This document shows, one piece after another, positions 1 to 64,000 of a stretch of DNA of 64,000 nucleotides. Origin of the DNA: Actinopolyspora mortivallis DSM 44261 (GTDB lineage: Bacteria; Actinomycetota; Actinomycetes; Mycobacteriales; Pseudonocardiaceae); assembly GCF_000384035.1 (NCBI RefSeq), contig NZ_KB913024.1, positions 3,125,228-3,189,227 on the forward strand, written 5' to 3'. The stretch's first letter is position 1; each line of letters opens with the position of its first letter. Both the position numbers and the translations under genes were made by a program. The notes under the pieces are model-generated. The model ran no database searches, was not told the origin of the DNA, and saw only the letters and a program-made list of their open reading frames with translations.

Positions 1-20
1 CCGCCACGGCGGGAACGTCC

Positions 21-668
21 TCAGCGGGAGGAGCCGGGGTGCTCCGCCGACCGGGCGGGGCGGCGGAGCCCCCCGGGAACGGTCCGCAACAGGGCACGCG
101 CCCGCCGTGTCCCCCGACGGTCCCGCCGCACGCGGAGTCGCTGCTCCACCAGGGCCCACAGCCCCTCCGTGCCCGACGGCAGGGACGCGACCTGACGCAG
201 ACAGCTCACCGCACGCTGCTCCTCGACCGTGCACAGCACCTCGGTCAGCGCCAGGTCGAGCACCTGTGTGGGCAACCCGTCGAGCTCCACCACCTCGCCC
301 TCCCGAACGCCGTTCTGACGCACCACCAGCCCGGGGGCACGACGCACCTGCCGGTGGTACGGGACCGTCACGTACGTGACGCGGGAGAGCGCGGCCCGGC
401 ACCCGTGCACCGCCAGGGCGGTCAGGCCGGACAACACGGCCTCGGGACCGGCCCGCAGCAGAGCGGCCCGCGCCCTCGTGGTCGGATCGTCCACCTCCTC
501 GGCCGGGACGACCACTCCCGGCCAGAGGTTCACCAGCGTTCCCGTGGACAGCGCACGGCGTAGTTCCTCCCGTCCTCCCAGGCGGCGGCACGCCTCGGCG
601 TGGGTCGAGGCGCCACCCATCCGCCGGCGGAGCGTGGACTCGGCTCGGTTCCGTTCCGTTCGTCCCAT
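21..668 (-). CDS. AbiEi-like / DUF559-associated hypothetical protein, C-terminus possibly truncated
   Basis: A 215-residue soluble protein. Residues about 20-130 read like the N-terminal winged-helix and AbiEi-type region that precedes a Vsr-like DUF559 nuclease domain in many actinobacterial proteins: an early helical segment, then 'LVNLWPGVVVP', a 'LSGLTALAVHG' segment and a short basic beta region. The family is usually around 280-320 residues, but here the frame stops soon after 'ARALLRTVPGGLRRPA', where the nuclease domain would begin. The last 15 residues look unlike the family, and the +1 frame stays open to the window edge, so a frameshift or a shortened variant is possible. No function is assigned. 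The ATG at 668 is the only good start. It is the last gene in the minus-strand run. Confidence 0.55.
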   Translation of the reverse strand: MGRTERNRAESTLRRRMGGASTHAEACRRLGGREELRRALSTGTLVNLWPGVVVPAEEVDDPTTRARAALLRAGPEAVLSGLTALAVHGCRAALSRVTYVTVPYHRQVRRAPGLVVRQNGVREGEVVELDGLPTQVLDLALTEVLCTVEEQRAVSCLRQVASLPSGTEGLWALVEQRLRVRRDRRGTRRARALLRTVPGGLRRPARSAEHPGSSR

Positions 669-740
669 ACCCGTAGGGAGGGCGAGGCCCCCGCCACGGA
701 TACATCCCGAACGGGTGAGTTCTTCTCCGGGGTGCTCGCG

Positions 741-1958
741 CTACCGGCCGAGGGCGGCCAGGGCGGTGTGCACCATGGTGCGTACCCCCACGGGCAGCGC
801 GCGCTCGTCCAGCTCGAAGTCGGGCTGGTGCAGATCCGTACTGCGGGTGTGTTCCCCGGCCACCCCCAGGCGTGCGAAGGATCCGGAGACGTGCTCCAGG
901 TACCATCCGAAGTCCTCACCACCCGAGGACTGGGGAGTCCCACTCTGCGCCTGCTCACCGAGCGCCTCCCCCACGGCGGCCCGCATCAGCCGGGTGCTCT
1001 CGGTGTCGTTGACCACCGGCGGAACCCCGCGCCGGTGCTGTAGGTCGAACTCCACCCCCAACGGGGACAACAACCCCTGGACCAGCTCACGCACCAGTGG
1101 CCCCAGCTCGGCCCACGTGTCCCGGTCCCCGGTGCGCAGCGTGCCACGCAGCGTCCCCTCCCTGGGAATGGCGTTGGCGGCCTGGCCCGCGTGCACCGCT
1201 CCCCAGGCGAGCACCGTGCCGGTACGCGGATCCACTCGGCGGGAGAGCAGGGTCGGCAGACCGGTGATCAGCGTTCCCAACGCGTGCACCAGATCCCCGG
1301 TCAGGTGCGGCCGGGAGGTGTGTCCACCCGGAGAGTCCAGCCGGATTTCGAGCAGGTCACTGGCCGAGGTCAACGCACCGATCCGCGTGCCCACCGTGCC
1401 GACCGGCAGCCGCGGGTCGCAGTGCAGCCCGAAGACGCGTTCCACACCGTCGAGCCCGCCTGCGGCCAGCACGTCCAACGCTCCACCGGGCATGACCTCC
1501 TCGGCCGGTTGGAAGATCAGCCGTACCCGGCCCGGAAGCCGGGGGGCCGTGGTCAGGGCCGAGGCCACGCCCAGCAGGATCGCGGTGTGCGCGTCGTGAC
1601 CGCAGCAGTGGGCCACCCCAGCCTCGTTCGAGGCGAAGGGCACCCCGCTCGTCTCCGTCAACGGAAGCGCGTCGATGTCGGCTCGCAACGCCACCGTACG
1701 GTCGCTGTCCGCCCCGTTGTCCAGGTCACAGACCAGGCCGGTGCCGACCGGCAGCACGCGAGGGCGCAGCCCCAGTGCGGTGAGCCGCTCGGCGAGCCAC
1801 GCGGTCGTGCGGTGCTCGGAACGGGACAGTTCCGGCTCGGAGTGCAGCTTCCTGCGCCACTCCACGACACGTTCGGCATTGGCCGCGAGCCACTCGTCCA
1901 ACCATCCGGGCCCACGGCCGGCACCGAGGTCCGTCACGCCGGAGCGCACGCCCCCCAT
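741..1958 (-). CDS. M20D-family amidohydrolase (hippurate/N-acyl amino acid hydrolase type)
   Basis: A predicted cytosolic two-metal amidohydrolase that cleaves N-acyl amino acids or similar amides. Seen in the sequence: the opening 'RRKLHSEPELS' segment of M20D enzymes, the metal ligands in 'CCGHDAHTAI', 'FQPAEEVMPGG' with the catalytic Glu pair, 'GGHTSRPH' in the lid domain and 'SGGEDFGWY' near the end. The ATG at 1958 was chosen because GAGAGGAG lies just upstream and it leaves a family-like N-terminus. The frame stays open upstream to a GTG at 2108 that overlaps the stop of the preceding gene as GTGA, so a 50-residue longer, translationally coupled form is possible. It is probably co-transcribed with the second M20 enzyme upstream. 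The substrate is unknown. Confidence 0.85.
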   Translation of the reverse strand: MGGVRSGVTDLGAGRGPGWLDEWLAANAERVVEWRRKLHSEPELSRSEHRTTAWLAERLTALGLRPRVLPVGTGLVCDLDNGADSDRTVALRADIDALPLTETSGVPFASNEAGVAHCCGHDAHTAILLGVASALTTAPRLPGRVRLIFQPAEEVMPGGALDVLAAGGLDGVERVFGLHCDPRLPVGTVGTRIGALTSASDLLEIRLDSPGGHTSRPHLTGDLVHALGTLITGLPTLLSRRVDPRTGTVLAWGAVHAGQAANAIPREGTLRGTLRTGDRDTWAELGPLVRELVQGLLSPLGVEFDLQHRRGVPPVVNDTESTRLMRAAVGEALGEQAQSGTPQSSGGEDFGWYLEHVSGSFARLGVAGEHTRSTDLHQPDFELDERALPVGVRTMVHTALAALGR

Positions 1959-2104
1959 GCTCTCCTCTCGACCGGGTTCCGGCGCGGTGGACACGGACTC
2001 CCGCCGCACCGATCCGGTGTCGTCGAGCGCACCGGCGACCGAATCGGCCGTGTCGAGCACGGAACGGCTACCGTGGGTGTCCGGTCCACGAGAATCCAAC
2101 GCGG

Positions 2105-3397
2105 TCACGAGACGCCTCCAGCATCGGAGAGCCGGTCCGGCGACCGCCGGACCGGGGAAGTGGTTCGATCCGCGGCGGCCGACAGCAGACGCTCGCGCTG
2201 CTCGGGATGGGCGACCGTCCGCGCCGCCGTGCACGCCAACGCCGCCGCGCCGTCGAGCACGGCCCGATCCGCCGAGTCCGACACGCAGGCCGCCGCGAAT
2301 TCAGCCTGGTGATTGACCGCTTCCCCGCACTCCAGCGCGATCATCGGGTGTACCGAGGGGACCCGGGCACTCACGTTGCCCATGTCGGTGCTGCCGATGA
2401 CGCCCTCCCGTTCCCCCTCCCGCTCGGCCACGTCCCGTCCCAGTTCCCGGGCCACGGCACGGTAGGTCTCGGTGAGCCACTCGTCGGTGTCGAGCTGGGT
2501 GTAGACCGGGGAGAGCCGCACGACCTCCACGGAACAGCCGGTGGCGGTGGCTCCCGCCTCGAAGCAGGCCCGAATCCGGTGTTCCAGGCGATCGAGGGAC
2601 TCCCGGTCGGCCGCCCGGAGGTTGTACTCCAGACAACTCCGCTCGGGAACGATGTTCGGTGCCGCTCCCCCGTCGGTCACGATCCCGTGCACCATCTGCT
2701 CGCTCTCCAGATGCTGGCGCCGCAGCCCCACGGCCACCTGCGCGACCGTCGCCGCGTCCGCCGCGTTCACCCCGAGTTCCGGAGCCGCCGCCGCGTGCGC
2801 GGAACGTCCGGTGTAGTACACGCGCAGGTCGGTGATCGCCAACGAACGGGGGGAGCACACCTCGACCGGTCCCGGATGCACCATCAGCGCCACGGCCAGC
2901 GGGTCGAACAAGCCCCGCTCCAGCATGTGGATCTTGCCGCCGCCGGTCTCCTCGGCGGGGGTGCCGAGCACCCGGACGGTGATCCCCAGTTCCTCGGCGT
3001 ACTCGGCCAGCGCCAGCGCCGCTCCCACCGAGGCCGCGGCGATGATGTTGTGTCCACAGGCGTGCCCGACCTCGGGGAGGGCGTCGTACTCGGCGCACAG
3101 CCCGACGACGAACTCACCGGATCCGTACTCGGCGGTGAAGGCGGTTTCCAGCTCGGCCACCGGGGCGGTCGTGCGGAAGCCGTACTCGGCCAGTGCCGTG
3201 ACGAGCAGCTCCGCGCCACGGTGCTCGACGAAGCTCGTTTCCGGATGCGCGTGCAGCTCGTGCGAGATGCCGAGCAGCCGGTCACGATGACGCGACACCG
3301 CCCGACGCCAGTGTTCGGCGGAGGTCGGCGGTTCGGGGCGCCCGTCGTGGGACCGCCCACCGTGGAATTCGGGAGAGTGCGGGGAATCGGTTCTCAT
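2105..3397 (-). CDS. M20-family amidohydrolase (AbgB / PM20D2 type)
   Basis: A second zinc amidohydrolase, of a different M20 branch from its downstream neighbour. It resembles the B subunit of p-aminobenzoyl-glutamate hydrolase and PM20D2 dipeptidases. Visible signatures are 'HAHPETSFVEHR', the acidic metal ligand in 'CAEYDALPEVGHACGH', the catalytic 'TPAEETGGGK', 'GRSAHAAAAPELGVNA' in the dimerisation domain and 'GSTDMGNVS' near the C-terminus. The ATG at 3397 is preferred; a GTG at 3418 would add seven residues. Its stop overlaps an upstream GTG of the next frame as GTGA, which supports an operon of two amidohydrolases. The natural substrate cannot be told from sequence. Confidence 0.85.
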   Translation of the reverse strand: MRTDSPHSPEFHGGRSHDGRPEPPTSAEHWRRAVSRHRDRLLGISHELHAHPETSFVEHRGAELLVTALAEYGFRTTAPVAELETAFTAEYGSGEFVVGLCAEYDALPEVGHACGHNIIAAASVGAALALAEYAEELGITVRVLGTPAEETGGGKIHMLERGLFDPLAVALMVHPGPVEVCSPRSLAITDLRVYYTGRSAHAAAAPELGVNAADAATVAQVAVGLRRQHLESEQMVHGIVTDGGAAPNIVPERSCLEYNLRAADRESLDRLEHRIRACFEAGATATGCSVEVVRLSPVYTQLDTDEWLTETYRAVARELGRDVAEREGEREGVIGSTDMGNVSARVPSVHPMIALECGEAVNHQAEFAAACVSDSADRAVLDGAAALACTAARTVAHPEQRERLLSAAADRTTSPVRRSPDRLSDAGGVS

Positions 3398-3806
3398 TTG
3401 TCGCCCATAGTGCACCACCAGGGCGGGCGTGGCCGGTTCGGGAAAACACCGGATAGCTCACCGGTACGATCCGAGCGCCGAACGGGAGGAGGAATTCGCG
3501 GCGACCGAACTCCGGTGGGCGCCGAGCGGCACCCACCGGCTCCGCGCGGGATCGGGTGGATCGGCACCGGTCGGGGGGCTTCCCGGTGCCGACCCACATC
3601 TCCGGGCCTGGGCCCGAAGTCGAATGGTGACCGACGGAACTCAGGCGTCCGTGGGTCACCACACGTTCCGTCGACTGTGAAGCTCCCACACGTTTTTCTT
3701 CAGGTCTAGTCCACGTGACGGAAAATTCACACAAAACAGACCGCGAGTTCTGTTACCCACGCCACCGCCGGTGGTATCCACCACGGCGAACCAGGCGACG
3801 AGGCAC
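3398..3806. other. Intergenic region, no gene supported
   Basis: About 400 bp upstream of the M20 pair. It must hold their promoter, but I see no convincing -10/-35 pair. On the minus strand around 3743-3762 a short stem (AACAGA ... TCTGTT) followed by TTTG could end transcription of the gene at 3807-4232. The open frames here have no family-like content. Confidence 0.4.
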
Positions 3807-4232
3807 TCAGCTGCGTTTGCGCCACCGCGTCACCATGGACTCCTTGCCCCGCTGTCTGCGCACGAACAACACCAGCACCACCAGTCCCACGCCGACCGCG
3901 CCGATGACGTAGCGCCGGTCCCCCTCGGAGGAGTTCTCCGGGGCCTCCTCCGCGTACGGGACGGTCTCCGGAGACTCGCGACCGTCCGTGCTCTCGGAGA
4001 CACCGATCACACGCTTCTGTTCGGCGCTCGCGGCGGAGCGCTCCACGGGCACGGTCGGGACCCGCGGCGGCTCCGCGGGATGAGGCTCGGCCGCTGCCGC
4101 GGCCGGGAACAACGCGCACCAGGTGAGCACCAGTCCGGACAGGAGCGGGCGGAGCAGGGGGCCGACGGGAGAACTCGCCCGCGGCCGGGCACGGCGCCGG
4201 ACCGTCTCGTCCGGTGTCGGGGTATCTCGCAT
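3807..4232 (-). CDS. Secreted or membrane-anchored hypothetical protein
   Basis: A 141-residue protein of unknown function. It has an arginine-rich N-terminus and a hydrophobic segment (LLSGLVLTWCALFPAAAAA) typical of a Sec signal peptide ending at an alanine-rich cleavage region. A polar proline/glutamate-rich extracellular stretch of about 60 residues follows. Near the C-terminus is a second hydrophobic helix (YVIGAVGVGLVVLVLFV) followed by a basic tail, so it is probably a single-pass membrane protein with its short end in the cytosol. No LPXTG motif is present, although the helix-plus-basic-tail ending resembles a sortase substrate. The ATG at 4232 is taken as start; GTG codons 9-12 nt upstream sit closer to a GGAGG sequence and may be used instead. 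Confidence 0.5.
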   Translation of the reverse strand: MRDTPTPDETVRRRARPRASSPVGPLLRPLLSGLVLTWCALFPAAAAAEPHPAEPPRVPTVPVERSAASAEQKRVIGVSESTDGRESPETVPYAEEAPENSSEGDRRYVIGAVGVGLVVLVLFVRRQRGKESMVTRWRKRS

Positions 4233-4374
4233 GGCTGACACCACGCCTCCACAAGAAGTCACGCCTAGGAGTGACCGTCGACGCACAATAAGCACCAAGA
4301 GTAACGGATCAATCGCGAAAAGACCCGAAACGGAGACCGAACACCATGACAGCCCCTCCTTTCGGAGGAAACAC

Positions 4375-4410
4375 AAAAAGGTGGGGTCCGGTGCTGCACC
4401 GGACCCCACC
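4375..4410 (-). terminator. Strong rho-independent terminator
   Basis: A perfect 14-bp inverted repeat (arms 4380-4393 and 4397-4410, 3-nt loop). On the minus strand it is followed by five T residues (4379-4375). It lies 74 nt after the stop of the BCCT gene and should end that transcript before the next minus-strand gene. Confidence 0.9.
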
Positions 4411-4483
4411 GTGTCGACGGGTGTGGACGGTCACGGCAACCGTCCACCGGGGAGTCACGAAGGACTCCTCCGCTCGGAGGCGG

Positions 4484-6145
4484 TCACTCCCGCACGGTCT
4501 CCTCGGCCCCCTCGGAGTCACCGCCGCGTGCTCCGGTTCCGGCCACGGCCCGCGCGGAACTCGTGCGCAGCCCCGGAAGCGGACTGGGCTCACGCTGGGT
4601 CACCAGGTTGGGTCTTTCCTGGTTGAGCGCCTTGACGAGGCTCACACACAGCAGCAGCAGCACGATGCAGAACGGCAATCCGGTGACGATGGAGGCGGTC
4701 TGCAACGCGCTCAGCGCGTTCGTGCCGGACAGGGCACCGACGGCGAGCAGCACGCAGGCGATCACACCCTCGGAGATCGCCCAGAACAACCGCTGCTGCC
4801 ACTTCGGGTTGGGGTCACCGCCGTTGGTGAGGATGTCGACCACCAACGAACCGGAGTCCGAGGAGGTGGCGAAGAACAGCACCACCACGATGATGGCCAA
4901 CACCGAGGCCAGTGTGGCCACGATCGAGGCCACCGGAAGCTGTTCCAGCAGCCGGAACATCGCCGTGTTCGAACTCGCCTCGGCGAGCTCCCCGCTGGTG
5001 GGATCAGCGCTGCCCAGCAGGTGGCTCAGCGCGGTGTTGCCGAAGACGCTCAGCCACACGAAGGAGGCACCCACCGGCGCGAACAGCGCACCGGCGATGA
5101 AGTTGCGGATGGTGCGCCCGTAGGAGATGCGGGCGATGAACATGCCCACGAAGGGCGACCAGGCGATCCACCAGCCCCAGTAGAACAACGTCCAGCCGGC
5201 CTGCCACTCCTGGGCGGTGCCGTTGCCGTTGTTCGGGAAGGTCTGGAAGCTCATCTCCGGCAGGTGCTGGAGGTAGTAGCCCACGTTGCTGGCGATCATG
5301 TTCAACAGGTTCAGGGAGTTCCCGAAGAAGAACACGAACAGCATCAGGATGAACGCCAGCCACAGGTTGATCAGTGACAGGTTCCGGATGCCCTTGTCGA
5401 TGCCCAGCATCACCGAGACCACGGCGATCGCCGTGATCGCCAGGATCAGGATGACCTGCAACATGGTGGTGTTCTCCACACCGAACACCGCGTTCAGCCC
5501 GGCACCGACCTGGCTTCCACCCAGCCCCAGCGAGGTGGCCAGACCGAACAGCGTGCCGAACACCGCCAGCACGTCCACGATGTAACCCGGCCAGCGGTGA
5601 ACCCACTCACCGATCAACGGGTAGAAGGCCGCGGAGGGACGCAGCGGCAGTCCCTTGCGGAAGGCGAAGTAGCCCAGCGCCAGCCCGAGGACGATGTAGA
5701 TGGCCCACGGGTGCAGCCCCCAGTGGTAGAACGTGAAGTTCATCGCGCGCTGGGCGGACTCCGGCGTACCGGGTTCCCCGACCGGCGGACCGGTGAAGTG
5801 CGTGATCGGTTCGCTCACCGCGTAGAACACCAGCCCGATACCCATACCGGCGGTGAACAGCATCGCGAACCAGGCGAGGTTGCTGTATTCCGGCCGTGAC
5901 TCAGGCGGGCCGAGGCGGATCGTTCCGAAGCGGCTGAACATGATCGCCAGCACGAAGACCACGAAGAAGGTGGCCGAGAGGATGTAGAGCCACCCGAAGT
6001 TCGTCGTGATGAAGCTGTTGACGTTGCCGGCGACCTCGTCGAGATTGTCCGGAGCGAGCACGCCCCAGAGCACGAAAGCCACCACCACGACCGCCGAGGT
6101 CAGGAAGACCGGCGGATTCGTGTGCTCTTTCAGGTACTGTTTCAT
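4484..6145 (-). CDS. BCCT-family sodium-coupled osmolyte transporter
   Basis: A 553-residue integral membrane carrier for a quaternary or trimethylammonium compatible solute such as glycine betaine or ectoine, driven by an ion gradient. About twelve hydrophobic segments are visible. The family fingerprints are present: 'AGMGIGLVFYAVSEP' in the sodium/substrate helix, the Trp-rich 'FYWGWWIAWSPFVGMF' of the substrate cage, 'ARISYGRTIRNF' and 'FFATSSDSGSLVV'. The cytosolic C-terminal tail is about 55 residues and rich in Gly, Ala and acidic residues, where BetP-type proteins carry osmosensing function. It sits downstream of the Mnh sodium/proton antiporter operon, separated by about 200 bp, and ends in its own terminator. 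The context fits osmotic adaptation. The substrate is not fixed by the motifs. Confidence 0.93.
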   Translation of the reverse strand: MKQYLKEHTNPPVFLTSAVVVVAFVLWGVLAPDNLDEVAGNVNSFITTNFGWLYILSATFFVVFVLAIMFSRFGTIRLGPPESRPEYSNLAWFAMLFTAGMGIGLVFYAVSEPITHFTGPPVGEPGTPESAQRAMNFTFYHWGLHPWAIYIVLGLALGYFAFRKGLPLRPSAAFYPLIGEWVHRWPGYIVDVLAVFGTLFGLATSLGLGGSQVGAGLNAVFGVENTTMLQVILILAITAIAVVSVMLGIDKGIRNLSLINLWLAFILMLFVFFFGNSLNLLNMIASNVGYYLQHLPEMSFQTFPNNGNGTAQEWQAGWTLFYWGWWIAWSPFVGMFIARISYGRTIRNFIAGALFAPVGASFVWLSVFGNTALSHLLGSADPTSGELAEASSNTAMFRLLEQLPVASIVATLASVLAIIVVVLFFATSSDSGSLVVDILTNGGDPNPKWQQRLFWAISEGVIACVLLAVGALSGTNALSALQTASIVTGLPFCIVLLLLCVSLVKALNQERPNLVTQREPSPLPGLRTSSARAVAGTGARGGDSEGAEETVRE

Positions 6146-6354
6146 TACCGTACGTCACCTTTCCAGCGCACAGTGTCGACGCAATTGCCGACTGCGCCGC
6201 AAGCAACCAAAGATCGCAACGGACGCGTTCGGCCACGAACGTGGCTACCCCAGTGCGAACCGCATGTCACAGCGAACCACGGTAAACACTCTTCCTTCGA
6301 ATGTGAAACACCGCAGCCAAATGATACGCAGTTGAAACACGGAAATGTCGTCGC

Positions 6355-6705
6355 TCACAAACCGCGCCGACGTTCCCGCTCGATCCGGTGCGCGAGGTGA
6401 TCAACGTCCAGTGTTTCCTCCCGAACACTACCCGCCCGATAGGCGGCACGTCCCACCAGTTGCGCCAAAACCGGCGCCGTCAGCGCCTGAAACAATCCCA
6501 CAAGAATGAGCCCGGAAGCGTCACGCGCTTCCAACCGCACCGCACTGCCGATCAGTATCAGGATCAATCCGAGAGTTTGCGGTTTCGTAGCCGCCTGTAG
6601 TCGCGCGGCCACGTCGGGAAAAGTGAGCAATCCTATAGCACCGAACAGGCAGGACGCCGCACCCGTTATCAAACATATCCCCGAGAACAGGTCCACCCAA
6701 CTCAT
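6355..6705 (-). CDS. mnhG: Na+/H+ antiporter subunit G
   Basis: The last gene of the seven-subunit Mrp/Mnh antiporter operon. The 116-residue protein has three hydrophobic helices, with the PhaG/MnhG feature 'GLLTFPDVAARLQAATKPQTLG' beginning near residue 25 (helix, then the conserved Pro-Asp and Lys-Pro turn). The C-terminal tail is polar and arginine-rich. The ATG at 6705 overlaps the stop of mnhF by four bases (ATGA), so the two are translationally coupled. MnhG is an accessory membrane subunit needed for assembly of the antiporter complex. About 200 bp separate it from the next gene, the BCCT carrier. Confidence 0.92.
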   Translation of the reverse strand: MSWVDLFSGICLITGAASCLFGAIGLLTFPDVAARLQAATKPQTLGLILILIGSAVRLEARDASGLILVGLFQALTAPVLAQLVGRAAYRAGSVREETLDVDHLAHRIERERRRGL

Positions 6706-6968
6706 CGGTGCGACTCCTTCTTCTCCACCAGACGGGCCGCGCTGACCGAGCCGATGAACGCCAGCAGCGCGAAAGCCGCCGCCAGCGCGATATTCGAACC
6801 GTCCCGGTTCATCCCCATCCCGACGCAGGTGGCGGCGACGATCAGGGTGACGAACACGTCCAGGGCCACGATGCGGTCCAGACTGGTGGCTCCCCACAGC
6901 AGTCGGACCAGAGTCAACAGCGCCGCGAGGCACAGCAGCCCGAAGACCACCGCGAACACCACACCCAT
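6702..6968 (-). CDS. mnhF: Na+/H+ antiporter subunit F
   Basis: A small 88-residue membrane subunit of the Mrp/Mnh complex. Three transmembrane helices are visible, with the family stretch 'RLLWGATSLDRIVALDV' (the conserved Gly-x3-Asp-Arg turn) after the first helix, then a helix rich in Val/Ala. Its start shares one base with the end of mnhE and its stop overlaps the mnhG start by four bases. The length matches the family. It acts only as part of the hetero-oligomeric antiporter. Confidence 0.92.
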   Translation of the reverse strand: MGVVFAVVFGLLCLAALLTLVRLLWGATSLDRIVALDVFVTLIVAATCVGMGMNRDGSNIALAAAFALLAFIGSVSAARLVEKKESHR

Positions 6969-7591
6969 CAGTCCACCTCCACACCACGGTGGGTGCGCTC
7001 CACCAGACGCAGCTGCTCGGCGGTACCGACCGCGCGAACCACGCTGCGTTCCCAGGCGAGCACCTCACGACGCACCCGTTCGGAAGCGTCCCGACCACAG
7101 CCGAGCGCGTAGACGTAACAGATCCTGTTCGCCCGGTCCAACTGCAACACGAAGTTCCCCGGGGCCAACGACACCGCGTTCGCCACCATCGCCATCAGGT
7201 GGTCGGAGTCGGTGACCAGTCTCACCTCCACGATGGCCGCGCGCGCCCGGGGCCCCTGAGCCACCGCGTGCCAGGACACCCGGGCGGTGGAAACGACCAG
7301 GTCCCACGCCAGCCGCATCACCAGACGCACGATCCCCCAGGGACGCAACCTGATGTCGGTGACTATCGGCGGAGCGGGGAAGAATCCCGTCACGAGCACT
7401 CCCACCAGCACCCCGAAGAGCGTCGTCCCGAGATCGTAGGTACCCCACAGCAGCAGCCACACCAGCACCAACCACGCCAGCAGCGGAATTCTGCGCACCA
7501 ACCGCCGCAGGGGGTGTCCTGCGCTGACGACGTGTTCCCCGCCCGGGCGGGAGTTCCGGGGCGGGATCGCGTGTTCAGCCACCGGAGCCAC
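6968..7591 (-). CDS. mnhE: Na+/H+ antiporter subunit E
   Basis: A 207-residue MnhE subunit. After a polar 30-residue N-terminal extension there are two closely spaced hydrophobic helices ('LAWLVLVWLLLWGTYDLG' onwards), then the cytosolic domain with 'SLAPGNFVLQLD', the region in which all MnhE proteins carry a Ser/Pro-Gly turn. The start lies inside the end of mnhD (17-base overlap). The extension before the first helix is longer than in Bacillus MrpE, so a start further in is possible, but no better ribosome site is seen. It is part of the mnhABCDEFG operon. Confidence 0.9.
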   Translation of the reverse strand: MAPVAEHAIPPRNSRPGGEHVVSAGHPLRRLVRRIPLLAWLVLVWLLLWGTYDLGTTLFGVLVGVLVTGFFPAPPIVTDIRLRPWGIVRLVMRLAWDLVVSTARVSWHAVAQGPRARAAIVEVRLVTDSDHLMAMVANAVSLAPGNFVLQLDRANRICYVYALGCGRDASERVRREVLAWERSVVRAVGTAEQLRLVERTHRGVEVD

Positions 7592-9110
7592 CTCCCAGCA
7601 CCGCGCTGCGGTAGGCCTGCCCGCTGAGCAGGTCGATCGCGGCGCGCTCGCTCACGGCGGAGAGAGGACCCGCCAGCACGGCGACCAGCACGGTGGCCCC
7701 CACCAGCACCCCGGTGGCATAGACCATCCCCTGGGAAGTGTCGCCCGTTCCGACGACGAGCTCGTCGGAGTGGTCGGGATCGCCCTCCGGTTCCCGTCGC
7801 TTCCCCCAGAACACCCTGGTCCACACCCGCGCCACCGCATAGAGCGTGAGCAGACTGGTCAGCACCGCCCCCGCGGTGACCGCATAGCCCCAGGAGGTGC
7901 CGAGCTCGATCCCGGAACGCAGCAGCGCCAGTTTCGCGACGAATCCCGAGAAGGGGGGAACACCGGCGAGGCTGAGCGCGGGCACGGCGAACAGCACCGC
8001 CACCAACGGGGAGATCCCGGCCAGACCTCCCATCCTGCTCAGCGCCACCGTGCCGGTATAGCGCGTGACCAGACCGCTGACCAAAAACAGCGTCGCCTGC
8101 ACCGTGATGTGGTGCACGATGTAGAGGATCACCCCGGTCAGGCCGGCCACGTCGTAGACCCCGAGGCCGAACAGCATGAACCCGATGTGGCTGACCAGCA
8201 GGAAGGACAGCAGCCGGTTGAGGTCGTTCTGCGCCAGCGCCCCCAACGCGCCGACGAGCATCGTGGCCAGCGCGAACATCAGCATCAGCGGCCAGCTCGG
8301 TTCCCGTTCGAAAACCAGGATCTGGGTACGGATCATCGCGTAGATACCGACCTTGGTCAGCAGCGCGGCGAAGATCGCGGTGATCGGGGCCGGGGCGTTG
8401 GGATAGCTGTCCGGAAGCCAGAAGTGCAGCGGCACCATGGCCGACTTGACCCCGAACACGATGACCATCAACAGCGCGAGCGCGGTCGCCGGTCCCGGAG
8501 GGAGCTGGTCCGTCCGCTCCGCGAGATCGGCGAGGTTCACCGTGCCCGTGGCGGCGTAGACCAGCCCGATCAGCGTCAGGAAGAGCACCGAGGAGGACAG
8601 GCTGACTATCGTGTAGGTCATCCCGGCCCGGACCCGGTTGGCCGTGGTTCTCCTGGTGATCAGCACATAGGAGGAGGCCAGCATGATCTCGAAGGCCACG
8701 AAGAGGTTGAACAGGTCCCCCGTGAGATAGGCCAGGGACACTCCCGCGCACAGCACCAGGTAGATCGGGTGGAAGGTGGTGCTCGCCGTTCCGCGCCCGT
8801 AGTCGGTGATGCGCTGCCCGATCGAGTAGAGCAGCACGGAGAACATCACGATCACACTGACCAGCAACAGCAGGGCGGCCAGTCGGTCGGCCACCAGGGC
8901 GATGCCCACCGGCGCGCGCCAGCCGCCCAGGTGCAGCACCACCGGACCGTGCACGTCGGCGACGTGGAGCAGCACCGCCGCGTCCACCACGATCACACCG
9001 AGCACCAGCAGGCCCAGCCAACGCTGGATGTCGGCGAAACGTCCGAACGCCATCGACAGCCCCGCCGCGCCCAGCGGGAGCAACACCGGAACCGCGACCA
9101 GGACACTCAC
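7575..9110 (-). CDS. mnhD: Na+/H+ antiporter subunit D (NuoN-like)
   Basis: A 511-residue polytopic subunit homologous to NuoL/M/N of complex I, with about 14 helices. The family landmarks are visible: 'DLFNLFVAFEIMLASSYVL' after helix 4 with the conserved Glu, a Lys-containing helix around 'VFGVKSAMVPLHFWLPDSY', 'PAPITAIFAALLTKVGIY' and 'SFLLVSHIGFMLFG'. These carry the buried Glu/Lys residues of the proton pathway. The ATG overlaps the mnhC stop by four bases. It has a conserved antiporter-like fold and works with MnhA in Na+/H+ exchange. The final 40 residues are polar and variable. Confidence 0.94.
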   Translation of the reverse strand: MSVLVAVPVLLPLGAAGLSMAFGRFADIQRWLGLLVLGVIVVDAAVLLHVADVHGPVVLHLGGWRAPVGIALVADRLAALLLLVSVIVMFSVLLYSIGQRITDYGRGTASTTFHPIYLVLCAGVSLAYLTGDLFNLFVAFEIMLASSYVLITRRTTANRVRAGMTYTIVSLSSSVLFLTLIGLVYAATGTVNLADLAERTDQLPPGPATALALLMVIVFGVKSAMVPLHFWLPDSYPNAPAPITAIFAALLTKVGIYAMIRTQILVFEREPSWPLMLMFALATMLVGALGALAQNDLNRLLSFLLVSHIGFMLFGLGVYDVAGLTGVILYIVHHITVQATLFLVSGLVTRYTGTVALSRMGGLAGISPLVAVLFAVPALSLAGVPPFSGFVAKLALLRSGIELGTSWGYAVTAGAVLTSLLTLYAVARVWTRVFWGKRREPEGDPDHSDELVVGTGDTSQGMVYATGVLVGATVLVAVLAGPLSAVSERAAIDLLSGQAYRSAVLGGGSGG

Positions 9111-9532
9111 CGGGTGGCCTCCGACTCCAACTCCCGTTCGGCCTCCTCGACGCCCTCCTCGGCCAACCTGCTCTCCAGTCTCCTGATCCGGCGGTCCTCC
9201 ACGTCGTCCTGCACCTCGTCATGCCCGAGCAACACCCACCCCCGGTAGGCCAGCGCGAGCAGGAAGGTGGTCAACGCGAAGGTGATGACGATGGCCGTCA
9301 ACGCCATCGCCTGGGGGAAGGGATCGGACATCTCCGACAGCGGGCTCTCCCCCAGCATCGGCGGGCGACCCGCCCGCGCTCCCCCGGCGAGCTGCAACAG
9401 CAGGTTGGCACCGTGGCCGAGCACCACGATCCCCAGCAGCACACGCATCAGGGAGCGCTGCAACAGCAGGTAGAAACCGGCCGCGTACAACCCTCCGAGC
9501 ACGACGGCCATCGTCAGGTTCACGGTGGTCAT
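9107..9532 (-). CDS. mnhC: Na+/H+ antiporter subunit C (NuoK-like)
   Basis: A 141-residue subunit with three helices, related to NuoK of complex I. The diagnostic 'GIVVLGHGANLLL' and 'DPFPQAMALTAIVITFA' segments are present, the latter with the conserved Pro-Gln-Ala-Leu-x-Leu-Thr-Ala-Ile-Val signature in slightly altered form. The C-terminal 35 residues form a charged, probably coiled-coil cytosolic tail rich in Glu and Arg, longer than in Bacillus MrpC. The ATG at 9532 overlaps the mnhB stop (ATGA), and its own stop overlaps the mnhD start. Confidence 0.93.
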   Translation of the reverse strand: MTTVNLTMAVVLGGLYAAGFYLLLQRSLMRVLLGIVVLGHGANLLLQLAGGARAGRPPMLGESPLSEMSDPFPQAMALTAIVITFALTTFLLALAYRGWVLLGHDEVQDDVEDRRIRRLESRLAEEGVEEAERELESEATR

Positions 9533-10092
9533 CGGCGTCTCCCTTCTCCGGCGGCCATGTCCGCCTCGATTCCGGAGCCCAACGTCCGCAGCAGCTCCAG
9601 CACCACGCCGACGAGCAGCAGATACACCCCCACGTCCAACAGCAGACTGCTGACCAGCTTGACCTTGCCCAGCACCGGGACCGTGAGCGTGACCGCACCG
9701 CTGCCCAGCACCGCCGCCCCGAACAGCACGGGCACGAAACCGGTGAGCACCGCGATGGTCAGCCCCACCCCGATCAGCACGGGAGGCCGTATGGAAAAGG
9801 GGGAGCTGTCGTCCACACGCCCGCCCGCGAGATAGCGGAGCACGAAGGCCTGCCCGGCCACCAGGCCACCGCTGAACCCTCCGCCCGCCCGGTAGTGCCC
9901 CGCGAAGAGCAGGTAGATCGAGAAGACGAACACGGTGGGAAACGCCACCCGCACCAGCAGTTCGAGCAGGATGGTCCGTTCCCTGGTGTCGCGGCTGTAG
10001 CCGGGCAACAGCCATCGCTCGGCCGGGGCGTCCGAGCGGAACCACGGTTCCGTGGACGCCGGATCCCACGAACCGGGTCGGTGTTCGGTCAT
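9529..10092 (-). CDS. mnhB: Na+/H+ antiporter subunit B
   Basis: A 187-residue MnhB subunit. A polar 40-residue N-terminal extension precedes four hydrophobic helices. The family features 'GHYRAGGGFSGGLVAGQAF' and the late 'LLLDVGVYLLLVGVVLELL' helix are clear. Homologues are about 140 residues, so the extension is unusual, but the ATG at 10092 overlaps the mnhA stop by four bases, which supports this start. In the Mrp complex it lies next to the C-terminal part of MrpA. Confidence 0.92.
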   Translation of the reverse strand: MTEHRPGSWDPASTEPWFRSDAPAERWLLPGYSRDTRERTILLELLVRVAFPTVFVFSIYLLFAGHYRAGGGFSGGLVAGQAFVLRYLAGGRVDDSSPFSIRPPVLIGVGLTIAVLTGFVPVLFGAAVLGSGAVTLTVPVLGKVKLVSSLLLDVGVYLLLVGVVLELLRTLGSGIEADMAAGEGRRR

Positions 10093-12470
10093 TCGGCCAC
10101 CTCCGGGTCACTTCCGCCGGTCACGCTTCCGGCTGAGGCGGCCGGGGTGCTCGTCCGGTCCGCCGGGCGTCTCCGGCGACGACGTGCGCTCCGCGCGGTG
10201 AGCACCAGACTGGCCACTCCGGTGGCCGCCACGGCGAGCACGGAGATCTCCCCGACCGTGTCGAAGGCCCGGAAGTCCACGATGATCGCGTTGACCACGT
10301 TGGTCGCCGAGGCCTCCTCCTCCGCGCGTCGCAGGTACTCCTGACTGACCACCGACGGGGTGTCCCTGGCCGAGCTGAACACCAGCGCGGAGAAGGCCAC
10401 GAAAACACCCCCGGCCACGGAGAGCAGCACCTTCGGCAGCTGCACCCCCGGGGAGGACGCGGTCTCGGTGAACCTGGCGGGCAGTCGGCGCAGCACCAGC
10501 ACGAAGGCCACCAGGGTCAGCGTCTCGACGAGGAACTGGGCCAGCGCCAGGTCGGGGCCTCCCCCGACCACGAACATGCCGCCGATGCCGTAACCGATCA
10601 CCCCCACGAGCAGCACCGCGGTCATCCTGCGCGTGGCGCGTACCACCCCGGCCGCCGCGATCAGGATCACCAGGGCCAGCGGAACCTGGAGCACCTTGTC
10701 CCAGCCCCGGAGCTGTTCGACCGGGGTGTCCCGGAACGCCATCACCATCCCGGGAACCAGCAGCACCGTGAGCAGGATGATCGCGAGGTAGGTGGGCAGG
10801 GACCCCACCTGCACCCGTCCGGTCACCCCGACCGCCAGCCGTTCCAGTCCCCCCATGACCCGCTCGTAACCGCGCTGGGCGTCCGGCAGGCGCGCGGGCA
10901 GCAGCTCGCGGAGTCCGAGCACCCTGTCGTTGAGCAGGAACAGCGTCAGTCCTCCGAGCAGGGTGAGCACGGAGAACCACAGCGGCGGGGTGAACCCGTG
11001 CCAGAGGGCGAGGTGGTACTCGGCGGGGTGGCCGAAGGTCTGCTCCGCGTAGCCGGCGGCCAGCACGTCGATCACCGGGTAGGCGATTCCCAGGACGAGC
11101 CCCCCGCAGGCGGTCACCGCGGCGGGCAGCCACAGCCCGACCGGCGCCGCGGAAGCCGTGCTGGTGGGAACTCCCGGTTTGCCGGCGAAGCCTCCCCAGA
11201 GCAGCCGGGCGCTGTAGGCCACGGTCAGCACCGAGCCGAGGACCAGTCCGATCCCGACGAGGAATCCTCCCTCCCCACCGAGGAAGGTCTCGAAGGCGGC
11301 CTCCTTGGCCACGAAGCCCACGGTCGGGGGCAGGCCGGCCATGGACAGGGCCGCGAGCACGGCCACGGTCGTCACCAGGGGGAGTCTGCCGGCCACCCCG
11401 GACAGTTCCCGCAGGTCCCGGGAACCCGTCTGGTGGTCCACAGTGCCCACCACGAGGAACAGCGTGGCCTTGAACAGGCCGTGGGCCAGCAGCATCGCGG
11501 CGACGGACAGCGCGCCCAGCGGGGTCGCCGCACCGGCCAGCACGGTCAGGAAGCCGAGCTGGCTGACCGTTCCGTAGGCCAGCAGCAGCTTCAGGTCGTA
11601 CTCGCGCAGGGCCCGCCAACCACCCACGAGCATCGTGGCGATCCCGAACACGGCCGTGGTGGCGGGCAGGAACCCCACCTCGCCCAGCACCGGTGCCAGC
11701 CTCGCCAGCAGGAAGACCCCCGCCTTGACCATGGAGGCGGCGTGCAGGTAGGTGCTGATCGGCGTGGGCGCCACCATCGCCGCGGGCAGCCAGTTGTGGA
11801 AGGGCAGCTGCGCGGACTTGGTGAACACTCCCACCAGGATCAGGCCGGTGGCCACCGCCGCCGGTGCGCCGGTGGGTGGTTGCTGGGCCAGTTCGGACAC
11901 CCGGTAGGTGCCTCCGGCCTCGCCCAGCACGATGAAACCGAGCAGCATCACCAACCCGCCCAGGGCGGTGACCAGCAGGGCCTGCAGGGAGGCCCTGCGG
12001 GAGCTTCTGCTCACACCGGACTGTCCGACCAGCAGGAACGAGCAGATTGTGGTCAGTTCCCAGAACACGTAGATCGCGAGCAGGTCGTCCGACCACACCA
12101 GCCCGAGCATCACGCCCGCGAAGGCCAACAGCAGCGGAGCCGACCGTGCGGCGTCGCCACCACCCGGTTCGAAGTAGCGGCCCGAGTACAGCAGCACCAG
12201 AGCCCCGACTCCCGAGACGAGCAGCGTCATCGTCAGGGCCAGCGCGTCCAGGCGGAAGGCGAACTCCAGGGACAACGGGGCCGACCAGACGACCGACTCC
12301 TCCGGAGGACGGCCCGCCAACGCCGGGGCGGTGTGGGCGAGCGCCCAGCACAGCGCCGCCGTGGGGAGAAGCGCGGCCACCGCGAACGCGACACGGGTGT
12401 GCCGACGGCTCGCCGCGGGCAGCACCAGCGCCGCGAACAGGTGTGCGGCCACCAGTACGAGCACGAACAC
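10089..12470 (-). CDS. mnhA: Na+/H+ antiporter subunit A (NuoL-like, with MbhE/MnhB-related C-terminus)
   Basis: The largest subunit, 793 residues and about 20 helices. The first 500 residues are NuoL-like, with 'DDLLAIYVFWELTTICSFLL', 'GVFTKSAQLPFHNWLPAAM' and 'PTPISTYLHAASMVKAGVF', which carry the conserved Glu and Lys residues of the proton channel. The C-terminal 250 residues match the MrpA-specific region (DUF4040 'GVIGYGIGGMFVVGGGPDLA' and an MnhB-related end 'VNAIIVDFRAFDTVGEI'). The length is as in Bacillus MrpA. It is the first gene of the operon, and its promoter should lie in the 428 bp before it. The complex exchanges Na+ (or Li+) for protons and supports salt and alkali tolerance. 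Confidence 0.95.
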   Translation of the reverse strand: MFVLVLVAAHLFAALVLPAASRRHTRVAFAVAALLPTAALCWALAHTAPALAGRPPEESVVWSAPLSLEFAFRLDALALTMTLLVSGVGALVLLYSGRYFEPGGGDAARSAPLLLAFAGVMLGLVWSDDLLAIYVFWELTTICSFLLVGQSGVSRSSRRASLQALLVTALGGLVMLLGFIVLGEAGGTYRVSELAQQPPTGAPAAVATGLILVGVFTKSAQLPFHNWLPAAMVAPTPISTYLHAASMVKAGVFLLARLAPVLGEVGFLPATTAVFGIATMLVGGWRALREYDLKLLLAYGTVSQLGFLTVLAGAATPLGALSVAAMLLAHGLFKATLFLVVGTVDHQTGSRDLRELSGVAGRLPLVTTVAVLAALSMAGLPPTVGFVAKEAAFETFLGGEGGFLVGIGLVLGSVLTVAYSARLLWGGFAGKPGVPTSTASAAPVGLWLPAAVTACGGLVLGIAYPVIDVLAAGYAEQTFGHPAEYHLALWHGFTPPLWFSVLTLLGGLTLFLLNDRVLGLRELLPARLPDAQRGYERVMGGLERLAVGVTGRVQVGSLPTYLAIILLTVLLVPGMVMAFRDTPVEQLRGWDKVLQVPLALVILIAAAGVVRATRRMTAVLLVGVIGYGIGGMFVVGGGPDLALAQFLVETLTLVAFVLVLRRLPARFTETASSPGVQLPKVLLSVAGGVFVAFSALVFSSARDTPSVVSQEYLRRAEEEASATNVVNAIIVDFRAFDTVGEISVLAVAATGVASLVLTARSARRRRRRPADRTSTPAASAGSVTGGSDPEVAE

Positions 12471-12898
12471 CTCCCCCGTGCGGCTCCTTGCGGTACGGAC
12501 ATCCGGGATTGTTCGTCACCCGGGACGGACTCACCACGACGAGCCCCGTTCCGGCGTGTCGCGCTCCCGCTGCCCACCTTCCGGTTTCCGGGCGGGCGGA
12601 CCCGCCGGTGGGAAGGAGTTCGACCGTCCGGAACGCACCGGAATATCCCGATCGGTGTCCAACCTATCCGCCACGGGAGGCCCCCACCCGCCGATCCCGC
12701 GTGTCGGAACACCGGGGCTGTCCCGGCGCGGGAGCCGTTGTGCCAGCACACGGTCGTCGCGCAGCGGGGTTCGCCGGAAAGGGACGAACGGGGCGGGTAA
12801 GAAAGTTCACCCCTGTTAACACCCCTATCCCGCCGGAGCCGGACGACGGCGTCGCCGGTGAGGCCACTGCCCATGTGCGACGGGACGTCTGCCGGTTG
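12471..12898. other. Divergent intergenic region between mnhA and the Ser/Thr kinase gene
   Basis: A 428-bp region expected to contain the promoters of the mnh operon and of the kinase gene. Frames here are open in several directions because of high GC but show no recognisable protein. A less GC-rich patch at about 12800-12835 could hold the kinase promoter. No operator could be identified. Confidence 0.4.
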
Positions 12899-14701
12899 AT
12901 GGACAATACGGGTGTGCCAGACGTTGAGCCCGAACCCGACGAGCCCGTGGCAGGCCGTCTGATCGGCGGCCGCTACCGGTTGCACACCAGGATCGGTGGC
13001 GGTGCCATGGGCTCCGTATGGTCCGGTACGGACGAGCTGCTGCGTAGGCCTGTCGCCGTCAAGGCGGTGCGCCTCCCCAAGGGGATTCCCGACGAGGAGG
13101 CCGACGAGATACGGGAACGCACCCTGCGGGAGGCCCGGGCGATAGCCGTGGTCACCCATCCGAACGTGGTCACGCTCTACGACGTCGCCCGCGAAGGCGA
13201 GGAACCCTTCGTCGTCATGGAGCTGGTCCCCTCGCGGAGTCTGGCCGACATCGTCCGCGAAGAAGGGCCTCTCGACGACCGGCAGCTGGCCGTGGTGGCC
13301 GACGCGGTGGCCGCGGCTCTGGACACCGCGCACCGCTCCGGGGTGGTCCATCGGGACGTGAAACCGGGCAACGTGTTGTTGTCCTCCCACGGACTCGTCA
13401 AGCTCAGCGACTTCGGCATCTCCCGCAACATCGCCGAACCGACCCTCACCAGAACCGGGATCATGCTGGGCACCCCGGCGTTCATCGCCCCCGAGGTGGC
13501 CGCGGGGGAGCAGGTCACCTCGGCCGCCGACCTGTGGGGACTGGGAGCGACCCTGTTCGCGGCCGCTGAGGGAAGACCTCCCTACGACAGTGACGACAAC
13601 CCGGTGGAGACCATCACCGCGGTGGTGCACGGTCCCGTGCCCGCCCCCACGAGAGGCGGACCGGTGGCCGAGGTCGTCTCCGGACTGATGGTCAAGGACC
13701 CCCAGCGCAGGATGTCGCTGCGGGAGGTGCGCAGACACGTGCAGCCCCTGCTGCCCGAGCCGGGGGCGGAACCGTTCGCGCACCTGCTCCCGGACGAACC
13801 GGCCACCGAACGCACCCCGGTGGTCGAACTCTCGGAGCCCGGGGCCCCGACCGCTGACGAGAGCTCGGCGGATTCCGGCTCCACGGAGGCGGAACCGGCG
13901 GGCAGTCGGGACTCCGCCGCCGAACACGCCTCCGGAGGGGCCGAAGGTTCCGGAGCCTCGGAGGGGGAGCAGGAGCCCGCACCACTGGCGGCGGACCCGG
14001 GGCCGCTGCCGTTCACCCCCTCCCCCGCCCCTCGACGGAGACGTTCCCGGCTGGGGATCGCGCTGCTCGCCGTCGGGGCGCTGGTGGTGTTCCTCGGCTC
14101 GGCGGGTGGGGCCTTCCTGACAACCAGGATCCTCACCGACCGTCCGCCGCTGCCGGAGAACACCCCGGAGCGAAATTCCACGAGCCCGGAGTCGGTGTCG
14201 TTGCGGCTACTCAAGGGGCGACTCACGCACCGGGGAGACGGGGGTGGGGGAAGCTACCGGGTGCCCGTGCCCGTCGAATGGCCGTCCTTCCGGGACTACA
14301 GCCAGGGACCGCCCACCAGAAGCATGACCGAACGCCACGTCTCCCCGGACGGCAGGCAGGAGGTCGCCGTCCAACGCTTCGGCGACTACTACCCACGGGG
14401 CTACACCCAGAAAGAGTACCTGGACGCCCTGCGGAAGAAGTACGACACGCCCTACGGGGAACTGCGTGTGCTCTCCCACGAGTCGAACCACTCACCACAG
14501 AGGGGACTCCGATGGAGACTGGTGTACCGCACCACCTCGTACGGGGTGCGCGATCCGGAGTCGGATCCGCTCCGGCGCTTCACCGTGGCGAACCTGATCA
14601 TCCATGAGGGCGACCTGTGGATCGTCCGAGTGACGGCACCACGGCGGGACCAGGCTCGAACGCTCCAGGAACGGATCGTATCGGGTTTCCGGGCGCTGTG
14701 A
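12899..14701 (+). CDS. Receptor-type Ser/Thr protein kinase (PknB-like family)
   Basis: A 600-residue membrane kinase. The cytosolic Hanks-type kinase domain spans residues about 26-285: glycine loop 'IGGGAMGSV' (32-40), ATP-binding Lys55, helix-C Glu78, catalytic 'HRDVKPGN' (151-158), 'DFG' (171-173), activation-loop threonines and 'APE' (197-199). An acidic, Ser/Glu-rich linker follows, then one transmembrane helix (about 384-408). The extracellular domain has about 190 residues without PASTA repeats and is unassigned; it is rich in aromatic and basic residues and reads like a compact sensor fold. The ATG at 12899 has no clear ribosome site; a GTG at 12914 is an alternative. The next gene is separated by only a short promoter. 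Confidence 0.9.
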
Positions 14702-14746
14702 ACCCGACGGTCGGGTGAGCCGCGGGCCCCACGCCGGATCGTTCGT

Positions 14747-14752
14747 TAGGCT
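14747..14752 (+). promoter_or_regulatory. -10 box of a leaderless promoter for the PNP gene
   Basis: TAGGCT, a TANNNT -10 box, ends 7 nt before the GTG at 14760. With no ribosome binding site present, transcription and translation probably start at the same place. Confidence 0.6.
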
Positions 14753-14759
14753 GCCCACC

Positions 14760-15578
14760 GTGACTTCTTCCACAGCATCGGAGACCCCCGACCCGACGGC
14801 GGTGGCCGGCAGCGCGGCGGGCGTGCTCGCGGAGCTCACCGGCGTCGCTCGACACGACCTGGCGGTGGTGCTCGGATCCGGGTGGCAGCCCGCCGCCGAG
14901 GAGCTCGGCGCAGCCGAGACCGAACTGGACATGTCCGAACTGCCCGGTTTCGAAGCCCCCGGGGCCGTCGGACACACCGGCAGGGTGCGCTCCGTGCCGA
15001 TCGCCGACAAGCGTGTGCTGGTGTTGCTCGGCAGAACCCACCTCTACGAGGGGCGCGGGGTGGACAAGGTGGTCCACGGTGTACGCACGGCCGCGGCCGC
15101 GGGCTGCCGGACCGTGGTGCTCACGAACGCCGCGGGAGGGCTGCGCCCGGACATGAGCGTGGGCCAGCCGGTGCTGGTCCGCGACCACCTGAACATGACC
15201 GGCCGGTCTCCGCTGGTGGGGGCGCGTTTCGTCGATCTCACCGACCTGTACGCACAACGGCTGCGTGCGATCGCCCGCGAGATCGACCCTTCCCTCGCCG
15301 AGGGGGTCTACGCCTGTATGCCCGGCCCGCACTTCGAGACCCCGGCCGAGATCGGGATGCTGCGCACCCTCGGGGCCGACCTGGTCGGCATGTCCACCGT
15401 GCAGGAGGCGATAGCCGCACGCGCGGCCGGAGCCGAGGTGTTCGGTCTCTCCCTGGTCACCAACCTCGCCGCCGGTATGACCGGGGAGCCGTTGAACCAC
15501 CAGGAGGTCCTGGAGGCCGGACGGGCCTCCGCCTCCCGGATGGGAGGACTGCTGCGTTCCCTCGCGGAACGGGCCTGA
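14760..15578 (+). CDS. Purine-nucleoside phosphorylase
   Basis: A 272-residue trimeric-type purine nucleoside phosphorylase (PNP/MTAP class 2 family), which splits inosine or guanosine with phosphate for purine salvage in the cytosol. Clear features are the phosphate-binding '[14 protein letters not shown]', '[10 protein letters not shown]' with the conserved His, '[12 protein letters not shown]', '[13 protein letters not shown]' with the base-contacting Glu and the purine-site '[10 protein letters not shown]'. The GTG at 14760 was preferred over a GTG at 14715 because a -10 box sits 7 nt ahead of it and because the shorter N-terminus fits the family. It is followed by a phosphohexomutase gene, an order also seen in mycobacteria (deoD-pmmB). 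Confidence 0.92.
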
Positions 15579-15618
15579 TTCCGGCCGTGCCGCCTGTCGG
15601 ACGAAGGGCGATCTCCCC

Positions 15619-17292
15619 ATGACGATGGAAGCCGAGCTGCGCGAGAACACGCTGCGCTGGGCCGACGAGGACGTCGACGAACAGGACCGTGCGGAGCTGC
15701 GGGAACTGCTGGAGACGGCCGAGTCCGAGGACGAACGGGCCCTCACCGAACTCCGTGCCCGTATGGCCGGACCTGCGGGCTTCGGCACGGCCGGAATACG
15801 GGCACCGGTGCGTGCCGGTCCGAACGGGATGAATCGTGCCGTGGTGGTACGCGCCACGGCCGGACTGGCCGCCTGGCTGGCCGAGCGCGCGGGCCCGGGC
15901 ACCGTGGTGGTCGGCCACGACGCCCGCCACGGGTCCCCGAGGTTCGCCGAGGACACGGCCGAGGTGTTCGCCGCGGCGGGTTTCCGGGTGCTGATGCTGC
16001 CCGAGGCGCTTCCCACCCCCGTGCTGGCCTTCGCCACCCGTTCCCAGGGGGCGGTGGCCGGGGTGCAGATCACCGCCTCACACAACCCTCCCACGGACAA
16101 CGGCTACAAGGTCTACCTCGCCGGTGGGGTTCCCCTGGTCTCCCCGTTCGACGAGGAGATCGAGCAGCGGATCGCCACGGTCGGTCCGGCACGTGAGGTC
16201 GAGCGCTCCTCCGGCTGGAGCTACTACGACCGGGCGCTCAACGACTACCTGGCCCGGGTGGAGACGCTGCCGCGGGGAGACGTCCGCGAGCTGCGGGTGG
16301 CCGCGACCGCCCTGCACGGTGTGGGGGCGGAACCACTGCGGTACGCGCTGCACCTGGCGGGTTTCACCGACGTGCACCTCGTCGCCGAACAGCGCGAGCC
16401 CGACCCCGAGTTTCCGACCGTGCGGTTCCCGAACCCGGAGGAACCGGGAACCACCGACGCCGTGCTGGAGCTGGCCAGCCGGATCGAGGCCGACCTGGCG
16501 GTAGCGCTCGACCCGGACGCCGACCGGTGTGCCCTCGGGGTGCGGGAGCCGAACGGGCGGTGGCGGATGCTGAGCGGGGACGAGACCGGCGTGCTGCTGG
16601 GTGAGCACGTGCTCGCCGGGCTGGGGCCGGAAAAGCGCGACCCGCTGGTGGCCACCACCATCGTCTCCTCGACGATGCTCGCGGCGATCGCCGCCGAGCA
16701 CGGTGTCCGGTACGACGAGACGCTGACCGGGTTCAAGTGGCTGATGCGCGCGGGTGACGGAGCGGCCACCGGACTGGTCTACGCCTACGAGGAGGCCCTG
16801 GGGCACTGTGTGGACCCGGAGTGGGTGCGGGACAAGGACGGCCTGTCCACGGCGGTGCTGGCGTGCGACCTGGCTGCCACCCTCGGGTCACGTGGACTGT
16901 CCCTGCTGGACCGGCTGGACGAGCTGGAGAGGCGGCACGGGGTGCACGAGACCGCGCAGTTGTCCGTGCGGGTGGGGCGGATCTCCGAAACCGCCGAGGT
17001 GATGCGACGACTCCGGGACGACCCGCCCCGGGAACTGGCCGGGACCCCGGTGCACACGCGCGACCTGCTTCCCGAGGCCGACGTGCTGGTGCTGCGAAGT
17101 ACCGAGGGCTCGGCGGGACTGCGGGTGGTGCTGCGCCCCTCGGGCACCGAGCCGAAACTCAAGTGCTACCTGCAGACGACGGAGCCGGTCGCCTCCCCGG
17201 CTTCCGAGACGGAGCTGACCTCCTCCCGGCGACGGGCCAGAGCACGGATGTCCGCGCTCGACCCGGAGGTGCGCGCGCTGGTCGCGGGGTGA
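15619..17292 (+). CDS. pmmB: Phosphoglucomutase/phosphomannomutase family protein (PmmB-like)
   Basis: A 557-residue alpha-D-phosphohexomutase of the long PGM2/PmmB type, which interconverts hexose or pentose 1- and 6(5)-phosphates. All four signatures are visible: the phosphoserine loop 'ITASHNPPTDNGYK', the metal-binding 'DPDADRCA', the sugar-binding 'YAYEEALGHCVD' and the phosphate-binding 'RPSGTEPKLKCY'. The start ATG at 15619 lies 40 bp after the PNP gene, with which it is probably co-transcribed. Coupling to a nucleoside phosphorylase suggests that the ribose 1-phosphate released there is isomerised here, as is known for PGM2-type enzymes. The precise sugar is inferred, not shown. Confidence 0.9.
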   Translation: MTMEAELRENTLRWADEDVDEQDRAELRELLETAESEDERALTELRARMAGPAGFGTAGIRAPVRAGPNGMNRAVVVRATAGLAAWLAERAGPGTVVVGHDARHGSPRFAEDTAEVFAAAGFRVLMLPEALPTPVLAFATRSQGAVAGVQITASHNPPTDNGYKVYLAGGVPLVSPFDEEIEQRIATVGPAREVERSSGWSYYDRALNDYLARVETLPRGDVRELRVAATALHGVGAEPLRYALHLAGFTDVHLVAEQREPDPEFPTVRFPNPEEPGTTDAVLELASRIEADLAVALDPDADRCALGVREPNGRWRMLSGDETGVLLGEHVLAGLGPEKRDPLVATTIVSSTMLAAIAAEHGVRYDETLTGFKWLMRAGDGAATGLVYAYEEALGHCVDPEWVRDKDGLSTAVLACDLAATLGSRGLSLLDRLDELERRHGVHETAQLSVRVGRISETAEVMRRLRDDPPRELAGTPVHTRDLLPEADVLVLRSTEGSAGLRVVLRPSGTEPKLKCYLQTTEPVASPASETELTSSRRRARARMSALDPEVRALVAG

Positions 17293-17365
17293 GCGGGCCC
17301 GCGCCGGTGCCGCGTGGCACGGGTCCCGTTGCACCCCGAGGTCGCCGCCGGGCATCCTCGGGACC

Positions 17366-17821
17366 GTGTCAACTCTGCTGATCGTCCACCACACTCCCTC
17401 GCCGGGGATGCAGGCCATGTTCGAGAAGGTGGTGGAAGGTGCCACCACCGACGAGATCGAGGGTGTCGAGGTGGTGCGCAAACCTGCGCTGGCCGCCACG
17501 GCCAACGACGTGCTCACCGCCGACGGCTACCTGCTCGGGACCCCGGCCAACCTCGGGTACATCTCCGGTGCGCTCAAGGACTTCTTCGACCGGGTCTACT
17601 ACCCGTGTCTGGACGCCACCGGCGGCAGGCCGTTCGGCTGCTACGTGCACGGCAACGAGGGCACCGAGGGCGCGTTCAGGGCGATCCGTTCCATCACCAC
17701 CGGTCTGGGATGGAAGCAGGCCGCCGAACCGGTGGACGCCACGGGCCAACCCGAGCGGGAGACGCTGGAGGCGTGCTGGGAACTGGGAGCCACCGTGGCG
17801 GCCACCCTCATGGAGGAGTAG
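17366..17821 (+). CDS. Flavodoxin-like NAD(P)H-dependent oxidoreductase / WrbA-type protein
   Basis: A 151-residue single-domain protein. 'LLIVHHTPSPGMQAMFEKV' at the N-terminus matches the phosphate-binding loop of flavodoxins, and 'ADGYLLGTPANLGYISGALK' matches the second FMN loop of WrbA-like proteins. It probably binds FMN and acts as a small redox protein in the cytosol; the partner is unknown. The GTG start at 17366 lacks a strong ribosome site. It is 74 bp after the phosphohexomutase gene and converges with the MFS gene at 17858. Confidence 0.75.
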   Translation: MSTLLIVHHTPSPGMQAMFEKVVEGATTDEIEGVEVVRKPALAATANDVLTADGYLLGTPANLGYISGALKDFFDRVYYPCLDATGGRPFGCYVHGNEGTEGAFRAIRSITTGLGWKQAAEPVDATGQPERETLEACWELGATVAATLMEE

Positions 17822-17857
17822 TTGCGGGCCCCGCCCCGGCGGACCGTTCGGACACGA

Positions 17858-19087
17858 TCAGGGCAGGGACCTGCGTAGCACGGGAGCGCAGAGCGCGGCG
17901 ACCACGGCGATCAACAACGCCGCCACCACGATCACCGTGGCCGGGGAGGTGACCTCGGCCAGCGGACCGGCCGCCGCCGCCCCCAAGGGCATCAACCCCC
18001 AGGCGAAGACCCGGTAGGCGCTGGTGACCCGCCCCATCATCGGCCCCGGAGTCAGCCGCTGGCGGTTGGCCGAGGACAGCACGTTCCACGTTCCGGCCCC
18101 GAGTCCCATGACGAAGTAGGCGCCCCACGCGGCGCCGGGCAACCGCACCAGTTCCAGCGCGGCGACTCCCCCGGCCAGCACGAGCAGCGCCCCGGTCATC
18201 ACCGTCGCCCCGCCGAAACGGGCGGACAGCCCCGCCGTCGTCCGCGAGGCCACCAGCGTGCCGGCCGCGGTGCACACCAGCAGCGTGGGCACCGTCGAGG
18301 GGGCGAGCCCGAGGGACTCCAACACGAACAACACCGCGATGGCGTTGACGGCGCTGGTCAGCAGCGCCACCAATCCCACCGTGCCCACCACGGCGCGCAG
18401 CCCGGAACTGCTCAGCACGAAAACCGCCCCCTGGCGGATCTCCCCGGCCATCGAACGCCTTTCCGCCGTGCGTACCGGTTCGACCTCGGGTGAGACCCGC
18501 AGTATCCACACCGCGGCGAAACCGAAGGCCAGCGCGGTCACCGCGAAACACAGCTCGGGCCGCCAGGCGAACAGCCCCGCCGCCGCCAACGGGCCGGCTA
18601 TCTCCACCCCGATCGTCTCCGCCCCCACGAAACGTCCGTTGGCCCGTTCCAGTTCCCGCTCACCGGCTGCCGAGACCAGCAGGGACTGCGTCGCCGAGTC
18701 GGCGAACGTCTCCGCGCTGCTGAGCAGGAACGCGCAGCCGAGCAGTACGAACGTTCCCGCTTGGCCACTGTGGACGAACCACACCAGCAGCAGGGTCACC
18801 ACGGCGCGGAAGGAGTGCGCCGCCACCAGCGTGCCGCGACACCGCATCCGGTCGACCAACGCCCCGGCGGGCAGCGCGATCAGCAGCCACGGCACCACCT
18901 CGGCCGCGGCCACGGCCGAGACGGACACCGGGTCACGGGTACTGACCGCCGCGTACAACGGCAGGGCGGCGGCACGCACTCCGTCGGCCACCGACGTGGC
19001 TGTCCAGGTGGTCAGCAACCGTCGGAACGGTTCCCCACGCACTCCGTGAACAGGTCGCTCCGCGAGATCCTCCGGGGCACCGCTCAC
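17858..19087 (-). CDS. MFS transporter, probable exporter of the RiPP locus
   Basis: A 409-residue major facilitator with 12 hydrophobic segments, of the EntS/Bcr-like efflux group. The loop 2-3 motif is seen as 'GALVDRMRCRGTLVAAH', and there is a helix-8/9 counterpart 'TTAGLSARFGGA'. The central loop is short, as in drug and siderophore exporters. It starts with GTG at 19087, with GGAAGG upstream, 39 bp after the DUF5825-like gene and in the same direction, so it is likely the last gene of the RiPP-type operon. The probable role is export of the modified peptide, or self-protection; this comes from position only. Confidence 0.8.
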   Translation of the reverse strand: MSGAPEDLAERPVHGVRGEPFRRLLTTWTATSVADGVRAAALPLYAAVSTRDPVSVSAVAAAEVVPWLLIALPAGALVDRMRCRGTLVAAHSFRAVVTLLLVWFVHSGQAGTFVLLGCAFLLSSAETFADSATQSLLVSAAGERELERANGRFVGAETIGVEIAGPLAAAGLFAWRPELCFAVTALAFGFAAVWILRVSPEVEPVRTAERRSMAGEIRQGAVFVLSSSGLRAVVGTVGLVALLTSAVNAIAVLFVLESLGLAPSTVPTLLVCTAAGTLVASRTTAGLSARFGGATVMTGALLVLAGGVAALELVRLPGAAWGAYFVMGLGAGTWNVLSSANRQRLTPGPMMGRVTSAYRVFAWGLMPLGAAAAGPLAEVTSPATVIVVAALLIAVVAALCAPVLRRSLP

Positions 19088-19126
19088 CGTTTCACGCCTT
19101 CCGCACTACTCACGACGGACGGTGGG

Positions 19127-19729
19127 TCACACCGCCATCGCCGGTACCGGCCAGCGACGGACCCGCGCGGGGGCCCACCACTCCAGGGAGCCCAGCCGCA
19201 CGAGGAGCCCACCGGCCGCGAACCGCTCCCGCGCCTCGGAAGCGACCCCGCTCGGGGCGGCTCCGTCCGCCAGCAGGCGCGCCGCACGGACGAGCTCCGG
19301 ATCACTCACCGTGTAGCATTCCATGGCCGCGCCCCTCCTGTCCCGGATCTGGAGGAAACCCGGTCCCTCCCGCTGGACGCATCGACACGGGAACCAGGAC
19401 TCGGCCCAGGTGGTGACGTCCACCCGGACCGCCCCCGAGGCCCGCTGCGGCGGAGGAAGATGGGACAGCACCGTCCAGTCGAAACCCGTCTCCTCGACGC
19501 GCAGTTCCCACCGGCAGGAGACCCCCCAGGCGCCGAGTTCACGGAGCAGCGTCAGCGGAGCGGGATCGGCTCCCCCGCCGAGACGGACGGGATCCCGGAC
19601 GACCACACCGCGCACCCCCGCCCCGAACAACTCGGCGGCCTGGGTGACCGGATCGCTGCCCACCACCTCGGTACCGAGCGACCTGACGGCCACCGAGGAA
19701 CTCGCGGACTCGCGCAGCAGAACCCTCAC
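19127..19729 (-). CDS. DUF5825-like partner of the radical SAM RiPP enzyme
   Basis: A 200-residue soluble protein that I relate to DUF5825, a family found beside RiPP-maturation radical SAM C-methyltransferases in actinomycetes. The assignment rests on context and general layout: a Rossmann-like N-terminal half ('LFGAGVRGVVVRDPV'), a central 'WELRVEETGFDW' and a C-terminal 'GPGFLQIRDRR' strand-rich part. The GTG at 19729 is preferred because GGAGG sits 6 nt upstream; the earlier GTG at 19735 touches that ribosome site directly. It lies 25 bp after the radical SAM gene. The role may be precursor binding or enzyme partnering, but no function is known from sequence. Confidence 0.65.
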   Translation of the reverse strand: MRVLLRESASSSVAVRSLGTEVVGSDPVTQAAELFGAGVRGVVVRDPVRLGGGADPAPLTLLRELGAWGVSCRWELRVEETGFDWTVLSHLPPPQRASGAVRVDVTTWAESWFPCRCVQREGPGFLQIRDRRGAAMECYTVSDPELVRAARLLADGAAPSGVASEARERFAAGGLLVRLGSLEWWAPARVRRWPVPAMAV

Positions 19730-19754
19730 GTACACCCTCCGGGAAGTCGGCGGA

Positions 19755-21590
19755 TCAGCGAAGCTGAAGCAGTTCCTGGTTGTTGTCCTCGGCGACCACG
19801 TGCACGTACTCGCCGGACTCGGTGAACACGAGCCCGGAGGCCGCCCATTCGTCGAGCTTGGTGGTCAACTTCGCGTCCTGCCCGAAACGGCGTCTCAGGT
19901 AGTCCGTCGAACGCGGACGGGCGAGGGTGCGGAAGAGCTCCGTCTCGAAGGAGCCCGTGAGCACCAGCTCCGTCTCGGGGAAACCGGGCCGGTCACCGAG
20001 GACCACGATCTCCTCGCCCGAGTCCACGTACTTCAGCCAGCTGCGCGAGTGGGCCCGCGACCACTCCCGCACCGCGTGCAGCAGCTCCCGCTCCACCTGT
20101 CCGCCGATGCCCGCCGGAGGTGTCTCGAACAGGTAGGCGAGTTCGGCCAGCTCCTCCGGGGGCAGGTCGTAGGTGATGGCGTACTGCTCGTCTGGGGAGC
20201 GTTCCGGGAACCCCAGCTCGGGAACGTTGAAGTACGGGCTGAACCTCTCCAGGGCTATGCGGCTCGCGCCGTCCATGGGGGGCAGGTGGGCCAGGGCGGG
20301 GAACTGGCTCAACAGCGGAAGGTAGTCCTCCTCCTTCTCGCCGGGGAACCCGTACAGGAAGTTCCACATCACCGTCAGCCCCAACGAGCGGGCGTCGCGC
20401 AGCATCCGCACGTTCTGACAGCCGCCCACGCCCTTCTTCATGATGTCCAGCACGCGCGAGCTCAGGTTCTCGATGCCCGGCTGTACCTGTACCACCCCGG
20501 CGCGTACGAGTTCCCGCAGCTGCTCGTAACGCATGTTGGACTTGATCTCGCACTGGATCCTGAAGTCGTGTCCCGAGTCGGCGATCCAGGGCAGCAGTGT
20601 GCGCAGGTACTCCATGTCCAGGATGTTGTCCACCAGGTACACGTCCAGCATCCGGTGTCGTCCGGCCAGCGTGACCAGTTCCTCGTGGAAACGTTCCGGG
20701 CTCTTGCTGCGGAAGGTCATGAACGAACCGTTCAGCCCGCAGAACGTGCAGTGGTGTTTCTCGCCCCACCAGCACCCCCGGGCCCCCTCCAGGACGAGTT
20801 TCGGTTCCACCCACGCCGAGGCCGCGCTGCGCTCGAAGCGTTCCGGATATCCGTCGAAGTCGGGGGCCACGATCCGGGAGGGGTCCAGCGGGGTGGCGGT
20901 CATGGGGTTGACGACCGGCTGTCCCGAGTCGTCACGCCAGCACAGTCCCGGCACTCCGGACAGTTCCTCCGCCTGGTCCATCCGTTCGAGCAGGCCGGGG
21001 AAGGCGACCTCCCCCTCCCCACGAACCACGTAGTCGACACACCGGAAGTTGCGGTGCCAGGCGGCGCCCTGCGCTCCGTCGCAGTTCGCCCCGCCCAGCA
21101 CGACCCGCACGTCGGGGCGCAGTCTGCGCAGTTCCGCCGCCAGGGCCAGCGAGGCGGTGTTCTGCTGGAACGTGGTGGTGAACCCGACGATCCGACCACA
21201 CGTGCGGGCCAGCTCGGCGGCGTACTCCCCGATCCACTCGGCCGCGCCGGGTTGGAGACGTTCGCACAGATCCAGCCGTTCCGCGGGCAGTTCCGGGGAG
21301 CGACGTCGCCGGAACTCGGCCACGCGCCAGCTCGTGTGCCCGTACAGCGCGGCGGAGAAGACCCAGTCCCCACAGCCCTGGAAGTAGGACTCCAGGGAGA
21401 AGAAGTCGTAGTCGTGTACCCCCAGCCCCATGCGCTCGTGCAGCCAGTCGAAGAAGTCCAGGTTCGCGTTCAGCACCCGCACGGAGTACGGACCGTCCGG
21501 GGTGGACTCCACAGCGGACTTGAGGATCCCGCAGGCCAGCGAAGGATACTCCAGGGAGGCCCACGGCATGTTGACCAGCGTGATTTCCAC
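19755..21590 (-). CDS. RiPP-maturation B12-binding radical SAM C-methyltransferase
   Basis: A 611-residue enzyme with an N-terminal cobalamin-binding Rossmann domain (residues about 1-215, including 'VVLGGANCDGAQG') and a radical SAM core. The iron-sulfur ligands form the unusual spacing Cys273-x7-Cys281-x2-Cys284 ('CWWGEKHHCTFCG'), which marks the family that methylates unactivated carbons in ribosomal peptides. 'YLVDNILDM' and 'EIKSNMRYEQ' belong to the barrel, and the last 100 residues form a winged-helix-like end. The GTG at 21590 has GGGAG 6 nt upstream. An ATG at 21656, overlapping the stop of the small upstream frame, would add 22 residues encoded by a hairpin and is less likely. It needs SAM, cobalamin and a 4Fe-4S cluster. 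Confidence 0.88.
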   Translation of the reverse strand: MEITLVNMPWASLEYPSLACGILKSAVESTPDGPYSVRVLNANLDFFDWLHERMGLGVHDYDFFSLESYFQGCGDWVFSAALYGHTSWRVAEFRRRRSPELPAERLDLCERLQPGAAEWIGEYAAELARTCGRIVGFTTTFQQNTASLALAAELRRLRPDVRVVLGGANCDGAQGAAWHRNFRCVDYVVRGEGEVAFPGLLERMDQAEELSGVPGLCWRDDSGQPVVNPMTATPLDPSRIVAPDFDGYPERFERSAASAWVEPKLVLEGARGCWWGEKHHCTFCGLNGSFMTFRSKSPERFHEELVTLAGRHRMLDVYLVDNILDMEYLRTLLPWIADSGHDFRIQCEIKSNMRYEQLRELVRAGVVQVQPGIENLSSRVLDIMKKGVGGCQNVRMLRDARSLGLTVMWNFLYGFPGEKEEDYLPLLSQFPALAHLPPMDGASRIALERFSPYFNVPELGFPERSPDEQYAITYDLPPEELAELAYLFETPPAGIGGQVERELLHAVREWSRAHSRSWLKYVDSGEEIVVLGDRPGFPETELVLTGSFETELFRTLARPRSTDYLRRRFGQDAKLTTKLDEWAASGLVFTESGEYVHVVAEDNNQELLQLR

Positions 21591-21616
21591 CGTCGTCTCC
21601 CGGTTCGAAGAGGTGG

Positions 21617-21646
21617 GCGGATGGGGCGGGCTCCCGCCCCATCCGC
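21617..21646 (-). terminator. Perfect hairpin between candidate precursor and radical SAM gene
   Basis: Two 14-nt arms (21617-21630 and 21633-21646) pair perfectly around a 2-nt centre and contain only G/C-rich pairs. No T-run follows on the minus strand. It lies 6 nt after the stop of the 26-codon frame. A stem of this kind between precursor and enzyme genes can stabilise or attenuate the transcript so that peptide is made in excess. Confidence 0.75.
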
Positions 21647-21652
21647 GCGGAC

Positions 21653-21733
21653 TCATGCCAGCGAGATCCGCACGCCGACGGGTCCGTTCCCTCCGGAACC
21701 GTCCGGATTGTTGTGCACGGTCTTCGTCTCCAC
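21653..21733 (-). CDS. Candidate RiPP precursor peptide (26 residues)
   Basis: A short frame starting with GTG at 21733 and ending with TGA at 21653. The ribosome site is excellent (GGAGG at the proper distance). The peptide starts METKTVHNNPDG, continues SGGNGPVG and ends VRISLA. It lies just ahead of the radical SAM C-methyltransferase, separated by a perfect hairpin, in the position where this enzyme family usually has its substrate gene. There are no Cys, Ser/Thr-rich or repeat cores, so modification at Val, Ile, Leu or Pro carbons would fit a methyltransferase. No export signal is seen. Small size and lack of a known family keep this a prediction. Confidence 0.6.
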   Translation of the reverse strand: METKTVHNNPDGSGGNGPVGVRISLA

Positions 21734-22248
21734 GGAAATCCACCTCCCTCCGGGACACGCGTACGGGGAAACGGTGAGAACCGAAAAACCCCCGAGTCGA
21801 AACGATTCGACCGAAACGATCCTGCTCGTTCCCTGCCGGAACGAGGTTCAGCACCGGACACTAACCAAGGAAACCGGGATTCGTTCTGATCCGTTAGCAG
21901 GAAATTTCCGGGCACACCGTTGCCCCGTTCGTGCCATCTCCGCTACCGGACGTCGACGGATGCGGCGCGAGCGTCGCGGCCCGTAGCTTCCCCGAGCCGT
22001 CGGGCGAGGACCGCGCGGGGTGCTGTGGCCCCGGATGCGCGCACCGGACAAACGCGGAGGAAACGAACACCGCAAAACACGAAAAGTGACGAAGAAAAAG
22101 CGTTCCGTGTCCACTATGGAACGCGTTTCCCCCGGAGCCCCGCGTTCCGAGAACGCGATCTCGACGTGGTTCGTGACCTCGTCCCCTCCCCGGCGACCCG
22201 GACCGGGGCGTGCGCCACGGAAAACCGACTGCCGAGTTCCCGCGGCTC
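21734..22248. other. Intergenic region upstream of the RiPP locus
   Basis: About 515 bp. It must contain the promoter for the precursor and its operon, possibly within the A-rich stretch near 21760-21880. A minus-strand terminator for the glycosyltransferase gene lies within it and is listed separately. No further gene of recognisable family is seen in either direction. Confidence 0.45.
22095..22124 (-). terminator. Rho-independent terminator after the glycosyltransferase gene
   Basis: Arms GCGTTCC (22100-22106) and GGAACGC (22118-22124) with an 11-nt loop. On the minus strand the stem is followed by TTTTT (22099-22095). It separates the glycosyltransferase transcript from the RiPP operon. 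Confidence 0.75.
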
Positions 22249-23430
22249 TCAGAACCGGGCCGCTCGGCCCTTCCAGCTCGTCGCGCCCCGGGCCACTTCC
22301 ACGGCACCGTGCAGCAACACACCGCCGAACACGGCGTTGGTGAACGGGGCGAGCGGAGCCAGCACCGGGTTGGCGTGCATCACCCGCGCCGTACGCAGGT
22401 GGGCGAGACTCTGGGCGCCCCAGCCGATCGCCCCCAGCGCGATCCGGGTGGGGTCTCCGCCCCGCAGTCCCGACACCAGCACCGCGGGGGAGGCCAGACA
22501 GAGGGCGATCTGTCCGAGACCGGCCCCGAGCAGCAGGGGCAACGAACCGTGGGTGCCCGCGACGAAGCTCTTGCGGAAGGAGTCCCATCCCTGTCGGAAG
22601 GGGTCCATCCCGCTGGTGGTCACGTACGAGAGCCCCTCGACGACCCTGGTGATCCCGCCGTGGTCACGCACGGCCGTGGCGATGGCGATGTCCTCGTTGC
22701 GCCTTCCGGACAACGCCTCCCATCCGCCGATCTTCTCGTAGTGCGAGCGGCGCATCAGGATGCAGTGTCCGATGGCGAAGGCCTTGCCGCCCCGCCCCAT
22801 GGGGTCGGCGTTCTCCCCGATCATCTGCAGTCCCGCCGGCATCAGCACCGGCCAGCTCGCCGAGCTGTTCTCGGGCGGCCCTCCGGGTGTGGACACCAGG
22901 TCGGCCTCGGCCTCCTCGGCGGTGCCGAGCAGCCTTCCCAGCAGCTCCGGAGCGAGTACGGTGTCGGCGTCGACGAACAGCAGCCACTCGCCCGCCTCGG
23001 GCTCTCCGGCCGCCTCCACCCCGATGTGCATCGCGTGGACCTTGCCGCTCCACCCGGCCGGCGGGCCGTCACTGCGCACCACCCGCACCCGCGGGTCCTC
23101 GGCGGCGTGCCGCTCGGCTATCTCGCCGGTGCGGTCGGTGGATCCGTCGTCGACGACCACCACCCGCAGGGCGGGGGAACCGTTGCCCCGCACGGAGCCG
23201 TAGGTCTGCCCCCGGATGCCCCGCAGGCAGTCGTCCAGTACCGCTTCCTCGTTGCGGGCGGGTACCACCACGGTGACGGTCGGGGGGAGCACGGTCTCCG
23301 ACGGCTCCTGCCCCAACGGCAGGATGGAACGCGCCTTCCGCAGGGTGCGCACACTGCGGTAGACGGTCCCTCCGACTATCGCGGCGAGGGCGGTCGCGCG
23401 GAGGATGTTGTGTCGTGATAGCACACGCAC
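22249..23430 (-). CDS. Family 2 glycosyltransferase, membrane-associated
   Basis: A 393-residue GT2 enzyme of the CrtQ/HpnB-like group. An N-terminal hydrophobic anchor is followed by the GT-A core: 'TVTVVVPARNEEAVLDDCL', 'VVVVDDGSTDRTGEI' and the DxD motif in 'LLFVDADTVL'. A 'GRRNEDIAIATAV' segment carries the catalytic ED pair, and at least two hydrophobic helices form the C-terminal part. The acceptor is probably a lipid or carotenoid-like compound; this is a family-level guess. The GTG at 23430 removes an arginine/proline-rich stretch that looks untranslated, but a later GTG at 23424 is equally possible. It has its own terminator and is not part of the RiPP operon. Confidence 0.8.
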   Translation of the reverse strand: MRVLSRHNILRATALAAIVGGTVYRSVRTLRKARSILPLGQEPSETVLPPTVTVVVPARNEEAVLDDCLRGIRGQTYGSVRGNGSPALRVVVVDDGSTDRTGEIAERHAAEDPRVRVVRSDGPPAGWSGKVHAMHIGVEAAGEPEAGEWLLFVDADTVLAPELLGRLLGTAEEAEADLVSTPGGPPENSSASWPVLMPAGLQMIGENADPMGRGGKAFAIGHCILMRRSHYEKIGGWEALSGRRNEDIAIATAVRDHGGITRVVEGLSYVTTSGMDPFRQGWDSFRKSFVAGTHGSLPLLLGAGLGQIALCLASPAVLVSGLRGGDPTRIALGAIGWGAQSLAHLRTARVMHANPVLAPLAPFTNAVFGGVLLHGAVEVARGATSWKGRAARF

Positions 23431-23539
23431 AGCTTGACATGAGGCAGGCGAAACGGACGCCACCGGCAACGCGAAGCGCGGGTCAACAGCGTCCCTACAC
23501 CGAGTGAGTTCCGTGCGAGACGTCCTGTCGACAGGGGAA

Positions 23540-23574
23540 AGCCCCCGGCACGGAGGGACGATGTGCCGGGGGCT
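23540..23574. terminator. Terminator-like inverted repeat after the chitinase gene
   Basis: A 12-bp perfect stem (23540-23551 with 23563-23574) around an 11-nt loop. On the minus strand it is followed by TTCCCC, so the T-run is weak. It lies about 40 nt after the chitinase stop and should end that transcript. Confidence 0.7.
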
Positions 23575-23615
23575 CGACGCGGATCCCGCCACGGTGGGAG
23601 TCCGCGCGTGCGGGG

Positions 23616-25004
23616 TCAGTTCAGGTTGCGGTCTATGGCGGTCATGAGCTCACCGTCCGGGGTGTCCCCGTCCAGTGACCAGATCATGGCTCCGCCGAGA
23701 CTATGGTCGTTGACGTAGTCCATCTTGCGCGCGATCTCGACCGGGTCGTCGAAGGTCCAGAAGGTGTTGCCGTCGAACAGCCAGGCGAATCCGGCCTGTT
23801 CGTCCCGGTGCAGGGTGTAGCGGTCCCGCTGCTGCTTGAGGGCCTTGTAGTCCTCGTAGCCGTCCTCGTAGGTGGCCGGGGCCGGGCCGGTCGAGGGCTG
23901 GAAGAGGCCGTTGTCGCGGTCCGGGACACCGGTCCAGCCGCGCCCGTAGAAGGGCACTCCGAGCACCAGTTCGTCGGCCGGGGCACCTCGCGCCAGGTAG
24001 GTGTCCATGGTCTGGTCGATACTGAATTTCTCCGGTGAGGGGTCACCCTGCGGGCTGTACAGCGCGGACTGGTGGTTGGTGGTCTCCTCGTAGGCGCCGT
24101 GCAGGTCGTAGCCCTGCACGGTGGCGAAGGTCAGCGAGTCGAAGACCTTGTTCACCTCGAAGCCCGCGTCGATCTTGGCGGGGGAGGCGGGCAGGAAGGC
24201 CGTCAGGTCGTACTCGCGTCCGGTCTCGGCCTCCAGGTCGTCGAGCTGGGCGCGCCACTCGCGCAGCAGCGCGGTGTAGTTCTCCTTGTCGGCGGGGTCC
24301 ACGACGTTTCCGGGACCGCCCTCGGAGGCGGGCCACTCCCAGTCGATGTCCACCCCGTCGAAGATGCCCTCGGCGACGCCCTCCCCGCCCTGGGGAGCTC
24401 CTCCGATCTTGGGCAGGTTGCCGCGCAGCCACATGTCGATGCAGGACTCCACGTGCTGGGCACGGGACTGCGGGGTGGCCGCGGCGGTGTGGAAGTCGTC
24501 GGACCACGACCAGCCGCCGAGGGAGATGTAGACCTTGAGGTGCGGGTACATCTCCTTGAGCTCTCTGAGCTGGTTGAGGTTGCCCGCCAGGGGCTGGTCC
24601 CAGGTGTCACCGACCCCGTCGACGGAGTTCGCCGCGGAGAACCGCTTCTGGTAGTCGGCCCACGCGTCGGCCTCACCCGCCTGGTTTCCGGTGAAGCACT
24701 GCCCGGAGGAGTCCAGGTTGCCGAACGCGTAGTTGATGTGGGTCAGTTTCTCCGCCGTTCCGGAGGTGACCAGGTCCTTGACGTAGAACTGGCGGTCGTA
24801 GATCGACCACTGGGTGAAGTAGCCGACCTTGCGTCCGCCGTCCTCCGCGACGCTCTCCGCCACGGAGCCCTCCGCCGCAGGAACGCCTCGCGCGGGTGCG
24901 GCGCCGTCCGTGGCGGTGGCCGGGGCGGCCAGCAGACCGGTGAACAGCGCCGTTCCGGCGGCCAGGGCCGGTAATCGCCATGTGGAGCGTGGTTTCACAG
25001 CCAT
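23616..25004 (-). CDS. Secreted GH18 chitinase
   Basis: A 462-residue secreted endochitinase that hydrolyses beta-1,4-N-acetylglucosamine chains. A Sec signal peptide covers residues about 1-32 (basic start, 'LPALAAGTALFTGLLAA', Ala-x-Ala site). The catalytic barrel starts near 'KVGYFTQWSIYDRQF' and contains 'SLGGWSWSD' and the GH18 motif 'DGVDIDWEW' with general acid Glu223. An 'YGRGWTGV' segment and the conserved Trp near the end ('GGAMIWSLDGD') complete it. No carbohydrate-binding module is present. The ATG at 25004 has GGGAG six bases upstream. A perfect DasR-type palindrome lies 43 bp upstream, so control by N-acetylglucosamine metabolites is likely. Confidence 0.93.
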   Translation of the reverse strand: MAVKPRSTWRLPALAAGTALFTGLLAAPATATDGAAPARGVPAAEGSVAESVAEDGGRKVGYFTQWSIYDRQFYVKDLVTSGTAEKLTHINYAFGNLDSSGQCFTGNQAGEADAWADYQKRFSAANSVDGVGDTWDQPLAGNLNQLRELKEMYPHLKVYISLGGWSWSDDFHTAAATPQSRAQHVESCIDMWLRGNLPKIGGAPQGGEGVAEGIFDGVDIDWEWPASEGGPGNVVDPADKENYTALLREWRAQLDDLEAETGREYDLTAFLPASPAKIDAGFEVNKVFDSLTFATVQGYDLHGAYEETTNHQSALYSPQGDPSPEKFSIDQTMDTYLARGAPADELVLGVPFYGRGWTGVPDRDNGLFQPSTGPAPATYEDGYEDYKALKQQRDRYTLHRDEQAGFAWLFDGNTFWTFDDPVEIARKMDYVNDHSLGGAMIWSLDGDTPDGELMTAIDRNLN

Positions 25005-25382
25005 CGGGCACTCCCGTTCGGTCGTTGCGGGACGCCCCACAGCGTGTGGTCTAGACCATATTCGGTCAAGGCACGAACCGCTTTCTCACCCGTTCGGCGG
25101 CATCCGACGGAACCATGTCGTCCCGGTTCCGCGGAGAAGAACCGAAACCGCCCCCACACCAGCGGGACGGCACCTACCCTGTACGACAGCCGAGCAACCG
25201 GCCTACCGAGACGAGCGTCACCGATCACGAGAGGACGAGGGACGCCGTGCCATCCTTCCCGTCCCGGCCGGACACCGTGTCCTTCGCCGGCCCCTCCGGG
25301 AAACGCCAGTACCGGCGTCCGGTCCGGCCCCGGAACACCACCGGGCGGGAACACACCCCGAGGCCGGGGACGGCGCCGAGGG
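25005..25382. other. Intergenic region between upp and the chitinase gene
   Basis: A 378-bp region holding the chitinase promoter and the DasR-like site. The stretch 25100-25380 contains plus-strand open frames without family-like features. No terminator for upp stands out. Confidence 0.4.
25045..25060. promoter_or_regulatory. DasR-responsive element (dre) upstream of the chitinase gene
   Basis: The 12-bp palindrome TGGTCTAGACCA (25047-25058) in the context TGTGGTCTAGACCATA is identical in its core to the DasR operator consensus known from Streptomyces chitinase and GlcNAc-uptake promoters. Confidence 0.88.
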
Positions 25383-26006
25383 CTAACGCGGTCCGTACTC
25401 CCGGTCCCCCGCGTCACCGAGACCGGGGACGATGAACCCGGACTCGTTGAGCCTGTCGTCCACACTGGCCGTCACCAGCCGCACCGGCAGCCCGGAGGCG
25501 GACAACCGGTCGATGCCCTCCGGCGCGGCCAGAGTGCATATCGCGGTGACGTCGGTGGCTCCCCGTTGGTGCAGCAGGTTGATCGTGTACACCATCGACC
25601 CCCCGGTGGCCAGCATCGGATCGAGCACCATCACCGGGCAGCCGGACAGGTCGTCGGGCAGGGACTCCAGGTAGGGGGTCGGCCGCAGGGTCCGCTCGTC
25701 CCGGGAGAGACCGATGAACCCCATCCGGGCCTCCGGGATCAGCCGGTGCGCCTGGTCGGCCATCCCCAGCCCGGCCCGCAGCACCGGAACCAGCAGCGGC
25801 GGGCTGGCCAGGCGGTACCCCGTGGTACGCGCGACAGGAGTGTGGATGACCTCCTCGGCCACCTCGGCGTCCCGGACGGCCTCGTAGAGCAGCATCAACG
25901 TGAGCTCCTGCAAGGCCGCGCGGAAGGTCGCGTTGTCGGTCCGCGCGTCCCGCATCGTCGACAGGCGGGCTTTGGCCAGGGGGTGATCGATGACCCGGAC
26001 GTCCAT
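25383..26006 (-). CDS. upp: Uracil phosphoribosyltransferase
   Basis: A 207-residue enzyme that converts uracil and PRPP into UMP in pyrimidine salvage. The PRPP-binding motif is seen as '[14 protein letters not shown]', with '[17 protein letters not shown]' upstream and the uracil-binding C-terminal '[16 protein letters not shown]', all hallmarks of the family. The length is typical (about 208). The ATG at 26006 follows the rsmI stop by only 24 bp on the same strand, so the two may share the rsmI promoter. Confidence 0.96.
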
Positions 26007-26030
26007 GGTCGCCCACGATATCGCCTGGTC

Positions 26031-26879
26031 TCAGCCGCGCGCGGTCAGCACCGCCTCGTAGAGCTCCTTCTTGCGCACCCCGGTCAGCTCGGCGACCTCG
26101 GCGACCGCGTCCTTGAGCCGCACCCCCGAGGCGGCGCGCCGTTCCACCTGATCGACCAGCTCGGTCGGATCGGTCGGTCCCGCCCGCTCCGCGCCGGCCA
26201 GCACCACGGTGATCTCCCCCCGCACTCCGGAGGAGGCCCACTCGGCGAGCTCGGCCAGGCTCCCGCGACGAACCTGCTCGTAGGTCTTGGTCAACTCGCG
26301 GCAGATCGCGGCGTCCCGCTCCGCGCCGAGCACCTCGACCGCGTCGTTCAGGGTGGCCACCAGCCGGTGCGGGGCCTCGAAGAACACGCACGTCCGCCGC
26401 TCGGTGACCAGCTCGGCCAGCCACCGTCGGCGCGGCCCCTGCTTGCGGGGCGGGAACCCCTCGAAGCAGAACCGGTCCGAGGGCAGTCCGGACAGGGCCA
26501 GTGCCGTGGTGACCGCGCTCGGTCCCGGCAGGCAGGTCACGTGCAGCCCCTCGGCCGCGCAGGCCGCGACCAGCCGGTACCCGGGGTCGGAGACGCCGGG
26601 CATTCCCGCGTCGGTGACCAGCAGCACCGTGTTCCCACCACGCAGGGCCTCCAGCAGGGCGGGTTCGCGCGCCGCCTCCACCGCGTCGTAGTAACTGAGC
26701 ACCCTGCCCCGTGGGACGACCTCCAGGGCCGTGGCCAGCGCGCGGATCCGCCTGGTGTCCTCGGCGGCCACCACCTCCGCCGTGGCCAGGGCCTCGGCCA
26801 GTCGTGGCGAGGCGTCCCGGGCGTCCCCCAGGGGAGTGGCCGCCAGCAGCAGCGTCCCCGATCCGGATTCGTCAGTCAC
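26031..26879 (-). CDS. rsmI: 16S rRNA (cytidine(1402)-2'-O)-methyltransferase
   Basis: A 282-residue SAM-dependent methyltransferase of the tetrapyrrole-methylase fold that 2'-O-methylates C1402 in 16S rRNA. Motifs visible are 'LLLAATPLGDARDASPRL' at the start, 'AEDTRRIRAL', 'LVTDAGMPGVSDPGYRLV', 'GPSAVTTALALSGLP' and 'GFPPRKQGPRR'. The GTG at 26879 is chosen because a TATGGT -10 box lies 7 nt upstream; an in-frame ATG at 26891 overlaps that box. It is divergent from and closely packed against the mannosyltransferase gene, an order known from mycobacteria and corynebacteria. Confidence 0.92.
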   Translation of the reverse strand: MTDESGSGTLLLAATPLGDARDASPRLAEALATAEVVAAEDTRRIRALATALEVVPRGRVLSYYDAVEAAREPALLEALRGGNTVLLVTDAGMPGVSDPGYRLVAACAAEGLHVTCLPGPSAVTTALALSGLPSDRFCFEGFPPRKQGPRRRWLAELVTERRTCVFFEAPHRLVATLNDAVEVLGAERDAAICRELTKTYEQVRRGSLAELAEWASSGVRGEITVVLAGAERAGPTDPTELVDQVERRAASGVRLKDAVAEVAELTGVRKKELYEAVLTARG

Positions 26880-26886
26880 AGCGACC

Positions 26887-26896
26887 ACCATACGAT
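26887..26896. promoter_or_regulatory. Overlapping divergent -10 boxes for rsmI and the mannosyltransferase gene
   Basis: Minus strand: TATGGT (26892-26887), 7 nt before the rsmI GTG. Plus strand: TACGAT (26891-26896), 6 nt before the GTG at 26903. The two boxes share two bases, so polymerase can hardly sit on both at once. Confidence 0.6.
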
Positions 26897-26902
26897 TTGG
26901 GT

Positions 26903-28480
26903 GTGAACGTCCTCGTGCCGAGCTCCGGTGGCAACTCCGTCCGCGCCGAAGTGGTCCGCGACGGACAGGTTCCGCCGGTGCGGTATCCGGGAGAGCACAA
27001 CCGGATCCGGGCACTGTGGCCGCGCGAGCCGACGGACCGCCTGCGGGGATGGCTCGTCACCCTGGTGCTCACCCTGTTGGCGGGAGTGGTGCGCTTCTGG
27101 CGCCTCGACCACGCCACCGACGAGGGCACCCCGATCTTCGACGAGAAGCACTACGTCCCCCAGGCGTGGCAGATGCTGCGCAACGGGGGTTTCGAGGACA
27201 ACCCCGGCTACGAGCTGGTGGCCCATCCCCCGGTGGGCAAACAGCTCATCGCCGTCGGCGAGTGGCTGTTCGGATACACCCCGTGGGGATGGCGGGTGAG
27301 CGCCGCGCTGGCGGGAACCCTGATGGTGCTGCTGATCATCAGGATCACCCGCCGGATGACCCGCTCGACCCTGTTGGGCGCCCTGGCCGGGATCCTGCTG
27401 ATCTGTGACGGGCTCAGCCACGTGCAGTCCCGGGTGGGGATGCTCGACGTTTTCCACGCCCTGTTCGTACTGGCCGCGTTCGGCTGCCTGCTGGTCGACC
27501 GCGACCGGATCCGCGCCAGGATGACCCTGGTGGTCACCGAACACCGGGTGGACGACTCGGTGTTCGGCCCCCGTCTCGGCTTCCGCTGGTGGCGTTTCGG
27601 CGCCGGGGTGCTGTTGGGGCTGGCCTGCGGGGTGAAGTGGAGCGGTATCTACTACGTGGCGGCGTTCGTCCTGCTGAGCCTGGTGTGGGACGCCCTGGCA
27701 CGCCGCACCGCCGGAGTGCGCAGGCCGTGGCTCGGCGCGCTGCTGCGGGACGCCGTGCCCGCCTTCGGTTCCCTGGTGGTGTTGGCGCTGGGAGTCTACT
27801 TCTCCACCTGGGCCGGGTGGTACGCCAGCGAGACCGCCACCGACCGCCACGCGGCCTCCGTCGCCGAGGACGTGGGATTCGGTTTCCTGCCGGACATGTT
27901 CCGCTCGTTGCTGTACTACCACCTCAACGTGCTGGACTTCCACGTCCACCTGGTCACCGGCGACGACCCCCACCCGTGGGAGTCCAAGCCCTGGGCCTGG
28001 CCGATGGGCATGCGTCCGATGCTGTACTACTACGAGTCCGGCCTGCCGGGGTGTGGACAGGGTGACTGCGTGCAGGCCGCCATGCTGCTCGGTACCCCCG
28101 CGCTGTGGTGGCTGGCCCTGCCGGTGGCCGGGTGGGCCGTGTGGCGGGCCGTCGCCGGTACGGACTGGCGCTACGCCACGGTGCTGGTCGGGTACTGCGC
28201 GGGGTACCTGCCGTGGTTCACCAACCTGGACCGGCAGATGTACTACTTCTACGCCACCCCGCTCGCCCCGTTCCTCGTGCTGGGGATCGTGCTGGTGTTG
28301 GGGGAGGTGCTCGGTCCGGCCAGCGCGTCCGTGGAACGACGGAGGACGGGGATGCTGGCCGTGGCGCTCTACGTCGGACTGGTGGTGGCCAACTTCGTGT
28401 GGTTGTGGCCGATCCTGAACGGGTTCCCCATCACCGAGGCACGCTGGCAGGCCGAACTCTGGCTGCCCTCGTGGCGCTGA
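26903..28480 (+). CDS. pmt: Polyprenol-phosphate-mannose-protein mannosyltransferase (PMT, GT39)
   Basis: A 525-residue polytopic membrane enzyme that O-mannosylates secreted proteins from polyprenyl-phosphate mannose. The first extracytoplasmic loop contains the catalytic acidic pair in 'IFDEKHYVPQAWQML', and 'HPPVGKQLIAVGEWLFG' follows, both typical of PMT/GT39. About eleven hydrophobic helices are visible, and the C-terminal helix ends in 'FVWLWPILNGFPIT'. The GTG at 26903 follows a -10 box by 6 nt, so the transcript is probably leaderless. Actinobacterial Pmt proteins are about 520 residues, which matches. It is divergent from rsmI. Confidence 0.93.
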   Translation: MNVLVPSSGGNSVRAEVVRDGQVPPVRYPGEHNRIRALWPREPTDRLRGWLVTLVLTLLAGVVRFWRLDHATDEGTPIFDEKHYVPQAWQMLRNGGFEDNPGYELVAHPPVGKQLIAVGEWLFGYTPWGWRVSAALAGTLMVLLIIRITRRMTRSTLLGALAGILLICDGLSHVQSRVGMLDVFHALFVLAAFGCLLVDRDRIRARMTLVVTEHRVDDSVFGPRLGFRWWRFGAGVLLGLACGVKWSGIYYVAAFVLLSLVWDALARRTAGVRRPWLGALLRDAVPAFGSLVVLALGVYFSTWAGWYASETATDRHAASVAEDVGFGFLPDMFRSLLYYHLNVLDFHVHLVTGDDPHPWESKPWAWPMGMRPMLYYYESGLPGCGQGDCVQAAMLLGTPALWWLALPVAGWAVWRAVAGTDWRYATVLVGYCAGYLPWFTNLDRQMYYFYATPLAPFLVLGIVLVLGEVLGPASASVERRRTGMLAVALYVGLVVANFVWLWPILNGFPITEARWQAELWLPSWR

Positions 28481-28516
28481 GTCGGCGAACACGCGGCGGG
28501 CGTCACCACCGTCCCT

Positions 28517-28545
28517 CCCGGCACGGCCCCCGGGACCGTGCCGGG
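28517..28545. terminator. Terminator-like hairpin between convergent pmt and lat genes
   Basis: A 10-bp perfect stem (28517-28526 with 28536-28545) and a 9-nt loop, placed between two convergent genes. No T-run is present, but bidirectional use is plausible. Confidence 0.6.
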
Positions 28546-28570
28546 CGAGCACCGGCACGGCACCCGGGTG

Positions 28571-29923
28571 TCAGTCCAACTCGGAGAGCGTCTTGCGCAG
28601 CGCCACCACGGCGTCGGTGAGTTCCTCGGGCCGCACCGAGAGTGCCGGGCGCCAGCGCAGCGAACGCGGGCCGCAGGGCAGGAAGATCGTCCGGTGCCTG
28701 CGGCGGACCAGGTCCACGACCCGGTCCCGGGTGTTCGCGTCCGGCAAGTCCACGGCGGCCATCAGACCGCGCCCCCGGGCAGCGCTCACCAGGCCGGGAA
28801 ACTCGGCGGCCAGCCCCCGCAGTTCGGAGAGCAGCAGCTCGCCCATCCGGGAGGCGTGCTCCAGCAGACGCTCCTCCTCGACCACCTCCAGGATCCTGGT
28901 GGCCCGCACCATGTCCACCAGCGAACCGCCCCAGGTGGAGCTGATCCTGCTGGGTTCCCGGAAGGCGTTGTCCGGGATCTCGTCGACCCTCCTGCCGCCC
29001 AGCACTCCGCAGACCTGGAGCCGCTTGCCGAAGGCGACCAGGTCCGGTTCCAGCCCGAGTGCCTGGTGCGCCCACGGGTGACCGGTCAGCCCACCACCGC
29101 TCTGGACCTCGTCGGCGATGGTCAGCGCCCCGTGTTCCCGGCACATGCGCTGCATCTCACGCAGGAAGGCCGGGCGCAGGTGCCGGTCTCCGCCCTCCCC
29201 CTGGACGGGTTCGTAGACGAAGCAGGCCACCTCGTCGCCGTACCGGGCGAAGGCGGCTTCCGCCGCGTCCAGGGCGTGCCGCTCGGACGGCAGCAGCTCG
29301 GTGCGTTCCCAGTCCCCGGAGCCGGGATCGACGGCGGGACTGGGCACGCGGGGCCAGTCGAACTTCGGATAGTCGCGGACCTTGCGCGGGTCGGTGTTGG
29401 TCAGCGACATGGTGTAGCCGGTGCGTCCGTGGAAGGCCCACTCCAGGTGCATGGCCCGGCAGCCGCGCACGGCGACGCCGCGTCGCGCGTTGTACTTGGT
29501 CTTCCAGTCGAAGGCCACCTTGAGCGCGTTCTCCACGGCGGGGCCGCCGCCCTCGATGAGGAACAGCCACGGCAGCGCGGGATCTCCGAACACGCGGCGC
29601 AGCGTCTCGACGAAACGGGCCTGCTGGACCGTGGCGAAGTCCGGGTTGGCCGGTTTGGTCCGTGCCGCGCGCACCAGTTCGGCCTCGAACTCGGGAGTGT
29701 GCAGCCCGGGATGACCGTGTCCGAGGGGCGCGGAGCTGAAGTACATCGTCATGTCGAGGTACTCCGTGCCGTCGCGCAGGTCCCGCATCCGGCACCCCGT
29801 TCCGGAGTCGAGGTCCACCACCACGTCGAGCAGGTCACCGGTCACTCGGGAACGCAGTTGTTCGACCACGTTCGTTCCGGAGGGGTCGAAGAGTTCGGCG
29901 GACACCTGTGGCTGTGCGGTCAT
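28571..29923 (-). CDS. lat: L-lysine 6-aminotransferase
   Basis: A 450-residue fold-type I PLP enzyme (class III aminotransferase) that transfers the epsilon-amino group of lysine to 2-oxoglutarate, giving piperideine-6-carboxylate and glutamate. Family marks are 'LDMTMYFSSAPLGHGHP', 'FLIEGGGPAVENALKVAFDW', 'EWAFHGRTGYTMSLTNT', the PLP-Asp region 'LTIADEVQSGGGLTG' and the Schiff-base Lys in 'LVAFGKRLQVCGV'. The ATG at 29923 has GGGAGG six bases upstream; the ATG at 29944 lacks one. It can serve lysine breakdown, alpha-aminoadipate supply or stationary-phase survival, as for the mycobacterial homologue. An AT-rich region with inverted repeats precedes it. Confidence 0.9.
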   Translation of the reverse strand: MTAQPQVSAELFDPSGTNVVEQLRSRVTGDLLDVVVDLDSGTGCRMRDLRDGTEYLDMTMYFSSAPLGHGHPGLHTPEFEAELVRAARTKPANPDFATVQQARFVETLRRVFGDPALPWLFLIEGGGPAVENALKVAFDWKTKYNARRGVAVRGCRAMHLEWAFHGRTGYTMSLTNTDPRKVRDYPKFDWPRVPSPAVDPGSGDWERTELLPSERHALDAAEAAFARYGDEVACFVYEPVQGEGGDRHLRPAFLREMQRMCREHGALTIADEVQSGGGLTGHPWAHQALGLEPDLVAFGKRLQVCGVLGGRRVDEIPDNAFREPSRISSTWGGSLVDMVRATRILEVVEEERLLEHASRMGELLLSELRGLAAEFPGLVSAARGRGLMAAVDLPDANTRDRVVDLVRRRHRTIFLPCGPRSLRWRPALSVRPEELTDAVVALRKTLSELD

Positions 29924-29992
29924 GGTCAGCCTCCCGTGGGCCACGACTTCCTCGTCTTCAGGAATTCATACCCTCAAATCCGGATATCAAGC

Positions 29993-30038
29993 AATATTTT
30001 CCTGCGTATAAGGCAATAAGAGAAAAATATTCTTATAC
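29993..30038. promoter_or_regulatory. AT-rich control region with two interleaved inverted repeats
   Basis: Two perfect dyads lie within 46 bp: AATATTTT (29993-30000) with AAAATATT (30024-30031), and GTATAAG (30006-30012) with CTTATAC (30032-30038). The base composition differs sharply from its surroundings. It is placed between divergent lat and the ceramidase gene. Confidence 0.6.
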
Positions 30039-30132
30039 ACCGCCGGGGGGCGCTCCGTAGTGCGAACAAAATTCACTTTTCTGGGAGAGATCGGTAACGT
30101 GGTGCGTCCGAACGACCACGCAGAGGTGCAGC

Positions 30133-32193
30133 ATGGACAGCACGGACGCTCTGGGACGCCGCCCCCTGCTGAAGGCGGGACTGGCCACACTGCTGGGCAC
30201 GGCCTCGGCCCCCTCCGCCTCGGCCGAGGACCGGGCCCCCTACCTGGTGGGACGCGGCATCGCCGACGTGACCGGCCAGGCCGCGGAGAACGGGATGATG
30301 GGCTACGCCCGGCTGGGGCAACGCACCAGCGGGATCCACCAGCGCCAACGGGCGCGGGCCTTCGTCATCGCCGAACGCGACGCCCCCGACCGCCGGGTCG
30401 CACTCGTGGTCGTGGACGCGGGGATGATCTTCGGCTGTGTCCGCGAGGCGGTGCTGGCGCGACTGTCCGAACGTCTCGGAGACCGCTACACCCCGGGCAA
30501 CCTGCTGCTGACCGCCACCCACACCCACGCGGGGCCGGGCGGTTTCTCCTGCCACACCCTCTACAACGTCACCACGCTGGGCTTCCAGCCGGGCACGTTC
30601 GAGTCCCTGGTCGCGGGCATCACCGACTCCGTCGCCCACGCCGAGGACGACCTCGCTCCGGGACGGCTGAGCCTGGCCCGCGCCGCACTCACCGACGCCA
30701 GCGTGAACCGCTCCCGGCGAGCCTTCGAACGCAACCCCGTCGCGGACAAACGTCACTTCCCCGACGCGATCGACCCGACCACGACGCTGCTGTGTCTCGA
30801 ACGCTCCGGCCGCACCGTGGGCGTGGTCAACTGGTTCGCCACCCACGCCACCAGTCTCAGTCCCGACAACACGCTCATCAGCGGCGACAACAAGGGCTAC
30901 GCCGCCTACCACTGGGAACGCGAGGTGTCCGGAGTGGACTACCGGGCGCCCTCTCCCGGTTTCGTGGCCGCCTTCGCGCAGTCCAACTCCGCCGACATGT
31001 CGCCCAACACGGAGCTGCGCCCCGGCACCGGCCCCACCGACGACGAGTTCGCGAACACCCGGATCATCGGACAGCGCCAGTACGCCGCGGCGGCGGAGCT
31101 GGTGCACGCCGCGCGCCCGGTGCGCGGCCGGATCGACCACCGGGCGAGCACGGTGGACATGTCCGCCACACGCGTGGACGGCTCGTTCACCGGCGACGGC
31201 CATGAGCACACCACCTGCGCGGCCACCCTGGGAGCCTCCTTCGCCGCCGGCGCCGAGGACGGACCCGGTCCCTCGTTCTTCGAGGAGGGCGCGGGCAACA
31301 ATCCCTTCTTCGGAACGATCAGCCGAGCGCTGTACCGGGCCTCCCCCGAGCTGCGTTCCCGGCAGGCACCGAAAGAAATCCTGTTGCCGGTCGGTCCGAT
31401 GGGCTGGGTGCCGCACGTACTGCCGATCCAGCTGGTGCGCATCGGCGAGCTCTACCTGGCCGCGCTGCCCCAGGAGGTCAGCATCGTGGGAGGACTGCGG
31501 CTGCGCCGGACCGTGGCACGGCGGCTGGGCACCGATCCGGACAACGTGCTCGTCGCGGGCTACGCCAACGACTACGCCGGGTACCTGACCACCCCGGAGG
31601 AGTACGACCAGCAGGACTACGAGGGTGGGCACACCATGTTCGGCCGCTGGTCGCTTCCCGCCTACCAGCAGGAGTTCGCCCGGCTGGCCTCCGACATGGC
31701 CGCGGGCGAGCCGAGCGCGCCCGGCCCCTCTCCGGAGGACAACCCCCGAGGGGGTCGGGTCCGGTTGCAGCCCGGGGTGGTGCTCGACGCTCCTCCGGCG
31801 GGCCGGAGCTTCGGTGACGTGCTGCGGGAACCTCGCCGGCAGTACCGACCGGGCGAGTCGGTCCGGGTCACGTTCGTCTCGGCGCACCCGAACAACGGCC
31901 CCCGTCGGGGAGACAGTTTCCTGCTGGTCCAACGACGCTCCGCCTCGGGATGGCGGACCGTGGCCGACGACGGGGACTGGTCGACCACCTACCGCTGGGA
32001 ACGCAGCGGGATCGCCGCCTCCACCGCCACGGTCACCTGGCGGATCCCCGAGGGAACACCGGCCGGCCTCTACCGGATCGTGCACCGGGGGGACGCCAAA
32101 CAGGCGCTCGGCGGCACGGTGTCCTTCTCGGGAACCTCCCAGCGGTTCCGGGTCGACCCGCCCTCCGAGCAGTCGTCCGGGCCCTTGCGCTGA
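30133..32193 (+). CDS. Secreted neutral/alkaline ceramidase
   Basis: A 686-residue enzyme that hydrolyses ceramide to sphingoid base and fatty acid. The N-terminus has a twin-arginine-like or Sec signal ('ALGRRPLLKAGLATLLGTA'; RR followed by a hydrophobic stretch), ending near residue 32. The zinc-site motif 'TATHTHAGPGGFS' and the catalytic region 'SGDNKGYAAYHWE' with the nucleophilic serine just ahead of it are clear. The C-terminal immunoglobulin-like domain begins near residue 550. The ATG at 30133 has GAGG six bases upstream. Actinomycetes rarely make ceramides, so host, fungal or environmental sphingolipids are the likely target. Confidence 0.9.
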   Translation: MDSTDALGRRPLLKAGLATLLGTASAPSASAEDRAPYLVGRGIADVTGQAAENGMMGYARLGQRTSGIHQRQRARAFVIAERDAPDRRVALVVVDAGMIFGCVREAVLARLSERLGDRYTPGNLLLTATHTHAGPGGFSCHTLYNVTTLGFQPGTFESLVAGITDSVAHAEDDLAPGRLSLARAALTDASVNRSRRAFERNPVADKRHFPDAIDPTTTLLCLERSGRTVGVVNWFATHATSLSPDNTLISGDNKGYAAYHWEREVSGVDYRAPSPGFVAAFAQSNSADMSPNTELRPGTGPTDDEFANTRIIGQRQYAAAAELVHAARPVRGRIDHRASTVDMSATRVDGSFTGDGHEHTTCAATLGASFAAGAEDGPGPSFFEEGAGNNPFFGTISRALYRASPELRSRQAPKEILLPVGPMGWVPHVLPIQLVRIGELYLAALPQEVSIVGGLRLRRTVARRLGTDPDNVLVAGYANDYAGYLTTPEEYDQQDYEGGHTMFGRWSLPAYQQEFARLASDMAAGEPSAPGPSPEDNPRGGRVRLQPGVVLDAPPAGRSFGDVLREPRRQYRPGESVRVTFVSAHPNNGPRRGDSFLLVQRRSASGWRTVADDGDWSTTYRWERSGIAASTATVTWRIPEGTPAGLYRIVHRGDAKQALGGTVSFSGTSQRFRVDPPSEQSSGPLR

Positions 32194-32312
32194 CAGGGCT
32201 CGACTGCCAGTATCCGTTACCGCCGGTAACAGTAAAGGTAGCCGGGTACCCGCGCGTCGTCCCGAACGCCGCCGGAAACACCCCGGTCCCACACGCCCCG
32301 AGGACGGCGAAG

Positions 32313-34028
32313 ATGAGCACCACCAGACTGGTGACCACCGAGGACGGTCTCCGGCTCACGGTCGAGGAACACGGCGACCCCGCCCGTCCCTGCGTCGTCT
32401 GCGTACACGGCTACCCGGACGACCGCTCCCTCTGGAACGGGGTCGTCGCCCGGCTGTCCGACCGGTACCACGTGGTCACCTACGACGTGCGCGGCGCGGG
32501 CAGCTCCGACACCCCCACCGACCGCGCGGGATACCGCCTCCACCACCTCACCGACGACCTGGTGCGGGTGGTCGACGCGGTCAGCCCCGGGAAGGGAGCG
32601 CACCTGCTCGCCCACGACTGGGGCTCGATCCAGGCCTGGCACACGGTCACCGACCGGGCCGTCGAGGGCAGGATCCACTCGCTGACCAGCATCTCGGGGC
32701 CGCATCTGCACCACGTGGCACACTGGACACGCCAGCGGCTGCGCCTTCCCACCCCACGCCGACTGTCCGAGCTGCTCCGACAACTGAGCCGCTCCGGCTA
32801 CATCGGGTTCTTCCGCCTTCCCCACCTGCCGGAACTCGCCTGGCGCAGCGGTCTGCTGCCGGTACTGATGGGACGGCTGGACGCCAGCGCCCGCGACCGC
32901 CGTCCCCGCGTCTCCGACGCGGTGTCCGGGCTCGGGCTCTACCGCGCGAACATGTCCGCCGGAGGAGGCGGAACCCACGGTATCCACACCACCGTCCCGG
33001 TCCAGGTCCTGGCCCCGACCCGCGACGCCTTCGTCACCCCGGCGTTGCAGGGCGAGCTTCCCCCCGGCGTCCCCGGGCCGCGGGTACGCCGCGTGACGGG
33101 CGGACACTGGCTGCCCGCCCGGTGTCCCGAGCTCGTCGCCCGGCGCACCGCCGAGTTCGTCGACGGCCTGGAAGGCGAGCCCCGGCACGTGCCGGACACG
33201 CGCGAGAAGGGCCGGTTCGCCGACGTGCTGGTGGTGGTCACCGGCGCGGGCAGCGGAATCGGCCGGGCCACGGCACTGGCCTTCGCCGCCCAGGGGGCGC
33301 GGGTGGTCGCCGCCGATGTGGACGGCGCGGCGGCCTCCGAAACGGCCCGCCGAGCCCCCACAGCGGGGCGGGTCACCGCGTACACGGTGGACGTCTCCGA
33401 CGGGGAGGCGATGCACCGTTTCGCCGAGGACGTCCAGCGCGACCACGGAACCCCCGACGTGGTGGTGAACAACGCCGGCATCGGACTGACGGGCCCGTTG
33501 CTGGATACCGACGAGGCCGACCTGCGCGGCGTGTTCGACACGAACCTGTGGGGAGTCGTGCACGGCTGCCGCGCCTTCGCCCCCCGGATGATCGAACGCG
33601 GCGAGGTGGGACGGATCGTCAACATCTCCTCGGCCGCCGCCCACATCCCGCTCCCGGGACTGACCGCCTACTCGGCCGCCAAGGCCGCCGTGTCCGCCCT
33701 GTCCGAACGACTCGACGGGGAACTGGCCGAACACGACATCACGGTGAGCGCGGTGCTGCCCGGAATCGTGAACACCGCGATCCCCGCCTCCACCCGCTTC
33801 GTCGGCGGAACCCCCGCCGAGCGACGCAGGCGCAGACGCAGGGCCGCCGGACTGTACCGGCTGCGCGGTCTTCAACCGGACAGGGTGGCCGCCGCCGTGC
33901 TGCGGGTCGTCGAACACCCCACCCCGGTGACCACCGTGGGCTTCGAGGCGAAAGCCGGACTGTTGCTGTCACGGCTGCTCCCCGGGCCGCTGCGGAGGCT
34001 GGCCGCCACGGGACCCCGCGTCCGGTGA
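32313..34028 (+). CDS. ephD: EphD-like alpha/beta hydrolase-SDR fusion
   Basis: A 571-residue two-domain protein. Residues 1-290 form an alpha/beta hydrolase of the epoxide hydrolase type: 'VHGYPDDRSLW' (oxyanion loop), the nucleophile motif 'LLAHDWGSIQAW' with Asp and the catalytic His in 'TGGHWLP'. Residues from about 305 form a classical short-chain dehydrogenase: 'VTGAGSGIGRATA' (cofactor loop), 'NNAGIGLTG' and 'YSAAKAAV' (Tyr-x3-Lys). Mycobacterium tuberculosis EphD has the same fusion and acts on mycolate-related lipids. The ATG at 32313 has GAGG nine bases upstream. It ends 7 bp from the convergent dgoD gene. Confidence 0.88.
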   Translation: MSTTRLVTTEDGLRLTVEEHGDPARPCVVCVHGYPDDRSLWNGVVARLSDRYHVVTYDVRGAGSSDTPTDRAGYRLHHLTDDLVRVVDAVSPGKGAHLLAHDWGSIQAWHTVTDRAVEGRIHSLTSISGPHLHHVAHWTRQRLRLPTPRRLSELLRQLSRSGYIGFFRLPHLPELAWRSGLLPVLMGRLDASARDRRPRVSDAVSGLGLYRANMSAGGGGTHGIHTTVPVQVLAPTRDAFVTPALQGELPPGVPGPRVRRVTGGHWLPARCPELVARRTAEFVDGLEGEPRHVPDTREKGRFADVLVVVTGAGSGIGRATALAFAAQGARVVAADVDGAAASETARRAPTAGRVTAYTVDVSDGEAMHRFAEDVQRDHGTPDVVVNNAGIGLTGPLLDTDEADLRGVFDTNLWGVVHGCRAFAPRMIERGEVGRIVNISSAAAHIPLPGLTAYSAAKAAVSALSERLDGELAEHDITVSAVLPGIVNTAIPASTRFVGGTPAERRRRRRRAAGLYRLRGLQPDRVAAAVLRVVEHPTPVTTVGFEAKAGLLLSRLLPGPLRRLAATGPRVR

Positions 34029-34035
34029 GGACGAT

Positions 34036-35181
34036 TCACCACTCCACGAACGCCCCGTCCTCGTCGCGCCAGACCGGCGGGCGCCAGCGGTGTCCCCGCT
34101 CGGCCGCCCGCCGGACGGCGGCCTCGTCGACCTCGATTCCCAGCCCCGGCCCCTGCGGGGCACACGCCCGTCCCCGCTCGAAACGGAACGGCGTGGGGTC
34201 GACGAGGTAGTCCAGCAGATCGGAACCCACGTTGTAGTGGATCCCACCGCTCTGCTCCTGGATGAGGAAGTTCGGGGTGCAGAAGGCGATCTGCAGACTG
34301 GCGGCCAGCGCGATCGGGCCGAGCGGGCAGTGCGGGGCCACGGTCACGTCGTGGGCCTCCGCCAGCGCCGCGATCCGCCGCACCTCGGAGATCCCGCCCG
34401 CGTGGGAGAGGTCGGGCTGGGCCACCGCGATCCCGGAGCCCAGCACCTCCCGGAAGTCCCACCGGGAGAACAGTCGTTCCCCCAGCGCTATGGGTACGGA
34501 GGTGGAGGCCGCGACCTCACCCGCCCTGACGGTGTGCTCCGGCAGCACCGGTTCCTCGGCGAACAGGGGCAGCAGTGGTTCCAGCCGGGGAAGCACCCTG
34601 CGGGCCATCGCGGTGGAGAACCGTCCGTGGAAGTCCACCGCCACGTCGCGCTGCCAGCCGATCACCTCCCGCACGGCCGCGACCCGGTTCACCACGGCCT
34701 CCACCTCGGCGGGGGTGTCGATCTGGCGCAGCCTGCCGCTGCCGTTCATCTTCACGGCGGTGAACCCGGCCTCGACCTGCTCGGCCGCGGCCTCGGCCAC
34801 CTCGGAGGGCTCGTCGCCACCGATCCACTGGTAGACCCGCACCCGCTCCCGAACCGGCCCTCCCAGCAGGCGGTACACGGGAACGCCGTAGGTCTTGCCC
34901 GCGATGTCCCACAGGGCCTGGTCGATCCCGGCCACCGCACTGGACAGCACCGGCCCACCCCGGTAGAAACCCGCCTTGGTCATCACCTGCCAGTGGTCCT
35001 CGACGGCGAGCGGGTCCCTGCCGAGGAGCAGTTCGGACAGTTCCTCCACGGCGGCGGCCACGGTGTGCGCCCGCCCCTCGACCACGGGTTCTCCCCAGCC
35101 GACGACTCCCTCGTCGGTGGCGACCCGCACGAACAGCCACCGTGGTGGGACCGGGAAGGTCTCCAGGGCCGTGACTCGCAT
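34036..35181 (-). CDS. dgoD: D-galactonate dehydratase
   Basis: A 381-residue enolase-superfamily enzyme that dehydrates D-galactonate to 2-keto-3-deoxygalactonate, the first step of the De Ley-Doudoroff route. It resembles E. coli DgoD (about 382 residues) in the 'AVKMNGSG' base region, the metal ligands 'VDFHGRF' and 'EEPVLPEH', and the catalytic 'APHCPLGPIALAASLQ' with the diagnostic His, followed by 'IQEQSGGIHYN'. The ATG at 35181 has GGAGG upstream. It is divergent from the regulator and the rest of the pathway genes. The His placement supports galactonate rather than mannonate or rhamnonate. Confidence 0.9.
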   Translation of the reverse strand: MRVTALETFPVPPRWLFVRVATDEGVVGWGEPVVEGRAHTVAAAVEELSELLLGRDPLAVEDHWQVMTKAGFYRGGPVLSSAVAGIDQALWDIAGKTYGVPVYRLLGGPVRERVRVYQWIGGDEPSEVAEAAAEQVEAGFTAVKMNGSGRLRQIDTPAEVEAVVNRVAAVREVIGWQRDVAVDFHGRFSTAMARRVLPRLEPLLPLFAEEPVLPEHTVRAGEVAASTSVPIALGERLFSRWDFREVLGSGIAVAQPDLSHAGGISEVRRIAALAEAHDVTVAPHCPLGPIALAASLQIAFCTPNFLIQEQSGGIHYNVGSDLLDYLVDPTPFRFERGRACAPQGPGLGIEVDEAAVRRAAERGHRWRPPVWRDEDGAFVEW

Positions 35182-35249
35182 GTTCGTTCCCTCCGTCCTT
35201 CCGGGGCCCGCCCGGTCGCCGCGTGCCCCCTGCCACGAGGGTGGGATTC

Positions 35250-35258
35250 TGTCTGACA
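35250..35258. promoter_or_regulatory. Candidate operator, copy 1, on the dgoD side
   Basis: TGTCTGACA, a 4-1-4 palindrome of FadR/GntR style, 68 bp upstream of dgoD. A near-identical copy lies at 35382. Confidence 0.5.
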
Positions 35259-35381
35259 CGTTCATCGTCGTCAACGCGCCGGACGGAGCAACCAGAACGG
35301 CTTTCAGGAGGGAAAACGACGCCTTTTCCGGCATCCTTCCTCTCCCCGGAACGGCGTTTCCCATCTTGGACGGGCCGAACA

Positions 35382-35394
35382 TGTCTGATAGGTT
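35382..35394 (+). promoter_or_regulatory. Candidate operator, copy 2, overlapping the -10 box of the regulator operon
   Basis: TGTCTGATA (35382-35390) repeats the copy at 35250 with one change, in the same orientation and 132 bp away. Its last bases merge with TAGGTT (35389-35394), a TANNNT -10 box upstream of the regulator gene. Confidence 0.5.
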
Positions 35395-35446
35395 TGTCGC
35401 CTGTTCGGCGGAGACGCCGGAGCACGAGGAACGGGCGAGGACGCGA

Positions 35447-36169
35447 ATGACCCACCCCGAGACGGCCGGCGGGAACCGGGACGCCGCTTCCGAACTCGAG
35501 GAACTGATCTTCGAGCGGTTCGAGGTCGGCGCGCTGCTTCCCTCCGAGTCCGAACTCGCGGCACGCCTGGAGGTCAGCAGGCTCACGGTCCGCGAGGCGA
35601 TCCGGGCGCTGCGGGCACGGGGGCTGGTGGAGATCCGCAAGGGACGCCGCCCCCGGGTGACCACGCCGGACGGGGAGCAGATCGGCGACGTGTTCAACGC
35701 CCTGCTGCGTTTCCGCCCGGGTGCTGTCTTCGAGCTGCTGGAGGTCCGCCGTGGCCTCGAAACGCAGACCAGCACGCTGGCCGCCAGCAACGCGGGTGCC
35801 GCGGACATCGCCGCGTTGGAGCAGGCCACGGAGGCGATGCGCCGGGCCGAGGGCCACGCCGAGTACCACGAGGCAGACCTGCGCTTCCACCAGCTGCTCG
35901 CCCGCGCGTCCGGAAACCGGATGCTGGCCGTGCTCATCGACGCGTTGGCGGGCAGTCTGCGCGACAGCATGGCCGTGAGCTACCTCGGACACCACCGTCG
36001 GGGCGGCTCCCACCAGCGGGCCGCCGAGCAACACCGCGAGATACTCGACCGGGTGCGGGACGGCGACCCGGAGGGGGCGGCCGCCGCCATGCGCGGACAC
36101 CTGCGCAGCACCGAACGCGACCTGCGCGCCATGTTCGCGGCCCGGTCCGTGACGGAGGAGGACGAATGA
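35447..36169 (+). CDS. FadR-type GntR regulator of the galactonate locus
   Basis: A 240-residue regulator. The N-terminal winged helix spans about residues 15-80 ('LLPSESELAARLEVSRLTVR' then 'EAIRALRARGLVEIRKGR'). The C-terminal FCD all-helical sensor has the metal/ligand His and Asp residues ('EADLRFHQLLARASGN', 'EQHREILDRVRDGD'). The ATG at 35447 has GAGG 7 nt upstream. It is the first gene of the plus-strand operon and overlaps the lactonase gene by four bases. It probably represses dgoD and its own operon, with galactonate or KDG-type acid as inducer, by analogy with DgoR. Confidence 0.88.
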   Translation: MTHPETAGGNRDAASELEELIFERFEVGALLPSESELAARLEVSRLTVREAIRALRARGLVEIRKGRRPRVTTPDGEQIGDVFNALLRFRPGAVFELLEVRRGLETQTSTLAASNAGAADIAALEQATEAMRRAEGHAEYHEADLRFHQLLARASGNRMLAVLIDALAGSLRDSMAVSYLGHHRRGGSHQRAAEQHREILDRVRDGDPEGAAAAMRGHLRSTERDLRAMFAARSVTEEDE

Positions 36170-37071
36170 CCGCCGAGTCCGCAGTGCCACAGCTGGAGGC
36201 GGAGCAGGCGACCGAAGTCTGCACCGACCACGGGGAAGGGCCGGTCTGGAACGCCGAGACCGGCCAGCTGCACTGGGTGGACATGCTCGCCGGGGAACTG
36301 CTCACCATGGCCCCCGGCGGCGTCATCGCCCGCACCAAGCTCGGCACGGTCGCCGCGGTCGCCCGTCCGATGGTCGGCGGTGGCCTCGTGCTGGCCCTGG
36401 AACGTGGATTCGCGCTGCTGCGGCCGGGCAGGCAGACTCCCGAGTCCCTTCCCCCGCTGTGGAACGATCCCTCCGTCCGGATGAACGACGGCGGGTGCGA
36501 CGCGCTCGGCCGGTTCTACGCCGGCTCGATGGCCTACGACGAGACCCCCGGTCGGGGGACGCTGTGGCGGTTGGACGGTGCGCTGCGCGCCGTCGCGGTC
36601 CTCGACGGAGTGACCATCTCCAACGGGCTCGTCTGGACCCCGGACGGCACCACGGCGTACTACGTGGACACTCCCACCGGACGCGTGGACCGGTTCGACG
36701 TGGACGAACGCGACGGGGAACCGCGCAACCGGCGCCCCGCCGTGCACGTTCCCCCCGAGGTGGGCTATCCCGACGGGATGACACTGGACGCCGAGGGATG
36801 TCTGTGGGTGGCCCTGTGGCAGGGCGGCGCCGTGCACCGCTACGCCCCGGACGGGCGGCTGCTCTGCCGGGTGCGGATCCCCACCCCGCTGGTGACCGCC
36901 TGCGCGTTCGGCGGCCCGGACCTGGCGACCCTCTACGTCACCACCTCCCGCCAGGGCAACGAGGACCCGGACGACGAGGTGGCCGGAGCGCTGTTCCGCG
37001 TCACCCCGGGTGTGCGCGGCGTGCCCACCCACCCCTTCCGGCCCGAGGAGGCCCCGTGGCCCCGGAACTGA
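36166..37071 (+). CDS. SMP-30/gluconolactonase family sugar lactonase
   Basis: A 301-residue six-bladed propeller that opens an aldonolactone, here most likely galactonolactone, to the acid. Metal ligands are visible as the Glu of 'DHGEGPVWNAETG', the Asn in 'ISNGLVWTPDG' and the Asp in 'GYPDGMTLDAEG'. 'MNDGGCDALGRFYAGSM' also matches the family. The ATG overlaps the regulator stop (ATGA), and its end overlaps the kinase gene by 16 bases, so it is tightly coupled. Its place in the operon supplies the substrate assignment. Confidence 0.87.
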   Translation: MTAESAVPQLEAEQATEVCTDHGEGPVWNAETGQLHWVDMLAGELLTMAPGGVIARTKLGTVAAVARPMVGGGLVLALERGFALLRPGRQTPESLPPLWNDPSVRMNDGGCDALGRFYAGSMAYDETPGRGTLWRLDGALRAVAVLDGVTISNGLVWTPDGTTAYYVDTPTGRVDRFDVDERDGEPRNRRPAVHVPPEVGYPDGMTLDAEGCLWVALWQGGAVHRYAPDGRLLCRVRIPTPLVTACAFGGPDLATLYVTTSRQGNEDPDDEVAGALFRVTPGVRGVPTHPFRPEEAPWPRN

Positions 37072-38006
37072 TCACCTTCGGCGAGACGATGGGGCTGCTG
37101 CTGGCCCAACCCGGTCGACCGTTGGAGCAGGCCGAGAGCTTCCGCCGTTCCGTCGCGGGGGCCGAGTCGAACACGGCCGTCGGGCTGACCCGCCTGGGTC
37201 ACTCCGTGGGATGGTTCGGCAGGGTCGGGGACGACCCGTTCGGGCACGCCGCGCTGCGCCTGCTGCGCGGCGAGGGGGTCGACGTGTCCAGAGCCGTCGT
37301 CGACGGATCCCGTCCCACCGGCCTGCTGGTGCGGGACGCACACCCCCACCGCCCCATCGAGGTCTGTTACTACCGCTCCGGCTCGGCGGGCAGCGCCCTC
37401 GCCCCGGAGGACGTGGACGAGGAGTGGCTCTCCTCAGCCCGCCTGCTACACCTGACCGGGATCACCGCGGCGCTCTCCGACAGCGCCCGGCGGGCCACCG
37501 AGCACGCGGTGCGTACCGCCCGCGCCGCCGGGGTGGAGGTGAGCCTGGACCCGAACATCCGCCGCAAACTCGCCGATCCGCAGCGCTGGTGCGCGTTGCT
37601 GCGCCCGCTGGCCGAGAGTGCCGACCTGGTTCTCAGCGGAGCGGACGAGGGACGGGAGATCAGCGGGTGTTCCGAGGACCGGGCGGCCGCCGAGTGGTTC
37701 CTCCATCGGGGGGCGTCGCTGGTGGTGTTCAAGCTGGGCGCCCGGGGGACATGGGCCACCGACGGCCACCAGGAGTGGTTCCGACCCGCGGCGAAGGTGC
37801 CCACCGTGGACCCGGTGGGGGCCGGAGACGCCTTCAACGCCGGGTTCCTGTCCGCCCGACTGCGCGGACTGGAGCTGGGTGAGGCGCTGAACGAGGCGAC
37901 CGTGGTCGCCGGAAACGTGGTCCAGGTCGCCGGGGACATGGACGGGTTGCCGACCCCGGAGCTGCGGGAACTGACCCGGCACTCCGAGCAGGTCACCGCC
38001 CGCTGA
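37056..38006 (+). CDS. PfkB-family sugar kinase, probable 2-keto-3-deoxygalactonate/gluconate kinase
   Basis: A 316-residue ribokinase-fold kinase. The N-terminal 'FGETMGLLLAQPG' and 'AGAESNTAVGLTRLGHSVGW' are characteristic of KDG-type kinases. 'SLDPNIRRKLA' and 'DPVGAGDAFNAGFL' (the anion hole and catalytic Asp) complete the family set. The GTG at 37056 lies inside the end of the lactonase gene and has GAGGAG just upstream. It should phosphorylate 2-keto-3-deoxygalactonate for the aldolase encoded next. KDG versus KDGal cannot be separated by sequence; the neighbouring dgoD favours galactonate. Confidence 0.88.
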   Translation: MAPELITFGETMGLLLAQPGRPLEQAESFRRSVAGAESNTAVGLTRLGHSVGWFGRVGDDPFGHAALRLLRGEGVDVSRAVVDGSRPTGLLVRDAHPHRPIEVCYYRSGSAGSALAPEDVDEEWLSSARLLHLTGITAALSDSARRATEHAVRTARAAGVEVSLDPNIRRKLADPQRWCALLRPLAESADLVLSGADEGREISGCSEDRAAAEWFLHRGASLVVFKLGARGTWATDGHQEWFRPAAKVPTVDPVGAGDAFNAGFLSARLRGLELGEALNEATVVAGNVVQVAGDMDGLPTPELRELTRHSEQVTAR

Positions 38007-38035
38007 ACACCGAGACCGAACCGGGAGAGTGAGCC

Positions 38036-38659
38036 GTGTACCGCTGGCAGATCATGAGTGCCGTCGCCGAGCACGGGGTGGTGGGGATCGTCCGTGCGGA
38101 CACGGCGGAGCGGGCCACCGACCGCGCCCGGCGCTGCCTGGAGGCGGGGCTGTCCGTGCTGGAGGTATCCCTGACCACCCCGGAGGCCACCGAGGTGGTG
38201 CGGACCCTGCGCCGGGAGCACCCCGACGCGCTGGTCGGAGCGGGCACCGTGCTCGACTCCGGATCCGCCCACGCCGCGGTCTCCGCCGGGGCCAGGTTCC
38301 TGGTCGCACCCTCGCTGGACGAGGAGGTGCTGCGTACCGGCCACCGGTACGGAGCGGCCGTCATCCCCGGCGCGGACACTCCCACCGAGATCGTGCGGGC
38401 GCTGAGCGCCGGGGCGGACGCGGTCAAACTGTTCCCGGCACGGGCCTGGAGCCCACGGCTGGTGCGGGACGTACTCGAACCGCTGCCGCAGGCCCCGGTG
38501 ATCCCCACCGGGGGGATCACCGTCGACGACGCACCGGAGTGGGTGGCGGCCGGAGCGGTGGCCGTCGGCATGGGATCGGCGCTGTCCTCCGGAACCGTGG
38601 AGGAGATCTCCGAACGGGTCACCACCCTGCGGGAACGGATCCGGGCGGCACGGGACTGA
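38036..38659 (+). CDS. 2-keto-3-deoxy-6-phosphogalactonate/gluconate aldolase
   Basis: A 207-residue class I aldolase of the KDPG family that splits the phosphorylated keto-deoxy acid to pyruvate and glyceraldehyde 3-phosphate. It has 'GIVRADTAERATDRARRCLE' at the start, 'LVGAGTVLDSG' with the catalytic Glu neighbourhood, the Schiff-base Lys in 'ADAVKLFPAR' and the phosphate-binding 'IPTGGIT' and 'GMGSAL'. The GTG at 38036 is preceded by GGGAG. It lies 29 bp after the kinase gene and ends the operon, converging with the GH3 gene after 22 bp. Confidence 0.9.
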   Translation: MYRWQIMSAVAEHGVVGIVRADTAERATDRARRCLEAGLSVLEVSLTTPEATEVVRTLRREHPDALVGAGTVLDSGSAHAAVSAGARFLVAPSLDEEVLRTGHRYGAAVIPGADTPTEIVRALSAGADAVKLFPARAWSPRLVRDVLEPLPQAPVIPTGGITVDDAPEWVAAGAVAVGMGSALSSGTVEEISERVTTLRERIRAARD

Positions 38660-38681
38660 CCCACGGCCGACGGGGCGGCTC

Positions 38682-41126
38682 TCAGTGTGTGTCCCTCGAG
38701 ATCCCCCGCGTCTCCCGCCGGAAGGGGATACCGCCCACGATCCGGCCTCCCACCGCCTCGGCCGCCGTACGCAGGACCCGGACTCCCGTGGAGACACGCC
38801 TGCCGTTGAGCGCGTCCACGAGCAGGTCGACGACCTCGCCCCGCAGCCTGCCGCCGGACAGCCGCGCGAGCCCGCGTAGCGGCATCTCGGACAGGACTCG
38901 GTCGAGCGTTCCCGTGACGGCTCCCTCCCCGAGCGCGTCCTCCCCCACGGGCGTGGCACGCCGCAGCACCCGCGCGAACAGCCCGCCGAGTGCGGTGGAG
39001 GAGATCTCGGCGACGGTGGACTCACGAGTGAAGGGAAGCACCGCCCGGGGAGTGGGCACCGGCCCGCCCAGCCGCTGGCGGAAGGCCGCGTCGTCGGTGG
39101 CCACCGGCGGGGTCGTGGGAGGCTCGGGTGAGGTGCTCACTCCCTCGGTGAGCTCGACGGGGAGGGTGTGGACGACGTCGGCGCTGGAACGTGCCACCTC
39201 GATGTCGAAGGTTCCACGGGGGACGGTCCACTCCGCCCGCTCCACGTCGTAGTAGGCGAACGCCCGGGGGCCGAGTTCGACCTCGACCGTGGTGCTCCGG
39301 CCGGGGTCGAGTCGGACCTTGGCGAACCCCCGCAACTCCCGGCGGGGACGCAGCACCACCCCGGTGCGGTCGTGCACGTAGACCTGCACCACCTCGGAAC
39401 CGCCGCGGTCTCCGGTGTTGGTCACTTCCAGGGAGACCGTCACCGACTCCTCCGCACCGAGGCGTTGCCGGTCCACCGTGGCCGCCCCCCACTCGAAGGT
39501 GGTGTATCCGAGCCCGTGCCCGAAGGGGAACAGCGGCCTCACCCCGGAGGTGGTGTGGTGGCGGTAGCCGACGAACAGTCCCTCGCGGTGCTCCACCTGG
39601 TGCGGCCGGCCGGGGAAGAAGGGATTGGCGGCCACGTCGGAGACCGCGACGGGCAGGCTCTCGGCCAGCCGACCCGCCGGTTCGACGTCACCGTGGAGCA
39701 CGTCCACCAGCGCCGCCCCACCGGCCTGCCCGCCCAGGTAGCACTCCAGGATCGCGGCGGGCCGGTCCACCCACGGCATCGCCACGGGGGCCCCGTTCGA
39801 CAGCGCCACCACCGTCCTGGGGTTGGCCGCGCACACCGCGTTGATCAGGTCGTCGTGCTGGGCGGGCAGGCCGAGGTCCTGTCGGTCGACGCCCTCGGTC
39901 TCGTAGGCTCCGGGCAGACCGGCCAGCACCACGGCCACGTCGGCCCGCCGGGCCGCCTCGACCGCCTCCGCGACCAAGGTGGGGTTCCGCTCGGAGTCGC
40001 CCGGCTCGTAGCCCCTGGCGTAGTGGGGGTTCACTCCCCGGCCGCGGAGTTCCTCCAGGGCCGTGTCCAGCTGGGTGGGGGTGACCAGAGAGCTGCCGTT
40101 GCCCTGGTAGCGGGGCGACTCGGCGAAGGCACCGATCAGTGCCACCGTGCGCTGCCGGGACAGCGGCAGCGTTCCGTCGTTGGTCAGCAGCACGGTGCCC
40201 TCGGCGGCGGCCCGCCGGGCCAGCGCGTGGTGCCGTTCGACGGGAAATCCGCCCGACCCGTCCCGGGGCGCACGCCCCACCAGCTCCAGGACACGTCGCG
40301 CGCTGTCGGTGACGTGCTCGCGCTCCAGCCGCCCGGAACGCACCGCTGCGAGCACCTCCCGGTCGGAGTCACCGGCTGTTCCGGGCATCTCCAGGTCGGT
40401 GCCCGCCCGGACGGCGGCGGCCCGGTCCTCGACGGCACCCCAGTCACTGACGACCAGCCCGTCGAAGCCCCACTGGCCGCGCAGGACCATCGACAGCAGC
40501 CGCGGGTTGTCGGTGCAGTGGAGGCCGTTGAGTCTGTTGTAGGCGGCCATCACCGCCCACGGCCGTGCGGTGAGCGCGTGCTCGAACCCGGCCAGGTAGA
40601 GCTCGCGGAGCGTGCGCTCGTCGACCACCGCGTCGACGACGAAACGGTGCGACTCCTGGTTGTTGACGGCGAAGTGCTTGAGGCAGGCGCCGACGCCACG
40701 GCTCTGGATGCCGCGCACCATCGCCGCGGCCATACGCCCGCTGACCAGGGGATCCTCGGAGAGGTACTCGAAGTTGCGCCCGCCCAACGGGTGGCGTTTG
40801 ATGTTCATGCCCGGCCCGAGGGCCACCGCGACCCCCAGGGCACGGGCCTCGGTGCCCAACGCGCGGCCGACCTCCTCGACGAGTTCCTCGTCCCAACTGC
40901 TGGCCAGGGTGACGGCCGTGGGAAAGCAGGTCGCCGGTTCGTTGTGGGACAGGTCGAACCGCTCGGAGGTGGCCGACTGGGCCCGTATCCCGTGGGGTCC
41001 GTCGGTGAGCGTCACGGCGGGCACCCCGTGTTCGGGAACCGGGCGGGTGTGCCAGAAGTCGCCGCCCGAGAGCAGGCGGACCCGCTGTTCGAGGGTCAGT
41101 TCGTCGACGTCGGGAAGCTCCGTCAT
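38682..41126 (-). CDS. GH3-family beta-glucosidase-type glycosidase
   Basis: An 814-residue family 3 glycoside hydrolase without a signal peptide, so probably intracellular. The barrel domain shows 'VPAVTLTDGPHGIRAQ', 'ALGPGMNIKRHPLGGRNFEY', 'LKHFAVNNQESHR' and the nucleophile Asp in 'GLVVSDWGAVED'. The middle alpha/beta domain has the family 'SNGAPVAMPW' and 'YLGGQAGGAALVDVLHG'. A fibronectin III-like domain follows ('RELRGFAKVRLDPG'). The last 120 residues are not typical and may bind another protein. The ATG at 41126 has AGGAG seven bases upstream. It likely releases glucose or galactose from oligosaccharides; activity cannot be narrowed further. Confidence 0.9.
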   Translation of the reverse strand: MTELPDVDELTLEQRVRLLSGGDFWHTRPVPEHGVPAVTLTDGPHGIRAQSATSERFDLSHNEPATCFPTAVTLASSWDEELVEEVGRALGTEARALGVAVALGPGMNIKRHPLGGRNFEYLSEDPLVSGRMAAAMVRGIQSRGVGACLKHFAVNNQESHRFVVDAVVDERTLRELYLAGFEHALTARPWAVMAAYNRLNGLHCTDNPRLLSMVLRGQWGFDGLVVSDWGAVEDRAAAVRAGTDLEMPGTAGDSDREVLAAVRSGRLEREHVTDSARRVLELVGRAPRDGSGGFPVERHHALARRAAAEGTVLLTNDGTLPLSRQRTVALIGAFAESPRYQGNGSSLVTPTQLDTALEELRGRGVNPHYARGYEPGDSERNPTLVAEAVEAARRADVAVVLAGLPGAYETEGVDRQDLGLPAQHDDLINAVCAANPRTVVALSNGAPVAMPWVDRPAAILECYLGGQAGGAALVDVLHGDVEPAGRLAESLPVAVSDVAANPFFPGRPHQVEHREGLFVGYRHHTTSGVRPLFPFGHGLGYTTFEWGAATVDRQRLGAEESVTVSLEVTNTGDRGGSEVVQVYVHDRTGVVLRPRRELRGFAKVRLDPGRSTTVEVELGPRAFAYYDVERAEWTVPRGTFDIEVARSSADVVHTLPVELTEGVSTSPEPPTTPPVATDDAAFRQRLGGPVPTPRAVLPFTRESTVAEISSTALGGLFARVLRRATPVGEDALGEGAVTGTLDRVLSEMPLRGLARLSGGRLRGEVVDLLVDALNGRRVSTGVRVLRTAAEAVGGRIVGGIPFRRETRGISRDTH

Positions 41127-41370
41127 GGGCTCGCTCCTGGTTGCGCGGGTGGTTTCCGGCACCGGCGGATCACCGTTGGAGGTGGCCACGAACGGTTTCC
41201 CACCTCGGGGAACGCACAGGGTTACGGGACTCGCTCGGACAGCTCGGAGCGACCGGCAGACGAACCGAGGTCCGGTGCGCGGTGCCTTCCTCCCACGCTA
41301 ACCGGCCGAGGGACCGGCGTCCTCTCGCTCGGAGGGCGCGGAGACCGGACCCGCGTGGGATGGAGCGACG

Positions 41371-41613
41371 TCAGCCTCGGGCGAGGTCGTCGAACTCTCC
41401 CGCCTTGCAGCCGTTGATCCACGCCGCCATCTCCGCACGGGTGAAGACCACCACTCCCGCGTCCGGATGGTTGCTGTTGCGAACGGCGACCGTGCCGTCG
41501 GAGAGCGCCGCTGTCTCCACACACTGGCCTTGGTCATTGCTGAAGCTGGACTTGCGCCAGGTGACGGTGTCCAGTTCTTCCGCGATACTTCTCGGACGCA
41601 GGGGGCTGGTCAT
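41371..41613 (-). CDS. DUF397 family protein
   Basis: An 80-residue protein with the DUF397 core 'TWRKSSFSNDQGQCVETAAL', then 'VAVRNSNHPDAGVVVF' and an ending 'INGCKAGEFDDLARG'. Such proteins occur by the dozen in actinomycetes, usually after a DUF5753 helix-turn-helix regulator, and some pairs behave as toxin-antitoxin-like or developmental switches (BldB/AbaA-linked WhiJ systems). Here the ATG still overlaps the stop of such a regulator (ATGA), but that partner is reduced to its C-terminus. The gene itself is intact. Confidence 0.9.
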   Translation of the reverse strand: MTSPLRPRSIAEELDTVTWRKSSFSNDQGQCVETAALSDGTVAVRNSNHPDAGVVVFTRAEMAAWINGCKAGEFDDLARG

Positions 41614-41828
41614 TGTCCGTACTCCTCAGCGATGTCGCGAATCATCGCGACCGACTCGTCCGGCCGCAGGGCATGGGCACACAGATGCTCGAAGGCCATT
41701 GTATGGGTTTTGATCTCGGTGGGGGTTTCCAGGTAGACGGCGCCGGAACGATGCTCGATGTAGACCACCCCGGGATCGGTGGGCCACGGAAGACGATGCA
41801 GCGAGCTCCCAAAGCAGATTGATACCGC
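41610..41828 (-). pseudogene. Truncated DUF5753 (Scr1/WhiJ-type) regulator, C-terminal remnant
   Basis: Seventy-two codons without a start, bounded upstream by an in-frame TGA (41831-41829). The translated end includes 'PTDPGVVYIEHRSGAVYLE', 'TMAFEHLCAHALRPDES' and 'MIRDIAEEYGQ', which match the C-terminal half of DUF5753 regulators that pair with DUF397 proteins. The helix-turn-helix half is missing. The stop still overlaps the DUF397 start as ATGA, showing that this was the normal two-gene unit. Confidence 0.75.
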
Positions 41829-42138
41829 TCACACGAAGGAATCAGTACTGACGGGGATACGGGACGTCATCAGACTGACACTGCTCGACGACACCCAATT
41901 CAATGTCAAGGACGACTTCGTGACGAACAGGATCAGGATCGGGCAGTTCCACCAGGACTGCGAAACACGAGCAGCACGAAACCTCCGGATTCGCGGTGCG
42001 GCGTCCCTGTCACCCGCCGAGAGATCTCACACGACCGGACAGGTCCCCACTGCTCGGAACTCGAGAGACACCGTAAAGACGTGGATTCCCTCGAACAGCG
42101 ACAGCTAACCCCACACCACCGGCAGCGTCGGTACGCCC
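41829..42138. other. Decayed region, no intact gene
   Basis: About 310 bp of lower GC than its neighbours. A minus-strand fragment ('SGGFVLLVF' in one frame, 'LVELPDPDPV' in the next) faintly recalls the middle of DUF5753 proteins, which suggests frameshifted remains. Plus-strand frames lack recognisable features. Confidence 0.35.
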
Positions 42139-42519
42139 CAGGAAGACCTCCGTGCGCTCGTTAGAGAATTTTCCGGTATCGCTGTGATCATCGGAAGCGA
42201 AGAAGGTGTCCAACCGGAGATCTTCTGGGGCGACACGTTCTTCTCCACGCCCCGAACAACGACCCCACAGGAGACGTCGCGTACCGTTCACCACGATCGT
42301 CACCAAGGACTACGACGGGTGGTACACCGTCTCGGAGTTGAACAGGGCCGGGGTGTTCCGGCTCAACCTCGCGATGGGCCGGACTGTTCTCGAAGAACTC
42401 ATCGGGTATCCGCCCGCCGAACACGAACACCATACCGACCGCTTCGACTACACCGCCCTCGACAGGATCCCCTGCATCCGGTGCACAGCATCCGCGGCGG
42501 ATGGATCCGCATCGTTTAG
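42139..42519 (+). pseudogene. Frameshifted DUF6194-like gene
   Basis: Three segments that together resemble DUF6194: 'IIGSEEGVQPEIFWGDTFF' in frame 1, then 'VPFTTIVTKDYDGWYTV' through 'ELNRAGVFRLNLAMGRTV' in another frame, then 'HPVHSIRGGWIRIV' back in the first. Two compensating frame changes (around 42275 and 42470) and a missing start make this a pseudogene unless the sequence has errors. The family has no known function and is common in accessory regions of actinomycetes. Confidence 0.55.
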
Positions 42520-42824
42520 CCACGGAGCAGGCGCGCTCGCTACTCGTCGATGCCACGCTCGAGAGTCGAGGGCGGGACAACACGGGCGCGATCCACGAAG
42601 CCGTGAGCCTCCGAGTTGGATCCACGGGCAGCATCTCGGGCTCACGGCTGCTCACCGGTCCCGAAGCGGACGAATCACGTCAACGTGATCATTACCGACG
42701 TCACCGTGAACCAAAGCGTCTCGATCCCGACCTTCCGCTTCCCCGCCCATGACAATAACGAGGCCGCTCCGCCTCACCAGCGGAAACGGCCTCGAAAGGA
42801 ATGGGCACATCATGCCAAAGTCGG
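42520..42824. other. Intergenic patch with a possible PP2C tail fragment
   Basis: About 305 bp between the DUF6194 remnant and tRNA-Ala. A plus-strand stretch 'EQARSLLVDATLESRGRDN' looks like the C-terminal end of a PP2C phosphatase, without the rest of the gene. Support is weak. Confidence 0.3.
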
Positions 42825-42897
42825 TGGAGCTGCGGGGAATCGAACCCCGGACCTTCTCGATGCGAACGAGACGCGCTACCAACTGCGCTACAGCCCC
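42825..42897 (-). tRNA. tRNA-Ala (anticodon CGC)
   Basis: A 73-nt cloverleaf on the minus strand. The acceptor stem GGGGCTG pairs with CAGCTCC (one G-U), the D-arm is TAGCGCAGTTGGTAGCGC, the anticodon arm is TCTCG-TTCGCAT-CGAGA with anticodon CGC, and the T-arm contains GGTTCGATTCC. The discriminator is A, and CCA is not encoded. It adjoins a patch of decayed accessory genes on its 3' side. Confidence 0.95.
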
Positions 42898-42994
42898 TTG
42901 CTGTTGTCCCCCGGTGTCCTCACCGAGTTCCTCCACAGCCTAGCACCCGGCGAGGCGGGGGCTGACACACCCCCACCCCTCGCGGCGAGCATGC

Positions 42995-43822
42995 TCATTC
43001 TCCCACCGCACGGCGGTACGGCTGCCAGAGACGGTCGTCCAGTTCGTCGAACTCCGGATCCTCGTCGTCGATGTCGAGCACCTCCACGCCGGAACCGCCC
43101 ACGCCCCGTGGGCCGCCGACCGGTCCGGACTCGCCGTCGGTGTCGAACTCGTCCTCCTCCGCACGCTCCCGCCGCCGCACGGACCCGCCGCCGGCGTCCT
43201 GCTCGGCGGCCCGGTCGGAACCACCGTTCATCCGAGCCAGCCTGCGGTTGCGCACGTCCTCCTCGATGCGCACCTGGCGACGCAGGTAGCCCAGATACCC
43301 CACCAGGGAGAGGTCGGTGATCCCGTGCACCCACCACAGCACCGGCCAGAAGAAGCCCGCCAACACGGCGGTGACCAAGGCCACGACGAGCATGACGAGC
43401 ACGGTCCGCTGGCGGCGGGCGTACTTGGCCCGGGCCGCCAGCGCCGCGGCGTCCGGGTCGAACCCACCGCGCCCGGGGCGGTAGCGACGTCCGGAGCGCA
43501 CGTCCTCACCACGCACGTCCTGCCGCTGTTCCGCTCCCGGCGTGTCGAACTCCTCGTCGGCCTCCGGATCGTCGACCGCATCCTGTTCGGTGTCCGGATC
43601 GACCCTGTTCTCCCTGTCGGGCATCGCGAGCGCCTCCCTGCCCCTGTTCCCGCCGGAGCCACCGGCCGTTCTCGGAGGTGCCCCTCCCCCACGTCGGACC
43701 ACCCTGGCCGCCAGGGCGGTGTCCGTCGGTCGGGAGACCTCCTGCCTGCGGCGCGCGAACATGGGCACCAGAACGATAAGCCATGCCACCGCCAATGCCA
43801 CGAAAATCAGCGAGCTGAGCAC
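42995..43822 (-). CDS. sepX: Divisome membrane protein SepX/GlpR
   Basis: A 275-residue membrane protein. An N-terminal helix ('SLIFVALAVAWLIVLVPMF') is followed by a basic loop ('ARRRQEVSRPTD'), a long charged linker, two more hydrophobic helices ('LVMLVVALVTAVLAGFF' and 'LSLVGYLGYLRRQ') and an acidic tail. This layout matches SepX of Streptomyces and GlpR of Corynebacterium, a membrane partner of the gephyrin-like Glp and of the FtsZ ring. The glp gene is two genes upstream, the same order as in mycobacteria (Rv0994-Rv0996). The GTG at 43822 lies after a GGGGGAGG sequence. Confidence 0.82.
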   Translation of the reverse strand: MLSSLIFVALAVAWLIVLVPMFARRRQEVSRPTDTALAARVVRRGGGAPPRTAGGSGGNRGREALAMPDRENRVDPDTEQDAVDDPEADEEFDTPGAEQRQDVRGEDVRSGRRYRPGRGGFDPDAAALAARAKYARRQRTVLVMLVVALVTAVLAGFFWPVLWWVHGITDLSLVGYLGYLRRQVRIEEDVRNRRLARMNGGSDRAAEQDAGGGSVRRRERAEEDEFDTDGESGPVGGPRGVGGSGVEVLDIDDEDPEFDELDDRLWQPYRRAVGE

Positions 43823-44077
43823 ACCTCGCCACCTCCCCCTGGCACACGGCGGCACACACCTGCACTGTCCACGTTATCCAGAACGCCCGTTCGTGTCTTG
43901 GAGGCACGCCGTCCCGGACGGGTTTCCACACACCTCCAAGTTCACCCCAAAGGAGGAAAACGTGCTTCCGGACACGCCGGAAAGACCCACAATCACCCCC
44001 GAAAAGAGCAGTGGATCCACCGACGTCGTGTCCCGAGCCCCCTGCTCCGGCAGCCCCACACGAGCTCCCCACCGGGG

Positions 44078-44743
44078 TCAGCGACGACGCGCCCTCCCGG
44101 AACGAAGCAGCGCCGCGGTCACCCCCTCGACGACCTCCTCACAGGTCAACGCGTAGACCAGATGATCACGCCAGGCCCCGGCCACGTCGAGATACCGCTC
44201 GAACCTGCCCTCGTGCCGGAACCCCGTCTTCTCCAGCACCCGCACGCTCGCCGTGTTCTCCGGACGCACCGTGGCCTCCAGACGATGCAGCCCCACCGGA
44301 CCGAAACAGTGGTCGACGGCCAGCGCCAACGCCGCGGTGGCCACCCCTCCCCCGGCGACCGAACTGGAAACCCAGTAACCGACCCATCCGGAGCGCAGGG
44401 CGCCACGGATGATGTTGCCCACCGTCAGCTGTCCGGCCAGCTCACCGTCCAGGGTGATCACGAAGGGCAGCAGCTGCCCACGACGACCGAGCCGACGCAA
44501 CGAACTCCACTGCGCGAACCAGGCGGTGCTCGCGTTGCGCTGGTCCCAGTTGCCCACGGAGGGTTCCCAACGGCGTAGGTACTCCCTGTCCCGTCGCCGG
44601 ATCCCACTCCACGCCGAGGCGTCCCGCAGCCGGGGAGGACGCAACGCGACCTCCCCACGCTCGACGACCAGCGGGCCGAGACGGGCGGGCCAACCCGGAT
44701 GCCTGCCTTCGACGAGTTCGGCTCCGGGGACAGGTCCGGTCAT
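44078..44743 (-). CDS. rimJ: GNAT N-acetyltransferase, RimJ-like
   Basis: A 221-residue acetyltransferase of the RimJ/RimL group. 'VALRPPRLRDASAWSGIRR' starts the fold, and 'VGYWVSSSVAGGGVATAAL' holds the acetyl-CoA pyrophosphate loop (the Q/RxxGxG/A motif appears as VAGGGVAT). 'HRLEATVRPENTASVRVLEK' and 'GFRHEGRFERYLDVAG' complete the family. The target is unknown; ribosomal protein acetylation is suggested only by name. It lies between glp and sepX as in mycobacteria (Rv0995), so a link to cell division is possible. Confidence 0.85.
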   Translation of the reverse strand: MTGPVPGAELVEGRHPGWPARLGPLVVERGEVALRPPRLRDASAWSGIRRRDREYLRRWEPSVGNWDQRNASTAWFAQWSSLRRLGRRGQLLPFVITLDGELAGQLTVGNIIRGALRSGWVGYWVSSSVAGGGVATAALALAVDHCFGPVGLHRLEATVRPENTASVRVLEKTGFRHEGRFERYLDVAGAWRDHLVYALTCEEVVEGVTAALLRSGRARRR

Positions 44744-44814
44744 GGTGTGCCTGCTCCCATCGGTAACGCACTGTGCGGGGCACCTCGCCGTCGCCCACGG
44801 GCACGGAAGCGGTC

Positions 44815-46038
44815 TCAGGAACGCTGCGACAGGAAACTGACCCGCAACCGCTCCCCCGGTCCCGCCTCGACGACGTCCTCGTCCAGCACCATGAGGCAGT
44901 TCGCCTCGGAGAACGAGGCCAGCAGGTGTTCGTCCGAACTGCCCACCGGCTGCACCAGGTAGTGTCCCCCCTCCGAGTCCCGCAACAACCTGCCGCGCAC
45001 GAAACCGCGCCGTCCCTTCGTCGAGACCACGGGGGAGACGAGTTCGGCCGTGATGCCGCGCCGGTGGGGATTGGACTTGCCCAGGGCCGAACGCACCAAC
45101 GGGCGCACCAGCACCTCGAAGCCCACGAACGCGCTCACCGGATGGGCGGGCAGCAGGAAGGTCGGAACCCGGTCGGGACCGAGTGTCCCGAAGCCCTGCG
45201 CCGAGCCGGGATGCATCGCCACCCTGGTGGTGTCCAACTCACCGAGTTCGGACAGGCAGGAACGCACCCGCTCGCCCACGGCTCCCCCCGCCGCGCCCGC
45301 TATCACCACGATCTCGGACAACAGCAGTCTGCCCTCGACCACTTCCCGCAGGCGCCTCGGCTCGAAAGGCAGAATACCCACCCGGGTGACCTCGGCCCCG
45401 GCCTCCTTGGCGGCGGCGGCCAGGGCGTAGGAGTTCACGTCGTAGACCTGCTCGGGACCCGGCCTGGCGTCCACGTCCACCAGCTCGTCGCCGAGGGAGA
45501 TCACGGACACGCGGGGGCGGGGCTGCACGAGCACCCGGTCCCGTCCCACCGCGGCCAACAGTGCCATCTGGGCAGGTCCGATCGTGGTTCCCCGGCGCAC
45601 CACCACGTCCCCCTCCCGCACGTCGTCGCCCTCGCGACGCACGAAAGCAGCCGAGGGGACCGAGCGGGACACGGTGACCCCCTCGGAGTGTTCGGCGGTG
45701 TCCGCGGCGGGAACCACGGAATCGGCCAGCGTCGGCAGCGGTGCCCCCCTGTCCACCCGGACGGCCTGGCCCGGCTGGAGCCGCTGGTTCTGTCGCCTTC
45801 CGGCCACGGCCTCCCCCGCGACGGGAAGCACCACCGGCTCGGTGTCGGCGTGTCTGACGTCGACGCCACGAACGGCGTAACCGTCCACAGCGGCCTGAGC
45901 AGCCCCGGGAAGAGCTCGTTCGGCCACCACCTCTTCGGCGCACAACAGTCCCTGCGCCTCCGCTGTTTCCACCCGAACAGGTGAAGGCCGTACGGCGGCC
46001 GCGAGTACCCGTGCAAGCTGCTCGTCCACTGATCTCAT
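44815..46038 (-). CDS. glp: Gephyrin-like MoeA-family protein (Glp), cell-division linked
   Basis: A 407-residue protein of the MoeA/gephyrin family. 'AAVDGYAVRGVDV' and 'RRGTTIGPAQMALLAAVG' belong to domains I-II, 'VSVISLGDELVD' and 'VYDVNSYALAAAAKEAG' form the molybdopterin-binding-like domain III, and 'FLLPAHPVSAFVGFEVLV' leads to domain IV. MoeA proper inserts molybdate into molybdopterin. The copy that sits beside galU and sepX in actinobacteria is Glp, which binds FtsZ and the SepX/GlpR receptor. In the MoeA active-site segment, 'GAAGGAVGERVRS' and 'LLPAHPVS' differ from the usual GGxSxG and LPGNPVS, favouring a structural role. The ATG at 46038 has GAGG nine bases upstream. Confidence 0.82.
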   Translation of the reverse strand: MRSVDEQLARVLAAAVRPSPVRVETAEAQGLLCAEEVVAERALPGAAQAAVDGYAVRGVDVRHADTEPVVLPVAGEAVAGRRQNQRLQPGQAVRVDRGAPLPTLADSVVPAADTAEHSEGVTVSRSVPSAAFVRREGDDVREGDVVVRRGTTIGPAQMALLAAVGRDRVLVQPRPRVSVISLGDELVDVDARPGPEQVYDVNSYALAAAAKEAGAEVTRVGILPFEPRRLREVVEGRLLLSEIVVIAGAAGGAVGERVRSCLSELGELDTTRVAMHPGSAQGFGTLGPDRVPTFLLPAHPVSAFVGFEVLVRPLVRSALGKSNPHRRGITAELVSPVVSTKGRRGFVRGRLLRDSEGGHYLVQPVGSSDEHLLASFSEANCLMVLDEDVVEAGPGERLRVSFLSQRS

Positions 46039-46105
46039 GGCTGTCGACCTCTTCCGCGAAGACACTGTTGGCCGCGCACGAGCCGACCGGTACGACACGG
46101 CGGGA

Positions 46106-47017
46106 TCAGTTCCGCTCCAGGCGCCGTCGGAGCCACTCCCGCAACTCCGATCCGTACTCGGAGTCACTCAGGGCGAAGTCCACCGCCGCCTTCAGGAACC
46201 CGCCGGGATTGCCCAAATCGTGCCGCGCACCCCGGTGAACCACCACGTGTACCGGATGCCCTTCGGCGATCAGCAACGCTACGGCATCGGTCAGCTGCAG
46301 CTCACCTCCGGCACCCGGCTCGATGCGTCGCAACGCCTCGAAGATCCGGTGATCGAGAAGGTACCGCCCGGCCGCGGCGAGGTTGGAGGGAGCCTCGGAG
46401 GGTTGGGGTTTCTCCACCATCCCGTGCACCCGTTTGACCCCGGGGTCGTCGGTGTCGGAGACCTCGAACACCCCGTAGGAGGCGGTGCGTTCCGGGGGGA
46501 CGTCGAAGGCGCACAGCACGCTGCCGCCGTACCGGGCGCGCACCTCGGCCATCCTGGTGAGCACCGTGGGCTCGTCCTCCCCGTCCGGATGGACCAGGTC
46601 GTCGGGAAGCAGCACGGCCACGGCGCCGTCGGACTCGTCCAGGTGCTCCTCGGCGCACCCGACCGCGTGTCCCAGACCGAGCGCCTTCTCCTGGATCGCC
46701 GTCTCGGCCCTGATCAGCCCCGGGGCTCTGCGCACCTTGCGCAGCAACTCGTCCTTGCCCCGCTCCTCCAGCGTCGTCTCCAGCTCGGGGTTGGAGCGGA
46801 AGTGCTCGACCACCGAGCCCTTGTCCGGGGAGGTCACCACCACCATGCGGTCCGCGCCCGCCTCCGCGGCCTCGGCGGCCACCAGTTCGATCCCCGGGGT
46901 GTCCAGGACCGGCAGCAACTCCTTGGGAACCGACTTGGTGACGGGCAGAAAGCGGGTCCCCAGTCCCGCGGCGGGAACGATCGCGGTGTGGAAGGGTACT
47001 GATGTCTGGCTACTCAT
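46106..47017 (-). CDS. galU: UTP-glucose-1-phosphate uridylyltransferase
   Basis: A 303-residue nucleotidyltransferase that makes UDP-glucose for cell-envelope polymers and, with galT below, for galactose turnover. The signature 'IVPAAGLGTRFLPVTKSVPK' opens the fold, and 'QEKALGLGHAVGCAEEHL', 'VLLPDDLVH' (metal/uridine site), 'GMVEKPQPSEAPSNLAAAGR' and 'ELQLTDAVALL' follow. The ATG at 47017 lies 7 nt after a TAGGCT -10 box, so the mRNA is probably leaderless. It is divergent from fau, and its order with glp is conserved across actinobacteria. Confidence 0.95.
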   Translation of the reverse strand: MSSQTSVPFHTAIVPAAGLGTRFLPVTKSVPKELLPVLDTPGIELVAAEAAEAGADRMVVVTSPDKGSVVEHFRSNPELETTLEERGKDELLRKVRRAPGLIRAETAIQEKALGLGHAVGCAEEHLDESDGAVAVLLPDDLVHPDGEDEPTVLTRMAEVRARYGGSVLCAFDVPPERTASYGVFEVSDTDDPGVKRVHGMVEKPQPSEAPSNLAAAGRYLLDHRIFEALRRIEPGAGGELQLTDAVALLIAEGHPVHVVVHRGARHDLGNPGGFLKAAVDFALSDSEYGSELREWLRRRLERN

Positions 47018-47024
47018 AACACGG

Positions 47025-47047
47025 AGCCTAGCGATATTGGCTACCCT
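47025..47047. promoter_or_regulatory. Divergent -10 boxes of galU and fau
   Basis: Minus strand: TAGGCT (47030-47025), 7 nt before the galU ATG. Plus strand: TACCCT (47042-47047), 8 nt before the fau GTG. The two boxes are 11 bp apart, so both genes are read without leaders from one compact region. Confidence 0.6.
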
Positions 47048-47055
47048 TCGTCGCT

Positions 47056-47652
47056 GTGACGCTCTCCGCTGACGAACTGGCCCGAAAAGAGCAACGGCGA
47101 CGCGAACTCGGCGCGGCACGCGCCGCCGTGGAGGACACGACCCGGGCGGAGGAGAACCGTGCCCTGCACAGGGCCGTGTTCGACTTCCTGCGCGGCGTGG
47201 CGGTCTCCACGGTGTGCGCCTACGTCCCCGTCGGCTCCGAACCGGGATCGCTCGAACTGGTCGACGCTCTCCGTGAGCACGGCTGTCGTGTCCTGCTTCC
47301 CGTGGTCGTGGGCACCGGCCCGCTCGAATGGGCCGAGTACACGGGACCGGAGGGACTGAGCCGTGCGGGTTTCGGCCTGTTGGAACCGAACACCTCCCAC
47401 CTGGGAACCGACGCCGTTTCCACCGCCGAGCTGGTACTGGTTCCGGCGCTGGCCGTGGACCGCAACGGGGTGCGCCTGGGCAAGGGCGCCGGCTACTACG
47501 ACAGGTCCCTGCCGCTGGCCTCCCCCTCGGCGGCGTTGCTGGGGGTGGTCCGTGACGAGGAGTTCGTCGAACAGCTGCCCTCCGAGGAGCACGACGTACG
47601 GGTGAACGGTGTGGTCACTCCGCGCCGGGGACTGACCCGACTTCCACTGTGA
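47056..47652 (+). CDS. fau: 5-formyltetrahydrofolate cyclo-ligase
   Basis: A 198-residue enzyme converting 5-formyl- to 5,10-methenyl-tetrahydrofolate with ATP. Diagnostic parts are the N-terminal 'LARKEQRRRELGAARAAV', 'VCAYVPVGSEPGSLELVDAL' (the folate-binding region), 'LVPALAVDRNGVRLGKGAGY' with the ATP-binding Gly-Lys loop, and 'YDRSL'. The GTG at 47056 has no ribosome site but a -10 box 8 nt upstream. The neighbours galU (divergent) and ruc (same strand) are as in mycobacteria (Rv0991c-Rv0993). Confidence 0.93.
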   Translation: MTLSADELARKEQRRRELGAARAAVEDTTRAEENRALHRAVFDFLRGVAVSTVCAYVPVGSEPGSLELVDALREHGCRVLLPVVVGTGPLEWAEYTGPEGLSRAGFGLLEPNTSHLGTDAVSTAELVLVPALAVDRNGVRLGKGAGYYDRSLPLASPSAALLGVVRDEEFVEQLPSEEHDVRVNGVVTPRRGLTRLPL

Positions 47653-47810
47653 CACAGATCACCCGACGAGGTGGGGTGCTGACTCCGCGCGGCTCCGCCT
47701 CCCCACCCACGGGGCCGCAGCCGGTCCGGTTCACCGGGCGGAGGCGGCCGACGGGGAGGCTGTGACGCAGACCCGTTTGCGCCGCGACCCCGGTGTGCCG
47801 CATCATCGTG

Positions 47811-47837
47811 TTGGCACTCGACGTTTCCGAGTGCCAA
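47811..47837. promoter_or_regulatory. CIRCE element (HrcA operator) upstream of ruc
   Basis: TTGGCACTC (47811-47819), a 9-nt spacer, and GAGTGCCAA (47829-47837) form a perfect dyad. The consensus is TTAGCACTC-N9-GAGTGCTAA; only one symmetrical position differs. It lies 83 bp before the ruc start. Confidence 0.88.
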
Positions 47838-47920
47838 TGTCGTTGTCCGGAGACCGGCACCAGAGTGCCGCCGTGTGCGACGCGAGCAGCGTCGCCGTCC
47901 CAGTCCGGAGGTAGAGGCAC

Positions 47921-48238
47921 GTGCCCACCTATCAGTACGCCTGCACCGAGTGCGGGCACGACTTCGAGACCTTCCAGTCGTTCAGTGAGAGCTCGCTGAC
48001 CGAGTGCCCGGAGTGCTCCGGCAGGCTGCGCAAGCTGTTCAACGCGGTGGGAGTCGTTTTCAAGGGCAGCGGGTTCTACCGGACGGACAGCAGGGGATCG
48101 AACTCCTCCAGCGAGTCCGGTTCCTCGTCCAACGGCTCCTCCGGTGGCTCCGAGTCCTCCGGAGGGAGCTCCTCCGAGTCCGGCTCGTCCGGCACGTCCT
48201 CCGGCACGCAGCCGCAGACCTCGGCGGCCTCCACCTGA
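47921..48238 (+). CDS. ruc: FmdB-type zinc-ribbon chaperone, Ruc orthologue
   Basis: A 105-residue protein with an N-terminal zinc ribbon (Cys8-x2-Cys11 and Cys29-x2-Cys32; 'YACTECGHDFETF', 'ECPECSGRL') and a C-terminal 50-residue tail almost wholly of Ser, Gly and Glu, probably disordered. Mycobacterium tuberculosis Rv0991c (Ruc) has the same make-up, the same neighbours (fau, galU) and HrcA control. It is a redox-regulated chaperone that binds unfolded protein when its cysteines are oxidised and hands it to DnaK. The GTG at 47921 has GGAGG nine bases upstream. The upstream CIRCE makes heat-shock regulation likely. Confidence 0.88.
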   Translation: MPTYQYACTECGHDFETFQSFSESSLTECPECSGRLRKLFNAVGVVFKGSGFYRTDSRGSNSSSESGSSSNGSSGGSESSGGSSSESGSSGTSSGTQPQTSAAST

Positions 48239-48376
48239 GCGCGGAGCTCCCCTCACGGAACGGGGAGCGGTCCCGGTGCGTCCACAGCAGGTCGATCTCT
48301 CCACAACCCGCGTGATCGGAGCTGCCCGGAGGGCTCCGTCTCGCTCTAGCCTTCACGGACAGAAGGTGCACACGAG

Positions 48377-49063
48377 GTGGAATCGGGGGACGGCTTGTGG
48401 AACGGACGAACGAACGCCGGAACGCGGCTCGACACACGTCTGAGGGACCGCCTACGGCTCCGTGGACCGCTCATCGGACGCGGGGGTGTGCTGGTGCGCC
48501 GCGTCACGGCCGGGATCCTGCTGGTGGCGGCCGCCGTGGCGGCCCTGCCCACCGGACAGCGGGCGAGTCCGTCGGAATCCCGCGCCGTGGTCACGGCGGC
48601 CCACGACCTGAGGCCGGGGACGGAACTCACCGCACGGGACCTCGCCCTGCGACGGATGCCGCGTCGACTCGTTCCCTCCGGGGCGGTGACCGCCTCCGGA
48701 CGGGCCGAGGGAAGACTCCTGGCCCACGCCGCCCGCGAAGGCACCGTCCTGACCGATCTGAGCCTGCTCGGAACGGAACTGACCCGCTTCACCGCACGCG
48801 GCGAGGACCGTGCCGCCGTGGCCGTGCGACCCGCGGAAACGGCGGTGACCGAGCTGCTGCACCCCGGTGGCCACGTGGACGTGGTCACCAACCGGCGGGG
48901 CCGCACCGAGGTGCTGGCCGAACGGGCCACGGTCGTGTCCGTGTCCACGGACAACGGCGGGCAGGAGAGCGAGCCGCTGGTGGTCCTCGGTCTGGACCGG
49001 GCCCGAGCGGCGCGGGTCGCCTCGGCCCGGCTCCGCGACTCGCTCACGCTGACGCTGCGGTGA
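48377..49063 (+). CDS. SAF-domain protein, RcpC/CpaB-like
   Basis: A 228-residue protein with a basic N-terminus, one hydrophobic helix ('GILLVAAAVAALPTG') and an extracytoplasmic SAF domain ('VTAAHDLRPGTELTARDLAL', 'LLAHAAREGTVLT'), followed by an RcpC-like beta domain ('PGGHVDVVTNRRGRTEVLA'). RcpC/CpaB proteins help assemble Flp/Tad pili, but no tad genes are present here, so the role is open. GTG 48377 is taken as start, with a weak AGAAGG site; a TTG 18 nt downstream follows GGGGGAC and is an alternative. It lies 138 bp after ruc. Confidence 0.75.
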   Translation: MESGDGLWNGRTNAGTRLDTRLRDRLRLRGPLIGRGGVLVRRVTAGILLVAAAVAALPTGQRASPSESRAVVTAAHDLRPGTELTARDLALRRMPRRLVPSGAVTASGRAEGRLLAHAAREGTVLTDLSLLGTELTRFTARGEDRAAVAVRPAETAVTELLHPGGHVDVVTNRRGRTEVLAERATVVSVSTDNGGQESEPLVVLGLDRARAARVASARLRDSLTLTLR

Positions 49064-49098
49064 CCCCGCGTTCTCCCGCGCCGGAAGGGAGGTCTCCC

Positions 49099-49278
49099 TC
49101 AGCCGTGATGCGGAGGGCGGTTCTCCCGGTACCAGACGTCCCGATCCCGGTCCGCCCCCTCGGCCGGTTCCCGCTCGTCGCCGGTGGTGTCCGGCAGTAT
49201 CTCCCCGAAGATCTCGTCGATGTCCCGACGAGCCGAACGCGCCCGTGCCCGACTGCTCCGGGGCTCGCTCTCGTTCAC
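49099..49278 (-). CDS. Small conserved hypothetical protein
   Basis: A 59-residue polar protein with two charged parts: an Arg/Ser-rich N-terminus leading to 'RDIDEIFGEILPDTT', and a C-terminus ending 'WYRENRPPHHG'. That ending recalls small actinobacterial proteins found next to moaB/mog genes. The GTG at 49278 has GGGAGG six bases upstream; longer upstream frames lack one. It lies 90 bp after the moaB-like gene in the same direction. No function is known, and there is no membrane segment or signal peptide. Confidence 0.6.
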   Translation of the reverse strand: MNESEPRSSRARARSARRDIDEIFGEILPDTTGDEREPAEGADRDRDVWYRENRPPHHG

Positions 49279-49367
49279 GACGTCCTCCCACGGTTTCCGT
49301 GCGCGTTCCCGGGTGCGGAACCGCTCCCCACGCACCGAGCGGTCCGGACCACGGAGCCGGTCCCGGC

Positions 49368-49973
49368 TCAGATCGCCTCGTCCATCCCCGAGAGTTGTTC
49401 GGTCACGTGGGTCACCAGCGGTGTCAGTGTGGCCATCCCGTCCCTGATGGCGGCCCGGGACCCCGCCAGGTTCACCACCAGAGTACTGCCGGACACTCCG
49501 GCCACCCCCCGGGACACCCCGGCGTCCACGGAACCCGCCGCCAGACCGGAGGCACGCAGCGCCTCCGCTATCCCCGGCACGGGACGATCCAACACACCCG
49601 AGGTGGCGTCGGGGGTGACGTCCCGCGGGGAGACCCCCGTACCCCCCACGGTGATCACCATGTCGACACCGCCGATCACGGCCGTGTTCAGCGCGTTCCG
49701 AATCTCCACCGTCTCTCCGGCGACGGCGACACTGCCGTCGACGATGAAACCGGCCTCCTCCAACAGTTCGGTCACCAGTGGTCCCGTGGTGTCCTCGTGC
49801 TCGCCCTGTGCGACCCGGTCGTCGACCACGACCACCAAGGCCCGCCCCAACCGCTGCGCGTTGCGTTCCATGTCGGTCACCGTAGCGTTCACCGACTCGA
49901 ACCCGGGATCCAGCGGTGCGGAGGGGACCGAACGAAGCGGACGGTCCGCGAGGCGGCTTCCTCGGTCGTTCAT
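49368..49973 (-). CDS. moaB2: MogA/MoaB-family molybdopterin-related protein (MoaB2-like)
   Basis: A 201-residue protein of the MoCF-biosynthesis fold. 'ALVVVVDDRVAQGEHEDTTG' leads the fold, and 'MVITVGGTGVSPRDVTPDAT' is the molybdopterin-binding signature. 'PGIAEALRASGLAAG' and 'LVVNLAGSRAAIRDGM' complete it; the usual LPG-NP loop is 'LAGSRAA'. The N-terminal 30 residues are an extra polar part. The ATG at 49973 has AGGAGA at the right distance. It is next to pepD, as Rv0984 is next to Rv0983 in M. tuberculosis; whether it takes part in cofactor synthesis is uncertain. Confidence 0.85.
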   Translation of the reverse strand: MNDRGSRLADRPLRSVPSAPLDPGFESVNATVTDMERNAQRLGRALVVVVDDRVAQGEHEDTTGPLVTELLEEAGFIVDGSVAVAGETVEIRNALNTAVIGGVDMVITVGGTGVSPRDVTPDATSGVLDRPVPGIAEALRASGLAAGSVDAGVSRGVAGVSGSTLVVNLAGSRAAIRDGMATLTPLVTHVTEQLSGMDEAI

Positions 49974-50345
49974 GGGAATTCTCCTGATCATCGTGCGTTC
50001 CACGGGCTTTCCGTGCCCCCCGACCACGTGCGTCCCGGCATCACCCTTCCGAGGGAACCGGGAACGACTCCCCGGCTCCTGGCGGAAGAGTGACGCACGA
50101 TCACCGGCCCGCACTCGCACGGCCCGCCCCTCGGACGGAAGTTCTGTCGGAACGGCTCGTTCGGAAGGACTCGTGACGGTCGCGGGGTGCTCAGTCCCGC
50201 GGAAGGAGCCGCTCTCGACAGTCGACGGGGCCCGGCGGACTCCGGCACGGAACCCACGAGCCCGTCACGGGAGGCGGCACACCTGGTGTGTTCCGACACC
50301 CGAGCACCCCGAGTCACGAAGTCACGCGAGAACGAACCCACGGAC
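49974..50345. other. Intergenic region between moaB2 and pepD
   Basis: A 372-bp gap between two minus-strand genes. It contains no recognisable gene. Several short dyads are present, but none with a T-run, so separate transcription of moaB2 is possible but unproven. Confidence 0.35.
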
Positions 50346-51980
<1,635 letters not shown>

Positions 51981-52002
51981 GTCTCCACTCTGCGTTATCC
52001 GA

Positions 52003-52020
52003 CTGAGAACCGCCTGAGAT
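52003..52020. promoter_or_regulatory. MprA box upstream of pepD
   Basis: CTGAGAA (52003-52009) and CTGAGAT (52014-52020), a direct repeat with an 11-bp period on the plus strand. The same unit and period precede mprA at 56367. Confidence 0.7.
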
Positions 52021-52074
52021 CAGACTGGGAGTAGCACACGAGTCGTGCCGCCGGTTCGACGGAGGCGGAACCGC

Positions 52075-53163
52075 TCACGGTCCGCGCAACCACTCGGCCA
52101 TCCGTTCCGGGGTGACGTCGTTGATCCAGACCCCCATTCCCGACTCCGATCCGGCCAGGTACTTGAGTTTGTCCGCCGACCGCCGAACCGAGAACAGGTC
52201 CAGGTGCAGCCAGCACAGCTCCCGGCCGGTGCGGACCGGAGCCTGCTGCCACGAGGCGATGTAGGGCAGGGGGGCGTCGTAGAGCCGGTCCAGCACGCTC
52301 AGCACGTCCAGGTAGACCACGGCGAAGTCGTCGCGTTCCTCGTCGGTGAGTCCGACCAGATCGGGGACGTGCCGTCGTGGGGCCAGCATCACCTGTACCG
52401 GCCACCGCGCCGCCGGGGGAACGAACACGGTCCAGTGCGTGGACTCACGGATCACGCGTTCCCCGCTGGCGCGTTCCGCGGCGAGCATGTCCCCGAAGAC
52501 GTTTCCGCCGTGCCGCCGCTCGTACTCTCGGGCGGTCCGCAGGTACTGGTCCGTCTTCGGCGTGACGAAGGGATAGCCGTAGATCTGCCCGTGCGGGTGA
52601 TGCAGGGTCACCCCGATCTCCTCGCCACGGTTCTCGAAGCAGAAAACCTGTTCCACCCCCGGCGACTCGGCGAGCTCGGCGGTGCGATCGGCCCAGGCGT
52701 CCATCACGGTGCGGGCCTGCTCGCCGCTCAACTCAGCGAAGGAACCGCTGTGTTCGGAGGTGAAACAGACCACCTCGCAGCGACCCCGCGCTGGGGCACG
52801 CTCCACCGGACCGGGGCCGCCCGTGGACGACTCCGGGATGCCGGAGCCGGGAAAGCGGGTGAACGAGGGAAAACGGTTCTCGAAGACGACAACCTCGTAG
52901 TCGCTTTCCGGGATCTCGCTGAGCCGTCCGGGAGCGCTGGGACACAGCGGACACAGGTCGGCCGGAGGTCGGTGGGTACGGTCCTGGCGGTGGGCGGCCA
53001 TCGCGACCCACTCGCCGGTCAACGGGTCCCGCCGCATCTCCGGCGGCCCCGGTTGGGGGGAGAGCTCCCGCAGGTCCTCGGCCCGCCTGGGAGGACTCGC
53101 CGGGTCGGCGTCGAAGTAGATGATCTCCCGTCCGTCCGCCAGTCGACGCGTCGTCCTCCTCAC
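52075..53163 (-). CDS. galT: Galactose-1-phosphate uridylyltransferase
   Basis: A 362-residue Leloir-pathway enzyme that exchanges UMP between UDP-glucose and galactose 1-phosphate. The nucleophilic His lies in 'VTLHHPHGQIYGYPFVTP', and zinc ligands are in 'DLCPLCPSAPGR'. 'FENRFPSFTRFPGSG', 'EVVCFTSEHSGSFAELS' and 'LVGLTDEERDDFAVV' are also family-typical. The GTG at 53163 overlaps the deoR stop as GTGA and has GGAGG upstream. With galU at 46 kb the UDP-sugar cycle is served, but no galactokinase gene is in the window. Confidence 0.93.
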   Translation of the reverse strand: MRRTTRRLADGREIIYFDADPASPPRRAEDLRELSPQPGPPEMRRDPLTGEWVAMAAHRQDRTHRPPADLCPLCPSAPGRLSEIPESDYEVVVFENRFPSFTRFPGSGIPESSTGGPGPVERAPARGRCEVVCFTSEHSGSFAELSGEQARTVMDAWADRTAELAESPGVEQVFCFENRGEEIGVTLHHPHGQIYGYPFVTPKTDQYLRTAREYERRHGGNVFGDMLAAERASGERVIRESTHWTVFVPPAARWPVQVMLAPRRHVPDLVGLTDEERDDFAVVYLDVLSVLDRLYDAPLPYIASWQQAPVRTGRELCWLHLDLFSVRRSADKLKYLAGSESGMGVWINDVTPERMAEWLRGP

Positions 53164-53999
53164 CGGTTCCCCTCCTCCGAGGGGCCTGGCCGGGAAGGAC
53201 AGGAGGAAACACTGTCCTCGTTTCCCGAACACGGCGCGATCCTCAGCTCGCGGACCCGTTCCTCCAGCGCGGTGCGCGCCTGCTCGGGGAGACCGTCGTC
53301 GGTGACCAGCACGTCGACCTCGTCGAGTCCGACGATGGTGGAGATCCCCACCGTGGACCACTTGGAGTGATCGGCGAGCACCACCAGCCGGTTGGCGGCC
53401 CGCGCCAGGGCCCGGTTCGTTTCGCTCTCGTCCAGATTGGGCGTGGTGAACCCCGCTCTGGTGCTCATGCCGTGCACCCCGAGGAAAACGAGATCCAGGT
53501 GCAGTGACTGTAGGGTCCGCACGGCCACCGGCCCCACGAGGGCGTCCGAGGGAGTGCGCACTCCGCCGGTGAGGATCACCGTGCGGTCGGTGCGTCCGCG
53601 CTGTTGCAGCACGTCGGCGATCCGCACCGAGTTCGTGACCACAGTCAGGTCCGCGACGTCGTCGAGATGACGGGCCAGGGTCCACGTGGTCGTCCCGGCG
53701 GAGAGACCGAGGGCGGTCCCGGGGCGGACCATCTCGGAAGCCCGCAGCGCTATCGCCTTCTTCTCCTCCGGCAGGTACATCGACTTGGTCTCGAAGCCCG
53801 GTTCGTCGGTGCTGCGGTCGAGCACCGAGGTCGCCCCTCCGTAGACCTTCTCGACCGCACCACGCGCCGCCAGAGCGTCCAGGTCACGGCGGATGGTCAT
53901 GTCCGAGACGCCCAGCCGCTGAACCAGATCGCTCACCTGCACGGCACCGGTGCGGCGCACCTCGTCCAGTATCATCTCCTGGCGCTGACGTGCCAGCAT
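53160..53999 (-). CDS. DeoR-family transcriptional regulator, probable control of galT
   Basis: A 279-residue regulator. The N-terminal helix-turn-helix is 'VSDLVQRLGVSDMTIRRDL' with 'GAVEKVYGGAT', typical of DeoR proteins. The C-terminal sugar-phosphate sensor contains 'GLSAGTTTWTLARHL', 'VTNSVRIADVLQ' and 'LVVLADHSKWSTVG'. The ATG at 53999 has GGAGAAG upstream. It is the first gene of the galT unit. The 200 bp before it hold an AT-rich patch (about 54105-54165) with TTTGATTCG-like half-sites on the minus strand that may be its own operator. The inducer is probably a galactose or tagatose phosphate. Confidence 0.88.
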   Translation of the reverse strand: MLARQRQEMILDEVRRTGAVQVSDLVQRLGVSDMTIRRDLDALAARGAVEKVYGGATSVLDRSTDEPGFETKSMYLPEEKKAIALRASEMVRPGTALGLSAGTTTWTLARHLDDVADLTVVTNSVRIADVLQQRGRTDRTVILTGGVRTPSDALVGPVAVRTLQSLHLDLVFLGVHGMSTRAGFTTPNLDESETNRALARAANRLVVLADHSKWSTVGISTIVGLDEVDVLVTDDGLPEQARTALEERVRELRIAPCSGNEDSVSSCPSRPGPSEEGNR

Positions 54000-54206
54000 C
54001 ACTTCTCCAACCTGCCCGGACAACCGGGTTCACGATTCGTGACCGCCTCGGCCGGGTTTCGCCGCGAGCACGGGTGTCCCGCTCCCCGAGCATGCTCCCC
54101 CAGCTCGATCACACACAAATACACCCACGAATCAAACGCGAAGCAACAATACTCTACAGCACTTTGGGGTTGGGCGTGCGGGAAGGGAGGGTGCGGAGAC
54201 AACTCC

Positions 54207-55655
54207 TCACCCGGGCTCGGTCGACTCCCCCTCCCCGGGCCGGCCCGGCAGGTACATCGACAGCAACGCTCCACCCTCGGGGGCCTCCCCCACGCGGACG
54301 CTGCCGCCGTGTCGTTCGGCGACCTGCTTCACGATCGCCAGCCCCAGCCCGGAACCACGCAGCGGTCGGGCCTCGGTGGAACGGTAGAAACGTTCGAACA
54401 CGTGCGGACGGTCCTGCTCGGGGATACCCGGGCCGGCGTCGGCCACCTCCAGCACCCCGAACCCGGCGTCGTGCTGGCGGAACTCCACACGCACCGTCGC
54501 CCCGGCCGGACTCCACTTCGCCGCGTTGTCCAGCAGGTTGAGCACGGCCCGCTCCAGGGCCGTGGCGTCCCCCAGCAACGTCCACGGCCGCAGCCGCACG
54601 TCGAAGTCCACCTCGGAAGCACGTCGACGCGCCCGGCTACAGGCCCGTTCGACGATGTCCACGAACTCCACTTCCTCGTGCACCGCGTTCGGAGCGTCCT
54701 CCCGCGCCAGCTCCACGAGATCACCGACCAGCGCGGAAAGCTCGGTGAGCTGGGCCTGGACGTCGTCGAGCATCTCGGCGCGGTCCTCGTCGGACAACCT
54801 GGGGGTGCCCGGCTTGTCCGAGGCGATCAACAGTTCCAGGTTCGTGCGCAACGAGGTCAACGGGGTGCGCAGCTCGTGTCCCGCGTCGGCCACCAGCCTG
54901 CGCTGTTGCTCCTGGGACTCGGCCAACGCCCCCAGCATCTTGTTGAAGCTCGTGGTCAGCCGGGCGAGTTCGTCGTCGCCCGCGACCGGGATGGGACGCA
55001 GGTCCCCGGTACGGGCGACACGTTCCGTCGCCGCCGTCAGGCGTTGCACAGGACGCAGCGCCGGGCGCGCCACGGCCGTTCCGGCCGCCGCCGCCAGCAG
55101 GATTCCCGCCCCGCCGATGACGACCAGCACCACGCTCAGCTGCGCCAGGGTGTTCTTGGTCGGATCCAGGGACTGGGACATGACCAGTGCCAGATCGTCC
55201 CCGGCCGGCAGAGCGATCACCCTGCTGTTGCTGGACTCGTCGGTACGCAGCGAGGAGGAGCTCGCCCCCCGGGCCACGGCGAGTTCCGCGCTGCCCCAGG
55301 GTGGGGCCTTGCCCGGGCCGGTCACCGACTTGCCGTCCGCCGAGACCAGACAGATCCGCAGGTTGGCGGCGGCGTAGAAGGCGGCGGGCACCGAACGGAG
55401 ATTGGGTTCCAGCACCTGGGGGCCGGAGACCGCCTGGCTCGCGCGTTCGTGGAGGTTGCGGTCGACCTGCTCGTAGAGGCTCTCCCGCACGGTGAGGAAG
55501 GCCCCCACCGACACCAGTGCCACCGTCGCCGCCACGCAGACGGCCGCCAGCAGAACCACCCTGCTGCGCAGGGACATGCGCTGCCACGTGCCGCCGTTGC
55601 CCTCGGAGGGCTGGACCTCGATCAGGTCGGGGGGTGGGGGTGCCGGTGTGGTCAC
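54207..55655 (-). CDS. mprB: Sensor histidine kinase MprB
   Basis: A 482-residue membrane kinase. It has two helices flanking an extracytoplasmic sensor (helix 1 '[20 protein letters not shown]', helix 2 '[19 protein letters not shown]'), a HAMP region, the phospho-acceptor His in '[18 protein letters not shown]', and ATP-binding boxes '[12 protein letters not shown]' (N), '[10 protein letters not shown]' (G1) and '[12 protein letters not shown]' (G2). It senses envelope stress and phosphorylates MprA. The GTG at 55655 overlaps the mprA stop (GTGA). In mycobacteria pepD follows directly; here galT and deoR lie in between. Confidence 0.9.
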
Positions 55656-56344
55656 GGCGGGGTCTCCCGAAGCACGTAGCCGACTCCACGGACGGTGTGG
55701 ATCAACCGGGGTTCGCCCGCGGCCTCGGTCTTGCGGCGCAGATAGCCGATGTAGACCTCGAGCGCGTTACCGGTGGTCGGGAAATCGTAGCCCCACACGT
55801 CCTCGAGCAGCCTGCTGCGGGTCAGTACCTGCTTCGGATGCCCCATCAGCAGCTCCAGCAGCGCGAACTCCGTGCGCGTCAGGCTGATGCTGCGGTCCCC
55901 ACGGCGCACCTCCCGGGTTCCGGGGTCCAGTTCCAGGTCGGCGAACCGCAGCGCGGCGCGGCTCTCCTCATCCGCCTCCGGTGGGGAGGCCCTGCGCAGC
56001 AGGGCCCGCAACCGGGCGAGCAGCTCCTCGAGGGCGAAGGGCTTGGGCAGGTAGTCGTCGGCCCCGGCGTCCAGCCCCGCCACCCGGTCGGAGACCGCCT
56101 CACGGGCGGTGAGCACCAGGATCGGCAGGTCGTCGCCGGTGCCGCGCAGCTTGCGCGCGACCTCCAGGCCATCCACTTTGGGCATCATGACGTCGAGAAC
56201 CATGGCGTCCGGGCGTGCCGTGGCCAGCGAGTCGAGGGCCTGCTGACCGTCCGAGGCCAGTTCGACCTGATAGCCGTTGAACTCGAGAGACCTTCGCAGT
56301 GACTCCCGGACGGCACGGTCGTCGTCGACGACGAGGATGCGCAT
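55652..56344 (-). CDS. mprA: Response regulator MprA
   Basis: A 230-residue OmpR/PhoB-type regulator. The receiver domain has the acidic pocket 'LVVDDDRAV', the phospho-acceptor Asp in '[17 protein letters not shown]', Thr in 'LVLTAREAV' and Lys in '[11 protein letters not shown]'. The winged-helix domain contains '[20 protein letters not shown]', '[14 protein letters not shown]' and '[12 protein letters not shown]'. The ATG at 56344 lies 22 bp from a direct-repeat MprA box, so it should control its own operon. With MprB it governs the envelope-stress response, including pepD. Confidence 0.93.
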
Positions 56345-56366
56345 GCCCCCAGTCTTACCCGAAGCC

Positions 56367-56384
56367 CTGAGAACAGGCTGAGAA
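56367..56384. promoter_or_regulatory. MprA box upstream of mprA
   Basis: CTGAGAA at 56367-56373 and again at 56378-56384, an 11-bp direct repeat. It is the same as the one before pepD and consistent with autoregulation. Confidence 0.7.
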
Positions 56385-56522
56385 GCGGACACGGCAGCCG
56401 AGCGGGCGGGAGGTCTATGATCAGTCTCACCCACCCGCCGACGGCGGAGGGAAACGTGTGCGGGGTCATCCGAACCACGGGTCACTGGGAAGCACGGCCG
56501 GGAACACGGCAGGATGGCGAGG

Positions 56523-57203
56523 ATGACAACGGCCGACCAATCACCACGGGCTCACCAGCAACGACCGATCTCCGACCTCTACGACGTGATCAACCGGCGT
56601 CGCGACGTGCGCTCCGAGTTCACCGGCGAGGAGATCCCCTCCGAGGTGCTCCGACGGATACTGGGCGCCGCCCACAGCGCCCCCAGCGTGGGACTGTCCC
56701 AGCCCTGGGACTTCGTCCTCGTGCGCGACGAGGCCACCAGGCGGGCCTTCCGGGAGCACGTACTGGCCGAGCGCAGCGTTTTCGCCGCACAGCTCAGCGG
56801 TGAGCGCGCCACGACGTTCTCCAAGATCAAGGTCGAGGGGATCGTGGAGTCCTCGCTGGGAATCGCGGTCACCTACGATCCCGACCGGGGATCACCGGAC
56901 GTGCTCGGGCGCCACGCCATCGCCGACGCGGGACTGTACTCGGTGTGTCTGGCCATCCAGAACCTGTGGCTGTCCGCCACCGCCGAGGGACTCGGAGTGG
57001 GCTGGGTCAGCTTCTACCGGGAGGACTTCCTGCGCAGACTGCTGGACATTCCCTCCCGGATACGTCCGGTGGCGTGGCTGTGCGTGGGACCGGTCCGGGA
57101 GTTGGCGACGACCCCCGACCTGGAACGGCACGGCTGGCGCAAGCGTCTGAGTCTCGACGATGTTGTACACGACGGCAAGTACCGGCACGATTTCAGCCGG
57201 TAG
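56523..57203 (+). CDS. bluB: 5,6-dimethylbenzimidazole synthase
   Basis: A 226-residue BluB enzyme of the nitroreductase fold, which cannibalises FMN to make the lower ligand of vitamin B12. '[17 protein letters not shown]' and '[17 protein letters not shown]' bind FMN, and '[20 protein letters not shown]' together with '[17 protein letters not shown]' are BluB-specific rather than general nitroreductase features. The ATG at 56523 has AGGA at the right distance; an ATG nine bases upstream is an alternative. It is a stand-alone gene. The radical SAM methyltransferase at 20 kb needs cobalamin, so this supply is relevant. Confidence 0.93.
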
Positions 57204-57301
57204 CCTGATTCCGACGTCAGGTAGTGAACGCGGACTCCCCGGGGCCGAGCCGCGCCGGTTGGGACCGGTGACCTCCGCGAACTGGGAGTGCGAGGAACGC
57301 C

Positions 57302-58795
57302 GTGGAACAAGACGATCCGATGCTGTTGGGCCGGATACCCGAGCAGGACCGTCACGTGCGGCTGTTACTCGACTCGGGCCTGATCGAGCAGTGCGAGGCC
57401 GCCTTCGACGACTCCATAGCCAGCTCGCCGAACCTGGTCGGCGAGGAGTGGAGCCGGCCGGTGGTGCTCGTGCACCGCGCGATGCTCGCCTGGCGGCTGG
57501 GTCGCGTCTCACTCGCGCTGGAGCTGGCGGCCGACGCGTGGACCGAGCTGGACGCGGAGTGGCGGCACGACTCCTCCACCGCCCACGCCCTGAGTATGCT
57601 CGGCTACCTGCTGGAGGGGCACAGCACACCGGCGCTGGAACTGCTCAGTCGGGCCGTGCGGATAGCCCGCGACTCCGGCGAACCCGACACCATCGCGCAC
57701 TGTCTGCTCCGCGAGGGGACCACGCTGTTGGGACGAGTGCTGATGCACGGCTTCCCCGACGCGCGCTACCTGCACGAGAGCCTGGCGCGGTTCGACGAGG
57801 CGATCAGCCTGACCACCCACGGAGCGTTGCGCAGAAGAACCCTGGCCAGCAGCGCGCGGGCGCTCGTGGAGCTGGACGAGATCGAGACGGCTCACGAACG
57901 CGTGACCGAGGCGCTGACCGACTCCCGGCGCTGCGACGACCTGTTCGGGGAAGCCATCGCCAACTGGACCCTCGCCGAGGTGTACCGCCGCCGGGGGGAA
58001 CTCGAACCGGCCAGGACCACGGCCAGCCGGGCGCTGCACGGAGCCGAGCTGAGCAAGGACACCCTGCTGATAACGCGGATCTCCACTGACCTGGGCGCCA
58101 TCTGCCAGCAGCTCGGTGACCACGTGGGGGAGGCAACGGCGCTGCGTCGGGCGCTGCGCGCCTCCGGGGACACGGTGAACGTGCTGCGGGAGGGCCTGGC
58201 CCAGGCGTTGGAGCAGCGCCGTATCGCCATCCACGCCCAGCGCAAGGCGAGCGCGGCCGAGGCGACCGCCCTGCGGGACCCGCTGACCGGCCTGGCGAAC
58301 CGGTTGGGACTGGAACGGTACGCCCCCCGACTCATCGAGCAGAGCGCCTCCCAGGGACGCATCCCGTGGCTGTTGTTGCTGGACGTGGACTGGTTCAAGG
58401 ACGTCAACGACCGGGCGGGGCACTCGATGGGGGACACGGTGTTGCGGGAGGTGGCGAGCCTGCTGCGCAACGAGTGCCGCGGCGAGGACCTGATCTGCCG
58501 GTGGGCGGGGGACGAGTTCGTGATCCTGCTCGTCGAGTCCTCGGGGGACGGGCGGGCGGCCGGGCCCGTCGTGGCCGAACGCATCAGGCGGGCCGTCGAC
58601 CGGCACCACTGGAGACAGGTGTTGGGGGAGATCGAGCGACCGCCGACCGTCAGCATCGGCGCGGCGGCGGGGCCCGCGAAGCTGGAGGAACTGTTCACCG
58701 CGGCCGACGTGGCGCTGTACCGAGCCAAACACGCCGGACGCAACAGGGTCGAGGTCAACGACTCCGACCACAGCACTCCTCAGACCATCGAGTGA
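57302..58795 (+). CDS. TPR-GGDEF diguanylate cyclase
   Basis: A 497-residue cytosolic protein. The first 310 residues are helical and TPR-like ('EEWSRPVVLVHRAMLAWRLG', 'LFGEAIANWTLAEVYRRRGE', 'TDLGAICQQLGDHVGEATA'), followed by a GGDEF domain from about 325 ('LRDPLTGLANRLGLERYAP'). The active-site loop is A402-G-D-E-F406 instead of GGDEF, a change tolerated in many active cyclases. Product inhibition would need an RxxD four residues upstream, which is not clear here. The GTG at 57302 follows bluB by about 100 bp. It probably makes cyclic di-GMP, which controls development in actinomycetes. Confidence 0.88.
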   Translation: MEQDDPMLLGRIPEQDRHVRLLLDSGLIEQCEAAFDDSIASSPNLVGEEWSRPVVLVHRAMLAWRLGRVSLALELAADAWTELDAEWRHDSSTAHALSMLGYLLEGHSTPALELLSRAVRIARDSGEPDTIAHCLLREGTTLLGRVLMHGFPDARYLHESLARFDEAISLTTHGALRRRTLASSARALVELDEIETAHERVTEALTDSRRCDDLFGEAIANWTLAEVYRRRGELEPARTTASRALHGAELSKDTLLITRISTDLGAICQQLGDHVGEATALRRALRASGDTVNVLREGLAQALEQRRIAIHAQRKASAAEATALRDPLTGLANRLGLERYAPRLIEQSASQGRIPWLLLLDVDWFKDVNDRAGHSMGDTVLREVASLLRNECRGEDLICRWAGDEFVILLVESSGDGRAAGPVVAERIRRAVDRHHWRQVLGEIERPPTVSIGAAAGPAKLEELFTAADVALYRAKHAGRNRVEVNDSDHSTPQTIE

Positions 58796-58893
58796 TCTCC
58801 GCTCACTCGCTGGGACGATGGGGGACGTGTTCATGGCGGTGACCGCTCACCCCGATTTTCCGGAGAACTCGCGCTCACATCCGGACGACCACG

Positions 58894-58899
58894 TACAAT
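58894..58899 (+). promoter_or_regulatory. Possible -10 box ahead of the heptamer repeat
   Basis: TACAAT, a strong -10-like hexamer, ends 3 nt before the repeat tract. If used, the repeats would form the start of the mRNA of the gene at 59006. Confidence 0.4.
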
Positions 58900-58902
58900 C
58901 CT

Positions 58903-58988
58903 CCGGAAGCCGGAAGCCGGAAGCCGGAAGCCGGAAGCCGGAAGCCGGAAGCCGGAAGCCGGAAGCCGGAAGCCGGAAGCCGGAAGCC
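58903..58988 (+). repeat. Twelve perfect tandem copies of a 7-bp unit (CCGGAAG)
   Basis: 84 bases (58903-58986) of CCGGAAG repeated twelve times without change, plus CC. Since 7 is not a multiple of 3, one copy more or less shifts the frame. In every frame the tract encodes the same heptapeptide cycle (GSRKPEA) with no stop. Confidence 0.97.
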
Positions 58989-59005
58989 TCTGGGACACCG
59001 CTCCG

Positions 59006-60133
59006 GTGCGGCGGCGCGCACTCGGGGTGGTGCGCACGCTGACCGCCCTGGACCGGCTGACCGATGTGCTCACCGTGCTCGCCGACGACGTCCGGGTGGA
59101 AACCCGCTTCACCCGGGCGGGTGGCTCGGAGTTCGCCACCGACCTGTCCGGCCACTTCCGCCGCGCCGGGATGCGCGTGGTGCCGTGGTCGGAGGCGACC
59201 GGCCCCGGTTTCGACGTGGCGATCTCCCCCAGCGGCAACGGGGCGTTGCACGAGTTGCGCGCACCGGTGCTGACGCTGTCCCACGGCGCGGGGCACCACA
59301 AGCACCTGCCCTCCGGGGAGGGGTTCACCCCCGAGGTGGCCGGGTTGGCGACGAGCCAGCTGGTGCACGAGGGCAGGGTCGTTCCGAGTGCGGTGTGTCT
59401 GTCACATCCCGACCAGTTCGGGCTGCTGGCCCGTGAGTGCCCACCGGCCGCTGACCGGGCCCGGGTCGTGGGCGATCCGTGTTTCGACCGGCTGCGGGCC
59501 AGTGTGCCCGCTCGGGACGCTTATCGGCGGCTGCTGGGCACCGGGCAGCGGGAGTTGGTGCTGTTGGCTTCCACCTGGGGCCCGAACGCGTTGTTCGCCC
59601 GCAGACCCACCCTGGCCGAGGAAATGGTCGAGGCCCTTCCCGCACGGGACTACCAGGTGGCGCTGGTGCTGCATCCCAACGTCTGGGACCGACACAGCCC
59701 CTGGCAGATCCGGGAGTGGACCGAGCGGGCCAGACGGAAAGGGCTGGTGCTGGTTCCGCCGGAACACGGCTGGAAGGCCACGCTGGTGGCCGCCGACGTC
59801 GCGATCTCCGACCACGGTTCACTCGGCTTCTACGCCGCGGCACTGGGCACACGGCTGCTGTTGGCCGGATTCGGCCACGAGGAGGTGGTGCCGGGCACTC
59901 CTCGGGAGGAGCTGGGCAGAAGGGCGGCGTACCTGTGTCGCGGCGTGGCGCTGGACGAGCAGGTCCGACGGGCCGCTCCGGTGGACGACCACACCGGACT
60001 CGCGAAGTCGGCGTTCACGCATCCGGGTGAGGCCGTGGCGGCGCTACGCCGGGTCCTCTACGAGCTGCTCGACCTCGACGAGCCACCGTGGCGGGCGGTG
60101 GCGCGACCGGTTGACCCCTTCGTTCCCGAGTAG
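59006..60133 (+). CDS. CDP-glycerol glycerophosphotransferase-like / GT-B-fold protein
   Basis: A 375-residue soluble protein that I do not recognise firmly. A two-domain GT-B-like layout is visible: an N-terminal half with 'VVPWSEATGPGFDVAISPSG' and 'LTLSHGAGHHKHLP', and a C-terminal half with 'LVLLASTWGPNALFARRP', 'VALVLHPNVWDRHS' and 'VAADVAISDHGSLGFYAAAL', the last recalling the nucleotide-end motif of TagB/TagF-type glycerophosphotransferases. The GTG at 59006 has no ribosome site. The frame is open upstream through 'LWDTAP' and the whole heptamer tract without any ATG or GTG, so the natural N-terminus may lie before the repeat in another frame. Confidence 0.6.
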   Translation: MRRRALGVVRTLTALDRLTDVLTVLADDVRVETRFTRAGGSEFATDLSGHFRRAGMRVVPWSEATGPGFDVAISPSGNGALHELRAPVLTLSHGAGHHKHLPSGEGFTPEVAGLATSQLVHEGRVVPSAVCLSHPDQFGLLARECPPAADRARVVGDPCFDRLRASVPARDAYRRLLGTGQRELVLLASTWGPNALFARRPTLAEEMVEALPARDYQVALVLHPNVWDRHSPWQIREWTERARRKGLVLVPPEHGWKATLVAADVAISDHGSLGFYAAALGTRLLLAGFGHEEVVPGTPREELGRRAAYLCRGVALDEQVRRAAPVDDHTGLAKSAFTHPGEAVAALRRVLYELLDLDEPPWRAVARPVDPFVPE

Positions 60134-60165
60134 ACCCGATCCCAGAGGGTTCGGTGCCGGGCCGT

Positions 60166-62271
60166 TCAGTCGAGCTCGGCGCGGATCAGCCGGGCCCTGG
60201 GGCTGCCCGCGTGTTCGTAGATCGCCACGGCCTCGCGCAGGCACTGCTCGGCCCGAGCGGTTTCGCCCAGTTGGCGCAGGGAGAAGGCGAGCAGTTCGAA
60301 CGGCTGGGCCAGGTCGAACAGCTGCTTCGCGTCGTCCTGGGCGGACTGGTGGGCGCTCAGCTCGCGGATCGCCGCGCCCAGTTCGCCGACGGCCTCCTCG
60401 TGGCGTCCCGCCTCCTGGTGGATCCTGCCCCGGGTGACCCGGATGCGGGCCGGGGTGCGCCGATCACGGGGGAAGTCCTTCAGCCGCGCGGAGGCGGTTT
60501 CCAGCCGCTCCAGGGCCGTGTCCTGGTCCCCGAGGCCACTGTGGGCCTGGGCGGCGAAGTGTTCCACCAGGGCCATTCCGCGTTGCTTGCCCAGTTCGTG
60601 GTTGATCTCCCAGGAGCGGGCGAGCGGCTCCAGCGCCGAGGCGTACTCCTCCTGCTCCAGATACACCCGTCCGTGGAACTCGTGGGCGGAGGCGAGCACC
60701 TGACGGTGCCCGGAGCGCACGGCGGTTTCGACGGCTTCGACCGCCTGGTGGTGCGCCTCGGTGAAGCGATGGCACTCGGTCAGCACCCGGGTACGCAGGA
60801 TACGCATCCTCGCCCGGGAGAGGGGGTCACCCAGGCGGTCAGCGGCCTCGACGGCGGCTCCGAAGGCCCGCAGTGTCTCCTCATAGTGCTTGTGGTGGTT
60901 GTGCAGTGTCCACAGCGGTCCATCGCAGAGCGCGAGCACCGTCCCGTCGTCGCCGCGCCGTTCGGCGTCGTGGATCAGCGCGATGATGTTGGGGAACTCG
61001 GTTTCCAACCAGCACAACGCGGTGTGTTTGGTGAAGGGGTTCCGCTCGGCGGCCACCAGCTCCTCGTCGCCGGCCACGCGGAGCCTGTTGGGTTCCATCG
61101 CCGCCCGGTCGGCGTGGGCGCCCATCCGGCGGTACCGGGTGACCAGACGCCGGTGGGCCGACTCGACGGTCCGCCGGTCGAGCGCACGGGAGTGCTCACC
61201 GGCGTGAACACGCACCAGTTCGTGGAGGTGGAAACGTCCGGGTTCGGACTCCTGGACCAGGTTGGCCGCGTGCAGCTCGTACAGCAGGTCCTCTGCCTCG
61301 GTGGGCGAGGTGTCCAGCAGGGCGGCAACCGTCGCGACCTCGAACGTACGGCAGGGGATCGCCCCGACCAGCCGGTAGAGCGCGGCCTGCTCGGCGGGCA
61401 GGTCGGTGACCGCGAGTTCGAGGGTGTCACGTACCGCGGGGTTGTCGTGCAGGATCCGCAGCTTGTGGACCGGGTCGGCGAGCCAGTCCGCGGCACGGCG
61501 CGGGGTCCAGTGTTTGAGTCGCCTGATCTTCCTGCCGACGAACTCCAGCGCCAGGGGCATACGGCCGCACAGGTCGACGAGCCGGTTCACGTCCGGGTCC
61601 TCCGCGTCGAGGCGCGTGCCGGTGATCCGGGTGAGCATCTCGACGGCGTGTTCCCGGGGAAGCGGCTCCAGCTCGATCGAGGTCACCCCGTCGGAGGAGA
61701 ATTCGTCGGCACTGTGCTGGCTGGTGAACAGGATCAGGCTCTCCGGGGCGGCGAGCCTGAGTTCCATCAGGTGGCGCGGGTGCACCAGGCCGTCGAAGAC
61801 GAAGCCCATCCTGCGGTCGCGGGTGAGTTCGCGCAGCAGCGCGAGCGCCTCCTCGTCGGAGGCGGGCAGTTCACGTTCGACCGCGCCCATCTCCCGCAGA
61901 CACAGCCGTGCCAGCTCGGCGGATGTGGTGAGGGCGCGGCCGTGACAGTCGACGTAGTAGAAGCCGTCCTCGAAGCGGTCCTGGACCTCCCAGGAGAAAC
62001 TTCGGGCGAGTGTGCTCTTGCCCACCCCGCTGACACCGCAGATCGCGACGGCGATCGTGGTGGTTCCGCGTTCGTCCGCGGAATGGTCGAGCGCGCTGTG
62101 CAGCCTGTCGTTGTCGGCGTCGCGGTCGACCAACAACGCCGGGCCGGCGGGGAGGTTGTTCCCTCGGCGGGTGGGAGGCTCCTGCCGGGCATGGCCGCAG
62201 TCCAGTATCAGCTGCTCGACGTGCGCCGCCTGCAGCACGTTGTGCGCCTCGCCGTGGTGTTCGTTGCTCAT
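60166..62271 (-). CDS. STAND-type NB-ARC ATPase with TPR repeats
   Basis: A 701-residue regulator-like protein. The nucleotide-binding domain has the P-loop G79-VSGVGKST-87, a Walker B-like 'RMGFVFDGLVHP', a sensor 'LILFTSQHSADEF' and 'CGRMPLALEFVGRKI' (GLPL-like) typical of the AfsR/GutR group. The second half consists of TPR-like helices ('SALEPLARSWEINHELGKQR', 'AHSGLGDQDTALERLETASA'). No N-terminal SARP or other DNA-binding domain is present, so it may act through a partner. The ATG at 62271 was chosen as the family-like start; it lies upstream of tRNA-Arg, in the opposite direction. Confidence 0.85.
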   Translation of the reverse strand: MSNEHHGEAHNVLQAAHVEQLILDCGHARQEPPTRRGNNLPAGPALLVDRDADNDRLHSALDHSADERGTTTIAVAICGVSGVGKSTLARSFSWEVQDRFEDGFYYVDCHGRALTTSAELARLCLREMGAVERELPASDEEALALLRELTRDRRMGFVFDGLVHPRHLMELRLAAPESLILFTSQHSADEFSSDGVTSIELEPLPREHAVEMLTRITGTRLDAEDPDVNRLVDLCGRMPLALEFVGRKIRRLKHWTPRRAADWLADPVHKLRILHDNPAVRDTLELAVTDLPAEQAALYRLVGAIPCRTFEVATVAALLDTSPTEAEDLLYELHAANLVQESEPGRFHLHELVRVHAGEHSRALDRRTVESAHRRLVTRYRRMGAHADRAAMEPNRLRVAGDEELVAAERNPFTKHTALCWLETEFPNIIALIHDAERRGDDGTVLALCDGPLWTLHNHHKHYEETLRAFGAAVEAADRLGDPLSRARMRILRTRVLTECHRFTEAHHQAVEAVETAVRSGHRQVLASAHEFHGRVYLEQEEYASALEPLARSWEINHELGKQRGMALVEHFAAQAHSGLGDQDTALERLETASARLKDFPRDRRTPARIRVTRGRIHQEAGRHEEAVGELGAAIRELSAHQSAQDDAKQLFDLAQPFELLAFSLRQLGETARAEQCLREAVAIYEHAGSPRARLIRAELD

Positions 62272-62449
62272 CGCCGCCCCAGGTCCGTTCTCGTGCACAC
62301 GGTAGCGATCAGCTGACCATACGCGAAACCCGGCTTTCCACTGGGACGATGGACGTGTTCCGCCGTGGGGCCGGGCCGGTGTCCGAGCGCGCGCACCGAG
62401 GGGGTATCGTGTGGGTAGGCTGGTCACACCGGCCCGACGACAAGCGAAT

Positions 62450-62522
62450 GCCCTCGTAGCTCAGGGGATAGAGCACCGCTCTCCTAAAGCGGGTGTCGCA
62501 GGTTCGAATCCTGCCGAGGGCG
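62450..62522 (+). tRNA. tRNA-Arg (anticodon CCT)
   Basis: A 73-nt cloverleaf. The acceptor stem GCCCTCG pairs with CGAGGGC, the D-arm is TAGCTCAGGGGATAGAGCA, the anticodon arm is CCGCT-CTCCTAA-AGCGG with anticodon CCT, and the T-arm is GCAGG-TTCGAATCCTGC. CCA is not encoded. The integrase gene begins 94 bp downstream in the same direction, so the 3' end of this tRNA is the probable attachment site of the element. Confidence 0.96.
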
Positions 62523-62615
62523 CACAGCTTGACCAGCGAAAACGACTTTTCGAGGTCGAGAGTTCGAAGCTCGTGGGCATGGTTGTGGGCATAAGTTGCC
62601 CTAGACTTGATGTCC

Positions 62616-64000
62616 ATGGCGACTCGTAAGCGCCGCTCGCGCGGCAACATCGAGGAACGTGGCGACGGCTTCCGTGTTCGGGTCTACGCCGGTGTCGATC
62701 CGCTGACGGGCAAGCAGCACTACCTCAAGGAAACCCACGGCAGCTACCGCGAGGCCGAGAAGGCGCTGACCCGGCTGCAGAACCAGGTCGACGAGAAGCG
62801 GCACCCGCGCAGCAACGTCACGGTCTCGCAGGTGCTGGAGCAGTGGCTGGAGGTCGCACGGCACGAGGACAGCACCCGCGAGCGCTACCAGGACCTGATC
62901 CGGCTCTACATCGAACCGACCTTCGGCACCACGGCCGCGGCGAAAATCGACGCCGAACTGCTGGAGCGCTTCTACGCCCGGCTGCGGGACTGCAAGGACC
63001 TGTGCGGCGGGAAACGCGCGAAGGACCACGAGTGCACCCCGCTGGCCGCGAACACCGTGCGCAAGATTCACTTCATCTTCCGCTCCGCCTTCGACCGGGC
63101 GGTGCGGTGGCGGTATTTGTCGGTCAACCAGGCCGAAATCGCCCAGCCGCCGTCGTTCGAACGCAGCGAACCCGACCCGCCTTCAGCCGCCGAGGCCGCG
63201 AGCCTGCTGCGGGAAGCGTCGGAGGATCCACAGTGGTGTCTGCTGCTGTGGCTGACCATGGTCACCGGCTGCCGCCGGGGTGAGTTGTGCGCGCTGCGGT
63301 GGGGCGATGTGGACCTCGCGGCAGGGATGCTGTCCATCGAGCGCAGCTACTCCAAGACGCGCGAGCGTGCCCGGGAGAAGAGCACCAAAACAAGGCAGCG
63401 CCGCCGCATCGCGCTGGACACCACACCGTCGAGCTCCTGCAGGAGCATCGAGAGCAGGCGCGGTCGAACTGCGCCGCCCTCGGCACGGGTTTCGACGACA
63501 ACGCGTTCGTCTTCAGCACCGAACCCGACGGGTCGGCCCCGCTGCTGCCCCGCAGCGTCAGCCAGCGCTACCGGCGCCTGGCCCAACGCCTCGAACTGCG
63601 CAGCACCCGGCTGCACGCACTACGGCACTACTCCGCGACCGAATTGCTGGCCAACGGCACCGACCTGCGCACCGTGGCAGGTCGCCTCGGCCACGTCGAC
63701 GGCGGCGTGACCACGCTGAACACCTACGCCGGCTGGGTCACCGAAGCCGACCGCAAAGCGGCCAACACCATCGCCGACACCGTCCCCAGACCCCAGCCCG
63801 CCAACCGCCGATCCCGCAGCCCCTACGAACATCTCGCCGCCGAACTCCGCGACGCCATCACCAACGGGACCTACTCCCCCGGCGACGAACTCCCCACCGT
63901 CACCGACCTCGCCGCCACCCACGGCCTCTCCGCCGGCACTGTGCAGCGGGCGATCACGATGCTCCGAGAGGAAGGACTCATCAACGTCGCCCGCGGACGA
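62616..64000 (+). pseudogene. Frameshifted tyrosine integrase fused to a GntR winged helix (runs off the window)
   Basis: The N-terminal arm-binding domain ('RGNIEERGDGFRVRVYAG'), core-binding domain and first half of the catalytic domain ('TGCRRGELCALRWGDV' with the first Arg) read in one frame to about 63420. There an expected 'LDTHTV' loses one base (ACCACACC in place of ACCCACACC), and the rest continues in another frame: 'LHALRHYSATELLANGTDL' (His-x2-Arg), 'AGRLGHVDGGVTTLNTYAG' (His and nucleophile Tyr). This frame then continues into a GntR-type winged helix ('AAELRDAITNGTYSPGDELP', 'HGLSAGTVQRAITMLREEGL') and leaves the window open. The ATG at 62616 lies 8 nt after a TAGACT -10 box. 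The integrase is broken here unless the base is a sequencing error. Confidence 0.85.

Follow-up and report, generated by a model that had tools for sequence, protein, structure and literature searches.

The stretch of DNA analysed here, called the window in the following, comprises 64 kb from the halophilic actinomycete Actinopolyspora mortivallis, whose genome is represented by a single contig of 4.23 Mb. Its minus strand, on which all features given below are located, carries between 21733 and 17858 an operon in which a short precursor frame and an inverted repeat are followed by genes for a TIGR03975 enzyme, a DUF5825 protein and an MFS transporter, with gaps of 25 bases between enzyme and DUF5825 and 39 bases between DUF5825 and MFS. 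The precursor peptide gene (METKTVHNNPDGSGGNGPVGVRISLA; 21653..21733), as delimited by frame reading, relatives and codon changes, has 26 codons from a GTG start to TGA, and the sequence AGGGAGGT (21742..21749), eight bases 5' of the start, forms its ribosome-binding site. The encoded peptide begins with the leader METKTVHNNP (residues 1-10; 21704..21733), which follows the family pattern Mxxxx[VI]xN[DNS]P or comes close to it, and ends with the presumed core GPVGVRISLA (residues 17-26; 21656..21685). A 14-base perfect inverted repeat (GCGGATGGGGCGGG/CCCGCCCCATCCGC; 21617..21646) forms a hairpin between the peptide stop and the enzyme start. Gene order, ribosome site, hairpin, cysteine motif and protein families had been described in the initial annotation, and every part was found on the minus strand where it had been placed. 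Further upstream, the element GAAATTTCCTGCTAACGGATCAGA (21885..21908) shows little change among the intact copies of the operon, five in Actinopolyspora, and probably represents a promoter or operator region; it adjoins the palindrome GGAAATTTCC. A regulon was not recovered for this element, the only match in the genome being the window's own when up to three mismatches were allowed.

The assignment of the enzyme (19755..21590) as a B12-binding radical SAM C-methyltransferase is based on profile matches. It reached 569.5 bits against TIGR03975 (E 8e-171, residues 3-598 of 611), exceeding the curated cut-off of 281.85 bits, and is the only match of this family in the genome, while among the Pfam models Radical_SAM was matched and B12-binding remained slightly below its cut-off. 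The predicted fold corresponds to class B radical SAM enzymes, with a cobalamin-binding Rossmann domain followed by a radical SAM barrel with the three-Cys motif. This Cx7Cx2C [4Fe-4S] motif (residues 273-284, Cys 273/281/284; 20739..20774) is found in 122 of 122 distinct enzymes of a set that includes the best 80 of 517 relatives. From hhalign and the predicted fold, the C-terminal domain (residues 505-611; 19758..20078) appears to be a PqqD/RRE-like winged helix, since it matched an alignment of 30 PqqD-family sequences with a probability of 90.7% (E 1.3e-6), compared to 0.0-0.2% for five column shuffles and 0.2 and 11.9% for two other parts of the enzyme. The DUF5825 partner (19127..19729; PF19142, E 3e-57) is likewise the only match in the genome. 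Its sequence gave only two matches to solved structures, with E values of 0.38 and 1.4; in a structure model, the fold of its C-terminal part (model residues 115-181; 19187..19387) gave a match to TbiB1, a leader-binding protein of lasso peptides, which might point to a PqqD-like domain. Perhaps DUF5825 helps the RRE-like domain of the enzyme to hold the leader, which would offer a role for this so far unexplained partner. The last gene (17858..19087) was identified with Pfam as an MFS transporter, the presumed exporter.

A peptide of 26 residues is easily overlooked, and neither Pfam nor NCBIfam contained a model matching it. Among the frames of 15-80 codons in the window, two fit the leader pattern, the one described here and one unrelated frame. 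For comparison, three sets of genomes were screened for DUF5825, giving matches in 21 of 100 relatives, 16 of 394 genomes from the class and 37 of 390 from the family, and 56 regions around such matches were compared; four matching genomes (G244, G557, G600, G610) were left out, and three of the compared regions (L039, L042, L044) had no enzyme match. The gene order of the window was found in 12 loci, five from Actinopolyspora, six from genus g26 (five of them Saccharopolyspora) and one (L032) from another genus of the family. In 12 of 12 of these window-type loci, the window included, the short frame is situated 135-161 bases 5' of the enzyme start. In Actinopolyspora, the five peptides consist of M-E-x-K-T-V-[HY]-N-N-P, a spacer that varies and GPVGVRISL, then A or K, and the peptides of genus g26 end with GVR[IV]SK or TVRVSK. 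Between the Actinopolyspora copies, the core codons 17-25 showed 32 synonymous and no nonsynonymous pairwise differences, compared to 23 and 11 in the leader, 6 and 30 in the spacer, and 4 and 4 in the last codon; over leader and core, pS was 0.389 and pN 0.034. These pairs are non-independent, the direction being plain all the same. Because all 12 loci of the clade have the frame in the same position and its codons are constrained in the core and free in the spacer, comparative sequence analysis identifies it as a real gene. It had been proposed that this peptide, as the substrate of the enzyme, should recur upstream of radical SAM/DUF5825 pairs in relatives with its C-terminal half kept, which is indeed the case, and that no other short gene should compete for this role. 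Among seven listed window-type loci, the 700 bases upstream contained no other short frame with a ribosome site common to all, and one such frame was common to the close pair L028/L030 only. Conserved position, conserved C-terminal half and protein-like codon constraint support the proposal, hence the precursor is very probably the substrate of the adjoining B12-dependent enzyme.

The leader is common to a wider family of peptides. An enzyme tree was calculated from 122 distinct sequences, including the best 80 of 517 relatives from the scan of named genomes, after ten loci with identical enzymes (L111-L117, L122, L129, L187) had been dropped and the wrecks L034 and L035 left out. This quick maximum-likelihood tree united the 12 enzymes of the window type in a single clade (SH-aLRT 100), which nests in a larger set of 97 enzymes (SH-aLRT 100, with a long-branch warning that concerns L032 among others). 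A leader-family peptide was found upstream of 92 of the 97 enzymes in this sample: 71 were detected by the pattern and 19 by reading, giving 90, and with relaxed criteria L143 and L178 were also recognised, L178 having HDDP in place of HNDP. No such leader was seen in L126 and L167, whose upstream regions are cut to 106 and 37 bases by the contig ends, or in L096, L174 and L177. The same inspection found no such leader at 25 more distant enzyme loci. The commonest Streptomyces precursor in the sample has a form like MQKDIIHNDPLAGDEENRKP-GIGITITVP-FRNADEGDEE. Several loci show variants of their own. In Streptomyces, L144, L158, L172 and L188 have two tandem leader-family peptides upstream with ends of alternating Val, in L144 MEKTVVENDPQIDDPDSALVTVSVGVSF and MEKTVVHNDPQMENRKDVDSTVISVMVVVSF, and no prolyl oligopeptidase was found at these four loci. 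L093 and L094 have leader-family peptides (MKRRSVRNDPI) that a long C-terminal tail extends to total lengths of 54 and 49 residues, and L162 from Kribbella antibiotica has the 23-residue leader-family peptide MEKDVIENDPLGKVQEEKIGFEW, which has hardly any aliphatic core and breaks the alternation described below. A. xinjiangensis (G008) harbours a second, distant TIGR03975/DUF5825 pair (L045, 6121-8565) with the unrelated peptide MAIKRVEIKNRTRGVCRYVIRTSVSKTKTSS upstream, similar to the Cys-bearing peptide MAIKKVRLEKSVTGTCRYLVPIKTQARTVKKH of L102 and L103; these look like another RiPP subclass.

Plasmid pSCL4 of Streptomyces clavuligerus carries an operon of this kind, in which genes for an MFS protein and an alpha/beta hydrolase are followed by those for the peptide MQKDVIHNDPLAGDEENRKPSVGITITVPFRNAEDADED, a TIGR03975 enzyme and DUF5825. 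This peptide, absent from the incomplete gene table, is presumably the published clavusporin precursor; S. clavuligerus reportedly produces clavusporins, and the core of these compounds is said to be hydrophobic. We take the compared Streptomyces loci to be the clavusporin mpc operon. A pair of B12-dependent radical SAM enzyme and DUF5825 has been reported to C-methylate amino acids of clavusporins (PMC12257519, in its account of this pair), which are surfactants promoting development according to the title of the original report (Zhang et al. 2025, doi 10.1038/s41589-025-01882-8). Since the leader is common to the wider family and the enzyme pair is the reported one, the operon is of a known, clavusporin-type kind. 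The initial suggestion that the class has at most a few characterised products is thus out of date for the kind; for the GVRIS core, no product was found in the open-licence literature.

The likeness comprises a TIGR03975 enzyme followed by DUF5825, an MFS gene, a short precursor with the family leader and a hairpin between precursor and enzyme. However, the window type also differs in several respects. The MFS gene is last instead of first as in the clavusporin-type Streptomyces loci, the precursor has 24-26 instead of mostly 39-42 residues, the core V-R-[IV]-S lacks a follower, unlike the commonest clavusporin-type P-[GS][IV]G[IV]T[IV]T[IV]P-FRNAEE, and the enzymes form a clade separate from the clavusporin-type enzymes. 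According to the text of PMC12951456 on leader removal, the clavusporin leader is cleaved off by the prolyl oligopeptidase MpcP. Most Streptomyces, Micromonospora and Saccharothrix loci have genes for a prolyl oligopeptidase (PF00326) and an MFS protein 5' of the precursor, whereas no prolyl oligopeptidase was found in any of the 12 window-type loci (within 1,223 bases upstream in L097 and at least 4.9 kb in the others). Its absence need not be a loss, because some other branches, for example L130, L144, L155, L158 and L162, also showed none.

PoyC of the polytheonamide pathway is also a B12-dependent radical SAM enzyme, like PoyB, and has the Cx7Cx2C motif and methylates Ile and Val, as described in the section of PMC11285071 on these enzymes. 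The radical SAM methyltransferases of bottromycin likewise perform radical C-methylation, of Val, Phe and Pro, but there the core is N-terminal with a C-terminal follower, and DUF5825 is unnamed in the description given in PMC11285071. In the clusters of the biphenomycin-like YHxYxY type, a second B12-dependent radical SAM enzyme with DUF5825 represents the same enzyme pair; according to their outline in PMC12257519 it is joined to an MNIO and another B12-dependent radical SAM enzyme, whereas the operon in the window is neighboured by glycosyltransferase and flavodoxin-like genes. Polytheonamides are proteusins. Proteusin precursors are long and have nitrile-hydratase/Nif11-like leaders, whereas the 26-residue window peptide matched no such leader domain in Pfam or NCBIfam, and its operon includes the DUF5825 partner.

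It might be asked whether the operon is a plain clavusporin orthologue, with a prolyl oligopeptidase acting in trans and the same surfactant role in development. Leader and enzyme pair are in common, Pro precedes the core in Actinopolyspora and L032 (GP-VGVRIS), and outside the window, which includes none of the seven PF00326 places of the genome, there is a prolyl oligopeptidase sharing 37% identity with a clustered enzyme. However, this unlinked enzyme is present in 10 of 10 Actinopolyspora genomes, including those without the operon, i.e. it is a core gene of the genus, and it was rejected as a dedicated partner, although it could act on the peptide all the same. Moreover, Saccharopolyspora cores have no Pro at that place, and the core is short and cationic. 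The distribution of the operon also speaks against a plain orthologue. In 10 of 10 Actinopolyspora genomes, the site has the same glycosyltransferase and flavodoxin-like genes as neighbours, and the operon is intact in five (the window, G002, G003, G007, G008). In the sister genomes G005 and G009 the same site carries a wreck (L211/L212), in which pieces of the enzyme and DUF5825 genes remain and the peptide region is lost; G001 has scraps only, and G004 and G006 nothing recognisable. From this pattern, the operon is probably old at the site and was lost repeatedly, which fits a product that is dispensable in Actinopolyspora, where three of ten genomes are without the operon and two have wrecks only. 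Taken together, we regard a plain orthologue as unlikely. A separate linear class, with a short cationic G-(tLeu)-R-(β-methyl-Ile/tLeu)-S product in a non-surfactant job, two RREs (in the enzyme and DUF5825) reading one ten-residue leader and no dedicated leader peptidase, is likewise less likely than not. Well supported is the placement of the window type within the clavusporin-type RiPPs, as a distinct branch with a cationic core and with no clustered peptidase found.

The arrangement of the core points to the chemistry. In 11 distinct window-type peptides, the aliphatic residues (V, I, L, M) behind the leader form 22 i,i+2 pairs and no i,i+1 pair, compared to 90 and 43 such pairs in another 25 distinct peptides; in neither group did any of 5000 shuffles reach the difference, the 36 peptides being hand-chosen as distinct representatives among which related sequences are non-independent. 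The window-type core keeps the alternation (V-x-V-R-I-S-L), with Arg, Ser and mostly Lys in between. It contains no acidic residue, and its charge from Arg and mostly Lys departs from a hydrophobic, mostly neutral core; Lys also occurs in a few Streptomyces cores (L131, L132). Given the kept alternation and the methylation of Ile and Val by PoyC, we predict Val21 and Ile23, perhaps also Val19, as methylation sites. The pair might alternatively modify the peptide in another way, for example on Arg or Pro, on the backbone or through a PbsB-like cross-link. B12-dependent radical SAM enzymes are versatile, PbsB cross-linking ortho-tyrosines in the description of PMC12257519, and Arg is invariant in 12 of 12 window-type cores. 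However, the clavusporin work, as presented there, links DUF5825 to C-methylation, no DUF5825 is listed for the pbs cluster in the description given, and the core has no aromatic residue for a cross-link of the PbsB type, making Cβ-methylation the preferred reading and a different modification quite improbable.

Among the folded loci, i.e. those with a pattern peptide, a strong stem was found in the gap between peptide and enzyme genes of 12 of 12 window-type loci and of most others, compared to shuffles keeping base composition alone, whereas no excess was seen for L144, L158 and L172 (z 0.2, 0.2 and -0.1); outside the window type, the printed stem sequences are unrelated. Because a plain MAFFT alignment of the region was poor, the arms were lined up by hand with a choice leaning towards pairing, and in this alignment 92.2% of the cells pair, four of ten pairs are changed on both sides (as high in 6 of 500 shuffles) and the covariation score was reached by 1 of 500 shuffles, while the outermost pair fails in five of nine distinct rows. 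The idea that the short frame, lying directly 5' of this strong, covarying hairpin, is a regulatory leader peptide whose translation governs the hairpin by attenuation, the enzyme acting on something else, can be dismissed as highly improbable, because the constraint is on amino acids and strongest at the C-terminal core, the N-terminus is common to longer peptides from Streptomyces and others, whose printed stems are unrelated in sequence, and neither a T-run 3' of the window hairpin nor a stretch of one amino acid was found. Instead, the hairpin may favour the peptide message over the enzyme message.

Collectively, our data make it likely that the window encodes a small RiPP operon of clavusporin type. 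Its 26-codon gene would provide the precursor, in which the ten-residue leader is followed by a spacer of variable sequence, rich in Gly, Ser and Asn, and then by a short core centred on V-R-[IV]-S. Binding of the leader would fall to the winged helix at the enzyme C-terminus, probably together with DUF5825, while methylcobalamin and a 5'-deoxyadenosyl radical would serve to methylate the Val and Ile of the alternating pattern at their unactivated Cβ, with tert-leucine and β-methylisoleucine as predicted residues. The hairpin 3' of the peptide gene would let its message accumulate above that of the enzyme, a protease from another locus would trim the peptide, and the MFS protein would export it. 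Among these points, the peptide as the substrate is strongly supported; the methylation of the peptide itself, its sites, the leader-binding roles, the hairpin role, trimming and export are inferred.

The precursor is very small for a B12 radical SAM C-methyltransferase. The window-type peptides represent a clean natural test set, in which the leader is fixed, the spacer varies and the core comprises nine residues, and synthetic 26-mers would permit direct tests of substrate reading and site choice by a peptide Cβ-methylase. In a wider context, the findings suggest that several distinct cores of one design, in which an aliphatic residue occupies every second place, are processed by the clavusporin enzyme pair.
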